Shown here one piece after another: positions 1-48,475 of a stretch of DNA of 48,475 bases (within the stretch, counting starts at the first letter, position 1; every line of letters begins with the position of its first letter). The translations under genes and the position numbers were made by a program. The DNA is from Paraflavisolibacter caeni (GTDB lineage: Bacteria; Bacteroidota; Bacteroidia; Chitinophagales; Chitinophagaceae). The DNA lies in NCBI RefSeq assembly GCF_025628885.1, contig NZ_JAOTIF010000006.1, positions 1-48,475 on the forward strand. The letters are read 5' to 3'. The notes under the pieces were generated by a model. That model worked only from the letters and a program-made list of their open reading frames with translations. It made no database searches and was not told the DNA's origin.

Positions 1-72
1 CCTAAACAGGCTGGCATACAGCCGCCTAAAACACAAAATTAAAGTAAAAATCTCTTGACTTTTAACACAGAA

Positions 73-105
73 TCTCTATAATGTCTCTATAAGGTCTCTA
101 TAAGA
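73..105. repeat. three 11-bp phased direct repeats
   Basis: The octamer TCTCTATA occurs at 73-80, 84-91 and 95-102, an exact 11-bp period, each copy followed by A(A/T)G-like bases. The array lies about 95 bases upstream of the first gene. One-helical-turn spacing would place all copies on the same DNA face, as in multimeric activator sites, but no known regulator is recognised. Confidence 0.6.
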
Positions 106-197
106 TTGGGATAGGAAAGAAAAAAGTCCCTCATCATTTTCAAGTTGGCATATTTTCAAATTTTTCATTGCCTAACTTTAAGCGCTAAACAGTTGGT

Positions 198-593
198 ATG
201 GTTAAATTGGATGCTGGGACAACTTTTAAACGCTTGCGCAACCGGTATAGACTGGTTATAATGAATGATGATACCTATGAGGAGGTAGTGACTTTCCGCC
301 TTTCCCGTAGGAGTGTATACATAGCTATGAGTACTGTAATCGTCTTATTTGTTGGATTAACCGCTGCATTAATTGTTTTAACTCCACTTAAATACTATAT
401 TCCCGGTTACGGAAGTGCAAAGATCAGTCGTGAATACCGCCAGTTGAAGTATTTAACTGATTCGTTGGAGAAACAAGTGACGTATCAGACCCAGTATATT
501 GAAAGTATAAAAAGTGTCATATCAGGTGAGATTGAGTTGAAGCGTGATACGACGCAGCTGAAAGTGCCAGTGGTGGAAGAGTCTAATGAATGA
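198..593 (+). CDS. membrane protein resembling N-terminus of bactofilin-linked M23 peptidase
   Basis: This 131-residue protein has a basic N-terminus with the stretch RYRLVIMNDDTYEEV (about residues 16-30), one strong transmembrane helix (about 43-63), then TPLKYYIPGYG and a short coiled-coil-like segment (about 75-108). From family knowledge this is the N-terminal arrangement of Bacteroidota M23 metallopeptidases encoded beside bactofilin genes. The LytM/M23 catalytic domain is missing here: no zinc-binding HxxxD or HxH motif is present, and only 132 bases separate its stop from the bactofilin start. It could be a natural short form that tethers bactofilin to the membrane, or a remnant of a longer enzyme. 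The ATG at 198 is a clear start. Function is inferred from resemblance and context only. Confidence 0.75.
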   Translation: MVKLDAGTTFKRLRNRYRLVIMNDDTYEEVVTFRLSRRSVYIAMSTVIVLFVGLTAALIVLTPLKYYIPGYGSAKISREYRQLKYLTDSLEKQVTYQTQYIESIKSVISGEIELKRDTTQLKVPVVEESNE

Positions 594-606
594 CGAATGA
601 TTCGCA

Positions 607-621
607 TCCGCCAGAGGCGGA
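607..621. repeat. GC-rich palindrome (REP-like), copy 1
   Basis: TCCGCC-AGA-GGCGGA is a perfect 6-bp inverted repeat with a 3-base centre. It is the same core as the copies at 2390-2404 and 11008-11022. It lies just after the stop of the first gene, between two copies of the short motif AATGACGAA (about 588-598 and 630-640). Confidence 0.65.
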
Positions 622-725
622 CAAGTTTGAATGACGAACTTTTGAGCCATTTAGAGTGGAATATGATTTTAAATTAAATATTTGTTTATCCTTTGAAGAC
701 TATTCAATTAAATAAACCAATCCTT

Positions 726-1145
726 ATGTTTACTAAAGAGAAAAACCCTAGTCCTATTGAAAAAACACCATTGGGGAGCGCAACCCTTATTAGTGAAGGA
801 ACAACATTGAAGGGAGACATCAATTGCAGTAATGATCTACGTATTGATGGTTCGGTTATTGGTAACGTTTCCTGTACTGCAAAAATTATTTTGGGCCAGG
901 CAGGCTATGTAGAAGGTAATATTGAAAGCCAGCAGGCTGACATCATTGGCAGGGTACAGGGAAATGTTCAGGTAAAAGAATTATTGCAATTGAGGGGGCA
1001 ATGTAATGTTCTAGGCAACATTGTTGCTGCTAAATTACAGGTAGAACCGACTGCCACCTTTAACGGGCAGTGCCAGATGGGAACTGTGCCTGCCAATATT
1101 GTAAAAATGACTGAACCTGATGCCGCAAAATCAAAAGCAAAATAG
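726..1145 (+). CDS. bactofilin (polymer-forming cytoskeletal protein)
   Basis: Bactofilins polymerise without nucleotide into membrane-associated filaments that scaffold cell-wall enzymes and cell shape. The core (about residues 18-120 of 139) shows the regular hydrophobic beta-helix pattern of the family: TLISEGTTLKGDI, LRIDGSVIGNV, GYVEGNI, ADIIGRVQGNV. The ATG at 726 (MFTKEKN) is chosen because bactofilins in this phylum begin MF-x-K just ahead of a short disordered tail; an upstream in-frame TTG at 693 would add 11 residues. The 3' end overlaps the AtpZ start by 26 bases, so the two are probably co-translated. The preceding membrane protein is its likely partner. Confidence 0.92.
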   Translation: MFTKEKNPSPIEKTPLGSATLISEGTTLKGDINCSNDLRIDGSVIGNVSCTAKIILGQAGYVEGNIESQQADIIGRVQGNVQVKELLQLRGQCNVLGNIVAAKLQVEPTATFNGQCQMGTVPANIVKMTEPDAAKSKAK

Positions 1146-1356
1146 AGCCACACCTGAATTGATGCGCTATGCCGGGCTGGCCACTCAAATATTTGTGTCG
1201 CTTGGCATAGCTGTTTTCGCTGGCTATAAAGCTGACCGGTGGATGAAAGTTCCTATTCCATTAACAGTTTGGATATTACCTTTGGTCGTTGTATGCATGA
1301 TAATTTATAAATTGATCAAAGAGACATCTAAACGTAATAAAAGCAATGCAAAGTAA
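1120..1356 (+). CDS. atpZ: AtpZ/AtpI family membrane protein
   Basis: A 78-residue protein with two predicted transmembrane helices (about residues 18-36 and 47-66) separated by a short basic loop (GYKADRWMKVPIPL). AtpZ/AtpI proteins are encoded at the head of F1Fo ATP synthase operons and are linked to c-ring assembly or Mg/Ca transport. Size, helix spacing and the GYKADRWM loop fit the family. It overlaps bactofilin by 26 bases and the next gene by 11. In many Bacteroidota the order bactofilin-atpZ-small membrane protein leads into atpB; here no atp structural gene follows. Confidence 0.85.
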   Translation: MPQNQKQNRATPELMRYAGLATQIFVSLGIAVFAGYKADRWMKVPIPLTVWILPLVVVCMIIYKLIKETSKRNKSNAK

Positions 1357-1744
1357 GTTAAGGGCATTCCTGCCGGTATTTTTATTATTTATCATTTTGA
1401 ATTCATTCTTCCTGCTTGGGAACGGGCTGTTGAACAAATGGAACGCCAACAAGGATGTGTTGATTGTGGGGAACCTGATGCTGTTCCTGATTACACTGAT
1501 CTCATTTATTGTCGCTCAAAAAGGATTGAAGAATCCAAACCCTCATGCGTTTACCCGTGCCGTTTTCGGCAGTATCCTGTTAAAGCTTGTTGTGTGCATT
1601 ATAGCTGCTACTGTTTATATCGCTACCTATAAAAGCAACCTGAATAAGCCCGCCTTATTTGGCTGTATGGGTTTGTACCTTGTGTATACTTTTATGGAAG
1701 TTTCGATATTAACTAAATTGCTAAGAGGAAAGGCCCATGGGTAA
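1346..1744 (+). CDS. four-helix membrane protein of AtpZ neighbourhood
   Basis: A 132-residue integral membrane protein with four hydrophobic segments (about residues 7-27, 40-58, 72-92 and 103-122) and basic loops. In Bacteroidota a protein of this layout commonly sits between AtpZ and ATP synthase subunit a and may be an AtpI analogue. That role is inferred from context; there is no diagnostic motif. The ATG lies inside atpZ (11-base overlap), and the last codons overlap the SprT-like gene by 8 bases, indicating tight translational coupling. Confidence 0.75.
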   Translation: MQSKLRAFLPVFLLFIILNSFFLLGNGLLNKWNANKDVLIVGNLMLFLITLISFIVAQKGLKNPNPHAFTRAVFGSILLKLVVCIIAATVYIATYKSNLNKPALFGCMGLYLVYTFMEVSILTKLLRGKAHG

Positions 1745-2399
1745 AAAAGAAGCACCTATTTCAAGATTACAAGATTTTCTTCCTCCCAACACTTACGAAC
1801 CGGTATTGCACTATTTGCATGAATTTAAAGTGCATTTGACCGTGGCCCGTGAGCGCAAAAGCATTTTGGGCGACTACCGGCACCGTACGCATATGCATAA
1901 TCACCGCATCAGTGTAAATGGTAATCTCAATCAGTACTCTTTTTTAATTACGCTTTTGCATGAACTGGCACACTTGCTGACATTTGAGAAGTTTGGCAAC
2001 AGGGTGCAGTCGCATGGACGGGAGTGGAAATCTATTTTCGGCCAGTTGCTTGATCAATTCATCAAGCATGATGTATTTCCTGATGATATTAAACAGGCGT
2101 TAATTCGATCGCTTCACAATCCTTCCGCAAGCAGTTGTGCAGATGATGTGTTGCTTCGTGTTTTGAAAAGTTATGACCAAAAGAATGGTAAGGAAGTCAT
2201 CTTTGTGGAGAATCTTCCGGAAGGCGCTTTGTTTATAACCTATGATGGCAAGATCTTTAGAAAGGGCGCGAAGATGCGCAAGCGTTTTAAATGCGAAGAG
2301 GTAGCTACAAAAAAATTGTATTTGTTTAGTCCGTTGTACGAGGTGGTGGCTGAATACGATCCGGGACATGCCACGGACCACACCCCCGGTCCGCCTTAG
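1737..2399 (+). CDS. SprT-like zinc metallopeptidase domain protein
   Basis: A 220-residue soluble protein with the zinc motif HELAH at residues 75-79 and a third likely ligand in SHGREW (His 93), the SprT/Spartan arrangement HExxH...H. In eukaryotes Spartan degrades DNA-protein crosslinks; bacterial SprT-like proteins are poorly characterised. A C-terminal region (about 145-205) has one cysteine, so no zinc ribbon is evident. The last roughly ten codons are unusual: they run into a GC-rich palindromic repeat (2377-2440) that supplies the tail DHTPGPP and the stop codon, so the ancestral C-terminus may have been replaced by the repeat. It is the last gene of the overlapping bactofilin-atpZ string and ends before a strong terminator. 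Confidence 0.85.
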   Translation: MGKKEAPISRLQDFLPPNTYEPVLHYLHEFKVHLTVARERKSILGDYRHRTHMHNHRISVNGNLNQYSFLITLLHELAHLLTFEKFGNRVQSHGREWKSIFGQLLDQFIKHDVFPDDIKQALIRSLHNPSASSCADDVLLRVLKSYDQKNGKEVIFVENLPEGALFITYDGKIFRKGAKMRKRFKCEEVATKKLYLFSPLYEVVAEYDPGHATDHTPGPP

Positions 2400-2440
2400 G
2401 CGGAGAGGGCAGCGCAGCAAAGCCATAGCTATATATAATA
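2377..2440. repeat. GC-rich intergenic repeat, copy 2 (runs into gene end)
   Basis: Consists of a CACACCCCCGG lead, the palindrome TCCGCC-TTA-GGCGGA (2390-2404), then GAGGGCAGCGCAGCAAAGCC and an AT-rich tail. It matches the element at 10991-11060 over its whole length with scattered substitutions. The 5' part is translated as the C-terminus of the SprT-like protein. Confidence 0.75.
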
Positions 2441-2444
2441 TTAT

Positions 2445-2488
2445 AAACAAGAGGCCCTCAACTTTATTCAGTTGAGGGCCTCTTGTTT
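2445..2488. terminator. bidirectional rho-independent terminator
   Basis: A perfect 18-bp stem (2445-2462 with 2471-2488; core GAGGCCCTCAAC) and an 8-base loop, with AAAC/GTTT ends giving a short U run on either strand. It separates the convergent SprT-like gene and the YqaE-type gene. Confidence 0.9.
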
Positions 2489-2537
2489 GAATGGTAATTC
2501 ATTCCTGTTGTTGCCATTTGAAGCTGGTATATCGGGA

Positions 2538-2942
2538 TTATTCTGTCAGAACTATAATCAGTGCATAGACCATGCCTGGGATAAAGAACAGCAATGTAAG
2601 TAATAAGCCTATCCAGAACCTGTTGTTGATGCGGCCTTCATGTAAATAGATACCTAATGGCGGAAGCAATATGGCAAAAATAATCTCCAAAGCTTTACTT
2701 GTTGTAAGCTCAATGCCTGCCTTCTTTTCAGCTTTCAGTTTTTTGATTGCTTTTTTCGCTTCTTTGATGCGCTCCTTCTTTTCTTTTGAAGGCAAGTTGT
2801 TGAACTCCTCCAATGCTTGTTTTACAGTGGGGTCTTCTGTATTGGGCTTTACAAGAACCGGCATACTTGCGGCAAAAGTTTGGGGTGCAATGGAAGCAAA
2901 GGAGAGTAGTACCAGTAAGATGCGGAAAATTACATTTTTCAT
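2538..2942 (-). CDS. YqaE/Pmp3 family membrane protein with signal peptide
   Basis: 134 residues in three parts: a signal peptide (about 1-25, ending TFAA), a highly charged lysine/glutamate-rich helix (about 50-78, KEKKERIKEAKKAIKKLKAEKK), and a C-terminal YqaE/Pmp3 (UPF0057) hairpin of two hydrophobic helices (about 84-134) with the signature LPPLGIYLHEG. Stand-alone Pmp3 proteins are about 50-60 residues and influence membrane potential and stress tolerance; the long secreted extension is a variant seen in Bacteroidota. It is transcribed alone, with the shared terminator at 2445-2488 downstream. Exact role unknown. Confidence 0.85.
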   Translation of the reverse strand: MKNVIFRILLVLLSFASIAPQTFAASMPVLVKPNTEDPTVKQALEEFNNLPSKEKKERIKEAKKAIKKLKAEKKAGIELTTSKALEIIFAILLPPLGIYLHEGRINNRFWIGLLLTLLFFIPGMVYALIIVLTE

Positions 2943-3243
2943 TCGATAGGGATTTGGGGTTAAAGTTATAGGTTGAAAGGATTGTAAAAAAATAAGGCCT
3001 GCTCATTTTGTTTGGTAATTAGTATTTCGTTTATGATGGTACGTTAAAAGCTTATATAGGAAAAGTTTGAATAACTCAGAATTTGAATAAGTAAAATTCC
3101 TATATTAGCAGAAGTGAAGTCAAATCGGTAAGGTGGGTAATTACTAGAAAAGTTACGAATACTAATCACTTCTGTACCTCTTGAAGATCTCCACTTGAGT
3201 CATTCCAACTTAAACTTCTTCTAGTCAATTCTAAAATTTTCAT

Positions 3244-5121
3244 ATGATGAAAAGATCTCTACTTTTCGTGCTGACATTTTATGTCTTTGCTATAAGTTCT
3301 AAGGGACAGATATCGATTACTAGTTCGATACCTTATTATACTCAGGATTTTAATGGACTAGCAAACAGTACTTCAAGTAATACCTGGACAAATAATTCTA
3401 CGTTAGCAGGATGGTATTCTAACAAAACCTCATACAGCGCTGTTAATAGTGGAACGGCTAGTACGTTGTATAGTTTTGGGACAACTTCTGCAGACAGGGC
3501 TTTAGGACAAATTACCGGGCAGAATAACAATGAAAGAGTCTTTTTTGGGATACGATTAAAAAATACAACAGGCAGTAGTGTTGATAAAATACTTGTTTCG
3601 TATACTGGAGAACAATGGTATAACGCAAGTCAAAATGCATCAACCCTTAATTTTGGATATTTAACTGGGGCTTCGGTCACAAGTCTTACAACTGGAACTT
3701 ATACTGATCCAGGTCCGGGCACATTCAACTTTGTAAGTTTAGCAAACAATAATTCTGCTGGTACCCTGGATGGAAATAGTAGCACTAATAGAAAAATAAT
3801 AACCGCTGTAATTCAACTGGGCACACCTTTAGCTAATAATTCGGAAATAATGCTAAGGTGGAGTATACCAAATGGTAATCAAAATGGTGTTGGCCGGCAA
3901 GGATTGGGTATAGATGATCTACTTGTAAGTTTCGGTCTGAATAATAATTTTCGTATACCAAATGGTACAATATTCAATGATTTTAATGTAAATGGATTCG
4001 ATGTGACATTGGATGGTACATTGAACATTACAGGGGCGCTTACACTGACCCAAGGAATTGTCAATACAACAAACAATAATGTTCTTATTTTTAATGATGG
4101 TGCAACTGCTCCAGGAGTTTCCAATGCCTCCTATGTAAATGGGCCAGTAAGAAAAATTGGTAATGATGTATTTATTTTTCCAGTTGGAAAAAATGGGAAA
4201 TATGTTCCTATTGCAATTTCTGCTCCGGGAAATGTTGGAGATGCTTTCACTGCCGAATATATTCCTTCAAGTGGAGCTGCTTTAGGTCCTATCACTTCTC
4301 CAGGTTTGTTAAAAGTAAGTGGTTGTGAATATTGGAATTTAGAGAGGATATCGGGAAATTCAAATGTCAACGTTACTTTATACTGGGATGAGGATAACGC
4401 ATGTACTGGAATAAGCGATCCTCCATCTATAGTAGTTGCGCATTTTGATGGAGTTGGGGGCAGTTGGAACTCACATGGTGGCATAGGTGCTGCTATTACA
4501 ACCAATAGTGGCTCAGTTACCTGGAACAATGTATCTCAATTTAGTCCGTTTACTTTAGGATCAACAACAACTTTCAATGTTTTGCCTGTACATTTCTCGA
4601 ATGTGAAAGTTGCGGAAAAGCAAGCGGGTGTTCAAGTAGGTTTTACAAATCTTACGGAGTCTGATATTGATCATTATGATATTGAGCGATCTATAAATAG
4701 TCAATCATTCAGTGTTATTCAAAGAATAAAGCCCGAAAAGAATAATTATGGTGTTGCTTCATATACTTACCTAGATGCCTCGGCCTTTGAAGGGAAAAAT
4801 GCTTACCGGATCAAAGCTGTAGAGACAACAGGGAAGATCATTTATAGCGACATTGTAAACATTACTTTAGGAGTAAGGAACAGGGGCTTAAGCGTGTATG
4901 CTAAGGGTGGGCAGGCGCATGTTCAGATTTATAACCTGCCTGCCGGTAAATATCAGTTTAAGGTGTTCAGTTCTGTTGGGCAATTGATTAGCGTTGAAAG
5001 TATTAATCATACCGGAGGTTCGCTTAGCCAGATAACATCATTAAAAAGTGTAATGGCAGGCGTTTATCTTTATTATGTAAGTGGTCCGGTAGAAATGCAG
5101 AAGAGATTTGTTGTGCGGTGA
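3244..5121 (+). CDS. secreted T9SS type A cargo protein, paralogue 1
   Basis: 625 residues. A signal peptide (about 1-21) precedes an N-terminal domain (about 28-230) that opens with YTQDFNGLAN and holds many Asn/Thr/Ser/Gly repeats; similar domains occur in secreted Bacteroidota proteins. Residues about 235-310 look like short beta-helix strands ending in SYVNGPVRKIG. A central beta-sandwich-like part follows (about 310-450, with FPVGKNGKY and CEYWNLERISG). The C-terminal about 85 residues (LPAGKYQFKVFSSVGQ...GVYLYYVSG...KRFVVR) form a T9SS type A sorting domain that directs export and surface attachment. Everything from SYVNGP onward is shared with the next gene. No catalytic motif was recognised, so the surface role is unknown. 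Confidence 0.88.
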   Translation: MMKRSLLFVLTFYVFAISSKGQISITSSIPYYTQDFNGLANSTSSNTWTNNSTLAGWYSNKTSYSAVNSGTASTLYSFGTTSADRALGQITGQNNNERVFFGIRLKNTTGSSVDKILVSYTGEQWYNASQNASTLNFGYLTGASVTSLTTGTYTDPGPGTFNFVSLANNNSAGTLDGNSSTNRKIITAVIQLGTPLANNSEIMLRWSIPNGNQNGVGRQGLGIDDLLVSFGLNNNFRIPNGTIFNDFNVNGFDVTLDGTLNITGALTLTQGIVNTTNNNVLIFNDGATAPGVSNASYVNGPVRKIGNDVFIFPVGKNGKYVPIAISAPGNVGDAFTAEYIPSSGAALGPITSPGLLKVSGCEYWNLERISGNSNVNVTLYWDEDNACTGISDPPSIVVAHFDGVGGSWNSHGGIGAAITTNSGSVTWNNVSQFSPFTLGSTTTFNVLPVHFSNVKVAEKQAGVQVGFTNLTESDIDHYDIERSINSQSFSVIQRIKPEKNNYGVASYTYLDASAFEGKNAYRIKAVETTGKIIYSDIVNITLGVRNRGLSVYAKGGQAHVQIYNLPAGKYQFKVFSSVGQLISVESINHTGGSLSQITSLKSVMAGVYLYYVSGPVEMQKRFVVR

Positions 5122-5144
5122 TGAAAAGTGAATGACCAGGAATT

Positions 5145-5190
5145 AGTGATGAGTGATGTAATTGAAGCTTTTTTTGCATCACTCATCACT
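5145..5190 (+). terminator. hairpin after T9SS paralogue 1
   Basis: A perfect 14-bp stem (5145-5158 with 5177-5190, built on GTGATGAGTGATG) with an 18-base loop that itself contains seven T. It follows the stop at 5121 by 23 bases. A U run after the stem is weak (TTTG), so termination strength is uncertain. Confidence 0.65.
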
Positions 5191-5374
5191 TTGTATCAAC
5201 ATTCAAGATACCGAGTATGCATTGCAATCTGTTTTAAATAGAGTGTAGTTTCCCTTTGTTGAAAATCAATTAGCCATGGGTGTTTACTATATTTTTTAAG
5301 TATAATTACCTAAAAAAGTTTTGTGATAATTTGTATTTTTCAAACTCATGCATTATTTTGGTGCAAGAATAAAA

Positions 5375-5505
5375 AACTATCACCCTTCCATTTCCTCTGA
5401 ATAACTAACTATCACGTATCCACTTCCTCTGAATTTCTAACTATTGTAATGCCATTTCCTCTGATTTGACTGTTATCTGTATTCCATTTCCTCTGAATTG
5501 CCAGT
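5375..5505. repeat. 32-bp tandem repeat array upstream of paralogue 2
   Basis: The 13-mer CCATTTCCTCTGA (one copy CCACTTCCTCTGA) starts at 5388, 5420, 5452 and 5484, exactly 32 bases apart. The intervening bases are also partly conserved: AACTATCA at 5375 and 5407, AACTATTG at 5439. Later copies diverge. The array ends about 55 bases before the ATG of the second T9SS gene and fills most of this 438-base gap. Period and lack of constant repeat/unique spacer structure exclude CRISPR. Confidence 0.8.
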
Positions 5506-5559
5506 GATTCATACTTCCTGTGTTAGCCTACAGTAATTAACCTTTAAACTCCCAACCTT

Positions 5560-7704
5560 ATGCAAATTCTTTTACACAAAAGAAGCTACTATTCTTTTGC
5601 CTTTATTGTAGTGAACCTACTCTTCGCAGGCGCTGTACTTGGGCAAAGTACAACAATCACAAGTGGTCAAACTGTTAAAGCCAGCACATTGTCTGCAGGT
5701 GCCGATATTATCCTCAAAGCCGGCGGTACTCTTGAAATGGATGCATCTAAGACGTTTTCCTCAATCACTACTGCAGATGCAGGTACTTCCACAATTAATG
5801 GTTCTGGAGTGCTTACTGTAAGTGGCAATGGAAATAATGCTGGTAATATTATTATTGCAGGCGGAAATACACTTGTTTTAAATACAAATGCTACAGCTTC
5901 ATCATTGCAAACTGGTGATCTTGATAACACTACTGCAACTATAAGTAGTGATAATAATTCAGTAATATTAAGCCTAACATCTATTGCCGTCAATGCGATT
6001 AACAATAAAAAATCTATAGCACGTCTATCCATTGGGGCAAATATTTCAGTTTCCACTGGGAGTATCGTGCAAGGAACTGGTGCAAATAATTCTGATTATG
6101 AACTTTATGTCTCAGGTATATTGAAAATAAATGGTACGCTGAAAGATTTTAGGGATGGGGGTAATGGGATTACTACTTTTACTTGTAACTCTGGATCTAC
6201 TATTGAATACAATGGAGCTGATCAAAAAATATATCCTACCACATACAATAATTTGATCCTTTCAGGCAGTGGAGCCAAAACAATAACTGGTGTAACAACA
6301 ATTAATGGCAATTTCACTATGGCAGGAACATCTTCTGCAGCTTCTACTATTGCTACTTCTGCTAATAATATGGATTTTAAAGGTAATGTTTCTATTGGAT
6401 CTTATGCCACTTTTGATGCCCGTTCTTTTAATTATGGAGTTAGTGGTAATTGGACAAACAATGGAACTTTTACAGCGGGCAGCAGTAAGGTAACTTGTAA
6501 TGGTAGTTCTACACAAGAAATTGCCGGATCAACCGCAACAACGTTTAATAATTTCACTGTCAACAATTCGGCAGGTGTTTTACTTAATAAAAATCTGAAT
6601 GTAAATGGCATTTTGAACTTGACCAACGGGCAAATAACGACTTCTTCAACAAGTTTGTTGACTCTTAACAATAACGCAACTGTAACAGGAGCTTCAGATG
6701 CATCTTTTGTTAACGGCCCAATTCAAAAGGTGGGTTTCTCTACTAGTGAATTTAAATTTCCTGTAGGAAAGAACGGGAAATATATTCCTATTGGAGTAAC
6801 TGCTACTGCATCTATTAGTGATGCGTTTCAGGCTGAGTATATTCCGTCAAGTGCTGCTGCTTTAGGTTCAATTACTTCTACTGGTTTGAATAGTGTAAGT
6901 AGCTGTGAATATTGGAATTTGAATAGAATAACCGGTAGTTCAAGCGTAAATGTTACATTATATTGGGATGTGAATAAAAACTGCACTGGCTCTAGCTTTT
7001 TTAGCGATCCTTCATCAGTTAAAGTGGCCCATTTTAATGGAACAACATGGAATGCTCATGGGGGCACAGCAACAGCAAGTACCACTACCACTGGCTCTGT
7101 TACCTGGAGCGGTGTATCTAACTTTAGTCCGTTTACCTTCGGTTCCACTGCGAATTTTAGTGTATTGCCTGTTCATTTTTCCAATGTAAAGGCTTCAGAG
7201 AAAACATCCGGAGTTCAGGTTGAATTTACCAATCTTACAGAGTCTGATGTGGATTATTATGAAGTGGAGCGTTCTTTGGATGGAAAGGCATTTATTACCA
7301 CCAAGAAACTTTATCCTTCAAAAAATAATTATAGCAGCGCCGCTTATTCCTGGTTGGATGCAGCTGCGAAGGAAGGAAAAATCATTTATCGTATCAAGGC
7401 TGTGGAAACTACAGGAAAGACGATTTATAGCAACCTGGTGAATATTACTTTGGGTGCTAAGAATAGCAGTATGAGTGTGTATGCGAAAAGTGGCCAGGTG
7501 GCGCTGCAGATCAGTAACCTGCCAGCAGGGAAGTATCAATTACAGTTGCTTAGTGCTGCCGGCCAGATGCTGGGGGTTGAAAATATCAGCCATGGAGGCG
7601 GCTCCTTGAGTCAAACTACTACATTGAATAGTGCAAAGGCCGGTATTTATATTCTTAATCTCAGTGGGGCAGTGCGTATGCAACAGAAATTCCTGGTGCA
7701 ATAA
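5560..7704 (+). CDS. secreted T9SS type A cargo protein, paralogue 2
   Basis: 714 residues. A signal peptide (about 1-29, ending VLGQ) is followed by a long parallel beta-helix-like region (about 30-370) of short Gly/Asn/Ser/Thr strands such as TLEMDASKTF and GNIIIAGGNTLVLN. From SFVNGPIQKVG (about residue 382) onward it aligns with the preceding protein: FPVGKNGKYIPIGV, CEYWNLNRITG, SVLPVHFSNVKASEK and the type A T9SS sorting domain (about 630-714, ending QQKFLVQ). The pair therefore shares a C-terminal half and differs in the N-terminal surface-exposed module. The 32-bp tandem array upstream is unique to this copy. No enzyme motif seen; adhesion or matrix role is a guess. Confidence 0.88.
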   Translation: MQILLHKRSYYSFAFIVVNLLFAGAVLGQSTTITSGQTVKASTLSAGADIILKAGGTLEMDASKTFSSITTADAGTSTINGSGVLTVSGNGNNAGNIIIAGGNTLVLNTNATASSLQTGDLDNTTATISSDNNSVILSLTSIAVNAINNKKSIARLSIGANISVSTGSIVQGTGANNSDYELYVSGILKINGTLKDFRDGGNGITTFTCNSGSTIEYNGADQKIYPTTYNNLILSGSGAKTITGVTTINGNFTMAGTSSAASTIATSANNMDFKGNVSIGSYATFDARSFNYGVSGNWTNNGTFTAGSSKVTCNGSSTQEIAGSTATTFNNFTVNNSAGVLLNKNLNVNGILNLTNGQITTSSTSLLTLNNNATVTGASDASFVNGPIQKVGFSTSEFKFPVGKNGKYIPIGVTATASISDAFQAEYIPSSAAALGSITSTGLNSVSSCEYWNLNRITGSSSVNVTLYWDVNKNCTGSSFFSDPSSVKVAHFNGTTWNAHGGTATASTTTTGSVTWSGVSNFSPFTFGSTANFSVLPVHFSNVKASEKTSGVQVEFTNLTESDVDYYEVERSLDGKAFITTKKLYPSKNNYSSAAYSWLDAAAKEGKIIYRIKAVETTGKTIYSNLVNITLGAKNSSMSVYAKSGQVALQISNLPAGKYQLQLLSAAGQMLGVENISHGGGSLSQTTTLNSAKAGIYILNLSGAVRMQQKFLVQ

Positions 7705-7745
7705 GAGTTGCTCATGGTTGCTTCATTCCTGTGAAGGAGCTTATG

Positions 7746-7793
7746 ATAAATCAAAAAGCCATTAAGGAACTCCTTAATGGCTTTTTGATTTAT
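7746..7793. terminator. bidirectional terminator, 23-bp stem
   Basis: Arms 7746-7768 and 7771-7793 are perfectly complementary (core AAAAAGCCATTAAGGA) with a 2-base nominal loop. A/T-rich outer ends supply U tracts in both directions. It separates the T9SS gene from the convergent DUF4293 gene. Confidence 0.92.
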
Positions 7794-7805
7794 AAGGGAT
7801 GAGCA

Positions 7806-8222
7806 CTATCTGAACCTATCCATGCTTTTGATTAGTTTCTGGTCTTTCCAGATGCCTCTTGCTGCCAGGATAAAGCATCCGAGGATAGCAAAATAAAAGA
7901 TGCACCAGACGGCTATTGTTCCTGTAGTAAAATTCTGTAGCTCCATAAAATAAAGCGCCAGTAATATGATAGTCATGAAAATGCCTAAATAACTAAGGCG
8001 TAATTGCAGTTTACGGTTGTCGAAGAGGAAAATTGTAACGAAAGCAAGGGCTCCTGCAATAATTGTAAGGATTGTAAACCAAATTGAGGTTTGAGCATTC
8101 AGATCAATGTCGCCCTGAACAGCGTCCTTTGTCCAGTCGCCTCTATAAAAAGGAAAGCGAAAAGTCACAGCATCAAAAGCTGCTGCACAAAGCAGCCAAA
8201 GACTTTGGATTCGTTGGATCAT
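7806..8222 (-). CDS. DUF4293 family membrane protein
   Basis: 138 residues with four predicted transmembrane helices (about 4-20, 47-67, 76-95 and 102-122) and the opening MIQRIQSLWLL typical of DUF4293, a Bacteroidota family of unknown function. It lies directly downstream of glyA on the same strand with a 76-base gap, so co-transcription is possible although a hairpin sits between them. The start is supported by the conserved N-terminal motif. Confidence 0.88.
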   Translation of the reverse strand: MIQRIQSLWLLCAAAFDAVTFRFPFYRGDWTKDAVQGDIDLNAQTSIWFTILTIIAGALAFVTIFLFDNRKLQLRLSYLGIFMTIILLALYFMELQNFTTGTIAVWCIFYFAILGCFILAARGIWKDQKLIKSMDRFR

Positions 8223-8259
8223 ATTTTCTTTAGTTAAAGCTTATTTAAGAAAGTTTGTA

Positions 8260-8287
8260 GTTTGTGGATAAGTTAATACCCACAAAC
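8260..8287 (-). other. intercistronic hairpin between glyA and DUF4293
   Basis: GTTTGTGG (8260-8267) pairs with CCACAAAC (8280-8287) around a 12-base loop. On the minus strand it follows the glyA stop by 11 bases, but no U tract follows, so it is more likely a weak terminator or an mRNA-stability element. Confidence 0.5.
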
Positions 8288-8298
8288 CACAAGCTAAG

Positions 8299-9579
8299 TT
8301 ATCCCAATTCGGGGTAGAGCGGGAACTGCTCCATGAAGCTATGCACATCTTTTGCCACGCTGCTTACAACGGCTGCGTCATCAATGTTCATCAGCACCTT
8401 GTCGATGAAATTAACCACAGTTTGCATGTGTTCTTCATTCATGCCCCTGGTAGTGATCGCAGGCACACCTACACGGATACCTGAAGTTACAAATGGGCTT
8501 TTATCATCAAAAGGCACGGCATTTTTGTTCAGGGTAATATGTGCCCTGTCCAGTGTTTCCTGCGCTTTTTTACCTGTAATGTTCTTATTTCTCAGATCGA
8601 TCAGCATCAGGTGGTTGTCGGTACCATTACTAATGATATGGTAATCTTTTGCCACAAGAGCTTTTGCCATTGCCTGGGCATTGCTTTTTACCTGTTTGGC
8701 ATATTGCGTATAATCTTCTGACAGCAACTCACCGAAAGCAACTGCTTTAGCTGCAATCACATGCTCAAGAGGGCCTCCCTGGATGCCGGGGAATACGGCC
8801 ATATCCAGCAGGTTGCTCATCATGCGGATGTTGCCCTTAGGGTCTTTCAGGCCAAAAGGATTTTCAAAGTCCTTACCCATTAATATAATACCGCCGCGGG
8901 GGCCACGGAGTGTTTTATGCGTAGTAGATGTAACAAAATGACAATGGTCAAAAGGAGAGGCGAGCAACCCTTTGGCAATCAGACCGGCCGGGTGTGCAAT
9001 ATCGGCCATTACCAGGGCGCCTACTTCATCTGCAATTTGGCGGATGCGTTTGTAATCCCAGTCGCGGCTGTAAGCGGAGGCGCCGCAAATAATCATTTTC
9101 GGTCTTTCCCGGCGGGCAACTTCTTCCATTTGTTCATAATCAACCAGCCCGGTTTCTTTTTTCACTCCATAAAAATGAGGTTCATAAAGTTTTCCGCTGA
9201 AATTTACCGGAGAGCCGTGGGTCAGGTGACCGCCCATGCTAAGGTCAAGTCCCAAGATTTTATCTCCAGGCTGAAGAGTAGCTAACAGCACGGAGGCATT
9301 TGCCTGGGCGCCGCTGTGGGGTTGCACGTTGGCATATTGGCAGTTAAATACTTCTTTAATGCGGTCGATAGCTAACTGTTCAGTTTGGTCAACGATCTCG
9401 CAACCACCATAATACCGGCGGCCGGGGTAGCCTTCCGCATATTTATTGGTCATAACATTGCCCATGGCCTGCATTACCTGCAGCGAAGTAAAGTTTTCAG
9501 ATGCAATAAGCTCGATGCCCTGACGTTGACGTTGAAGTTCTTTTTGGATGAGGTCGAAAACCAGTGAATCTCTTTGCAT
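8299..9579 (-). CDS. glyA: serine hydroxymethyltransferase
   Basis: Interconverts serine plus tetrahydrofolate and glycine plus 5,10-methylene-tetrahydrofolate in the cytosol; the main one-carbon source. The 426 residues match the bacterial family length. Visible landmarks are IELIASENF (about 22-30), [15 protein letters not shown] (45-59), the PLP-linked lysine in [14 protein letters not shown] (Lys 222), and the C-terminal [14 protein letters not shown] motif. The ATG at 9579 ([14 protein letters not shown]) is the usual start. A candidate -7 box (TATTTTTG on the minus strand at 9690-9683) would give a leader of about 95 bases containing a predicted hairpin. Confidence 0.97.
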
Positions 9580-9601
9580 TGTAAAGTTTTAGCGTTTGCG
9601 G

Positions 9602-9690
9602 GTTCGCAAGTGTACACGTCGGAGCTAAAAAACTCGTGGGCCCGTGTGCCTGTGAACAAGCGAACTATTTTCAATTAAAGCGCAAAAATA
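9602..9690 (-). promoter_or_regulatory. glyA candidate promoter and folded leader
   Basis: CAAAAATA at 9683-9690 reads TATTTTTG on the minus strand, matching the Bacteroidota -7 box TAnnTTTG; no clear -33 TTTG was found. Downstream, GTTCGC (9602-9607) can pair with GCGAAC (9660-9665), and ACACG (9614-9618) with CGTGT (9643-9647), giving a branched stem in the 5' leader. No known riboswitch is recognised. The rest of the gap (9691-9987) holds no convincing gene. Confidence 0.4.
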
Positions 9691-9987
9691 AGCCTACACC
9701 CGATAGTATCAGCGGAGCAGGTTTGGGTTTGAGGGAAAATTTATATTTTCGTTCGCGTGTGAATAGTACACAACTGGTAAAAAGTAGCGTATGTTGTGTC
9801 AGACGTGCGGGTAAAAAACTGAAAACCAGCTAAAAACAACGGTTATCAATGGCTTGAATTTCGAAAATATTTTTTTACTACGACTTACAACTGCCAGCTC
9901 GCCACCAAAAAACCGGTTAATAATCATTAAATTGACAGAAGTTGCGCAAAAGCTATCAACTGCTTTTGCCGGACAATAAAAGAACTC

Positions 9988-10980
9988 ATGAAAGCAATTA
10001 TTCCTGTTGCCGGAGCCGGCACTAAATTAAGGCCTCATACATACACCCAGCCAAAGGCTTTGATACCAATGGCCGGAAAGACCATTCTAAGCATTATTGT
10101 AGACCAGTTAAGAGATGCAGGGATCAGTGAGTTTATTTTTATAGTGGGATACCTGGGAGATAAGATCCGAGATTATGTAAAAGCAAATTACCCTGACCTG
10201 CTGGTGCATTTTGTTTTTCAAAATGACCGCCAGGGAATTGGTCATGCTTTAAAACTTACAAAAGAAATTGTTGATGACGATGAAGTGATGGTTGTACTTG
10301 GTGATACCATCTGCGAGTATGATGTCAAAAAAGTCCTGGATAGTCCCGAATCAATGTTAGGCGTAAAAAAGGTGGATGACCCACGTGATTTTGGGGTTGC
10401 CGAAATAGATAGTGATGGTTTTGTGACTCATTTGGTGGAAAAGCCGCAGATACCTAAATCTAACATGGCTTTAGTGGGCATTTATAAAATAAAGGAGACT
10501 CCCCAACTATTTGAATGCCTGGACAAAAATATCAGCCAGGGCTTACGTTCGCATGGCGAATACAGTATTACAGATGCCCTGGATTGCATGATCCAAAATG
10601 GGAATCAGGTGAAAGTCTTTAAGGTAGACTCCTGGTTTGACTGTGGGAAGAAAGAAACCTTGCTGGATTCAAATGCCACCCTATTGAGAAAATTCGGTGA
10701 TAATATTGAAAACCATTATTCTTTTGAAAATACAGTAATCATTCATCCTGTAAGTATTGGCAAAAACTGCGAAATAAAAAACTCCATTATTGGGCCGAAT
10801 GTTACTGTCGGCGACAATACAACCATCGATTTTTCGATCATCAAACATTCTATCATCGGTTCATTTTCTAATCTGTTTGATATCGTTCTGGATTACTCTC
10901 TTATTGGTAGTGATACCAGTATACGAGGTGAGACCCGGACGTTGAATATTGGAGATAATACTAATATTGATCTGGGGTAA
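9988..10980 (+). CDS. sugar-phosphate nucleotidyltransferase (RmlA/GlmU-like)
   Basis: 330 residues. The N-terminal nucleotidyltransferase domain (about 1-235) has the signature PVAGAGTKLRPHTYTQPKAL, the metal site GDTI, and VEKPQIPKSN for sugar-phosphate binding. The C-terminal part (about 245-330) contains left-handed beta-helix hexapeptides (IGKNCEIKNSIIGPNVTVGDN). Enzymes of this layout transfer dTMP or UMP from NTP to glucose-1-phosphate or similar sugars for cell-surface glycans; the exact sugar and nucleotide cannot be read from motifs. It stands alone, with a GC-rich repeat immediately downstream. Confidence 0.88.
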   Translation: MKAIIPVAGAGTKLRPHTYTQPKALIPMAGKTILSIIVDQLRDAGISEFIFIVGYLGDKIRDYVKANYPDLLVHFVFQNDRQGIGHALKLTKEIVDDDEVMVVLGDTICEYDVKKVLDSPESMLGVKKVDDPRDFGVAEIDSDGFVTHLVEKPQIPKSNMALVGIYKIKETPQLFECLDKNISQGLRSHGEYSITDALDCMIQNGNQVKVFKVDSWFDCGKKETLLDSNATLLRKFGDNIENHYSFENTVIIHPVSIGKNCEIKNSIIGPNVTVGDNTTIDFSIIKHSIIGSFSNLFDIVLDYSLIGSDTSIRGETRTLNIGDNTNIDLG

Positions 10981-10990
10981 TGTCCAAATA

Positions 10991-11060
10991 CCCACACCTC
11001 ACCCCAGTCCGCCTGAGGCGGAGAGGGCAGCGCTGCGTAGCCTTGGCTTTATATTTAAAA
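10991..11060. repeat. GC-rich intergenic repeat, copy 3
   Basis: Contains CCCACACCTCACCCCAG, the palindrome TCCGCC-TGA-GGCGGA (11008-11022), then GAGGGCAGCGCTGCGTAGCC and an AT-rich tail. It is homologous to the element at 2377-2440 over about 60 bases. Confidence 0.75.
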
Positions 11061-11073
11061 AGTTATATATAAA

Positions 11074-12105
11074 ATGGATCAGGGTAATAAAGGAATGTTT
11101 GACCAGAGCACCCCTTTAGGGGCCGGGGGTGTGCATGGGGACGTGTTGGGAGGGGCGATTTGCTCCCTTTTTGGCATTACTTATCCTATCATACAGGCTG
11201 GTATGGTTTGGGCTAGCGGGTGGCGGTTGGCAAGTGCGGTTAGCAATGCAGGCGGATTAGGACTTATCGGTGGAGGGAGTATGTATCCTCAAGTTTTGCG
11301 AGAACACATTTTAAAGTGCAAGGCCGCTACCAACAGGCCATTTGGTGTCAATATACCGTTGCTGTATCCTGATTTGGAGCAGCATATCAATATCATCATT
11401 GAGGAAGGTGTTAAAATTGTTTTTACTTCTGCAGGGAATCCAAGAACGTGGACACAGCATTTACAACAGCATGGGATAACAGTGGTGCACGTGGTAAGCA
11501 GCAGCAAGTTTGCTCTTAAGGCCCAGGATGCTGGTTGCGATGCTGTTGTAGCGGAAGGTTTTGAAGCAGGCGGACACAATGGGCGAGAAGAAACAACCAC
11601 TATGGTACTTGTGCCAGCAGTGGTTGATGCCGTTTCAATACCTGTAATAGCAGCTGGCGGTATCGCTACCGGGAGGCAAATGCTGGCCGCAATGGTATTA
11701 GGGGCAAGTGGGGTTCAAATGGGTAGTCGCTTTGTAGCTAGTGAGGAAGCCTCCTCGCACAAGAATTTTAAGAAAGCTGTCATTGCTGCAACTGAGGGCG
11801 ATACTGTTTTGTCCATGAAGAGTTTGACCCCTGTGCGCCTGTTGAAAAATAAATTTTACGAAGAGGTGAGAGCGGCAGAGCAACTTGGTGTCTCTGCTGA
11901 CGAGTTGAGGGGCATTCTAGGCAGGGGCCGTGCCAAAAAAGGTATGTTCGAAGGCGATCTCGAAAATGGTGAATTGGAGATTGGACAAGTGAGCGCTCTT
12001 CTGGATCAAGTTTTGCCAGCTCAGCAAATCGTAAAGGTTATTATGGAAGAATTCAAGCAAGAACTTCAAAAAATTTCAAAAAGTTTTAATTTTATCAAAC
12101 AGTGA
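11074..12105 (+). CDS. nitronate monooxygenase / FabK-like FMN enzyme
   Basis: A TIM-barrel flavoprotein of the 2-nitropropane dioxygenase family; members oxidise nitronates or act as FMN-dependent enoyl-ACP reductase (FabK). Landmarks are YPIIQAGMVWASGWRLASAV (about 37-56), AEGFEAGGHNG with the family histidine, and the FMN-phosphate loop AAGGIATG...GASGVQMGSRF. Members normally begin about ten residues before the YPIIQAGM motif. Here about 25 extra codons come from a GC-rich repeat-like sequence (11109-11133), so the true start may be the GTG at 11143 or TTG at 11146 rather than the ATGs at 11074 or 11095. NMO versus FabK cannot be settled from motifs. Confidence 0.85.
   Translation: MDQGNKGMFDQSTPLGAGGVHGDVLGGAICSLFGITYPIIQAGMVWASGWRLASAVSNAGGLGLIGGGSMYPQVLREHILKCKAATNRPFGVNIPLLYPDLEQHINIIIEEGVKIVFTSAGNPRTWTQHLQQHGITVVHVVSSSKFALKAQDAGCDAVVAEGFEAGGHNGREETTTMVLVPAVVDAVSIPVIAAGGIATGRQMLAAMVLGASGVQMGSRFVASEEASSHKNFKKAVIAATEGDTVLSMKSLTPVRLLKNKFYEEVRAAEQLGVSADELRGILGRGRAKKGMFEGDLENGELEIGQVSALLDQVLPAQQIVKVIMEEFKQELQKISKSFNFIKQ
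11109..11133. repeat. related GC-rich palindromic repeat in gene 5' end
   Basis: On the minus strand this reads CACACCCCCGG-CCCCTAAAGGGG-TG. The CACACCCCCGG lead is identical to that of the element at 2377, but the palindromic core is CCCCT-AA-AGGGG instead of TCCGCC-GGCGGA. It lies in frame within the annotated start of the nitronate monooxygenase-like gene. Confidence 0.6.
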
Positions 12106-12141
12106 AGCGGAAACGCGAATAACTATCACCACACAAAGGTT

Positions 12142-12546
12142 ATGCACATGAAAATGAAATTATTATTGAGCGGTTTTGCAATAGGTGCTTCTTTGTTTGC
12201 CAATGCTAATAATGGAAATGGTGAAGATAACACCCGGAAAAGCGACATGATGGGTTGTGTGTTCCATAATGAAACTAAAAAGCCATTGAAGGACGTATGC
12301 ATAACAGCTTATATGGCCTCTAAGAAAGAACAGGTGATCACTACTAATGAAAATGGTGATTATTCATTTGAAGATCTGAAGCCTGGCGTATACAAATTTG
12401 TTTTTCAAAAAGACGGTTACAAAAAAGTTATAAAGGACAGGGTTTTCATTAAGACTGACGATGGTTTCCAAATGAATATTGAAATGTTTGAAACCGAAGA
12501 CTTTAATTTCATGCCTGGTGCATTCAGTTTTCCAATGCCACAATAG
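12142..12546 (+). CDS. secreted protein with carboxypeptidase-regulatory-like (Ig-fold) domain
   Basis: 134 residues: a signal peptide (about 1-22, ending FANA) and one beta-sandwich domain (about 37-115) with the family pattern GCVFHNETKKPLKDVCITAY...TNENGDYSFEDLKPGVYKFVFQKDGYKK. This CarboxypepD_reg-like fold is common as an extension in Bacteroidota outer-membrane proteins; here it is free-standing, with a methionine/phenylalanine-rich tail. Three in-frame ATGs (12142, 12148, 12154) make the start uncertain by a few codons. No operon partner is evident. Confidence 0.82.
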   Translation: MHMKMKLLLSGFAIGASLFANANNGNGEDNTRKSDMMGCVFHNETKKPLKDVCITAYMASKKEQVITTNENGDYSFEDLKPGVYKFVFQKDGYKKVIKDRVFIKTDDGFQMNIEMFETEDFNFMPGAFSFPMPQ

Positions 12547-12597
12547 TTCGGATGTTGGCTAATTGGGTTTCGGGTGCTGAGGTAGATACGAAATTGC

Positions 12598-13158
12598 CTA
12601 GAGCGTCTTTGGTTCAATGCTATTGCCAAATGGCGCTGCATAGATCACATCCCAATTCCTTTTATTGTGTCGCAAGACCGAAAGGCTCCTTGCATTCCAT
12701 TCTTCTTTAAATTCTTTAGTTTCAAAAAAGGGCCATGACTCATAGAAGTCTTTCTTAAACAGGTCCCTGGTAGCAATAGTAATATGGGGATTAAACTGCC
12801 GGGTTTCTATCTTTAAACCATATTGTTCTTTGTCGGAAAAATACTGGTCAGCCTTATGTTTCAGCTTTTTTAATTCGGGATTCTGAGTAACTGCAATATA
12901 TATGGTTCTTGGCTTAAATGCAGAAAAGTTATTCGTACCAATTTGAAATGGGGCCATCTCTTTTGCCAGTACTTCAACATCATTCAAAAGTTCTTCTTCC
13001 ATATTTTCTTCCAGCCAAAAGGGGGGAATAATGGTGATGTGAGCAGGCGATTTCAATCCTACCTTACAATGATATTTTTCATGCATGTATTTTTTCCAGT
13101 GGAGTACCTTTTCATTTAATTCTTGAGGAAGGACAATGGCAATAAAGTACATGTTCAT
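12598..13158 (-). CDS. 2H phosphoesterase / 2'-5' RNA ligase family protein
   Basis: 186 residues with the two HxT/S signatures that define the 2H superfamily: HITI at 40-43 and HITI at 125-128, each in a beta strand. The family includes RNA ligases (ThpR) and cyclic phosphodiesterases acting on 2',3'-cyclic or 2'-5' phosphodiester bonds. Both catalytic histidines and threonines are intact, so the protein is probably active, but the substrate cannot be told from sequence. ATG 13158 or 13152 are both plausible. Confidence 0.87.
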   Translation of the reverse strand: MNMYFIAIVLPQELNEKVLHWKKYMHEKYHCKVGLKSPAHITIIPPFWLEENMEEELLNDVEVLAKEMAPFQIGTNNFSAFKPRTIYIAVTQNPELKKLKHKADQYFSDKEQYGLKIETRQFNPHITIATRDLFKKDFYESWPFFETKEFKEEWNARSLSVLRHNKRNWDVIYAAPFGNSIEPKTL

Positions 13159-13295
13159 GAGAGAACGTTTAATTCAAAACAAATTGAAGTTAAGTTACAA
13201 AAGTTAGATTGCTTGGCATCTGTCAAAATTGTAAAGATGGCAAGATAGATAGCTGGCAGGATATTCCCCATATCAACTTGGTAAAATCTGCCTTT

Positions 13296-14531
13296 TTATT
13301 GAAATCTTATTGCTTTTACTGGTTGTATTTTTCTTACAATAAAAGATGGTATCAGTAATACCAGGTAAGAGACCAGCAGTGTGCCGGCACCGACTGCTAT
13401 TACTTGCCACCATTCAATTTTTACAGTTGCAGTCTGCATATAATAAGCCTCTTCTTTCAATCGTACAAAACCGGTTTTCATTTGCAGCCAAAGCAGGCCC
13501 AGCGCAAAGGCTGTTCCTAACAGTACCCCAGAAAATGTAATAAGGGTAGAGTGCTGCAGGAATATTCTTTGCACCGTCCAATTACTAGCGCCAAGTGCCT
13601 TTAGTATTCCAATCATACGCAAACGTTCTAAAACCAGGATAATCAGGCAGGTGATCAGGTTAATAACAGCAATGATGATCATAATTGTGATCAATATTCC
13701 CTGGTTGGTGTTCTGTATTTGCAGCCAGTCGAAAATATTTGGGTAAATTTCTTTAACTGTTCTTGTCTCCCACAGAAGCGGGAAGTCGTCCTGATTGTAA
13801 ATTTCATCACTTATCTTGCTCATTTGATTGTAATCCTTGAGGAAGATTTCATAGCCGCCTATTTCTGAAGGATTCCATCCGTTGAGGCGCTGGATCAGTT
13901 TAATGTCTCCAATGGCAAAGGTCTTGTCATATTCTTCTATACTGGTTTTATAAATCCCTGTAATTGTTAACCTGTCAGGACGCAGAGAGCCATCTGGTCT
14001 CACAAAATAAATAAGGACCCGATCGTTCACCTTTAATTTTAACTGGTTCGCAGTGTAGGAAGATATGACGATCTCCCGGCTGTAAGTACTATCATTAAAT
14101 TGGATCCACCTTCCACTTTGCAGGAAGCCTGCAATATGTTTGAAATTATAGCTACTATCCAACCCTTTCATTAATACTCCTTCCATTTCATCTGCAGTTT
14201 TTAAAATTGCATATTTAGTGGCAAAAGGATGAATAGTTTGAATTTGAGGGTTGGTGCGAATTTTTGCTATTAGTGTATCGTTTTTTTCAATGGCTAGTTC
14301 TTCGGCAATATTTGCTTTCATGGGCTGGCGGTACTGTATGCGCAGATGTCCCCAGAAACTGAAGACCTTCTGGCTTACAGTTTCCTGGAAACCGTTGACA
14401 AATGAAAGGGTAATGATCATTACCGCTACGCTAATAACAGTGGCTGTTATCGAAAGGCGAATAATGAACCGTGAAAATGATTTCTGTTGGTTGAAGGCAA
14501 TACGCCTGGCTATGAAAGATGAAATGTTCAC
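13296..14531 (-). CDS. FtsX/LolE-type ABC transporter permease
   Basis: 411 residues with the MacB/FtsX permease topology: an N-terminal transmembrane helix (about 26-48), a large extracytoplasmic domain (about 50-275), and three C-terminal helices (about 280-302, 330-355 and 380-402), the last followed by IQPVKAIRF, a conserved end of the family. Such permeases drive lipoprotein release (LolCE), cell-division signalling (FtsX) or efflux (MacB); LolE-like lipoprotein trafficking is the most frequent assignment for this size. The start is a GTG at 14531 (MNISSFIARRIAF, typical). No ATPase gene is adjacent. Confidence 0.87.
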   Translation of the reverse strand: MNISSFIARRIAFNQQKSFSRFIIRLSITATVISVAVMIITLSFVNGFQETVSQKVFSFWGHLRIQYRQPMKANIAEELAIEKNDTLIAKIRTNPQIQTIHPFATKYAILKTADEMEGVLMKGLDSSYNFKHIAGFLQSGRWIQFNDSTYSREIVISSYTANQLKLKVNDRVLIYFVRPDGSLRPDRLTITGIYKTSIEEYDKTFAIGDIKLIQRLNGWNPSEIGGYEIFLKDYNQMSKISDEIYNQDDFPLLWETRTVKEIYPNIFDWLQIQNTNQGILITIMIIIAVINLITCLIILVLERLRMIGILKALGASNWTVQRIFLQHSTLITFSGVLLGTAFALGLLWLQMKTGFVRLKEEAYYMQTATVKIEWWQVIAVGAGTLLVSYLVLLIPSFIVRKIQPVKAIRFQ

Positions 14532-14622
14532 GAGATAAAGGTAGGGTTTCTTCGTTTTTCGTTAAGATTTCACGACAGCTCCTTTCGTTATACCCTTAAC
14601 ATATCTTATTTTCATATAGAAT

Positions 14623-15891
14623 ATGAAAAAGATCGCCCTATATCTCCTGATCGCAACTTTTTGCAACAATTTGCTTGCCCAGGTAACCGGTCCTTTGGGG
14701 AAGAATATACATTCTGTAAAACTATATAAGCCGGGTGACCAAACTACTTTTCCTATTTTGATGCTGAATTCTTCTGATGTGCTGGAACTTCATTTTGATG
14801 ATCTGGATGCGGGCGTAAAAAATTATTATTATTCTTTCCAATTGTGTAATGCCGATTGGACGCCAAGTATGCTAACTACTTTTGAATATACAAAAGGATT
14901 TCAAAATGTCCGCATCAGCAACTATCGTAATTCATCCCTATCCACCACAAGATATACGCATTACCAGGCAACTTTGCCCGATCGAAGCTCTTATCCCACA
15001 CGTTCTGGCAATTATTTGCTGAAAGTATTTTTGAATGGCGATACAAGCAAGTTGGCTTTTACCCGGCGATTTGTGATTGTAGACAGAAAAACCTCTATCA
15101 CGGCAGAGGTGCAAAGGCCTTTTAATCAAAAGTTGTTCAAAACTGATCAAAAACTTCAAATCGGAATCAAATTAGATGAACGCATTCAGTCTTTTAATCC
15201 TACTGACCTTAAAGTTGTTGTATTGCAAAATAAAAATTGGCTGACCTCACGTTTTTTTGACCGCCCTACTATTTACAGAGGCAATTATTTTGAGTATAGT
15301 GACGAAGAGGTTACATCAATGCCTGCCAGCAAAGAGTTTCGGTGGGTTGATCTGCGCAGTTTCCGGTTAAGGGGAGACAAGGTGCATGATATCAAAACAA
15401 AAAATGATTCTACTTTCATTACAGTAAAGCCTGATCCTTCACGAAAAGACCAGGTGTATATATATTACAATGATTTGAATGGCTCTTTTACATTGGAGGC
15501 CCTAGAAAACATCAACCCCTTCTGGCAAAGTGATTACGCTGAAGTGAAATTCTCTTTTTTTCCTCCAGGCAATAAGCCATATGAGGGAAAGGATTTGTAT
15601 TTATTTGGCGAAATGACCAATTATGCATGGGACAATAGTGGAAAAATGGAGTTTAACAAGGAGAGGGGGGCGTATGAGAAGTCATTGCTTTTGAAACAGG
15701 GATATTACAACTATAATTATGCAGTGTTTCCTGCTGATAAAAAAGGGTATCCTGATTTTAGCGAAACAGAAGGCAATTACTATGAAACAGAAAACAGTTA
15801 TATAATACTGGTTTATTACCGTCACTTTGGAGCAAGAGTTGATGAGTTGATAGGTTTCAATTTTGTGAGTTCTATACTCCACCGTCAATAA
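14623..15891 (+). CDS. type IX secretion system plug protein (DUF5103)
   Basis: 422 residues with a signal peptide (about 1-20, ending LLAQ). The N-terminal beta domain carries family segments such as HSVKLYKPGDQTTFPILMLN and YYYSFQLCNADWTPSMLT. DUF5103 has been described as the plug that closes the SprA translocon pore of T9SS on the periplasmic side (established for a Flavobacterium protein). The rest (about 130-410) consists of further beta-sandwich domains with FDRPTIYRGNYFEYSDEE. The presence of three T9SS cargo proteins in this window fits a functional T9SS. Transcribed divergently from the FtsX-type gene; a terminator follows at 15979. Confidence 0.88.
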   Translation: MKKIALYLLIATFCNNLLAQVTGPLGKNIHSVKLYKPGDQTTFPILMLNSSDVLELHFDDLDAGVKNYYYSFQLCNADWTPSMLTTFEYTKGFQNVRISNYRNSSLSTTRYTHYQATLPDRSSYPTRSGNYLLKVFLNGDTSKLAFTRRFVIVDRKTSITAEVQRPFNQKLFKTDQKLQIGIKLDERIQSFNPTDLKVVVLQNKNWLTSRFFDRPTIYRGNYFEYSDEEVTSMPASKEFRWVDLRSFRLRGDKVHDIKTKNDSTFITVKPDPSRKDQVYIYYNDLNGSFTLEALENINPFWQSDYAEVKFSFFPPGNKPYEGKDLYLFGEMTNYAWDNSGKMEFNKERGAYEKSLLLKQGYYNYNYAVFPADKKGYPDFSETEGNYYETENSYIILVYYRHFGARVDELIGFNFVSSILHRQ

Positions 15892-15978
15892 TTATAGCGA
15901 TTTGGGTTACTCCAAACTAATTATCCATATTCGATCCAGAAAAACTAAATGACAGTTATTTATAAGTGCATCAAGGGT

Positions 15979-16010
15979 AATGCCTGTTCCTCACCGAACA
16001 GGCATTTTTA
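15979..16010 (+). terminator. rho-independent terminator
   Basis: AATGCCTGTTC (15979-15989) and GAACAGGCATT (15996-16006) form a perfect 11-bp stem with a 6-base loop followed by TTTA. It lies 88 bases after the T9SS plug gene. Confidence 0.85.
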
Positions 16011-16132
16011 TTCCTCCAATTCTCCGTTTCATCCCTTCATTTCTCCGTTTCACTGAACATCTCATTTCCTCTGCCATATTCCTGCTGTTACTTGCATTTA
16101 AATCAAATTCAAAAAACTATTAACCCACAACC

Positions 16133-17326
16133 ATGAAAAAGTTTGTATTCACTCTTGGCGTATTTGCGGTGGTTTCATCTATAGGCTGCCGCCAGGAATC
16201 ATTTACTCAGCCTACCAAGCAATGTAATGGTATGGTAGCCGTAAATTCTCTTCATCCAATGAAAGATAGCCTGCAGGCTATCATCTCCAGGTATATTGCC
16301 AGAGGATTGCCCGGAGTGCAGGTGGCCGTTAAAAACGGAAATGGTTGGTATTTAACAAGCGGAGGTTATGCACGTACAGAATCAAAAGATACTATGCAGC
16401 CTTGTAGGGTAAGCTGGATTTTTAGCATTACAAAGACTTACACAGCATCTTTGGTGATGAAGCTGAAAGAGAAGGGAAAGATTAATTTGGACGCATCTAT
16501 TAAAACTTATTTGCCTGAAGCAATAAGCTCCGATATTACAGGAAGTGATAAAATTACTGTTCGTAACCTGTTGAATCATGCATCAGGCCTGGTTGATTTT
16601 GCAGAGTTGCCCGAGTTTCTTACGTGGCAGTTCAGTGATCCATTGAATCAGCCTACTATGCAGCAGATCATTGCAATGCTAAAAGGCAAGGAACTGCTTT
16701 CTGAGCCAGGGGTAGATTATAAATACAGCAATACCAATTATTTGTTATTGACGTTGATACTGCAACAGGTTTCCGGCAATTCATATGAGCAATTATTAAA
16801 GACAGAGATCACCCAGCCATTGCGTTTACAACAAACCTTTTTTCATTTATCAGAAAAGCAAATCAATAATCTTGACTTTCCTGATTATTATTTTGACCGC
16901 GATGCCAGTGAACAACTGGAAAATATTACTCCCTGGAATAATGCTTTGGGTAATGCATGTGAAGGCTGGGGTGGGATTGCTGCAGCGCCTTCTGATGTCA
17001 TAACCTTTTATGAGGCCCTGATGAATGGGAAAGTAGTAAATAATGCTTCTTTACAGGAAATGAAAACCTGGTTTCGAGGCCGTAGTTCGGAAGGCCCTGA
17101 ATATGGCTTTGGGTTAGAGTATTACCAATATGCTGACGGGGGCTTACCGCAAATGGGCCATGAAGGTGACGGTATTGGGAATTCGACCATAGCATTGTAT
17201 GTTCCTGGCAATAATACTTATGTATACATCAATGTGACAGCTGGTAGAAAGATTTTTGGACCTTACTTGTTTAAGATTACGGACTTTAAAAATGAGATTT
17301 GCAGATATGTAGCCAAATGGAAGTAA
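16133..17326 (+). CDS. serine hydrolase lipoprotein (class C beta-lactamase fold)
   Basis: 397 residues. The signal ends in a lipobox (SSIGC, Cys 19), so it is a predicted lipoprotein. The catalytic set of the beta-lactamase/DD-peptidase family is complete: SITK at 98-101, YSN at 198-200, and a C-terminal HEGDGIG corresponding to the HxG/KTG strand. Proteins of this type are D-Ala-D-Ala carboxypeptidases, D-aminopeptidases or esterases in the periplasm; substrate cannot be predicted. It precedes the LytS/LytTR pair on the same strand with about 130 bases between. Upstream bases include two copies of TTCTCCGTTTCA 21 bases apart (16020, 16041). Confidence 0.9.
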   Translation: MKKFVFTLGVFAVVSSIGCRQESFTQPTKQCNGMVAVNSLHPMKDSLQAIISRYIARGLPGVQVAVKNGNGWYLTSGGYARTESKDTMQPCRVSWIFSITKTYTASLVMKLKEKGKINLDASIKTYLPEAISSDITGSDKITVRNLLNHASGLVDFAELPEFLTWQFSDPLNQPTMQQIIAMLKGKELLSEPGVDYKYSNTNYLLLTLILQQVSGNSYEQLLKTEITQPLRLQQTFFHLSEKQINNLDFPDYYFDRDASEQLENITPWNNALGNACEGWGGIAAAPSDVITFYEALMNGKVVNNASLQEMKTWFRGRSSEGPEYGFGLEYYQYADGGLPQMGHEGDGIGNSTIALYVPGNNTYVYINVTAGRKIFGPYLFKITDFKNEICRYVAKWK

Positions 17327-17457
17327 CACGGTTCGGGTGTCAGTTTGTACGCTCCATAGGAAAGGATATACAGTTCATGTAAAAAAACGTATAAATAAGC
17401 GCAGGGTTGGTTAATTTCAATCAGCCCTGTTTTATAAATACGCAACCCCACGGACAA

Positions 17458-18519
17458 ATGCACACTGCAAAAATCAAGATAAACGACTTATGGTTTCGAT
17501 TTTTAGGAATACCATTTATTGCATTCATGTCTCATGTCATCTTTTTCAATGAACAGCATGGGCATGAAGAGCGCTTTTCATTTTGGGAAGTTTACCTGAT
17601 AGCAGTTGCCGAAGCCCTGCTGCTATGGGAGGCCAACCGCCTGGTCATCATTTGGTTTCGCAATAAATTCCCAGAATTAAGGCAGTCGGGAAAACGGATA
17701 TCTGGTCTATTGGCCGGATGTATTCTTGTTACAATTATTGTGCGTTATCTGAATATCTGGGTGTACGACCAAACCTTGTTCTGGGGCTATTTATTTCCGC
17801 CTGAAGGTTACTTATACAACATTTTTGTCGGGCTTCTTTACGTGGTAATTGTTGCAGCTATTTATGAAGGCATTTACTATTTTCAGAAATGGAAGCAATT
17901 GGTGTCTGAAACTGAAGCTCTGAAACGGGAAAATCTTCAAACACAACTAGAATCCCTGAAAGCTCAAATCAATCCACATTTTTTATTCAATAGCCTGAGT
18001 TCACTTGCTTCTCTAATTATAGAGGATCAGCAAAAGGCTGTGACATTTGTAAATGAACTGTCTTTTGTATATCGCTACTTATTGCAAACAAATGATAGAA
18101 ACCTGACCACTTTGTCAAAAGAACTGGAATTTCTAAATCACTACTTTCATTTATTGAAGACGCGTTTTGGAAACAGTATAGAATTGACAATTAATGTTGA
18201 TCTGAAATACGTTTCCTGCATGCTGCCTCCGTTAACATTACAGCTTTTGGTGGAAAATGCAGTTAAACATAATAGCATTCTCCCTGACCGGCCTTTGAAT
18301 ATTCATATTTATAATGATCAGGCAGAAAACCTGGTTGTTGTAAATAATCTTCAAAAGAAAAGTTCAATGGTAAGTTCTGATAAACTAGGCTTGCAGAATA
18401 TTGTAAGCAAATACAAGCTGCTTCATGTAAAGAATGTGGTAATACTGCAAACCGAGGATGCATTCCAGGTAGTCATTCCCCTAATTAAAAACCAATTGTA
18501 TGAAAGTGTTGATCGTTGA
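17458..18519 (+). CDS. LytS-type sensor histidine kinase
   Basis: 353 residues from the ATG at 17458 (MHTAKIKIND); an in-frame TTG at 17407 would add 17 unlikely residues. Four hydrophobic helices (about 13-30, 43-66, 83-101 and 119-142) form the membrane sensor. They are followed by a coiled linker, the His_kinase (PF06580) box LKAQINPHFLFNSLSSLASLI with the phosphorylated His 174, and an HATPase domain with QLLVENAVKHN. These kinases partner LytTR regulators; the signal is unknown. The last 20 bases overlap the response regulator, so the two are co-translated. Confidence 0.93.
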   Translation: MHTAKIKINDLWFRFLGIPFIAFMSHVIFFNEQHGHEERFSFWEVYLIAVAEALLLWEANRLVIIWFRNKFPELRQSGKRISGLLAGCILVTIIVRYLNIWVYDQTLFWGYLFPPEGYLYNIFVGLLYVVIVAAIYEGIYYFQKWKQLVSETEALKRENLQTQLESLKAQINPHFLFNSLSSLASLIIEDQQKAVTFVNELSFVYRYLLQTNDRNLTTLSKELEFLNHYFHLLKTRFGNSIELTINVDLKYVSCMLPPLTLQLLVENAVKHNSILPDRPLNIHIYNDQAENLVVVNNLQKKSSMVSSDKLGLQNIVSKYKLLHVKNVVILQTEDAFQVVIPLIKNQLYESVDR

Positions 18520-19264
18520 AGATGAAATTTTATTGGCTAAACAATTAAAAAGCTTATTACAGGAACTGGAACCGGAACTTGAAATCGATGGACAAACCAA
18601 CAGCATTGATACAACCGTACAATGGTTGCAGCAGAACGAGGAGCCGGATCTAATCTTTATGGACATTGAGCTGGCGGATGGCCAGTGTTTTGATATTTTT
18701 AGCCAGGTGATCGTTAAATGCCCTGTCATTTTTACAACTGCTTACGACGAATACGCTCTCCGTGCCTTCAAGGTGAATAGTATAGATTACCTTCTAAAGC
18801 CTATCAACAGCCAGGAACTAAAGAAAGCTTTGCTTAAATGGCGGGATCTTTATATTGAAAGGAAACAACCTATTGTTTCTTTGGAAGCGTTGGTGAAACA
18901 ATTGAAGGGTTCTGTTGGTTCTAACTACCGGGAAAGATTTTTAGTAAAACAAGGTCAAAAGCTGGTATCCATTAATACGACCGAGGTTGCTTATTTCTTT
19001 TCACGCCATGCCCTAAGCTTTTTGGTAACAAGGTCAAACCAAAAGTTTGTGATTGATTATACTTTGGATGAGGTGGAGCAAGTGATATCACCGAATCAAT
19101 TTTTTCGTGCTAACCGGCAATTTATACTGGCGCATGATATGATTACTTCTGTACATAACTGGTTCAATGGAAAATTAAAGTTGGAGATCAGGCTTCCTCT
19201 TGAAGAAGATATTATTGTGAGCAGGGAAAAAGCTTCGATTTTTAAAGAATGGATGGGGGCGTGA
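18500..19264 (+). CDS. LytTR family response regulator
   Basis: 254 residues. Receiver domain (about 1-115) with phospho-acceptor Asp 55 (LIFMDIELADG), acidic pocket EDE at 7-9, the switch threonine in FTTAYDEYALRAF and lysine in LLKPIN. C-terminal LytTR DNA-binding domain (about 140-250) with FLVKQGQKLVSINTTEVAYFF and FFRANRQFIL. Overlaps the LytS kinase gene by 20 bases, forming a two-component system. Target genes are unknown; the adjacent serine hydrolase is a positional candidate. Confidence 0.94.
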   Translation: MKVLIVEDEILLAKQLKSLLQELEPELEIDGQTNSIDTTVQWLQQNEEPDLIFMDIELADGQCFDIFSQVIVKCPVIFTTAYDEYALRAFKVNSIDYLLKPINSQELKKALLKWRDLYIERKQPIVSLEALVKQLKGSVGSNYRERFLVKQGQKLVSINTTEVAYFFSRHALSFLVTRSNQKFVIDYTLDEVEQVISPNQFFRANRQFILAHDMITSVHNWFNGKLKLEIRLPLEEDIIVSREKASIFKEWMGA

Positions 19265-19329
19265 ACTGTGGGTTATCCTTTTTTTTAAATAATTTACTTT
19301 TTAAGCGCAGACTTTAAACTTGTTTCCCC

Positions 19330-19337
19330 TAATTTTG
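19330..19337 (+). promoter_or_regulatory. -7 box for SRP RNA gene
   Basis: TAATTTTG matches TAnnTTTG and ends 6 bases before the 5' end predicted for the SRP RNA at 19344. No good -33 TTTG lies 19-21 bases upstream. Confidence 0.65.
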
Positions 19338-19343
19338 CACCCC

Positions 19344-19437
19344 GGCAGGTCTTACACGGCCAGCTCCTGCTAAATCCCCCAGGATCGGAAGGTAGCAAGG
19401 GTAAGCGGTTGTAGCGGTGCGATGTAAGTAGCCTGCC
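19344..19437 (+). ncRNA. ffs: SRP RNA, small bacterial type (4.5S)
   Basis: The signal recognition particle RNA binds Ffh and targets ribosomes making membrane proteins. The conserved apical domain is present, with AGGATCGGAAGGTAGCAAG around the GGAA tetraloop (19381-19399), flanked by the symmetric-loop sequence CAGCTCCTG. The terminal helix is closed by GGCAGG (19344-19349) pairing with CCTGCC (19432-19437), followed directly by a T8-type terminator tail (19438-19445). Length of about 94 bases fits the small form. The gene sits alone between the LytTR regulator and transaldolase. Confidence 0.95.
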
Positions 19438-19549
19438 TTTTTTTATTTCCCCTATTTTCAGGTTAATAATCTTCTCTCTTCAATTTATTTCCGGGTTTCT
19501 TATTGCATTTTCTTTTTAACTTTCATATCTCATTTTTTAACTGATTTCG

Positions 19550-19569
19550 TTTTGAGCTCTTGCTCAAAA
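19550..19569 (+). other. hairpin in transaldolase 5' leader
   Basis: TTTTGAGC (19550-19557) pairs with GCTCAAAA (19562-19569) around TCTT. It lies 39 bases before the ATG at 19608 and within the N-terminal extension that a TTG start at 19560 would require, which favours the ATG. Confidence 0.5.
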
Positions 19570-19607
19570 GCATTCTTAACCTAAAAAAATCCTTCGAGGA
19601 CTTAAGT

Positions 19608-20282
19608 ATGAAATTCTTCATTGATACAGCCAATCTTGCTCAAATTAAAGAAGCCAATGACTTAGGAATTCTGGATGGTGTAACTACAAATCCTTCGCTT
19701 ATGGCTAAGGAAGGCATCACTGGGGAAGATGCCATAATTGAGCATTACAAGACAATCTGTGAAATGGTCGATGGTGACATCAGCGCCGAAGTTTTATCAA
19801 CCGACTTTGATGAAATTGTTGAGGAAGGCAAAAAGCTGGCAGATATTCACCCAAACATTGTCGTGAAAGTACCCATGATCAAGGATGGGGTGAAAGCAAT
19901 TAAATGGTTTACCGACAATGGTATCCGTACCAATTGTACGCTGGTATTTTCAGCCGGACAGGCCATATTAGCTGCTAAAGCCGGGGCAGCCTATGTATCT
20001 CCTTTCATTGGTCGCATTGACGACAGTGGCTGGGATGGTATGCTGTTGATTGAACAGCTTTCCCAGATTTTCTCTATACAGGGATTTAAAACGGAGATAC
20101 TGGCCGCTTCAATCCGCAACCCCAATCACATTGTGCGAGCTGCTGAAGCCGGAGCCCATGTGTGTACCTGTCCACTAGATTCTATTTTAGGATTATTAAA
20201 GCATCCTTTAACTGATATTGGTTTGGCCAAGTTCCTGGAAGATGCCAAAAAAATGAACCAGGTAGTGGAGGATATTTCTTAA
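19608..20282 (+). CDS. transaldolase (FSA/TalC-type)
   Basis: 224 residues, the length of the short transaldolase/fructose-6-phosphate aldolase subfamily. It transfers dihydroxyacetone units in the pentose phosphate pathway. Landmarks are [31 protein letters not shown] at the N-terminus (residues 1-31; key FIDTA and TTNPS), the Schiff-base lysine in VVKVPM (about residue 86), and the phosphate loop SPFIGRIDD. Transaldolase and fructose-6-phosphate aldolase activities are not separable by eye. The ATG at 19608 is preferred over an upstream TTG at 19560. A perfect 40-base palindrome terminates the gene. Confidence 0.94.
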
Positions 20283-20289
20283 ATGACGA

Positions 20290-20329
20290 ATGGTTTAAAT
20301 GACGAAATATATTTCGTCATTTAAACCAT
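20290..20329. terminator. perfect 40-base palindromic bidirectional terminator
   Basis: Bases 20290-20329 are completely self-complementary with no loop bases (centre between 20309 and 20310; core GACGAAATATATTTCGTC). It spans the stop of the minus-strand gene at 20321-20323 and follows transaldolase by 8 bases. The arms contain the recurring motif AATGACGAA. Confidence 0.8.
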
Positions 20330-20731
20330 GTTTTTCTTTGCCTTTCTTGGCTTTCTAATCTCATCCAGAACTTCCTGACTTGTTTTCAGGGGCTCATTGA
20401 AGGGCCTTTTTCTGATATATATAATAACTTCTTTCCAAATTGCTGGGTTACTTCTTAGTGCTGCCTTTACAATAATGCTATCACACTTATAGGAGCTGTC
20501 AATAAACAGGTCGTTTCCCTTAAAATAGCCTGCATTAGCAGAAAAAATAATGGAACTGGAATCCAGTGGCTGCCAACGACCATCATCATACCTGCCGTCA
20601 ACACTAATGTAATTGTAAAAACCCTTTTTCAGGCTATCGGTATAAAGATTAAAAGCAATGCTTTCAATTTTTTGGGCAAGTGAAAGCTGGTAAACCGCTG
20701 TAAAAATCAATAATAAATAAATCTTTCTCAC
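20321..20731 (-). CDS. conserved secreted protein of unknown function
   Basis: From the GTG at 20731 the product is 136 residues with a clean signal peptide (VRKIYLLLIFTAVYQLSLAQ). An in-frame TTG at 20833 would add 34 residues ahead of the signal and is less likely. The mature part has alternating beta strands (IESIAFNLYTDSLKKG, NYISVDGRYDDGRW, SSIIFSANAGYFKGNDLFID) and a basic C-terminus (RKPRKAKKN). I recognise this as a Bacteroidota conserved secreted family without an assigned function. It is divergent from the sigma factor gene with 158 bases between. Confidence 0.7.
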   Translation of the reverse strand: MRKIYLLLIFTAVYQLSLAQKIESIAFNLYTDSLKKGFYNYISVDGRYDDGRWQPLDSSSIIFSANAGYFKGNDLFIDSSYKCDSIIVKAALRSNPAIWKEVIIYIRKRPFNEPLKTSQEVLDEIRKPRKAKKNMV

Positions 20732-20889
20732 TGGCTTACTTTTTACAAAGTTCTGTTTAAAGTCGTTAAAAAATTGTTTACTATAGTAACTGACTTTTTT
20801 GTAAATTATTAAGAGATTTTCAAATTGTGGCAACCCAAATCAAAAAATATCGTATTCTTTTACAGAAACCATAACCCACTATCAAAAAT

Positions 20890-21465
20890 TTGGAAGATTT
20901 ACATGCCATAATAAAGGGATGTACCGGGAATGATCATAAGCATCAAAAGATGCTCTATGAGCGATTCTATGGGTATGCACTTAAAATTGTATTCCGATAT
21001 ATTTACCACTATGATAAGGCTGTGGATGTTGTCAATGATGGTTTTGTAAAGCTGTTTCATAACTTTCACAAGTTTGAAAGCAGAGATGGTGCACAGACTG
21101 AAAAGCTGCTTATGGGGTGGCTCAAAAGGATCATGGTCAATACTGCAATTGACGAATTACGGAGACGACATATGCTACCGGAAATTGGTGACCTGCCAGA
21201 TCATATATGGCAAATTGCTGATAATAATTTGGCTGCAGATCAAAAAGTATTGTACAAAGAATTGATTGAACATGTAAAAAAACTACCTCCATCTTACAGG
21301 GCGGTATTCAATATGTATGTGATTGATGGTTTTTCGCACCAGGAAATTGCAAATGCGCTGGGGATTTCAGTTGGAGCCTGTAAATCCAACCTTTCCAAAG
21401 CAAGGGCCCATTTGAAACAGTATTTAAAAAAAGATGAGGAGTCAACTGAGATATGCAATCTGTAA
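20890..21465 (+). CDS. ECF-type RNA polymerase sigma factor
   Basis: 191 residues with sigma-70 region 2 (about 20-90: YERFYGYALKIVFRYI and DKAVDVVNDGFVKLFHNF) and region 4 (about 125-185: LPPSYRAVFNMYVIDGFSHQEIANALGISVGACKSNLSKAR). Region 3 is absent, as in ECF factors. The start is a TTG at 20890 (MEDLHAIIKG), consistent with the usual family N-terminus. The 3' end overlaps the next gene by 13 bases; in this phylum the partner normally regulates the sigma factor. Confidence 0.93.
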   Translation: MEDLHAIIKGCTGNDHKHQKMLYERFYGYALKIVFRYIYHYDKAVDVVNDGFVKLFHNFHKFESRDGAQTEKLLMGWLKRIMVNTAIDELRRRHMLPEIGDLPDHIWQIADNNLAADQKVLYKELIEHVKKLPPSYRAVFNMYVIDGFSHQEIANALGISVGACKSNLSKARAHLKQYLKKDEESTEICNL

Positions 21466-22664
21466 ATAACGATATGGATGATTTGTTCCGCCAGGCTGCT
21501 GAAAACTACCCGCTTAATACCGATGGCTCTGATTGGGACAAAGTATTGGAAGGGCTAGAGCCTGGCAGGAGAAAAGCTGCGCCAGAAAGAGTGAGAGAAC
21601 TCGAAAGATATTTCTGGATGGCAGCCATCTTTCTGGTCGTTATTTGCACCACTTTTATACAGAAAAATGAACCTATTCACCAACCTGATAGTTCATTCAC
21701 GAATACAGATGCCAATACGAAGGTTGAAATGAGCAGCTCAAAAAAGGAACTAACCTCTGGGCAGGTTCCCCAAAAAAGTATTGTATTAAATCATGCAGAA
21801 AAGAACCTGGTGCATAATAAGAAACCCGATCAAGCTTTTATCCGAACCAAAAAAGCAAAGAGCCCGTTTTTAATACCGTCCAAAGAAAACGCGCAAGAGC
21901 AGCAAACAAAAGCTTATGTTCAGGATCCCAATAAGCATCCTGTTTTAGTAAACAGCGAAAGTATAACAAAGAACCTGGAGCAAATTACACCTTTAGATTC
22001 TATCCGGTTGCTGTCAAAGGATAAAATCACTGTTGAAACGGGTGACCTATCAAATAGTGAAAAGGAAAGGTTTGCGCAAAAAATATATACTGCTTTTATT
22101 GCTGGTCCTGATGTAACCACTGTAAAATCACAAAAGGTGAACAGCCCAGGCTATAGTGTTGGTCTGCTTGTTGGTTACCAGTTCAGTAAAAGTTTTTCAT
22201 TAGAAACGGGAGTTTTATGGGGACATAAAGATTATTACTCAGAAGGTAAACATTTTAATAAAAGCGGCCTTGGTCTCCCTCAGCATGCAAAGATTCTGGA
22301 TGTTAATGGCTATTGCGATATGTTTGAAATTCCGTTTAATGTGAAATTCAACTGGGTTAAAAAGAGCAATTACAACTTATTTGCAACGGCCGGCGCTTCA
22401 TCCTACTTAATGAAAAAAGAAAAGTACGATTACTCATATGATTATTACGGAACACAATATAAATATTACAAGAAGTACAACAATGCATCCCGTGATTGGA
22501 CATCTATACTCAACCTTAGTATCGGGTTCGAGAAAAAGATAGGCAATGCAGGTAGCTTTCGTTTAGAACCATATATGAAACTTCCGCTCAGAGGTGTGGG
22601 CATTGGTGATTTGCCAATGAGTAGCAATGGTGTTTTTATTGGATTTAGCCGCACTCTTCGTTAA
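21453..22664 (+). CDS. inner-membrane helix plus outer-membrane beta-barrel-like domain protein
   Basis: 403 residues with a two-part layout. The N-terminus (MDDLFRQAAENYPLNTDGSDWDKVLEGL) looks like the cytoplasmic part of anti-sigma-like proteins, followed by one transmembrane helix (about 53-70). A long polar linker (about 71-195) leads to a C-terminal porin-like domain (about 200-403: GLLVGYQFSKSFSLETGVLWG, NLFATAGASSYLMKK, GSFRLEPYMKLPLRG) with an aromatic/Arg ending as in outer-membrane barrels. It overlaps the ECF sigma gene by 13 bases, so a sigma-regulating role is likely. One polypeptide with both an inner-membrane helix and a barrel-like end would have to span the periplasm. Confidence 0.85.
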   Translation: MQSVNNDMDDLFRQAAENYPLNTDGSDWDKVLEGLEPGRRKAAPERVRELERYFWMAAIFLVVICTTFIQKNEPIHQPDSSFTNTDANTKVEMSSSKKELTSGQVPQKSIVLNHAEKNLVHNKKPDQAFIRTKKAKSPFLIPSKENAQEQQTKAYVQDPNKHPVLVNSESITKNLEQITPLDSIRLLSKDKITVETGDLSNSEKERFAQKIYTAFIAGPDVTTVKSQKVNSPGYSVGLLVGYQFSKSFSLETGVLWGHKDYYSEGKHFNKSGLGLPQHAKILDVNGYCDMFEIPFNVKFNWVKKSNYNLFATAGASSYLMKKEKYDYSYDYYGTQYKYYKKYNNASRDWTSILNLSIGFEKKIGNAGSFRLEPYMKLPLRGVGIGDLPMSSNGVFIGFSRTLR

Positions 22665-22742
22665 TCAATAATTTGAGCATTAGCATTACATCAATAGGGC
22701 AATCTTATTTGATCAGGAATTTTTATTTATAAATATCAAGAC

Positions 22743-23144
22743 ATGAATCGAAAATCAACATTGTTCTCCTTATTGACATTTGCTACCATTTTGATCACCA
22801 GTTGTTCAAAAGACAATGAACAAGATGAAGCGCAAAATCAAAATCCTTCAGGTGGTGGAAATGGGGGGAGCACATGCGATACCGTAAATATTAAATATGC
22901 AACCGGAGTGGTGCCAATACTACAGGCTAACTGTTATGTTTGTCATGGCAATGGATCTGCTGAAGGAAGCGTAACATTAGACAACTACAATGCATTAAAG
23001 ACAAAGGCTAATAATGGAACTCTGCTTGGTGTGATTACACATGCAGCAGGGTATCCGCAAATGCCTAAGAATGGAGCAAAGCTGTCCGACTGCAATATCA
23101 ATAAGATCCGATCATGGATCAATAACGGGGCACAAAACAATTGA
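22743..23144 (+). CDS. monohaem c-type cytochrome lipoprotein
   Basis: 133 residues. The signal peptide ends in a lipobox (LITSC, Cys 21); a Gly/Asn/Gln-rich linker (about 25-44) follows. One haem-binding CYVCH motif (Cys 64, Cys 67, His 68) and a possible distal Met in QMPKNG mark a small c-type cytochrome domain. Probably anchored in the periplasm or outer membrane as an electron carrier. It is the first of a co-directional group with YceI (62-base gap) and DUF5777. Confidence 0.88.
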   Translation: MNRKSTLFSLLTFATILITSCSKDNEQDEAQNQNPSGGGNGGSTCDTVNIKYATGVVPILQANCYVCHGNGSAEGSVTLDNYNALKTKANNGTLLGVITHAAGYPQMPKNGAKLSDCNINKIRSWINNGAQNN

Positions 23145-23206
23145 GTCGGTTTACTGGTTATATATGAACGTTACCTAAGAAATAGCAACCTTTAATCAAT
23201 GACCAA

Positions 23207-23746
23207 ATGAAAAATCTTGCACTATTATTATTGTTATTCCTATACAATGAATCGGGAGCTCAGACTTTCCTCACCAGGAATGGTTTCATAGGCTTCTACT
23301 CCAAAACACCTTTAGAAGATATACGGGCAGAAAACAAGCAGACCTATGGGATGATCGATGCAACCAAAAAGAATATTGCATTTACGCTACTGGTTAAGGG
23401 ATTTACATTTCAAAAACAATTGATGCAGACACATTTTAATGAAAATTATGCTGAAAGTGACCGTTATCCAAAGGCAAACTTTGTGGGTACCTACAGTGGT
23501 GATGTGGATGTTAGTAAGAATGGAATTTATCCTGTGGTAGTAAAGGGACAGTTAACGTTCCATGGTGTAACTAAGGATCTTGAAGTTCCTGCCAGTATTG
23601 AAGTACAGGATGAAGCTTTAATAGGTAAATCAGAATTTAAGCTCATACCTGCTGATTTCGATATAGAAATCCCTTCAATTGTACGGGAAAAAATTGCACA
23701 GCAAATGGATGTTCGTGTGAATGTCAAATGCAACAAAATAAAATGA
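23207..23746 (+). CDS. YceI family protein (secreted lipid-binding lipocalin-like)
   Basis: 179 residues with a signal peptide (about 1-18, ending SGAQ) and the YceI beta-barrel fold. Landmarks are NGFIGFYSKTPLEDIRAENKQ, AESDRYPKANFVGTY and the conserved GQLTFHGVTKDLEVP. YceI proteins bind isoprenoid or polyprenyl lipids in the periplasm. Its stop codon overlaps the ATG of the DUF5777 gene (ATGA), so the two are co-translated. A second, leaderless YceI lies at 47525-48055. Confidence 0.9.
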   Translation: MKNLALLLLLFLYNESGAQTFLTRNGFIGFYSKTPLEDIRAENKQTYGMIDATKKNIAFTLLVKGFTFQKQLMQTHFNENYAESDRYPKANFVGTYSGDVDVSKNGIYPVVVKGQLTFHGVTKDLEVPASIEVQDEALIGKSEFKLIPADFDIEIPSIVREKIAQQMDVRVNVKCNKIK

Positions 23747-24633
23747 TCAACATGACGAAAAATATTATTACCTGTCTTATCCTATTAATTAATAGCGTTG
23801 CATTTTCCCAGGATACAACCTTGTTGAAACAGTTGGAAGATTCCATGCCACAGCAATTGCATCAGGATGTTTCCGCGGGTACTTTTAAGGCGACTCAAAT
23901 AATTAATACACCAACAGTGGAATCACCTGGAAAGAACGGCTTGCAGTTTTTGATCATGCACCGTTTTGGACGGATCAATGAGGGTGCTTATGCTCTCTGG
24001 GGCCTGGATAATGCCACCATCAGATTTGGGCTTGATTATGGCATATCAAATCGATTTTCAATTGGTGTAGGAAGAAGTTCTCTGGATAAGACCTATGATG
24101 GTTCTTTCAAGTGGAAGATGCTGCAACAAACCAAAGGAAGAATGCCTTTAACAGCTAGTCTATATGGATTGATGACGTATACAACATTGAAGTATGATGA
24201 TAAACCTTACTTGACTTCAAAACACCGTATTGCATACGTGACTCAATTGCTTATGGCCCGTAAATTCAGTTCGCGGCTTTCATTTCAATTGAGTCCTTCC
24301 TGGATACACTTCAACCTTGTGCCTACACCAGAGGATCAGAATGATCTATTTGCATTGGGTATTGGCGGCAGGATGAAGATTACAAAACGCACCAGTTTCA
24401 ATGCTGAATACAATTATCTGCCCACAGGCCAGATCAGTAGTACAATAGTTCACCATTCCGTATCATTTGGTTTTGATATCGAAACAGGTGGGCATGTATT
24501 CCAGTTGGTCTTTACAAATTCAGAAGGAATGATCGGGCCCTATTATTTAGCGAAGACGTCTGGTTCCTGGGGTGATGGTGATATCTTTTTTGGTTTCAAC
24601 ATTTCCCGTGCTTTTAGTTTTAAAAAAAGATAG
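23743..24633 (+). CDS. DUF5777 family outer-membrane beta-barrel protein
   Basis: About 296 residues from the ATG at 23743, which overlaps the YceI stop as ATGA; ATG 23752 is equally possible. The signal peptide ends FSQ. Regular amphipathic strands follow: GLQFLIMHRFGRIN, ATIRFGLDYGISNRFSIGVGRSS, SVSFGFDIETGGHVFQLVF, GDIFFGFNISRAFSFKKR, typical of DUF5777, a predicted outer-membrane barrel family. In this phylum DUF5777 often travels with YceI and small cytochromes, suggesting a joint envelope redox or lipid function that is not characterised. A terminator follows at once. Confidence 0.85.
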   Translation: MINMTKNIITCLILLINSVAFSQDTTLLKQLEDSMPQQLHQDVSAGTFKATQIINTPTVESPGKNGLQFLIMHRFGRINEGAYALWGLDNATIRFGLDYGISNRFSIGVGRSSLDKTYDGSFKWKMLQQTKGRMPLTASLYGLMTYTTLKYDDKPYLTSKHRIAYVTQLLMARKFSSRLSFQLSPSWIHFNLVPTPEDQNDLFALGIGGRMKITKRTSFNAEYNYLPTGQISSTIVHHSVSFGFDIETGGHVFQLVFTNSEGMIGPYYLAKTSGSWGDGDIFFGFNISRAFSFKKR

Positions 24634-24655
24634 TGGGAATAAATGCCGGGAAATT

Positions 24656-24687
24656 AAGATCAGGCTTTCTAGCCTGATCTTTTTTTT
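24656..24687 (+). terminator. rho-independent terminator
   Basis: AAGATCAGGCT (24656-24666) and AGCCTGATCTT (24671-24681) form a perfect 11-bp stem with a TTCT loop and a run of eight or more T. It closes the cytochrome-YceI-DUF5777 group. Confidence 0.93.
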
Positions 24688-24702
24688 CATTTAAACTCCC
24701 TA

Positions 24703-25668
24703 TTAGCTATTCTGATAGTTGATCATCCAGTTGATGCCGAATTTATCAGTAAAGCTGCCAAAATACGCGCCCCAAAACATATCTTGTAGTGGCATGGAAA
24801 TGTTACCTCCTTCAGATAGTTCTTCAAAAATGCGCTTTGCTTCTTCTCTGGACTCAGGCTCAATGTTTATATGCATATTGTTGCCGTATATTGATGTAAA
24901 GCCCATTTCTTTTGGGGCATCAGTTCCCATAAGAATATGATTGCCTATTATGGGCAATTCAATGTGTAGCACCATGTTCTTTACATTTTCTGCTATAGGT
25001 GGCTGACTTGGATCTGCTGGTAATTCACCAAATCGTTGAATGCCTTTACCACAAAATTCAGTTTGGAAAACAGATCTATAGAATAAAAATGCTTGTTCCG
25101 TATTACCTGGAAAGTTCAGGTAGGTACTAACCCTGGGTGAGTGATTGGGTTTAAGTTCGCTTCTTAGTTTAAATTGAGCTTCAATATACTGGTCAAGGTT
25201 TTCAAGAGCCATTGTGAAACCTTCTTTAAAGCCCATTTCAATTATTTTTTCAAGATCGGCAAGTTCATCATATTTTATGGTAATATCCACCGTTGTGCTG
25301 TCCTCACTTTCATTAAAACTGTTTGTCCAGAATGAGCGAGGGAAGTCTTGATTGATATTCCCTTTTTCATCACAGAATGCGTCCAATGCAGAAAAACTTT
25401 CCAGGGGGCGTATCTCTTTGTAGTCGGCCCTGCACCAATGAACATCACCTTCTGGGCCAACCATTGCATATAACCAATAACCACCTTCTTTAAAATTCAG
25501 TGATTTAGTCTTGGTTTGGTAAGGTTTTGGTGCCCACCAAAGGTCAAGTAATTCAGGTTTTGTCCAGGCATCCCAAACAAGCCCAAGTTGTGCTGCAAAC
25601 TCTCTTTTTACATGGATGGTCTTATTCTTCTTGTCTACTGAAAAATCAAAAAGCAAAATCTGGTTCAT
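24703..25668 (-). CDS. SRPBCC (AHSA1-like)-VOC (PhnB-like) fusion protein
   Basis: 321 residues in two domains. Residues about 15-160 are SRPBCC/AHSA1-like, with [30 protein letters not shown] and the closing [13 protein letters not shown]. Residues about 178-321 are a VOC/glyoxalase fold of the PhnB/3-demethylubiquinone type: [52 protein letters not shown]. Both are usually separate small proteins of about 140-160 residues. The gene overlaps the upstream arsR stop by 4 bases (ATGA) and shares its promoter/operator. Ligand-binding or detoxification roles are common in these folds, but no substrate can be named. Confidence 0.88.
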
Positions 25669-25985
25669 TTTTTATGGTTTTTGGTTGTTGATAATAAATG
25701 ATCTAGCTGGTCAAACCGGTTTTCCCAAATTTTCCTGAACTGATCAAGCCATTTGTCAATTGCCTTCATTTTGTTCACTTGCAGTTGATAATAAATTTCT
25801 CTTCCCTGTTGTTCTTGTTTCACAAGTTCACATTCTGTTAAAATGCGTAAATGTTTCGACACTGCCTGTCGTGTAATATCAAAGTGCTCTGCAATAGCGT
25901 TTGGTGTCATTGCCTGCAACGCTATCAACCCAATTATGGCCCGTCTGGTAGGGTCAGCTATGGCTTGAAAAACATCTCTTCTCAT
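25665..25985 (-). CDS. ArsR-family winged-helix repressor
   Basis: 106 residues from the ATG at 25985 ([20 protein letters not shown], the usual start of this subgroup). The helix-turn-helix is [21 protein letters not shown], followed by the wing around QGREIYYQL. No CxC metal site is present, so this is not an arsenic-type metal sensor; it resembles ArsR regulators paired with SRPBCC genes. A TTG at 26009 in frame is rejected because the likely transcription start lies near there. It autoregulates, by inference, through the palindrome at 25998-26050. Confidence 0.92.
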
Positions 25986-25997
25986 TTTGGAATTATT

Positions 25998-26050
25998 TTG
26001 AGAAACCAATTGGTTGCAAATATAGTATATGCAACCAATTGGTTTCTCAA
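25998..26050 (-). promoter_or_regulatory. arsR promoter inside a 53-bp palindromic operator
   Basis: Arms 25998-26018 and 26030-26050 are perfectly complementary over 21 bp with an 11-base spacer. Each arm carries the self-complementary box AACCAATTGGTT (26004-26015 and 26033-26044), 29 bp centre to centre. On the minus strand the spacer edge contains TATATTTG (26024-26017), a TAnnTTTG -7 box, and TTTG at the far end gives a somewhat long 23-base spacing. Two dimer sites straddling the -7 box and about 13 bases from the arsR ATG fit strong autorepression. Confidence 0.88.
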
Positions 26051-26138
26051 ATAGCAGGAATTTTTTTGCACCCGCTCAATTTTGAGCACATGGCAATTGT
26101 AAAATGTGTTCACCCCCCAAGCTCATGTTCAGATTTTT

Positions 26139-26169
26139 TTTGCTGGGAAATTCTCAACCCTTAATTTTG
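26139..26169 (+). promoter_or_regulatory. his operon promoter (TTTG-N19-TAnnTTTG)
   Basis: TTTG at 26139-26142 and TAATTTTG at 26162-26169 are separated by 19 bases, an exact match to the Bacteroidota sigma-ABfr-type consensus. Transcription would begin at about 26175, only some five bases before the leader-peptide ATG at 26180. Confidence 0.88.
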
Positions 26170-26179
26170 CGCCACAATT

Positions 26180-26230
26180 ATGACAATTTTCGCACATACA
26201 CATCATGCTCATACTTGCCTCCAGGGGTAA
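26180..26230 (+). CDS. hisL: his operon leader peptide
   Basis: A 16-codon reading frame, MTIFAHTHHAHTCLQG, with four histidines in seven codons (His 6, 8, 9 and 11), directly after the his promoter and upstream of hisG. Its stop codon TAA (26228-26230) lies inside the first attenuator segment (26225-26233). Position, composition and spacing fit a classical leader peptide whose translation measures charged tRNA-His. No function of the peptide itself is expected. Confidence 0.92.
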   Translation: MTIFAHTHHAHTCLQG

Positions 26231-26288
26231 GCCATTGATGTTTTGTGCGTACAAATAATTGAGGCTTACCCACGGGTAAGCCTTTTTT
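26225..26288 (+). terminator. histidine attenuator: antiterminator/terminator
   Basis: Segment A GGGTAAGCC (26225-26233) and segment C GGGTAAGCC (26274-26282) are identical, and both complement segment B GGCTTACCC (26263-26271). B:C with a flanking A-T pair forms a compact hairpin followed by six T (26283-26288), a rho-independent terminator. A:B forms the alternative antiterminator with a 29-base loop. A ribosome stalled at the His codons (26195-26212) leaves A free; a ribosome reaching the stop codon covers A and allows termination. hisG starts 44 bases after the terminator. Confidence 0.92.
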
Positions 26289-26331
26289 GTTTAAGAACTG
26301 AACCAAAAAGTAAATCAAAAACCTTCAAGCA

Positions 26332-27186
26332 ATGGTCCTGAAACTCGCAATTCAAAAGTCTGGTAGGCTGCACGAGGATTCAATGAAGCTGCTCAATGAT
26401 TGCGGCATCGGTATTAAAAACGGCCACAATCAATTAAAGAGTGTTGCCGATAACTTTCCTATTGAAGCCTATTTTTTACGAGATGACGATATTCCCCAAT
26501 ATGTTGAAGATGGAGTGGCCCATATCGGTATTGTTGGAGAGAATGTACTGTATGAAAAGAACAAATCTGTTGATATTGTTGAGAAGCTAGGGTTTGGCAA
26601 ATGCCGTTTATCCATTGCTGTAAAGAAAACAGATGAATATGGTGATGCCCGGTTCTTAGAAGGGAAGAAGATTGCAACAAGCTATCCTTTCCTTACCCAG
26701 GACTTTTTGAATAAAAATGGTGTAAATGCGGAGATCCATGAGATCAGCGGCTCGGTAGAGTTGGCTCCAGGCATTGGCCTGGCTGATGTGGTTTGTGACC
26801 TGGTTAGCAGCGGGTCTACTTTGTTTATGAATGGCCTGAAGGAAGTGGAACCTATTTTGCAAAGCGAGGCAGTAATGGTCAGAACAAAAGAGCTTACCGA
26901 AGAACAACAATCAGTCCTGAACCAATTGTTGTTCCGCATCCGTTCTGTGCGTAAAGCAAAAAGGAATAAGTACGTGTTGATGAATGCCCCCAACGAATCT
27001 CTACCTCAGATTATCAAACTGTTACCTGGCATGCGCAGTCCGTCAGTGCTTCCTCTGGCTGAAACCGGATGGAGCTCTGTACACAGCGTTTTGAGTGAAG
27101 ATGAGTTTTGGGATAAGATAGAGCAACTTAAAGCCGCTGGTGCCGAAGGCATACTGGTGGTCCCGATTGAAAAAATGATCGTATAA
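26332..27186 (+). CDS. hisG: ATP phosphoribosyltransferase, long form
   Basis: Catalyses the first step of histidine biosynthesis: ATP plus PRPP gives phosphoribosyl-ATP. The 284 residues match the long (hexameric, HisZ-independent) form, with a C-terminal histidine-binding regulatory domain (about 210-284: RSPSVLPLAETGWSSVHSVL). The PRPP loop is visible in ELAPGIGLADVVCDLVSSGSTL (about 142-163; key D-x-V-S-S-G-S-T). Start ATG 26332 with LKLAIQKSGRL typical. First gene of hisGDC, controlled by the upstream attenuator. Confidence 0.97.
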   Translation: MVLKLAIQKSGRLHEDSMKLLNDCGIGIKNGHNQLKSVADNFPIEAYFLRDDDIPQYVEDGVAHIGIVGENVLYEKNKSVDIVEKLGFGKCRLSIAVKKTDEYGDARFLEGKKIATSYPFLTQDFLNKNGVNAEIHEISGSVELAPGIGLADVVCDLVSSGSTLFMNGLKEVEPILQSEAVMVRTKELTEEQQSVLNQLLFRIRSVRKAKRNKYVLMNAPNESLPQIIKLLPGMRSPSVLPLAETGWSSVHSVLSEDEFWDKIEQLKAAGAEGILVVPIEKMIV

Positions 27187-27233
27187 ATCCTGTTCGGGAA
27201 TTATAATAATTTGACATTTCACCATTCATCAAT

Positions 27234-28514
27234 ATGCAGTTATTCAATAATCCTTCTAAACAAGATTGGAACGGCCTTTTACAAAGACCCTATAATGATA
27301 ATACAGCTGTTTTGCAGTCAGTTCAATCTATTTTGTCCGAGGTAAAGCAGAACGGCGATGCCGCTTTAAGGAGCCTGGCATTAAAGTTTGATGGTGCAGA
27401 GCTGAAAGAGTTACAAGTGAGTGCATCAGAGATCGAAGAGGCCGAAGTTCTGTTAACCACAGAATTGAAACAGGCTATTCAACAGGCAAAAGAAAATATT
27501 TTCACTTTCCATTCTTTTCAAATGCATAAGCCACGCTCTGTTGAAACGATGCAGGGCATAGAATGCTGGAGAAAAAGTGTTGGTATAGAAAAGGTCGGTT
27601 TATACATTCCTGGTGGCACTGCGCCTTTGTTTTCAACTATCCTGATGTTGGGCATTCCCGCATCTATCGCAGGTTGTAAAGAAGTAGTATTATGTTCACC
27701 TTGCAACAAAGAAGGTAAGCTGCATCCAGCCATACTATTTACAGCTAACCTGGTGGGCATTAAAAAGATCTTCAAAGTAGGAGGGGCCCAGGCTATTGCA
27801 GCTATGGCCTATGGTACAGAAAGTATCCCTGCCGTGTATAAGATCTTTGGGCCCGGCAATCAATATGTTACAGCGGCCAAACAATTGATTCAGGTAAGTG
27901 GGGTAGCTATCGATATGCCTGCTGGCCCTAGTGAAGTTTGTGTCCTTGCAGATGAAACGGCCAACCCGGCTTTTATAGCGTCCGATTTATTATCACAGGC
28001 GGAGCATGGCGTAGACAGCCAAGTGTTGTTGGTGAGTACATCAGAGCCCATGGTACAAAAAGTGCTGCAGGAAGTGAAAAAGCAGCTGGAGCAATTGCCC
28101 AGGAAAGATCTTGCTCAAAAAGCACTGAATAATAGTAAGGCTATTGTGGTAAATACAATGGATGATGCCATCGAAATGGTGAATGAATATGCTGCAGAAC
28201 ACCTGATCGTATGTTGCAGGGATGCAGAGGTAATTGCTGAAAAGATTTCGAATGCTGGTTCTGTTTTCATTGGAAATTATTCGCCCGAAAGTGTAGGGGA
28301 CTATGCCAGTGGAACTAATCATACTTTACCAACGAATGCCTTTGCCCGTGCTTATAGCGGTGTTAGCGTAGATAGCTTTGTTAAAAAAATCACTTTCCAG
28401 AAGCTTTCTAAAGATGGTCTGAAAAACATTGCACAGACAGTGATTGAAATGGCTGAAGCAGAAGGCCTGAAGGCTCATGCTAATGCAGTGAGGGTAAGGA
28501 TATCTGAACCTTGA
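27234..28514 (+). CDS. hisD: histidinol dehydrogenase
   Basis: Oxidises histidinol through histidinal to histidine with two NAD+, the last two steps of the pathway. The 426 residues match the family. Landmarks are VGLYIPGGTAPLFST (about 120-134), VGGAQAIAAMAYGTE, the FGPGNQYVTAAKQ segment and catalytic/zinc residues in SDLLSQAEHGVDSQ (His of AEHG). The catalytic His-Glu pair is in the NEYAAEHLIV segment. It follows hisG by 47 bases and precedes hisC by 145 bases. Confidence 0.97.
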   Translation: MQLFNNPSKQDWNGLLQRPYNDNTAVLQSVQSILSEVKQNGDAALRSLALKFDGAELKELQVSASEIEEAEVLLTTELKQAIQQAKENIFTFHSFQMHKPRSVETMQGIECWRKSVGIEKVGLYIPGGTAPLFSTILMLGIPASIAGCKEVVLCSPCNKEGKLHPAILFTANLVGIKKIFKVGGAQAIAAMAYGTESIPAVYKIFGPGNQYVTAAKQLIQVSGVAIDMPAGPSEVCVLADETANPAFIASDLLSQAEHGVDSQVLLVSTSEPMVQKVLQEVKKQLEQLPRKDLAQKALNNSKAIVVNTMDDAIEMVNEYAAEHLIVCCRDAEVIAEKISNAGSVFIGNYSPESVGDYASGTNHTLPTNAFARAYSGVSVDSFVKKITFQKLSKDGLKNIAQTVIEMAEAEGLKAHANAVRVRISEP

Positions 28515-28659
28515 TTGGAGGAAATTTGATAGATTATTTTGGAGTAAAAAGCTTTGTAAATAGGTAAATCAAAGGCAGTTATTCCAATCATGGTTATTAT
28601 AACAGTAAACAAATATTTCAGGATAAATCCTGTTCATCTTTATAAAATCCAGCAAATCT

Positions 28660-29724
28660 GTGGTTACTTTCAACCTTGACAATCTCGTCAGAGAAAATAT
28701 AAAAGCATTAACACCTTATTCTTCCGCCCGGGATGAATTTAAAGGTGAGGCAAGAATATTTTTAGATGCCAATGAAAACAGCTTTGGCTCTCCACTTACT
28801 AAATGGTACAATCGCTACCCGGATCCTTTACAATGGGAGTTGAAAAAGAAGATCGCTTCTATCAAATCTGTAAAGCCCGAAAATATACTTTTGGGTAATG
28901 GTAGTGATGAATGCATTGATCTGCTCATCCGTGCTTTTTGCGAGCCGCAATTGGATAATATTGTTATTTGTCCGCCAACATACGGCATGTATGAAGTGTA
29001 TGCAAACATCAATAATGTGCCCTTAAAAAGGGTGCCCCTGACACCAAATTACCAATTAGACCTTGAAGCATTATCCGAATCGGTGGATGAACGCACCAAG
29101 CTTATCTTCCTTTGCTCTCCCAACAACCCTACCGCTAATAGCCTTTTACGTGAGGATGTGGAGATGATTCTGAATAACTTCGATGGTTTAGTTGTCATCG
29201 ATGAAGCTTACATCAACTTTAGCAGGCAGCGCTCCTTTATTCCCGACTTGCAGGACTATCCCAACCTGGTGATCATGCAAACGTTTTCAAAAGCCTGGGG
29301 ATTAGCTGCGCTGCGCTTGGGAATGACCATTGCTTCACCTGAAATCATAGACATCCTGAATAAAATAAAGCCGCCTTATAACATCAACCAGGCAACCCAG
29401 GAATTAGCGATGAAGGCGTTGGACAACCTGGATGACGTGAATGCAATGATCAAGGAAATCGTTGCCGAGCGAGAACTATTGACAAAAGAATTGCAAGAGC
29501 TTTCATTGGTTGAGAAAGTATATCCATCTGATGCCAATTTTGTGCTGGCAAAAGTTTCTGACGCTTTATCTATATATAACTTTTTAAAAGATCATGGAAT
29601 TATTGTTCGTAACCGAAGCAATGTGATCCTGTGCGAGGGGTGTCTACGCATCACTATTGGTACTCCTCCTGAAAACAAAGAACTACTTGCAAAGCTGAAA
29701 CAATATTCAGACGGCGTTGCTTAA
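28660..29724 (+). CDS. hisC: histidinol-phosphate aminotransferase
   Basis: A PLP-dependent class I/II aminotransferase that transfers the glutamate amino group to imidazole-acetol phosphate. The 354 residues are typical. Landmarks are LDANENSFGSP (about 30-40), LLGNGSDECIDLLIRAF, CSPNNPTANSL, VIDEAYINFS and the Schiff-base lysine in TFSKAWGLAALRLG. The start is a GTG at 28660. It is third in the his operon after a 145-base gap that has no gene; hisBHAFI do not follow, because the next gene is on the opposite strand. Confidence 0.96.
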   Translation: MVTFNLDNLVRENIKALTPYSSARDEFKGEARIFLDANENSFGSPLTKWYNRYPDPLQWELKKKIASIKSVKPENILLGNGSDECIDLLIRAFCEPQLDNIVICPPTYGMYEVYANINNVPLKRVPLTPNYQLDLEALSESVDERTKLIFLCSPNNPTANSLLREDVEMILNNFDGLVVIDEAYINFSRQRSFIPDLQDYPNLVIMQTFSKAWGLAALRLGMTIASPEIIDILNKIKPPYNINQATQELAMKALDNLDDVNAMIKEIVAERELLTKELQELSLVEKVYPSDANFVLAKVSDALSIYNFLKDHGIIVRNRSNVILCEGCLRITIGTPPENKELLAKLKQYSDGVA

Positions 29725-29742
29725 TACGGAATAAAAATAAAA

Positions 29743-29765
29743 AGAGCCTGGTTAAAACAGGCTCT
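29743..29765. terminator. terminator between hisC and nosY
   Basis: AGAGCCTG (29743-29750) pairs with CAGGCTCT (29758-29765) over a 7-base loop. The flanks are A-rich to the left, a good U tract for the minus-strand nos transcript, and weakly T-rich to the right for hisC. Confidence 0.82.
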
Positions 29766-29808
29766 ATCTTAATTCGTTATTCTACATTCGAATCATTCGT
29801 CTTTCCTC

Positions 29809-30576
29809 TTACAGGTCTTTCCTATTAAATGATCTTACCGCCAGCAGCAATGGTGTGATCATCCAGAGCAGCATGATACCTATGGTGTACAATGCTCCTG
29901 TGCCACTACCAAAGAAATCTTTGTACATAGCTCCTGTATATCCCATAAGGGCACTAATATCCATCTTCAGCATGATAAAGATCCTTCCCAAGTCAACAGG
30001 ATTTAAAGATGAAAGTAACAATGTTAGCTTCTCCAGCGGATAATCACTGAATGTAAATAGCACAAGCAATACCAGTCCGTCATATATGAGGGCAAAATAA
30101 AACCACAACATCAATGCAGCGCCAATACCGCGGGCTTTATCCCGGGATTGTACGGAAGTAAAGAAAGCAAGGGATGTAAAAATAAAGGTGAGCAGGCAAC
30201 CCGTTAAAACTAAGGATATCCCTGTGCTATTAAAATAGAATAGTACAACAGGAATACCTACACCAATCAGGAAAGAAGAAGATAGTGAAAGGGCGGTTCC
30301 TAAATATTCACTTAACAGGATCTTAGTCCGGCTTACCGGCTGTGAAAGCATAAGTTCTATGAACTCATAGGAATTATAATAGTGAATAGTAGAAAACACC
30401 ATGCTGATCAGGGGGACAACAATCAGTACAATATTCAACAGGCTCAAAACAGCTTTCCCACTGTTATCTTCCATTTGGAACAATGAGAAGGAAACGGCCA
30501 TAAGGAACAATGTATACGCAATGATTACTTTACTCCTCACGATATCATACAAAACATATTTAGATAGCTTTAGCAT
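29809..30576 (-). CDS. nosY: nos cluster ABC transporter permease
   Basis: 255 residues with six predicted transmembrane helices (about 15-33, 42-64, 93-113, 118-138, 150-178 and 230-246) and the ABC-2 permease motif NSYEFIELMLSQPVSRTKILLSEYLG (about 67-92; key ELMLSQPVSR). With NosF and NosD it forms the NosDFY complex that matures the CuZ centre of nitrous oxide reductase. It overlaps nosF by 17 bases and is the last gene of the cluster, with a terminator 44 bases downstream. Confidence 0.9.
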   Translation of the reverse strand: MLKLSKYVLYDIVRSKVIIAYTLFLMAVSFSLFQMEDNSGKAVLSLLNIVLIVVPLISMVFSTIHYYNSYEFIELMLSQPVSRTKILLSEYLGTALSLSSSFLIGVGIPVVLFYFNSTGISLVLTGCLLTFIFTSLAFFTSVQSRDKARGIGAALMLWFYFALIYDGLVLLVLFTFSDYPLEKLTLLLSSLNPVDLGRIFIMLKMDISALMGYTGAMYKDFFGSGTGALYTIGIMLLWMITPLLLAVRSFNRKDL

Positions 30577-31333
30577 AGTCGGCCTCCCTGTTTTCGGTCA
30601 TAGGAATAGTGGCTGTTCCATCTTTAAGGTAGCGTTTCATTACCTGGGCAATGGCTTTCTCCAGCCTCGTTTCTCCGGTTTGCTGCTTGATGTTTTCAAC
30701 TGTTTGATACAGGTGAAGCTTTCCATCCTGCAGGTACATCACATCTGTAGTCAGTTCATCCAGGTCACTCAACACATGGCTCGTTATCAGGATTAGCTTA
30801 CCCTTCTTCTTTTCCTTTATAATTTTATCTTTTAGGATTTCACTTGCCAGCGGATCCAAACCTGCTGTAGGTTCGTCAAGAATCAATACATCCGGATTGA
30901 ATAAAAATGCAAGCACAGCACTCACTTTTTGCCTGGTGCCACCTGACAAGCTACGCATGTTTTTGTCCTGCATTTCATCCATCTTGAAATCAAAAAACAG
31001 CTCATCATCCAAGGTGCCGTCTTTATGGTTCCTGATATTTTTGACCATTTCTATAACCTGTCCAATCTTCATGTTGTCCGGGTAACGGCCAATTTGCGGC
31101 ATGTATCCAATATTATCTCTATAGGCCACCTGCTTGTCAATCGACTTGCCAGCAAACAAAATGCTGCCTGCATCTGGTTTCACAATGCCAAGAATGGATT
31201 TGATCAGCGTTGTTTTGCCAGAGCCGTTAGGTCCTATCAATGACACCACCTGTCCTCTACTGAAGGATGCGCTAACATCATTCAGTGCATGCAGCTTTTT
31301 AAATTTTTTATGTAGGTTTTTTATAGTGATCAT
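30560..31333 (-). CDS. nosF: nos cluster ABC transporter ATP-binding protein
   Basis: 257 residues with a complete nucleotide-binding domain: Walker A GPNGSGKT (34-41), signature LSGGTRQ (129-135), Walker B and D-loop LILDEPTAGLD (150-160), and the switch histidine in ITSHVLSDLDE. It powers the NosDFY copper/sulfur delivery complex. The gene overlaps nosY by 17 bases and follows nosD by 4 bases, so all three are translationally linked. Confidence 0.92.
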   Translation of the reverse strand: MITIKNLHKKFKKLHALNDVSASFSRGQVVSLIGPNGSGKTTLIKSILGIVKPDAGSILFAGKSIDKQVAYRDNIGYMPQIGRYPDNMKIGQVIEMVKNIRNHKDGTLDDELFFDFKMDEMQDKNMRSLSGGTRQKVSAVLAFLFNPDVLILDEPTAGLDPLASEILKDKIIKEKKKGKLILITSHVLSDLDELTTDVMYLQDGKLHLYQTVENIKQQTGETRLEKAIAQVMKRYLKDGTATIPMTENREADYAKAI

Positions 31334-31337
31334 CGTT

Positions 31338-32582
31338 TCATTTTTTTTCTTTCAATTTCAATCCTTTCATCAGCGGTTGGTCATCGCGTAAGTTTTCAGG
31401 TGTAAGGCTGGGAATAGCACGTTCTGCTTTGTCAAGCAATGAAACCATAAAGCTGCGCAAAAGCATCAATGTATTTGGGCTGTTTTCTACAATGGTGGAA
31501 TACATGCTGACCGGGTGGTAAGCCACATCTCCAAAGCCATCCTTATTCAAATCATAGCCTTCGTATTTGTCCCAATAATTGTTATTAAAAGTATTCAACA
31601 CCAGTGTGCCATTTGTCCCAACATCAAAGGTGTTTGACAAGAAATTGTTATGAAAGAATGTGTTATCCATGCAACTTGCCTGCACCTTTGCTGCCCACCC
31701 ATTAGCTTTAAAAACATTGTTGGTTACATTGATCCGGTTAGTGCCTTCCATATAGATGCCGACAGTGTTCTGGTAAAAGGTATTGCTATCAATTTTGCTA
31801 TCGTTGATTTCTTTGAGCAATAAGCCATAAGCCGCTGCGCCCCAGTTGCTGTCAAAATGATTGAGCAGCATGTGCACTTGCTTTGAATACATCACTGCCA
31901 CGCCAGCGCCATTATTTTTGAAAGTGTTTTCTACATACCAATTATCATTCGAGAACATAAAGTGTAAACCATACCGTATGTTGCCTTCGCTAAAATTTTT
32001 CTGGATGAGTGATTGTGTAACAAACTCAAAGTAGATGCCATCGCGATGGCCATGAATTTCATTGTTTTCAATTAAAGCATTGTTACATTTCCACAGGTGA
32101 ATCCCATTTCCGGTAGTTTGTTCAGATTTGGTAAGACCATTGAAATAATTGCTTCGAATAGTAAAATGATGGCTATTGGCTATATGTACGCCAAAGTATG
32201 CATTTGTTACCCGGTTGTTTTCAAAAATGATATTGCTTGCGTCTATTATTTTCACTGAAGCAAAATCGTTCATGGCAGAATAGCCAGAGTTCGTAAAATG
32301 AAAACCTTTTATAGTTATATCTTTCCCACTGACAGTAAAGATCTCGTATTTGTCGGCTCCATGTAGCAAGGGGTAGTTTTCACCAATTAGATAAATGGAT
32401 TTGATGATGACGATATTATTGATATAATAGGTTCCTTTTTTAACAAGAATAGTATCCCTGTCCTGAGCGGCAGCAACAGCCTCCCGGATTGTTGAGTAGG
32501 TCTGTCCCTTTCCCACAACCAGTGTGCGGCATAACCCTGGCAACGCCATTAAAACACATGCTATCAGGAAAAGATTTTTCAT
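31338..32582 (-). CDS. nosD: periplasmic copper-processing protein NosD
   Basis: 414 residues with a signal peptide (about 1-19, ending GLCR) and a right-handed parallel beta-helix (about 30-340) of repeated N-x-I and NNxF turns, for example IEHGHRDGIYFEF-like GHRDGIYFEF and FMFSNDNWYVENTF. NosD is the periplasmic part of NosDFY and needed for CuZ assembly. The closing NNYWDKYEGYDLNKDGFGDVAY segment is characteristic of NosD. Its start codon overlaps the stop of the NosL fusion gene by one base. Confidence 0.94.
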   Translation of the reverse strand: MKNLFLIACVLMALPGLCRTLVVGKGQTYSTIREAVAAAQDRDTILVKKGTYYINNIVIIKSIYLIGENYPLLHGADKYEIFTVSGKDITIKGFHFTNSGYSAMNDFASVKIIDASNIIFENNRVTNAYFGVHIANSHHFTIRSNYFNGLTKSEQTTGNGIHLWKCNNALIENNEIHGHRDGIYFEFVTQSLIQKNFSEGNIRYGLHFMFSNDNWYVENTFKNNGAGVAVMYSKQVHMLLNHFDSNWGAAAYGLLLKEINDSKIDSNTFYQNTVGIYMEGTNRINVTNNVFKANGWAAKVQASCMDNTFFHNNFLSNTFDVGTNGTLVLNTFNNNYWDKYEGYDLNKDGFGDVAYHPVSMYSTIVENSPNTLMLLRSFMVSLLDKAERAIPSLTPENLRDDQPLMKGLKLKEKK

Positions 32583-33625
32583 TATTGAACTTGATTGTAT
32601 AACGATTGCCAGTTCATTACATGGCCGTTTACTGTTTTCTGCAATTCCGCTGCAGCCTTTTCATTACTTAGTGCTGCGGCATTGCTATTCATTGGACTGT
32701 GAATTTGATCACTAACTACATAGGTTGCACTTTCCGCTTTGATAAAATCATTTTCTTTCTGATAATTGATCACCAGGTTTTGTGCAATATCCTCCTGTTT
32801 TACTTCCCCCTTTTTCAAAGCGCTGATCAGGCAATGCATATCGTCAAACTTCAATATTTTGCCCTTCTTTGTAATAATCTCTGCCCCAAATTGTGGCGAC
32901 ATGATGGTCATCTTACAGAAATGACAGCCGTCTTTACCATAATTAAAGGGTTCCGGACCTGTCTTGCAGGATGTGAAAATTGTAGCTATAACAATTGACG
33001 TCACTGCTAAATGGTTGTATTTTTTGTTCGATTGGTTTGGGTTTTTCTGATTTCTTCTATTGCGCATAGTATCAAATATCCATGCTCCAATAAATAAAGC
33101 TCCTGCTGCTACAATGATCCATCCGCCATTTGCTGGATACGAGAAGGCATCAAAGTTCAACAGCTTTTTATGTCCAATTAATGGTGGTTGATAGGATAAT
33201 CCGGGCACTTGAATAGCAGCTGTAGGATCCAGGTTGTGGCCATAGTCGTAACCCCATTGGTAAAAGTCGTACATGGCAGTAACGCCTCCAGCTATTAAAA
33301 GAAATATAAATGCTAGCAATAGATTTCGATTGCCAATAAGGGCTACTAAAAGACCTAGCACCACAAAAGCACCAACTACATAAACCAGGTAAGTAAACTC
33401 CGGAAACATTTCTGCCTTAATGTGCTTCATCCCGATATAGTGGTTCAGGCCATTGATGATATCCACCTGTCCTGTTATCTTATTCAGCCAGATTTGCATA
33501 CTGAGACCTTCCGGATATTGAGGTGCAACGAGGTCTATGTTCCAAATGGGAAAGAAGATGGTGGCAATTAATGCCAGGGAGGCAATTACAACAAGAATTC
33601 TAGCTATTCGACTCATCTTTTTCAT
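32582..33625 (-). CDS. nosL: membrane protein-NosL fusion
   Basis: 347 residues from the ATG at 33625 (MKKMSRIARILVV). A leftward extension to 33691 would read through a perfect hairpin and is rejected. The N-terminal half (about 1-205) has five or so hydrophobic helices and a large loop (QYPEGLSMQIWLNKITGQVDIINGLNHYIGMKHI, about 36-69; key NGLNHYIGM), matching a membrane protein usually encoded separately in clade II nos clusters. The C-terminal half (about 215-347) is NosL, a copper chaperone, with its own lipobox-like FTSC and the metal-site segment CHFCKMTIMSPQFGAEI. Normally two genes, here joined in one frame. Confidence 0.9.
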   Translation of the reverse strand: MKKMSRIARILVVIASLALIATIFFPIWNIDLVAPQYPEGLSMQIWLNKITGQVDIINGLNHYIGMKHIKAEMFPEFTYLVYVVGAFVVLGLLVALIGNRNLLLAFIFLLIAGGVTAMYDFYQWGYDYGHNLDPTAAIQVPGLSYQPPLIGHKKLLNFDAFSYPANGGWIIVAAGALFIGAWIFDTMRNRRNQKNPNQSNKKYNHLAVTSIVIATIFTSCKTGPEPFNYGKDGCHFCKMTIMSPQFGAEIITKKGKILKFDDMHCLISALKKGEVKQEDIAQNLVINYQKENDFIKAESATYVVSDQIHSPMNSNAAALSNEKAAAELQKTVNGHVMNWQSLYNQVQ

Positions 33626-33639
33626 AACCTTTCTTTTAA

Positions 33640-33670
33640 AGCTTCCAGGGAGTAGTGAGCCCTGGAAGCT
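33640..33670 (-). other. intercistronic hairpin upstream of NosL fusion
   Basis: AGCTTCCAGGG (33640-33650) and CCCTGGAAGCT (33660-33670) form a perfect 11-bp stem with a 9-base loop between the fasciclin stop (33702) and the NosL-fusion ATG (33625). On the minus strand it is followed by TTTAAAAG, too short a U tract for a strong terminator. Confidence 0.85.
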
Positions 33671-33701
33671 GTATGATGAAAATGACAACAATAAATCTTA
33701 T

Positions 33702-34256
33702 CTACTGTGGTTGCAAAACCCCATCAATCACATGAATGATACCATTCGATGCAGGTATGCTCGCAATGATAGTTGCTGTTCCATTCACAATCAATTTTCC
33801 ATCCTTCTTGCTGATGGTAATATTCTTGCTGTTCGCTTGGTTGATTACTTGTCCGTCCTGCAACATCTCAGGTTTAAACACACCCACGGAAACATGATAT
33901 TGAAGGATATCCTGAAGTTCGGACTTTTTATCATCTTTCATCAACGCATTCAGCGTTTCCTTGGGTAATTTCTCAAAGGCTGCATTGGTAGGAGCAAACA
34001 CTGTGAATGGACCTGCATTTGAAAGAACATCTACCAATTCTGCTTGTTTCACTGCTGCAACTAGCGTACTGTGGTCTTTGGATGAAGCAGCAACTTTTAC
34101 AATATCTTTTTGCGATTCGTCATCCTGTACAGCAGATTGTCCGCCAACAGATTCTGTATTTTCTGTTGATGATTGTGCCTCATTGGTTGAAGCATTACAA
34201 GCAAAGGCAAATAAAGCGATTATTAATATTGATAAGCAATTGATGATCTTTTTCAT
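33702..34256 (-). CDS. fasciclin (FAS1) domain lipoprotein in nos cluster
   Basis: 184 residues from the ATG at 34256; a TTG at 34265 would add three. The signal ends in a lipobox (FAFAC, about Cys 20). A Ser/Thr/Glu-rich linker precedes one FAS1 domain (about 50-184) with STLVAAVKQAELVDVLSNAGPFTVFAPTNAAF at residues 60-91 (key FTVFAPTNAAF), LQDILQYHV, and the closing NGIIHVIDGVLQP. FAS1 domains mediate adhesion or ligand binding. It lies between nosZ and the NosL fusion on the same strand, bracketed by hairpins at 34293-34318 and 33640-33670. Role in N2O reduction is not established. Confidence 0.9.
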   Translation of the reverse strand: MKKIINCLSILIIALFAFACNASTNEAQSSTENTESVGGQSAVQDDESQKDIVKVAASSKDHSTLVAAVKQAELVDVLSNAGPFTVFAPTNAAFEKLPKETLNALMKDDKKSELQDILQYHVSVGVFKPEMLQDGQVINQANSKNITISKKDGKLIVNGTATIIASIPASNGIIHVIDGVLQPQ

Positions 34257-34292
34257 ATAATGCAATCAATTTTATTTAGTTTTAGTATAGAA

Positions 34293-34318
34293 CAGAGCAG
34301 CCTTATAAGGCTGCTCTG
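34293..34318 (-). other. hairpin after nosZ
   Basis: CAGAGCAGCC (34293-34302) pairs with GGCTGCTCTG (34309-34318) around TTATAA, which itself is self-complementary. It sits 8 bases after the nosZ stop. The T8 run lies on the plus-strand side (34319-34327), so on the minus strand the hairpin lacks a U tract and may act as a 3' stabiliser or partial terminator; it would terminate plus-strand antisense transcripts well. Confidence 0.8.
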
Positions 34319-34325
34319 CTTTTTT

Positions 34326-36350
34326 TTATTTAGATGATTTTGGGGTCGTTGCTGGCGTACTGGTTGCAGTAGCAGCTGGCAGGTTGGTACCTGTGCTATA
34401 TGTAAGTGCAACATTACTACCGGCAGGTGATATGCGGATGTATCCTTGCATTTCCTGGTGCAATGCAGAACAGAAGTCGGTGCAATAGAACGGGAATACA
34501 CCAATTCTGTCGGGCTGCCATTTCAGCGTTTGTGTTTCACCAGGCATAATCAGGATCTCTGAATTATTAGCGCCTTTGATAGCGAAACCATGCGGTACAT
34601 CCCAATCCTGTTCAACGTTGGTTACATGGAAGTAAACTACATCCCCGAGTTTAACACCTTCGATATTATCAGGAGTCAGGTGTGAACGAACGGCTGTCAT
34701 AGAAACATGCACTTCATTGCCTTTGCGTTCTACTTTTGTTTGATTGTCTCCTTTTGCTGCATACGGATGCTGGTTTTCTTCTATTTTATAGATCTTCTTA
34801 CTATTATTCATAATAAGTGAAGCTGGAATAGATTCTGCATAGTGCGGCTCACCAACAGTTGGGAAATCCAGCAATAGCTTCATCTTTTCGCCACTGATGT
34901 CATACAATTGCGCACTTTGTGTCAACTCAGGACCTGTGGGCAGGTAACGGTCTTTAGTGATCTTATTGTAAGCAATCACATATTTACCCCACGGCTTTTT
35001 AGTGGGGCCGCCAGGAATCGACAGGTGGCCAACTGAGTAATAAGTAGGTACGCGGTCCAACACTTTAAGGCTCTTAATGTCCCATTTAACGATTTCTGAA
35101 GAAACAAAGAAAGATGTATATGCATTGCCTTTTCCATCAAACTCCGTATGCAAAGGTCCGAGACCAGGCTTTTGTACCTCGCCATGCAGAACAGCATCAT
35201 ATTTCAGTACTGGGATACCGTCGTAGCTGCCATCGAAATTTTTGCTGGCAATTGCTTGTTGAATCTTAGCAAATGAAAATACAGGAATAGTAGCTGCTAA
35301 TTTTCCCGAACCAACAATGTATTCGCCTGTTGGATCAACATCGGTTCCGTGTGGGCTCTTGGGACAAGGCATCATATATACCATGTCAGGACAGTCTTTT
35401 GGATCCAAAGTGAGCACTTCATTGATCATTGTAGAAGTGGCAGTATGGGTCTTTTCATCCAATACATTATGAGCATATTTCACAGGTACTTTCTTGCCTT
35501 TACCTGCGCGTGCATATTCCTGGGCCTTTTTCCAATTCACGGCCATGATAAAGTCTTTGTCTTTAGCTGACGCATTTACTTCCAGGAGCGTATTTGCTTT
35601 TTCAGAATTATAGCAGCTAAAGAAGAACCAGTCTTTAGAGGGCCCCTTACCGGCACGCGCCAGGTCAAAGTTGACACCAGGTAAGAGCAACTGGAAGTCG
35701 ATAGACATGTGGCCAGTAGCCTGGTCAACAGCTATAAAAGAAATCGTGCCCTTGAAGTTGTCCTTATAGGTGTTGATGGGTACATCAGTATTACTATTGT
35801 CCAACGGGATTGAGAAACGGGTGCCTGCTACAACATACTCTGTGTTTTCTGTAATAAAAGGAGAGGAGTGGTTACCGGCACTATTAGGAATTTCAATGAT
35901 TTCCTCTGTGCGGAAAGTGCTCAGACTTACCCGGCCAATCCGTGGGGTATTATTTGCATTACCAAAAGCCCAACGGCCGTCATGCTCGCCATTAGTAGTT
36001 GAAAGAGCAATGTGGTGAAGGTCGTCCCAGGGCACAAAGCCATGAGATGTGTTCAACATGGGTTTTGATTCTTCGCTAAAGCCATATCCGTTTTCCGGAT
36101 GTTGCGAAAAAACAGGAATAATACGAAACATGCGCCCGGATGGAATTCCATAAACGCTCATTTGGCCATTAAAGCCGCCAGAAACGATATTATAAAATTC
36201 ATCGTGTTTACCCGGGGCAACATAAACTTTTGAGGCTGCATCGTTAGTTGAAGCACTGCCTGCAGAACTGGAATTACAGCTCTGTAACCCACTTGTTAAG
36301 GCAGCTACAGATGCTGTCAGGATGAAGAGTTTTGAGGAGTTGACTTTCAT
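34326..36350 (-). CDS. nosZ: nitrous oxide reductase, clade II type
   Basis: Reduces N2O to N2 in the periplasm using the CuZ and CuA centres. 674 residues. The N-terminus is a Sec/lipoprotein-type signal (SGLQSC lipobox, about Cys 25) with no twin-arginine motif, characteristic of clade II (atypical) NosZ. The seven-bladed propeller carries CuZ histidine motifs such as DDLHHIALSTTNGEHDGRW and KSPHGTDVDPTGEY. The C-terminal cupredoxin domain has the CuA ligands in FYCTDFCSALHQEM (Cys 623, Cys 627, His 631, Met 634) and the upstream DVPHGF histidine. A Ser/Thr/Pro-rich tail follows. All key ligands are present, so the enzyme should be functional. It follows the cytochrome gene by 30 bases. Confidence 0.97.
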   Translation of the reverse strand: MKVNSSKLFILTASVAALTSGLQSCNSSSAGSASTNDAASKVYVAPGKHDEFYNIVSGGFNGQMSVYGIPSGRMFRIIPVFSQHPENGYGFSEESKPMLNTSHGFVPWDDLHHIALSTTNGEHDGRWAFGNANNTPRIGRVSLSTFRTEEIIEIPNSAGNHSSPFITENTEYVVAGTRFSIPLDNSNTDVPINTYKDNFKGTISFIAVDQATGHMSIDFQLLLPGVNFDLARAGKGPSKDWFFFSCYNSEKANTLLEVNASAKDKDFIMAVNWKKAQEYARAGKGKKVPVKYAHNVLDEKTHTATSTMINEVLTLDPKDCPDMVYMMPCPKSPHGTDVDPTGEYIVGSGKLAATIPVFSFAKIQQAIASKNFDGSYDGIPVLKYDAVLHGEVQKPGLGPLHTEFDGKGNAYTSFFVSSEIVKWDIKSLKVLDRVPTYYSVGHLSIPGGPTKKPWGKYVIAYNKITKDRYLPTGPELTQSAQLYDISGEKMKLLLDFPTVGEPHYAESIPASLIMNNSKKIYKIEENQHPYAAKGDNQTKVERKGNEVHVSMTAVRSHLTPDNIEGVKLGDVVYFHVTNVEQDWDVPHGFAIKGANNSEILIMPGETQTLKWQPDRIGVFPFYCTDFCSALHQEMQGYIRISPAGSNVALTYSTGTNLPAATATSTPATTPKSSK

Positions 36351-36380
36351 AAAATTTATATGTTGTTGAAAATGAAGAGA

Positions 36381-36848
36381 TTATTTTACGCCATCGTTAC
36401 TGCGCATAAATTCAATGATGTGACGGGCCTCATCTTGTGTTACGTTCTGGTTTGGCATCCTTACCAGGCATATTTCAAGGAGTTTTTGCGCTTCACCATC
36501 AGTATTTAGCATTTCATCCGGATGCGTAATCATATTCAAGATCCAGCCGGCTTGGCGTCTTTGGGTAACACCTTTCCAACCTGGGCCCACCAATTTCTCA
36601 TCGGTTAGCTTGTGGCATGATTGACATTTCATTTCATAAAGACCTTTCCCTGTTGTTACCCATTCCTGATTTAATGGGGTGCTTAGTTGAACTTCTGGCA
36701 TGGACAATGCAGCAGTTGCTGCTTCGGCTGTTTTTGTTGCAGGTTCCTGGCTAGTTTCCGGTTCCTGGGCCTTGTTTTCTGAACAAGAAAACATCGATAA
36801 TGACCCTGCAAATAGAAGAGCTGTGGTTACAATTTTGATCTTTCTCAT
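36381..36848 (-). CDS. c-type cytochrome lipoprotein of nos cluster
   Basis: 155 residues with a lipobox (SMFSC, Cys 22), a Glu/Thr/Ala-rich linker (about 25-48) and one haem site CQSCH (Cys 75, Cys 78, His 79). A likely distal Met lies in VRMPNQNV. It is the first gene of the nos transcript, 30 bases ahead of nosZ. In clade II nos clusters such cytochromes are the probable electron donors to NosZ. That role is inferred from position. Confidence 0.92.
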   Translation of the reverse strand: MRKIKIVTTALLFAGSLSMFSCSENKAQEPETSQEPATKTAEAATAALSMPEVQLSTPLNQEWVTTGKGLYEMKCQSCHKLTDEKLVGPGWKGVTQRRQAGWILNMITHPDEMLNTDGEAQKLLEICLVRMPNQNVTQDEARHIIEFMRSNDGVK

Positions 36849-37042
36849 TTGTTTTTCTTAGTGTCTGTTTACAATTAATAATTGGTCTATTGCTGCTGGC
36901 AGATGGTTGATATATCTACGAGCAACAATTCATTCTGCTGGTTTTCAATCCCTTATTAGCTCTTCGATGAACAAAGCATATACTATGTTTTCGACACTTT
37001 TTAGGTTACTTAAGTTTCACTGGCGGACGCCCTAGGAGTTAA

Positions 37043-37078
37043 AAGAGATATTTATGTCTCTTATGTGGCTCAAAAGTA
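37043..37078 (-). promoter_or_regulatory. candidate nos promoter with inverted-repeat operator
   Basis: CAAAAGTA (37071-37078) reads TACTTTTG on the minus strand, a TAnnTTTG -7 box. Immediately downstream lies AAGAGA-N8-TCTCTT (37043-37062), an inverted repeat that would cover about +2 to +21 of the transcript. No -33 TTTG was found, and the leader to the cytochrome ATG would be about 215 bases. The rest of the gap 36849-37365 has no convincing gene; ATGAC-N8-GTCAT at 37276-37293 is a further inverted repeat on the rrf2 side. Confidence 0.5.
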
Positions 37079-37365
37079 TCTGGGGTGATTAATGCTACTT
37101 GTGAGCATCATCAAAGAGCAAAATGATCTTTATCAGGTTTTTAGGGAGGTGGACATATTTATTTTTGAAAAATATTTTTGGCTAAGTATATCTTTTATAG
37201 ATTTTGTTGAGCCTAAGGCAGGCAAATGGACAATGATTAGAGAGATTATCTGGTTTAAGTTAATGCTATTGTGTTATGACTTAAAAATGTCATTTGTTCA
37301 GCGGCCTGTTAGATTCGTGATCGATTCTCTTGCTTGTTGAAAAATGACCTTTAAAACTTAGAATT

Positions 37366-37848
37366 ATGATCTTTTCCAAATCATTTGGGTACGCCTTGCG
37401 CAGCATTTTATATATAGCGCTGCTGCAAGATGAAGACAGGAAAATTCAGGCAGATGAAGTAGCTGAGAAATTGGCAATGCCTAGGCATTTTGAAGGGAAG
37501 ATTTTGAAGCGGTTAGTGAAGGAAAATTTGCTGATTTCTGCAAAAGGACCTCATGGAGGATTTTCCTTGCACCCTCAAACTTTGTCCACTTCAATTTTTA
37601 GAGTTGTTGAAATTACCGATGGATTGACTTCTTTTAATAATTGTGTATTAAGGTTAAGAGAATGTAACTCTGAGAAGCCATGCCCGCTTCACGACAAGAT
37701 GGTAGAAATTAAAATGGCAATGAAGGATGTACTGGAAAAAACTTTGATTTCTGATTTGCTTACTGAAGACAAAGAAGAATTCATAAAAAGCATTTGCACC
37801 CTTGATGTAGAGGATTTGCTGCAAAAGAAGGCTGAGATTTCACAATAA
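37366..37848 (+). CDS. Rrf2-family transcriptional regulator (NsrR/IscR-like cysteines)
   Basis: 160 residues. N-terminal winged helix (about 1-85) with FGYALRSILYIALL, the recognition helix around AEKLAMPRHFEGKILKRLVKENLL (about 33-56; key AMPRHFEGKILKRL), and the wing GPHGGFSL. Three cysteines Cys 93, Cys 100 and Cys 106 (C-x6-C-x5-C) match the Fe-S ligand pattern of NO-sensing NsrR and cluster-sensing IscR. It is divergent from the nos cluster and upstream of the RIC gene, so nitric oxide or iron-sulfur sensing is the best guess. The gene has no adjacent isc or suf genes, which favours an NsrR-like role. Confidence 0.92.
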   Translation: MIFSKSFGYALRSILYIALLQDEDRKIQADEVAEKLAMPRHFEGKILKRLVKENLLISAKGPHGGFSLHPQTLSTSIFRVVEITDGLTSFNNCVLRLRECNSEKPCPLHDKMVEIKMAMKDVLEKTLISDLLTEDKEEFIKSICTLDVEDLLQKKAEISQ

Positions 37849-37860
37849 TAAATCAGACTT

Positions 37861-37884
37861 CAAATATTTCAATCTGAATATTTG
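37861..37884. promoter_or_regulatory. inverted repeat between rrf2 and ric
   Basis: CAAATATT (37861-37868) and AATATTTG (37877-37884) form an 8-bp inverted repeat with an 8-base spacer, 73 bases upstream of the ric ATG. Nearer the ATG, AAGAGG-N8-GTCCTT (37931-37950) partly resembles the AAGAGA-N8-TCTCTT element before the nos genes. Either could be a regulator site; neither has a poly-T tail. Confidence 0.45.
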
Positions 37885-37957
37885 TTGTTATTGAAGTTAT
37901 ATAAACACGATTGCTGTCATTTATGAATTAAAGAGGGCATTATCGTCCTTTTGAATT

Positions 37958-38713
37958 ATGAACGAAACACCACTAAAACGATATCACATGACCGTTTCAG
38001 ATATTGTGCGGAAGGACTATCGCACTGCTGAGGTATTCAATAAATATGGAATTAATTTTTGCTGCGGCGGAAACTTGCCGCTGCAGCAAGCTTGCCAATT
38101 ACACAACGTTAATGTTGATTCAGTAGAAAAAGAACTGGAAAATGTAACTAATCCTATTAGTTTGCCTCCTACAGTGAAATTTGAAGATTGGTCCATTGAG
38201 TTCCTGGTGGACTATATACTGAATGTACACCATGCTTACATCAAGCAAACAATGCCAGAACTTAGTGCTGGTTTAAAGGCCTTTGCATCATCACATGGGG
38301 ATAAATACCCTTACCTGCATGAAGTTGAAGAAGCATTTATTGATCTGGCTGCTGAATTGTCCGAACACATTGATCATGAAGAAGATAGCATCTTTCCCTA
38401 CCTAAAACTGGTGAGTACAACCTTCAAGCGAAAGGAAATATATGGAAGTCTTTTTGTTCGTACATTAAGTAAGCCCCTGAGCTTGATCATTGAAACAGAG
38501 CACAAACGCATTTTCAGCCTGTTACTCCAACTCCGTAAATCTGCAAATAACTATACATACAATGATGATGTTTGTCCTAATCACCAGGTATTATATAATA
38601 AATTGAAAGAGTTTGATGCTGACCTGTTGCAGCATAAGCGCCTGGAAGACAATGTGCTCTTCCCTAAAGCTATTGGGATGGAGAAAGAGTTATTGTCTGA
38701 TATAGATAAATAA
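37958..38713 (+). CDS. ric: iron-sulfur cluster repair di-iron protein (RIC/ScdA/YtfE)
   Basis: 251 residues: an N-terminal ScdA_N domain (about 10-65) with RTAEVFNKYGINFCCGG and the paired cysteines 35-36, and a hemerythrin-like C-terminal domain (about 78-245) with metal-ligand His/Glu in LNVHHAYI, EHIDHEEDSIFPYL, ETEHKRIF and HKRLEDNVLFPKAI. RIC proteins repair iron-sulfur clusters damaged by nitric oxide or peroxide. It lies between the Rrf2 regulator and the kinase/regulator pair, next to the nos cluster, which fits NO stress during denitrification. Confidence 0.95.
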   Translation: MNETPLKRYHMTVSDIVRKDYRTAEVFNKYGINFCCGGNLPLQQACQLHNVNVDSVEKELENVTNPISLPPTVKFEDWSIEFLVDYILNVHHAYIKQTMPELSAGLKAFASSHGDKYPYLHEVEEAFIDLAAELSEHIDHEEDSIFPYLKLVSTTFKRKEIYGSLFVRTLSKPLSLIIETEHKRIFSLLLQLRKSANNYTYNDDVCPNHQVLYNKLKEFDADLLQHKRLEDNVLFPKAIGMEKELLSDIDK

Positions 38714-38788
38714 TATAATAAATAAGGTCTTCTATTTTTAAATCTTAGATACCATTTTAGTCTATAAGTTTGCATAAAGTGTTCTGAT

Positions 38789-40384
38789 TTGATAGTCTCA
38801 CTGCCACAACTTTCAAGTAAGCAGGCAAGTATATATGCCGCAAGCGTTTTTCTGATTACCATCCTGTCAAGGGTTTTTATTACAGGCCAATCCATTATTT
38901 TAAGCGGTTTATTAGTCGTAGTTTTCCTCTCTGTCTTCGTTCAGGATAAACAGTCTACAATTATTGCGGGGCTCGTGAGCAGCCTGGTTGTGTTGGGTTT
39001 CATGATATGGGATATATTTTTATATCATTCTCTTGGTTCATGGATGCAACACTTTTTCATTCTATTGTTAGTTTTGTTCACAACTCTGATTGTATTATAC
39101 ATCAAAAGCCTATTTAACCGCATGCAGTTCCATAAATCGCACATGACTTCTTTGTTCGAGAATGCCACTGAGGGTATTATTTTAACTAATAATAAGGGGG
39201 AAATTATCCTGGTAAACCCTTCTGCATTGCGAATGTTCGGGTATGTGGCTGAAGAATTAATCGGTCAACCCGTCGAAGTTCTACTTCCCAAAAAGTACCG
39301 CCTTGGACATACGCAACTTCGTGATGGCTATTACAGTAAGCCTTCAAACCGGACAATGGGTTCCGGCAGAGACCTTTTTGGACAAAAAAAGACGGGCGAT
39401 AATTTCCCTGTTGAGGTGAGTTTAAGCCCCTATACACAGCAGGATAACTCATACGTGATTGCTTTTATTGTTGATATTACGCACCGGAAAGAGATAGAGC
39501 AAAGCATGCTCAAGCAACAAAAGCAGCTTGAAAAGGTAACTAATGACGTTCGCAAATTAAATGCTGAGCTCGAGGCTAAGGTGGAAGAACGTACTATTAT
39601 ATTGAAAGAAGCTTTGCAGAGATTAGAACAATCTCAGGCCGAGTTAAGTGAAGCTTTAGATAAAGAAAGACAGTTAAATGAAATTAAAAGCCGCTTTGTT
39701 TCCATGGCTTCACACGAATTCCGGACTCCTTTAAGTGCTGTGCTGTCCTCGGCTTCGTTGATATCAAAATATACCACTACTGAACAACAGGCAAATCGTG
39801 ATAAGCATATAACAAGAATAAAAGAGTCTGTAAAGCACCTGAACGACTTGTTAGAAGATTTCTTGTCCCTGGGTAAACTTGATGAAGGAAAAGTAGGAGC
39901 GGAGTTCGTTACTTTTAATCTTCCTGAGGTGGTAGGTGACACTATAGACGATCTAAAAGGCCTTTTAAAAGAAGGACAGTTTATAGATTATAAGTATATT
40001 GGCGACAGTATTGTTGAAAGTGATAAAAAACTTTTGAAAAATATATTGATCAATTTGATTAGTAATGCAATTAAGTTTTCCGACCCCCATACCACTATTA
40101 GCGTAAGAAGTAAGGTGGATGGCGAAAATGCCAGCATTTCCGTCCAGGATAAAGGAATTGGAATTTCTGATGAAGACCAGAAACACTTGTTCTCTTCTTT
40201 CTTCCGTGGAAAAAATGCGCTCAATATCCAGGGCACCGGTTTGGGGCTCCATATTGTAAAGCGCTATTCCGATTTGTTGGGCGGAACATTACATTTGCAG
40301 AGCCAATTGCATCAAGGCACAACGATAACTTTAACTTTCCCCATTAAACATGACAACAATGGCAAAGACAATTCTGGTAATTGA
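38789..40384 (+). CDS. PAS-domain membrane histidine kinase
   Basis: 531 residues from a TTG start at 38789. Four hydrophobic helices (about 15-30, 34-52, 56-76 and 87-106), a PAS domain (about 118-232, FENATEGIILTNNKGEIILVNPSALRMFGY), a coiled coil (about 236-300), HisKA with the phospho-accepting His 309 in MASHEFRTPLSAV, and HATPase_c with NLISNAIKFSD and GTGLGLHIVKRY. No haem or Fe-S ligands are evident in the PAS core, so the signal is not predictable. Its 3' end overlaps the receiver-Crp fusion gene by 26 bases, making them a cognate pair. Confidence 0.92.
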   Translation: MIVSLPQLSSKQASIYAASVFLITILSRVFITGQSIILSGLLVVVFLSVFVQDKQSTIIAGLVSSLVVLGFMIWDIFLYHSLGSWMQHFFILLLVLFTTLIVLYIKSLFNRMQFHKSHMTSLFENATEGIILTNNKGEIILVNPSALRMFGYVAEELIGQPVEVLLPKKYRLGHTQLRDGYYSKPSNRTMGSGRDLFGQKKTGDNFPVEVSLSPYTQQDNSYVIAFIVDITHRKEIEQSMLKQQKQLEKVTNDVRKLNAELEAKVEERTIILKEALQRLEQSQAELSEALDKERQLNEIKSRFVSMASHEFRTPLSAVLSSASLISKYTTTEQQANRDKHITRIKESVKHLNDLLEDFLSLGKLDEGKVGAEFVTFNLPEVVGDTIDDLKGLLKEGQFIDYKYIGDSIVESDKKLLKNILINLISNAIKFSDPHTTISVRSKVDGENASISVQDKGIGISDEDQKHLFSSFFRGKNALNIQGTGLGLHIVKRYSDLLGGTLHLQSQLHQGTTITLTFPIKHDNNGKDNSGN

Positions 40385-41417
40385 CGACAACAACGATCTA
40401 AGAGAAAATACGGCTGAAATCTTGGAGCTTGCCGGGTACAAAACACTCACAGCTGCCAATGGTAAACAAGGAGTGGATATAGCTGTGAAAGAGAAACCAT
40501 CCCTTATTGTCTGCGATATTATGATGCCAGAATTGGACGGTTATGGTGTACTGCATCTTTTGCGTAAGAATACGGATACACAAAATATTCCATTTATCTT
40601 TCTTACTGCTAAGACTGAACGAAGTGATTTTAGAAAGGGTATGGAAATGGGGGCCGATGACTATGTGACCAAGCCTTTTGAAGATATCGAACTGCTGAAT
40701 GCAATTGAAGTAAGATTAAAAAAATCCGAGATTCTCGATCAAAAATACCCTCCTTCTCCCCAGGGCCTATCACAATTTGTGAAGGATATTAAGGATACTG
40801 GCGTGCTGAAACAGTTGTCAGACCAGTACGACGTGGAAGAGTATAATAAAAAGCAGGCGCTCTACCAGGAAGGCAAACGCCCTCGTTTTCTATATTACTT
40901 GGTAAGCGGCAAAGTAAAAGGGCACAAGACCCATGAGGATGGTAAAGAATATATTACAGATTTACATAGTGCCGGCGATTTTATTGGTTATTCTGCCTTG
41001 ATCGAAGATAAAAATTATGACGATAGCGCCACAGTTATTGAAGACGCAGAGATCATGCAGATCCCAAGAGAGGATTTCCTACAGATGATTTACAGCGACG
41101 TAAGTATTGCTGCAAAATTCATTCGCATTATTACCCAGAATGTTAAAGAAAAAGAAGAGCGCCTGCTGAGCCTGGCTTATAGCTCTCTGCGGAAAAGGGT
41201 AGCTAAGGCGCTAGTCGATATCAATGCCAAATTCAATACAGCTGACGAAAAGAACCCTATTGAGATATCCAGGGAAGAGATTGCTCAGTATGTTGGTACC
41301 GCTACTGAGTCTTTGATACGGACACTTAGCGATTTCAAATCAGAGAAATTGATTGATATAAAAGGTGGAAAGATCGTCGTAAGTGATGTGAATCGCCTGA
41401 AACACCTTATGTATTAA
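40359..41417 (+). CDS. response regulator: receiver-cNMP-binding-Crp/HTH fusion
   Basis: 352 residues from the ATG at 40359 (MAKTILVIDDN); ATG 40350 is also possible. Counting from 40350, the receiver domain (about 4-125) has DD at 12-13, phospho-acceptor Asp 56 in VCDIMMPELDGYG, and Lys 108 in YVTKPF. A cyclic-nucleotide-binding-like beta-roll (about 150-265: LYQEGKRPRFLYYLVSGKVKGHKTHEDGKEY, about 172-202) and a Crp-type helix-turn-helix (about 285-345: ISREEIAQYVGTATESLIRTLSDF) follow. FNR-type N-terminal cysteines are absent. Crp/Fnr activation thus appears to be controlled by phosphorylation from the overlapping kinase rather than by direct O2 or NO sensing. Confidence 0.94.
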   Translation: MAKTILVIDDNNDLRENTAEILELAGYKTLTAANGKQGVDIAVKEKPSLIVCDIMMPELDGYGVLHLLRKNTDTQNIPFIFLTAKTERSDFRKGMEMGADDYVTKPFEDIELLNAIEVRLKKSEILDQKYPPSPQGLSQFVKDIKDTGVLKQLSDQYDVEEYNKKQALYQEGKRPRFLYYLVSGKVKGHKTHEDGKEYITDLHSAGDFIGYSALIEDKNYDDSATVIEDAEIMQIPREDFLQMIYSDVSIAAKFIRIITQNVKEKEERLLSLAYSSLRKRVAKALVDINAKFNTADEKNPIEISREEIAQYVGTATESLIRTLSDFKSEKLIDIKGGKIVVSDVNRLKHLMY

Positions 41418-41452
41418 TTGTATAACAGCCAGCAACAAATTAGATATCATAC

Positions 41453-41493
41453 CTATACTCATCCTTAGTAAGGTGTTACTAGGGTGAGTATAG
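41453..41493 (+). terminator. long hairpin after receiver-Crp gene
   Basis: CTATACTCATCC (41453-41464) pairs with GGGTGAGTATAG (41482-41493) with one G-T pair, continuing inward as TAGTAA/TTACTA with one bulge and a GGTG loop. The following ATTTAAT gives only a weak U tract. The remaining gap to 41864 holds a possible -7 box TACCTTTG (41656-41663) but no gene. Confidence 0.6.
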
Positions 41494-41864
41494 ATTTAAT
41501 CCGACTTAGATCATAATCTAAATATTAAAATTATCTTTCTATCATAACTCTCTGAATTTTTATAAATCTTTCTAAAAAACATTCGTTTCGATGAGTTATG
41601 ATAAATGTCCTGTGAATGGTTAACTGTAATCATTCAACTCCCTATTACTTCATTTTACCTTTGATCACCTTTAGATTTTGGCAAAACTCACTAATGAATA
41701 ATTAAAGCTGATTTTTCCATTATAGTCAAAGTGGTGCGCAAGAGTGAAATGTGTGGCAGTTCTTATAGTCTCAATTGTTTCGTTCTCGTTATTTTTTGAC
41801 ATGATAGGGATGCAACTTTTCTTATAATGAGTAAGCTATACAAAAAGACTAACGGTATAACGCT

Positions 41865-43241
41865 ATGCAAAACGAAGAAGTGAATCCTTTATTGATTCGA
41901 AAATATAACCAGCCCGTTCCTCGGTATACGAGCTATCCTACTGTGCCCTTCTGGAAAGAGGAACTAGTTGCTGAAGACTGGATCAATGTATTCAGAAAGC
42001 GTTTTGATGAGCAAAATGCTATTGGTGGTATTAGCCTGTACATACACTTGCCATTTTGTGAGTCGTTGTGCACATATTGTGGGTGTAATAAAAAGATTAC
42101 AAAAAACCATAGTGTAGAGGAAGAGTACCTGGGCGTGCTGGAGAAAGAATGGAAACTTTACCGGAAACTGATGAACCAGACTCCCGTAATCAGGGAAGTA
42201 CATTTAGGTGGAGGAACGCCTACATTCTTTTCCCCTGCTAATCTGCAGCGGTTGATGGGCATCCTTTTGAAGGATAGTATTGTGCACCCTCATCATGAAT
42301 TTAGTGTAGAAGGGCACCCGAACAATACAACCGTTGAGCATTTAAAGGTATTATATGCCCAGGGTTTCCGCCGGATTAGCTTTGGTGTTCAGGACAACGA
42401 CCCTGAAGTGCAGCGTGTAATAAATCGCATTCAACCTATTGAAAATCTGATCAAAGCAACAGAAAATGCCCGTAGAATTGGTTTTACTTCAATCAATTAC
42501 GACCTTATCTATGGGTTGCCTCTTCAGACGCTTGAAAGTATTGAAAGAACAATCAGGCAGGTGCTTGAATTAAAGCCAGACCGCATTGCCTTTTACAGCT
42601 ATGCACACGTTCCCTGGACAAGTAAGGCTCAACGCCTGTTTGATGAAAGTCACCTTCCTTCTGCAGCTGATAAAATTCAGCTGTATTTAAAAGGAAAGCA
42701 AATGCTGATGGCTAATGGCTATTCGGATATAGGAATGGACCATTTTGCATTGCCCCATGATGATCTATACAAGGCAAGATTGGATGGAAGGCTGCATCGC
42801 AACTTTATGGGATATACAACACAGCAAACAGGATTGTTACTCGGTTTGGGCGTTTCCAGCATATCTGATGCTGGTGTTGCTTATGTTCAGAACGAAAAAA
42901 CTATACATGATTATTATAAAAGAATCAATGAAAAACGATTGGCAATTAAAAGGGGTTACCTGCTAAATGCCGAAGATGCTGCTTTTCGCAAGTACATCCT
43001 GGATATCAGCTGTCGTGCAGCTACCAGGTTCGAGCCTGAACACCTGCCTCTACTGCGTCAATATACTTTCCCTAAGCTGGAAGCTCTGGCTGCAGATGGT
43101 TTGATTGAGTGGAATGAAGATGGCGTGCAATTAACCGCTCAAGGGCATTATTTCATACGAAATGTGTGTAGTGCATTTGACTTATACCTATTGAGAAACG
43201 AAATGAATACCGAAAAACAGCTGTTTAGCAAGGCAATTTAG
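41865..43241 (+). CDS. hemN: oxygen-independent coproporphyrinogen III oxidase
   Basis: A radical-SAM enzyme that decarboxylates coproporphyrinogen III to protoporphyrinogen IX without O2. 458 residues. The 4Fe-4S motif is complete in HLPFCESLCTYCGCNKK (Cys 65, Cys 69, Cys 72, with HemN-typical Cys 74). The N-terminal RYTSYPTVPFW and the glycine-rich LGGGTPTFFS (SAM binding) are typical of true HemN rather than HemW. The C-terminal domain (about 365-440) completes the HemN length. Position downstream of a Crp-type regulator suggests anaerobic control, supplying haem for the cytochromes nearby. Confidence 0.96.
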   Translation: MQNEEVNPLLIRKYNQPVPRYTSYPTVPFWKEELVAEDWINVFRKRFDEQNAIGGISLYIHLPFCESLCTYCGCNKKITKNHSVEEEYLGVLEKEWKLYRKLMNQTPVIREVHLGGGTPTFFSPANLQRLMGILLKDSIVHPHHEFSVEGHPNNTTVEHLKVLYAQGFRRISFGVQDNDPEVQRVINRIQPIENLIKATENARRIGFTSINYDLIYGLPLQTLESIERTIRQVLELKPDRIAFYSYAHVPWTSKAQRLFDESHLPSAADKIQLYLKGKQMLMANGYSDIGMDHFALPHDDLYKARLDGRLHRNFMGYTTQQTGLLLGLGVSSISDAGVAYVQNEKTIHDYYKRINEKRLAIKRGYLLNAEDAAFRKYILDISCRAATRFEPEHLPLLRQYTFPKLEALAADGLIEWNEDGVQLTAQGHYFIRNVCSAFDLYLLRNEMNTEKQLFSKAI

Positions 43242-43279
43242 CCTCATCCTTAGTGCAATTTTTCTCATAATAAATCCAC

Positions 43280-43307
43280 ACCTCAGTTTTCTTGCTGAGG
43301 TTTTTTT
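43280..43307 (+). terminator. rho-independent terminator after hemN
   Basis: ACCTCAG (43280-43286) pairs with CTGAGGT (43295-43301) around an 8-base loop, followed by T7. Confidence 0.9.
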
Positions 43308-43406
43308 ATTTATAGCCTCTTCAATTAATAATCAAGGGGTGAAATCTTCAGGACCAAATCCTTGAAACAATAAAAATTTTAAAGTAAATTTCAATAAATT
43401 AAGAGC

Positions 43407-43634
43407 ATGGCACACACAAAGACAGTTCAATTTGTTGGCGGGCCCTTAGATGGAAAAACTCGGGAAATTGCCAGTGATGTAACCTCATACGAATTAGATC
43501 AACCACCGCCACCTGAAGATTTACATTCAGGAGAGATGCCGGTTGGTTTTTTTCCTCCCTTCCACAGGTATGTCTATGAAGAATCTCCGGAGAATAGAAA
43601 TGTTTTTATTATAAGAAAACATGAGCATTCTTAA
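43407..43634 (+). CDS. small conserved hypothetical protein (GGPLDG motif)
   Basis: 75 residues, soluble, with VQFVGGPLDGKTREI at the start (about 7-21), a proline-rich stretch (LDQPPPPEDL), and a C-terminal FHRYVYEESPENRNVFIIRK segment. The GGPxDG motif near the N-terminus followed by a Y-x-Y strand is a pattern seen in many small bacterial and phage hypothetical proteins; I do not know its function. It stands alone between the hemN terminator and another small gene. Confidence 0.65.
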   Translation: MAHTKTVQFVGGPLDGKTREIASDVTSYELDQPPPPEDLHSGEMPVGFFPPFHRYVYEESPENRNVFIIRKHEHS

Positions 43635-43884
43635 CCGCTCTTTAGTTTCTGTCAAATAGGGCTTTTCCAGCCTTTCTGAAATAGGTTACACATCTTGTGA
43701 ATCATAAACACGCACCTACAAGGATATGATTCCCGGGATGGTGCGGCTTTATATTAAAATTTGCTTTAACAATATTTTAGACGATATTTTTAGCCAGTTG
43801 GACGATGTATAAGTGGTTGTTTTCTATCAAAAACTAATTTTGTCGTCTCATTTACCCTTATATATTTTACAAATATCCAAGAAT

Positions 43885-44061
43885 ATGAAAAAGTATCTAA
43901 CTGAGAAGAACGCATTGACTGTGATGGCTAGCTTGTTTTGCCTCGTAATGATTTTCGTTGCTGTCATCAAAAGACAATCTCTATGGGAGGCATTAGCATT
44001 TGGCCTGGCTTTTAGCTTTTCAATTGAGCTCATTTGCCACAGAGCTAAGGAAAACGAATAA
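43885..44061 (+). CDS. small two-helix membrane protein
   Basis: 58 residues from the ATG at 43885, with two hydrophobic helices (about 10-26 and 35-51) separated by KRQSL and a charged tail HRAKENE. Starts further upstream (43813) lack support. No family recognised. Codon usage and a distinct ATG make it plausible, but a short hydrophobic frame can arise by chance. Confidence 0.5.
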   Translation: MKKYLTEKNALTVMASLFCLVMIFVAVIKRQSLWEALAFGLAFSFSIELICHRAKENE

Positions 44062-44146
44062 TTCTTCATTTTCCTGTTCATTCGCTGTAATTTTTCCCTT
44101 TTTCTTGATTATTTCGTTAATTATTACCCTGTAGGCTTCCAGAAGA

Positions 44147-44608
44147 TTACCGGAGTGCCTCAAAATTGTATTTCACATTGCTCCAAAATTCATCAAGTAA
44201 GATGATCCTGGGTTTGAAAAATGAAATCAATTTCGGCCAGTCTTCCTTTTTGAAGATGCTCACACCAGTTATTTCATGATAGATCCGGCTGATCGTTTTA
44301 CCGTGATCATTGGTTACATGTTGGTTCCAGAACCACTCTTCTTCAACAATACTTTGAAAAACATTCTTTAACTGGATAAATTGCTCAAAGTATAACAGCT
44401 GTATGCCAGGATCGGGATGTGACAGTTCAATGGCAATCGATGCTTTTTTATTATCCGCATGCATCCGGAACTGAATGTGCTTTTCTCCTGTTTTATAGTT
44501 GATCCAGTTTATTTTCTCTCCATCTGCTGATAAAATCGGTGCCATATATTGACCGAATGCTGTCCAGAACTCCTCTTTCAGTTTTGCCGCTTCTTGTTTT
44601 GAGTACAT
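44147..44608 (-). CDS. DUF4268 domain protein
   Basis: 153 residues from the ATG at 44608 (MYSKQEAAKLKEEFWTAFGQYM); an upstream start at 44683 would add 25 hydrophobic-rich residues not typical of the family. DUF4268 is found alone in Bacteroidota and also fused to nuclease-like domains elsewhere. The sequence has an EFWTAFGQYM helix, beta strands (KHIQFRMHADNKKASIAIEL), and a conserved WPKLISFFKPRIILLDEFW C-terminus. Function unknown; nothing nearby suggests a defence island. Confidence 0.85.
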   Translation of the reverse strand: MYSKQEAAKLKEEFWTAFGQYMAPILSADGEKINWINYKTGEKHIQFRMHADNKKASIAIELSHPDPGIQLLYFEQFIQLKNVFQSIVEEEWFWNQHVTNDHGKTISRIYHEITGVSIFKKEDWPKLISFFKPRIILLDEFWSNVKYNFEALR

Positions 44609-44884
44609 TGATAACCAATAGTTTTTTATGCAAAGTATTGTGAAATTATACCATTTTGTAATTACCATTCTGGCCAGAACCACTAAGTGATGTTCGTATG
44701 ATTTATGGCGGTAGCGTCAAGGACTTCTACTTCATTACACGGGTTAACTAAACTTCTAATTGAGTTAAAATGGAAGACACCTTGTGCAAAAGAAAACGTA
44801 TATTCATGTATTCCTCAGATTCAAGACAGTAATATCTATTTATAGAGTAGTGTGACCATTTTATTATTCTGAAAATTTGGTTTC

Positions 44885-47500
44885 ATGAAGAGAAGTATTG
44901 TCTGCTTACTTGTTAGCCTGGGTATTTGGTTGGCAGCTAAGGCCGACCATATAACCGGGGGGGAAATGTACTATACTTTTTTAGGAGCATCGGGTGGCGT
45001 ATATCAATACAGGATTACAGCAAAACTGTTTAAAGATTGCCATAGAAACAGGCAGTTTCCCGATCCTGCAATTATTTCTGTTTTTGATAAAGCAACCAAC
45101 AGTCGTATTAAGGATCTTGCTGTTCCCCTTGCCAATTCAGGGCGGCTTGAATTATCCAACACCAATAAATGCATTACAAATCCCCCGGATGTTTGTTACG
45201 ATTTAGCCTACTACAACTTTGACCTTTCTTTGCCGGGTTCTCCGGATGGATATCTTATTGCGCTCCAAATTGTTTTTCGAATCAATGGTATTAGTAACCT
45301 GAGTAGTGGCTATGGGAATGTAGGTGCTACATTTACCGCTGAAATCCCATCTACAACCACCATGGCGACAGCACCACAAAATAATAGTGCACGGTTCAAT
45401 AGCGACGACATGGTTGTAGTTTGTGCTGATAATTCATTCAACTACAGCTTCGCAGCCGAGGATCTTGATGGTGACGAACTGCGTTATTCATTCTGCAATG
45501 CATATCAGGGTGGTTCTTTTGGTGGGGGAAGTACTAGTAATCCTGCCTCTCCACCTCCTTTCTTATCTGTTCCTTACGAGGGCACGGCATTTACCGGCTC
45601 TTCTCCCTTGGGTAATACAGTTACAATAGACTCTAAAACTGGTATGATCAAGGGTACTGCACCAGCTAGCGGCACTTACGTGGTTACAGTTTGCGTAGAA
45701 GAAATTCGCAATGGTAAAGTAATCGCATTACAGAGAAAAGACTTGCAGATAAATATCACATCCTGCACCATCGCTGCCGCATCCTTACTGCCAGAGTACC
45801 AGCTTTGCGATGATTCTAAAACATTAGCCCTCAACAACCGTGCTTACAGTCCATTAATTCAAACTTATTACTGGGAGTTTTCTGACCAGGAGGGCACACC
45901 TGTCTTCTCATCATCCTCTTCCAATCCTGTATATACTTTCTCCGATACTGGCCTGTACAAAATTAAACTAATCATCAACCGGGGCCAGGAGTGTTCAGAC
46001 TCAATTACATCGGTGGCCAGGGTTTATCCTGGTTTTAAGCCTGGCTTTGAAGTCAATGGTATCTGTTCTAAAAAGCCAACCAGGTTCAGCGATGCTACTA
46101 CATCAGTTTATGGAGCGGCGTACAAGTGGACCTGGGATTTTGGTGACAACGATCTCAGTGATGACATATCAACCCTGCAGAATCCTAGTTATGCCTATTC
46201 TGGTATTGGAGTCAAAAATGTACAGCTGATCGTATCCAATACAAATGGCTGTGTAGATACGATCAGTAAGGCTGTTTCAATAGTTGATAAACCTCCTTTG
46301 GGCCTTGCTTTTCGCGATACGGTCATTTGTATAAACGATCAGTTAACGCTTCACGCAATAGGGGGTGGCCTTTTTAAATGGTCCCCGCAATCTAACATTA
46401 CGGGTAGTACCACAAATTCACCAACAGTGACTCCCCATGCAACTACTACCTATTTTGTTGAATTGGATGACGGAGGCTGCCTGAATAGCGATTCAGTAAC
46501 CGTAAACGTGGTCAGTAAAGTAAATGTGCAGGCCATGAATGATACTACGATTTGTCAGGGAGATGAAATTCGACTAGGGGTGGTTTCAGATGGTTTATCT
46601 TATTCCTGGACGCCTGCAGAACAACTGAATGATGCTTTTTCAAAAAATCCACTTGCTGTCACCAATGCTACTTCAACCTATGAAGTAACTGCCCGAATTG
46701 GTGGTTGCTCTGCCTCAGATAGGATCCTGGTAAAAACTGTTCCCTATCCAAATGCAAATGCAGGCAATGATACAACCATATGTTTTGCCACATCGGCCCA
46801 ACTGTCTGGCAGCATGGATGGAAATAATGCAGTCTGGTCTCCGGCTATTGGAATGAATGCTGCCAATACCCTACATCCAACTGTTCGCCCGAAAAACACT
46901 ACAGCTTATACACTTTCTGTTTATGATTCAAAGGGATGTCCAAAAGCTGGACTGGATACTGTGGTCATTACAGTATTGCCCGATATAAACGCTTCAGCCG
47001 GAAGAGATACAGCTGTGTCGGTTGGTCAGCCTTTACAGCTGCAAGCCAAAGGAGGAGAAAGTTACTCTTGGTCTCCCGCTTCCAATTTGTCGGCAACTGA
47101 TGTTTCTAATCCAGTTGCTGTTTATTATGAACCCAGTGAGGGGCAGTTATATAAAGTACTGGTATCAAACGAAGCCGGCTGCACAGATTCCGCCTTTATT
47201 ACAGTCAAAGTATTTCAAAAAGGGCCTTATATATATGTTCCCAATGCATTCACTCCAAATGATGATGGACGGAACGATCTACTAAGACCTATTGCAGTGG
47301 GAATACAGCGTATTGAACAGTTTATCGTATACAACCGATGGGGGCAAACCGTATTTAGCACTGCTGAAAACGGCAATGGATGGGATGGCCGGATTAATGG
47401 TAAGGAGCAGGCTTCTGGTACCTATGTGTGGCTGGTAAAAGCCGTGGATTACAATGGTAAATCCTATTTCCGCAAAGGAACAGCAGCTTTAATCAGATGA
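44885..47500 (+). CDS. large T9SS type B secreted protein with PKD/Ig-like repeats
   Basis: 871 residues. Signal peptide (about 1-21, ending AKAD), then a region typical of gliding/adhesion proteins (ITGGEMYYTFLG...YQYRITAKLFKDC). Two PKD-like domains (about 305-375 and 385-465: YYWEFSDQEG...YTFSDTGLYKIKLI and YKWTWDFGDN). Four further repeats of about 75-90 residues, each opening with DT(T/V)(I)C or RDTAV and containing W(S/T)P (WSPQSN, WTPAEQ, WSPAIG, WSPASN). C-terminal gliding-motility-associated type B sorting domain (about 785-871: YVPNAFTPNDDGRNDLL, YNRWGQTVF, NGWDGRING). A surface adhesin or gliding component exported by T9SS. Confidence 0.93.
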   Translation: MKRSIVCLLVSLGIWLAAKADHITGGEMYYTFLGASGGVYQYRITAKLFKDCHRNRQFPDPAIISVFDKATNSRIKDLAVPLANSGRLELSNTNKCITNPPDVCYDLAYYNFDLSLPGSPDGYLIALQIVFRINGISNLSSGYGNVGATFTAEIPSTTTMATAPQNNSARFNSDDMVVVCADNSFNYSFAAEDLDGDELRYSFCNAYQGGSFGGGSTSNPASPPPFLSVPYEGTAFTGSSPLGNTVTIDSKTGMIKGTAPASGTYVVTVCVEEIRNGKVIALQRKDLQINITSCTIAAASLLPEYQLCDDSKTLALNNRAYSPLIQTYYWEFSDQEGTPVFSSSSSNPVYTFSDTGLYKIKLIINRGQECSDSITSVARVYPGFKPGFEVNGICSKKPTRFSDATTSVYGAAYKWTWDFGDNDLSDDISTLQNPSYAYSGIGVKNVQLIVSNTNGCVDTISKAVSIVDKPPLGLAFRDTVICINDQLTLHAIGGGLFKWSPQSNITGSTTNSPTVTPHATTTYFVELDDGGCLNSDSVTVNVVSKVNVQAMNDTTICQGDEIRLGVVSDGLSYSWTPAEQLNDAFSKNPLAVTNATSTYEVTARIGGCSASDRILVKTVPYPNANAGNDTTICFATSAQLSGSMDGNNAVWSPAIGMNAANTLHPTVRPKNTTAYTLSVYDSKGCPKAGLDTVVITVLPDINASAGRDTAVSVGQPLQLQAKGGESYSWSPASNLSATDVSNPVAVYYEPSEGQLYKVLVSNEAGCTDSAFITVKVFQKGPYIYVPNAFTPNDDGRNDLLRPIAVGIQRIEQFIVYNRWGQTVFSTAENGNGWDGRINGKEQASGTYVWLVKAVDYNGKSYFRKGTAALIR

Positions 47501-47524
47501 TCCTCCTTTTATTCGTCATTCAAT

Positions 47525-48055
47525 CTATCCTTGTTTCACCAGTTGTACCTCTGCATGAAGTTTGATCTCATTACTCACAACAACCTGGCCTGCTTCCGTA
47601 ACCGCATCCCATGTAAGATCAAAATCTTTCCTGTTAATCTTGCCTTCAACGGTAAACCCTGCCTTGGTTTGGCCATAAGGGTCAACTACCTGTCCGCCAT
47701 ATTCTATATTGAGCAATACAGGCTTTGTAATATTCCTGATGGTCAATTGTCCTCTAAGTGTAGCCGTGTCTCCATCAGCTGAGTAATTCAAGCCCACGAA
47801 CTTTAATTGTGGATGTTCTTCTGCATTGAAGAAATCACTTGACTTCAGGTGTGTATCTCTTTGTGCATTATTAGTATCAATTGAATCAATATCAGCCGTA
47901 AATTCAATACGTTTCGCCGTATGAATATCTTCTGTTTCCGTTTCAACTTCCAGGTCAAATTCTTTGAAATATCCAGTTACAGTGGTAATCATCAGGTGTT
48001 TTACCTTAAACTGGATTTCGCTGTGCGCAGGATCGATCTTCCATTTAATAGCCAT
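47525..48055 (-). CDS. YceI family protein, leaderless
   Basis: 176 residues with the full YceI fold: WKIDPAHSEIQFKVKHLMITTVTGYFKEFD at the N-terminus (about 4-33; key DPAHSEIQFKVKHL), HLKSSDFFNAEEHPQLKFV, and LTIRNITKPVLLNIEYGG. Unlike the copy at 23207 there is no signal peptide: the protein begins MAIKWKIDPAHS. It is therefore probably cytoplasmic, as for several YceI proteins in this phylum. Divergent from rpsL with a 330-base gap. Confidence 0.93.
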   Translation of the reverse strand: MAIKWKIDPAHSEIQFKVKHLMITTVTGYFKEFDLEVETETEDIHTAKRIEFTADIDSIDTNNAQRDTHLKSSDFFNAEEHPQLKFVGLNYSADGDTATLRGQLTIRNITKPVLLNIEYGGQVVDPYGQTKAGFTVEGKINRKDFDLTWDAVTEAGQVVVSNEIKLHAEVQLVKQG

Positions 48056-48328
48056 AAATTGAAGTTTTGATGAATGTTTATTGTTGTTTCAACTTCAAAA
48101 ACTAAACCCTGATCCTTTTTTGGAAAGATTTGCCCCGGCGATGGATATTAATTAATAACAATTATTACTGTCCAATATTCCCAAAAGAAGAAAATTGCTC
48201 GTGGACATATTGAATAATATCCCTCAAATTCATCCTCTTTTTCAATCAGAAGAGACTCAGATAATTTGTTAAAACCAGTTTATTTTTGAAAAAAAGGAAA
48301 ATATTTTTGAGAAATTAGAAATTGAATA

Positions 48329-48360
48329 TTTGGTTATTCACATTTTGGCCGTTACCTTTG
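48329..48360 (+). promoter_or_regulatory. rpsL promoter (TTTG-N20-TAnnTTTG)
   Basis: TTTG (48329-48332) and TACCTTTG (48353-48360) are separated by 20 bases, matching the Bacteroidota consensus, with the ATG of rpsL 26 bases after the -7 box. The rest of the gap 48056-48328 is AT-rich with no gene seen. Confidence 0.85.
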
Positions 48361-48385
48361 CCGTCCCAAAAATAAAAGGTTTGTA

Positions 48386-48475
48386 ATGCCTACTATACAG
48401 CAATTAGTTCGTAAAGGAAGAGAAATTATCAGGGCGAAAAGCAAGTCAAGAGCTTTGGATAGCTGCCCTCAACGC
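48386..48475 (+). CDS. rpsL: 30S ribosomal protein S12 (partial, 5' end)
   Basis: Only the first 30 codons are in the window: [13 protein letters not shown] at the start and [14 protein letters not shown] at the edge, which match the S12 N-terminus. S12 is part of the decoding centre and is normally the first gene of the str operon. The gene continues beyond 48475. Confidence 0.96.

Follow-up and report, generated by a model that had tools for sequence, protein, structure and literature searches.

A probable histidine attenuator with a predicted near-leaderless reading frame upstream of hisG in Paraflavisolibacter caeni, and His-codon leaders at hisG across its class

The hisG gene of Paraflavisolibacter caeni is preceded by a short reading frame rich in His codons and by segments able to form alternative hairpins, which very probably act together in ribosome-mediated attenuation: transcription of hisGDC would be controlled according to the supply of charged histidyl-tRNA. 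Leader and hairpin would probably shut off the genes when histidine is plentiful. The parts, their complementarity, their conservation and the match between leader codons and operon were taken from the sequence and from the comparison of genomes; the order of events, the dependence on histidine and the start site are the modelled portion of this account. What is new here is the anatomy of the device, its breadth and its predicted (near-)leaderless start; the mechanism itself is classical.

The window, i.e. the whole stretch of 48,475 nucleotides analysed here, carries the parts of the leader on its plus strand. The -7 element of the Bacteroidota primary sigma factor, TAATTTTG (consensus TAnnTTTG), is located at positions 26162-26169, and a TTTG at 26139-26142 is a weak candidate for a -33 element by its likeness to the F. 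johnsoniae promoters of PMC6847099. Transcription start sites of F. johnsoniae are located 4 or 5 nt 3' of the -7 element according to passages of the same paper, and with this spacing transcription is predicted to start at 26174-26175, 5-6 nt before the leader ATG (26180-26182). A spacer of 10 nt, CGCCACAATT, separates the -7 element from this ATG, which opens a leader peptide frame of 16 codons, MTIFAHTHHAHTCLQG (26180-26230), found by direct reading and by script. The frame contains four His codons, all CAT, as codons 6, 8, 9 and 11, and ends with the stop codon TAA at 26228-26230.

Four segments can be distinguished in and behind the leader frame. Segment 1 (CTTGCC, 26214-26219) lies within the frame and pairs with segment A to form a protector hairpin. 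Segment A, GGGTAAGCC (26225-26233), contains the leader stop codon and has either segment 1 or segment B as its partner. Segment B, GGCTTACCC (26263-26271), is the 5' arm of the terminator and pairs with A in the antiterminator or with C, and segment C, again GGGTAAGCC (26274-26282), is the 3' arm. The T6 run that follows (26283-26288) is the predicted release site, giving a transcript estimated at about 115 nt. The earlier note on this DNA had described the promoter, the 16-codon leader with its four His codons, segments A, B and C and the T6 run, all of which we recovered at the same positions by direct reading and script; a script likewise verified that A and C are identical, that both are complementary to B and that the TAA is inside A. 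The distance of about five bases that it gave between predicted start and start codon agrees with the 5-6 nt obtained by the 4-5 nt rule of PMC6847099.

These parts stand out from their surroundings. The fold of positions 26160-26300 has an energy of -40.3 kcal/mol, compared with a shuffle mean of -26.2 (z -3.95; one of 200 shuffles was equally good). Between 26000 and 26500 there are two terminator-like sites versus 0.3 expected, and the one on the plus strand is B:C. A sigma-70 scan of the same interval, with a model that excludes the Bacteroidota promoter type, returned a single site, on the opposite strand and not above shuffle level. When all short open reading frames of 7-40 codons in the window were scanned for His density (655 with distinct stops on the plus and 739 on the minus strand), no second frame with at least four His per seven codons was found anywhere in the 48 kb. 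The arrangement of an 8-mer, its complement within 70 nt, the same 8-mer again and a T-rich tail also occurs nowhere else in the window on either strand.

In the proposed mechanism, RNA polymerase would start 5-6 nt before the leader ATG and a ribosome would load almost at the 5' end of the transcript. When histidine is plentiful, this ribosome would reach the stop codon inside A and cover A, B and C would pair, and transcription would end at the T run; after the departure of the ribosome, 1:A could form and leave B for C. When histidyl-tRNA is scarce, the ribosome would halt at His codons 6-11, with A free to pair with B while C is still unmade. Once A:B has formed, no terminator would arise and hisGDC would be transcribed. 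If the leader is not translated, the RNA is predicted to end up as 1:A plus B:C, and transcription would terminate.

We examined the alternative structures by folding the leader with the usual footprint of a ribosome masked. When the ribosome was placed at each of the four His codons in turn, RNA up to the end of B folded as A:B (about -23 kcal/mol), and extension to the T tail still gave A:B. Forced A:B reached -24.3, lower than the -20.9 of forced B:C. A ribosome at the stop codon gave B:C, and the whole leader without a ribosome folded as 1:A plus B:C. Given the A:B fold with the ribosome at the His codons, low histidyl-tRNA should, according to this model, raise transcription of hisGDC. 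The unmasked RNA ending at B also folds as A:B, and termination without translation would therefore hinge on timing.

Next, the upstream regions of hisG were compared. hisG was located in 91 of the 117 genomes searched in the family (Chitinophagaceae) and in 127 of the 295 searched in the class, and we compared 90 family loci with loci from 100 of the 122 class genomes that had a match outside the family. A His-dense leader, defined loosely as a short open reading frame with at least three His per seven codons within 420 nt of hisG, is present upstream of 171 of these 190 genes (83/90 in the family and 88/100 in other families); the background of this definition is 10 of 188 reverse strands and 196 of 3760 shuffles. 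With at least four His per seven codons required, 153 of 188 hisG upstream regions contain a leader, compared with 11 of 3760 dinucleotide shuffles (0.3%) and none of 188 reverse strands. Among named relatives (the best 80 were taken, and they overlap the 190-locus set), 78 of the 79 with enough sequence have the leader; those with family names are mostly Chitinophagaceae. The closest of them, Paracnuella aquatica, whose hisG is 80% identical, has the leader MINLVHIHHHAHTCLQG.

The His codons are thus conserved in relatives (83/90 in the family, 88/100 in other families, 78/79 named relatives), which together with the conserved A/B/C complementarity described below upholds the interpretation of the earlier note as a histidine attenuator. 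What that note observed in the window is confirmed; it overlooked the spread of the device across the class (171/190 loci). The number of His residues in the family leaders ranges from 3 to 7, and 57 of 82 exceed the four of the window leader. No leader was found within the searched 420 nt at seven of the 90 family loci: two of these are cut by contig ends and five have enough upstream sequence, among them L055, whose leader is located 552 nt upstream. Outside the family, no leader was found at 12 of the 100 class loci. In the phylum outside the class, where hisG starts were placed by script, eight of 20 loci (five of 17 families) have at least four His per seven codons and one more has three; in family f78, also outside the class, none of 27 loci reaches three His per seven codons. 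Searching the genome of the window for a -7 element with a nearby ATG and CATCAT gave 338 matches, too many for this pattern to be informative.

We then screened the leader loci for a terminator 3' of the leader stop, which had to consist of a hairpin at least as stable as -6 kcal/mol and a T-rich tail. Such a terminator follows the leader at 159 of the 171 loci (83/83 in the family and 76/88 elsewhere), compared with 61 of 342 shuffles (37/166 and 24/176, respectively). At -10 or better, the counts are 79/83 in the family and 70/88 in other families, versus 6/166 and 6/176 of the shuffles. These results bear on the possibility that leader and hairpin act on the translation of hisG, either by masking its start or through reinitiation. 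A precedent would be the peak of Bacteroidetes leader open reading frames 11-14 bp before genes, which PMC4833913 reads as an aid to reinitiation. A few class loci (six of family f41) have a His leader without a good terminator, as such a mechanism would allow. Against it, about 50 nt lie between the end of the B:C hairpin of the window, which carries a T6 tail, and the hisG start, and a hairpin with a T-rich tail is present at every one of the 83 family leader loci. Moreover, leader stop and hisG are separated by anything from roughly 65 to 290 nt, a variation that is in keeping with termination but would not suit masking or reinitiation at close range. We consider control of hisG translation very unlikely and retain transcription termination as the preferred reading. 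A good terminator is absent after 12 of the 88 leaders outside the family, and half of these 12 belong to f41; at these six loci (L180, L181, L182, L184, L186 and L187) a His-rich leader precedes hisG without a good intrinsic terminator, and another transcription stop or control at the level of translation may operate there.

The antiterminator A:B excludes the terminator B:C, as both share B, and this complementarity is conserved, with four of 34 families not supporting it. Segment A was searched for as the best-pairing 8-mer between 57 nt before the leader stop and B, and its register with the stop codon was left free; a fixed A region of 30 nt around the stop codon had left 17 "weak" family loci, and the wider scan did better. 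In the best A:B pairing, eight of eight positions pair at 55 of the 82 family loci, seven at 25 and six at two. A beats the best pairing of an upstream control of equal length at 80 of 81 loci in the family and at 64 of 73 in other families (three ties); this control errs slightly on the generous side, since the choice of the B window was made jointly with that of the real A. The fair test is that between families, in which the own B and foreign Bs are given an identical search: for 30 of the 34 families, the own B outranks that of other families (mean rank 0.73; Wilcoxon p 2e-7). The remaining four, f3, f50, f11 and f13, fall below 0.5 in this ranking and give no A:B support.

Within the family, A and B are nearly invariant (GGTAAGCC-type A and GGCTTACC-type B) and change is mostly one-sided towards G-U; two-sided compensatory change is rare because the A/B/C sequence is so conserved. 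Any argument from covariation would consequently depend on the comparison between families, where B differs greatly, as in CCCGTCTG with the A sequence CAGGCGAG at three loci outside the family. The A/B/C complementarity of the earlier note is in this way kept in relatives (80/81 and 64/73 over control; 30/34 families). At 50 of 82 family loci the best-pairing A starts 2 nt (39 loci) or 1 nt (11 loci) before the stop codon. The stop codon within A varies at the 52 in-register loci, being TAG at 26, TAA at 22 and TGA at four (L080 looks out of register), and each of the three still pairs with TTA in B by means of G-U.

At 12 of the 82 family loci, A is located 20-28 nt upstream of the stop codon, with the reading frame running on. 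The geometry put forward in the earlier note, in which stalling frees A and a terminating ribosome masks it, agrees with the folding of the window, but its second half does not apply at these 12 loci. There, A lies beyond the cover of a terminating ribosome, so that masking is not the sole route to termination; at these loci a re-formed 1:A hairpin, and not the terminating ribosome, would protect B.

Segment 1 had been overlooked in the three-segment switch of the earlier note, of which A, B and C are borne out. It is a CTTRCC-type sequence within the leader codons, and a perfect 6-bp 1:A pairing, with G-U allowed, is possible at 42 of the 52 in-register family loci, compared with 8.8% of 970 control spans; the length of 6 bp was fixed after inspection of the data. 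A test with 8 bp gave little signal (on average, 30% of the control spans were equally good in the family). The first base of segment 1 falls in codon phase 1 at 27 loci, in phase 2 at 10 and in phase 0 at 5. Its occurrence in all three phases indicates that it is conserved as RNA and not as peptide. The switch would have four alternating segments (1:A, A:B and B:C), as do the trp and his attenuators of enteric bacteria. The codon phases also bear on the idea that the His-rich frame encodes a small protein with a function of its own, e.g. in metal binding, and that the terminator only separates it from hisG. His-rich peptides can indeed bind metals. However, the His number varies from 3 to 7 in the family, segment 1 is kept as nucleotides in different codon phases, and there are parallel Trp-rich and Phe/Tyr-rich leaders to which no metal logic applies. 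We give this idea hardly any credence.

If the leader reads charged tRNA, its codons are expected to follow the operon, and this is what was observed. In the genome of the window, the region in front of trpE contains the Trp-rich leader MKKTNNQYWWWHTNS and a GC-rich hairpin that ends in a T tail; in front of pheA there are the Phe/Tyr-rich MKTTRAYYYFYFYFFSEKPGCFC and a hairpin. A Thr/Ile-rich frame, MLVIASPAILTATTTIFTTRKGCH, is present upstream of thrA, and a weaker leader candidate, MKLLYSPAGCFCIY, upstream of leuA. trpE had a match in 73 of 98 family genomes, and the best 30 of these loci were examined: 29 of these best 30 contain a short upstream reading frame with at least two Trp per seven codons, versus 20 of 190 hisG regions, and 28 have at least three, versus one of 190 hisG regions. 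Many trp leaders of the family (L245, L254-L282) share a tail, WWWHTN...RGL, after the Trp codons.

The shift of leader codons with the operon (His, Trp, Phe/Tyr) is not explained if the hairpin senses histidine or tRNA directly, as a riboswitch or T-box, with the His-rich reading frame incidental. Such devices have a precedent in the T-boxes that control histidine genes in Firmicutes and Actinobacteria (PMC9413887). In Rfam searches of the window's hisG leader and of 14 other loci, at both gathering and relaxed thresholds, no family was found, T-boxes and riboswitches included, and none reached its gathering score. The best sub-threshold match is itself a leader-peptide family, Phe_leader (RF01859), a weak likeness of 23.8 bits at 26222-26290 against a gathering score of 55, which has Phe and not His codons. 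Direct sensing is accordingly highly improbable in our estimate, and the reading of codons by a ribosome remains our explanation of the hisG leader.

The short distance between promoter and start codon is not confined to the window. A TAnnTTTG occurs 0-30 nt before an in-frame leader ATG at 75 of 83 family leader loci, taking the ATG nearest to the -7 element where there are several in frame. The spacing between element and ATG is at most 10 nt at 56 of these 83 loci, including 4-5 nt at 21, and 11-30 nt at 19; eight have no match. Of 88 loci outside the family, 22 have a spacing of at most 10 nt and 36 one of 11-30 nt, and 30 lack a TAnnTTTG. As predicted from these spacings, 21 of the 83 family his leaders would be truly leaderless, with the AUG at +1, and in 56 of the 83 the 5' UTR would not exceed 6 nt. 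Passages of the genome-wide studies put 5' UTRs under 10 nt at 3.7% in B. thetaiotaomicron (PMC7366714) and leaderless transcripts at 5.5% in F. psychrophilum (PMC9723704), and Bacteroidota are described as having no Shine-Dalgarno sequences and a different promoter (PMC6847099). We tentatively suggest, with the balance leaning slightly against it, that most amino acid operons of Bacteroidota are under a form of attenuation peculiar to the phylum, with translation of the leader peptide beginning at the 5' end of the message, or a few bases from it, without a Shine-Dalgarno sequence. If this is true, leaderless initiation, rare genome-wide in the phylum, would be a means of loading a ribosome early enough to control a terminator. 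The his leaders offer a simple, testable account of the control of amino acid synthesis in bacteria without Shine-Dalgarno sequences and a natural panel of near-leaderless reading frames for studies of initiation, and the device may also yield compact switches, responsive to histidine or tryptophan, for genetic work in Bacteroidota.

For the his operon of enteric bacteria, whose leader has seven His in a row, leader-peptide attenuation is textbook knowledge. The enteric his attenuator (His_leader, RF00514) and the window leader share a short His leader frame, alternative hairpins, a terminator with a U run and a position upstream of hisG; the window leader differs in having four His codons, a length of only about 115 nt, a Bacteroidota promoter and an ATG a few nucleotides from the predicted 5' end. 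RF00514 was not matched at its gathering score in the window or the 14 other loci, so the leader, which works like the his attenuator in our model, is placed in that mechanistic class and not in the Rfam family. In passages of PMC9413887 and PMC2965389, his attenuators of the leader-peptide type are assigned to Proteobacteria and to a few Firmicutes; for leader-peptide systems as a whole, those of PMC2965389 name Proteobacteria and Actinobacteria. The attenuators at hisZ and hisS of Firmicutes share a leader with His codons and an antiterminator/terminator pair with the window leader; they occur in another phylum and in few lineages (the B. cereus group, the C. difficile group and Erysipelotrichales). 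The word stem "bacteroid" is absent from the main text of both papers, and in the consulted passages of PMC8305728, which deals with the his genes of the superphylum, "attenuation" appears once, for enterics. The device is well supported and, going by the counts given above, commoner in the class than these sources state.

The nearest published observation is that of PMC9723704 (2021) in Flavobacterium psychrophilum; its authors found strong signs of attenuation by leader peptides in front of amino acid operons, and they list structured 5' elements without an Rfam family upstream of pheA and hisG that are present in other genera of Flavobacteriaceae. The hisG element concerns the same phylum and the same gene in another family, and the section of that paper devoted to it gives no leader sequence, segments or mechanism. 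Apart from this, a literature search limited to freely accessible main texts returned no description of the anatomy of a Bacteroidota hisG attenuator.

The genes that the attenuator would control follow on the plus strand. hisG (26332-27186) encodes the long form with the C-terminal domain (TIGR00070 and TIGR03455, both over cut-off); hisD (27234-28514; TIGR00069 over cut-off) and hisC (28660-29724; TIGR01141 over cut-off) are considered regulated by their position. hisB, a frame of 379 amino acids, is located on another contig, about 3.6 kb before trpE (G000:C23:176658-180748; L371, L245), and no His-dense short frame was found in the 1500 nt upstream of its domain. With hisB elsewhere and no His leader found in that stretch, the attenuator would control only part of the pathway.

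Several other features were noted in the window. On the minus strand upstream of the leader there is a gene for an ArsR/SmtB-type regulator (25665-26009; NF033788 over cut-off), and a perfect inverted repeat with 19-nt arms (26000-26018 and 26030-26048) at the start of this gene is perhaps the regulator's own operator. The regulator gene is adjoined by that of a 321-aa protein (24703-25668, minus strand) with a C-terminal VOC-fold match, NF007537, below cut-off. Directly after hisC, the minus strand encodes NosD, a NosL-domain protein, an ABC transporter, a Fasciclin-domain protein, a nos_propeller protein and a cytochrome c (29809-36848), which looks like a nitrous oxide reductase cluster. 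Finally, a Bacteroidales small SRP RNA is present at 19336-19442 (RF04183, 99.1 bits).
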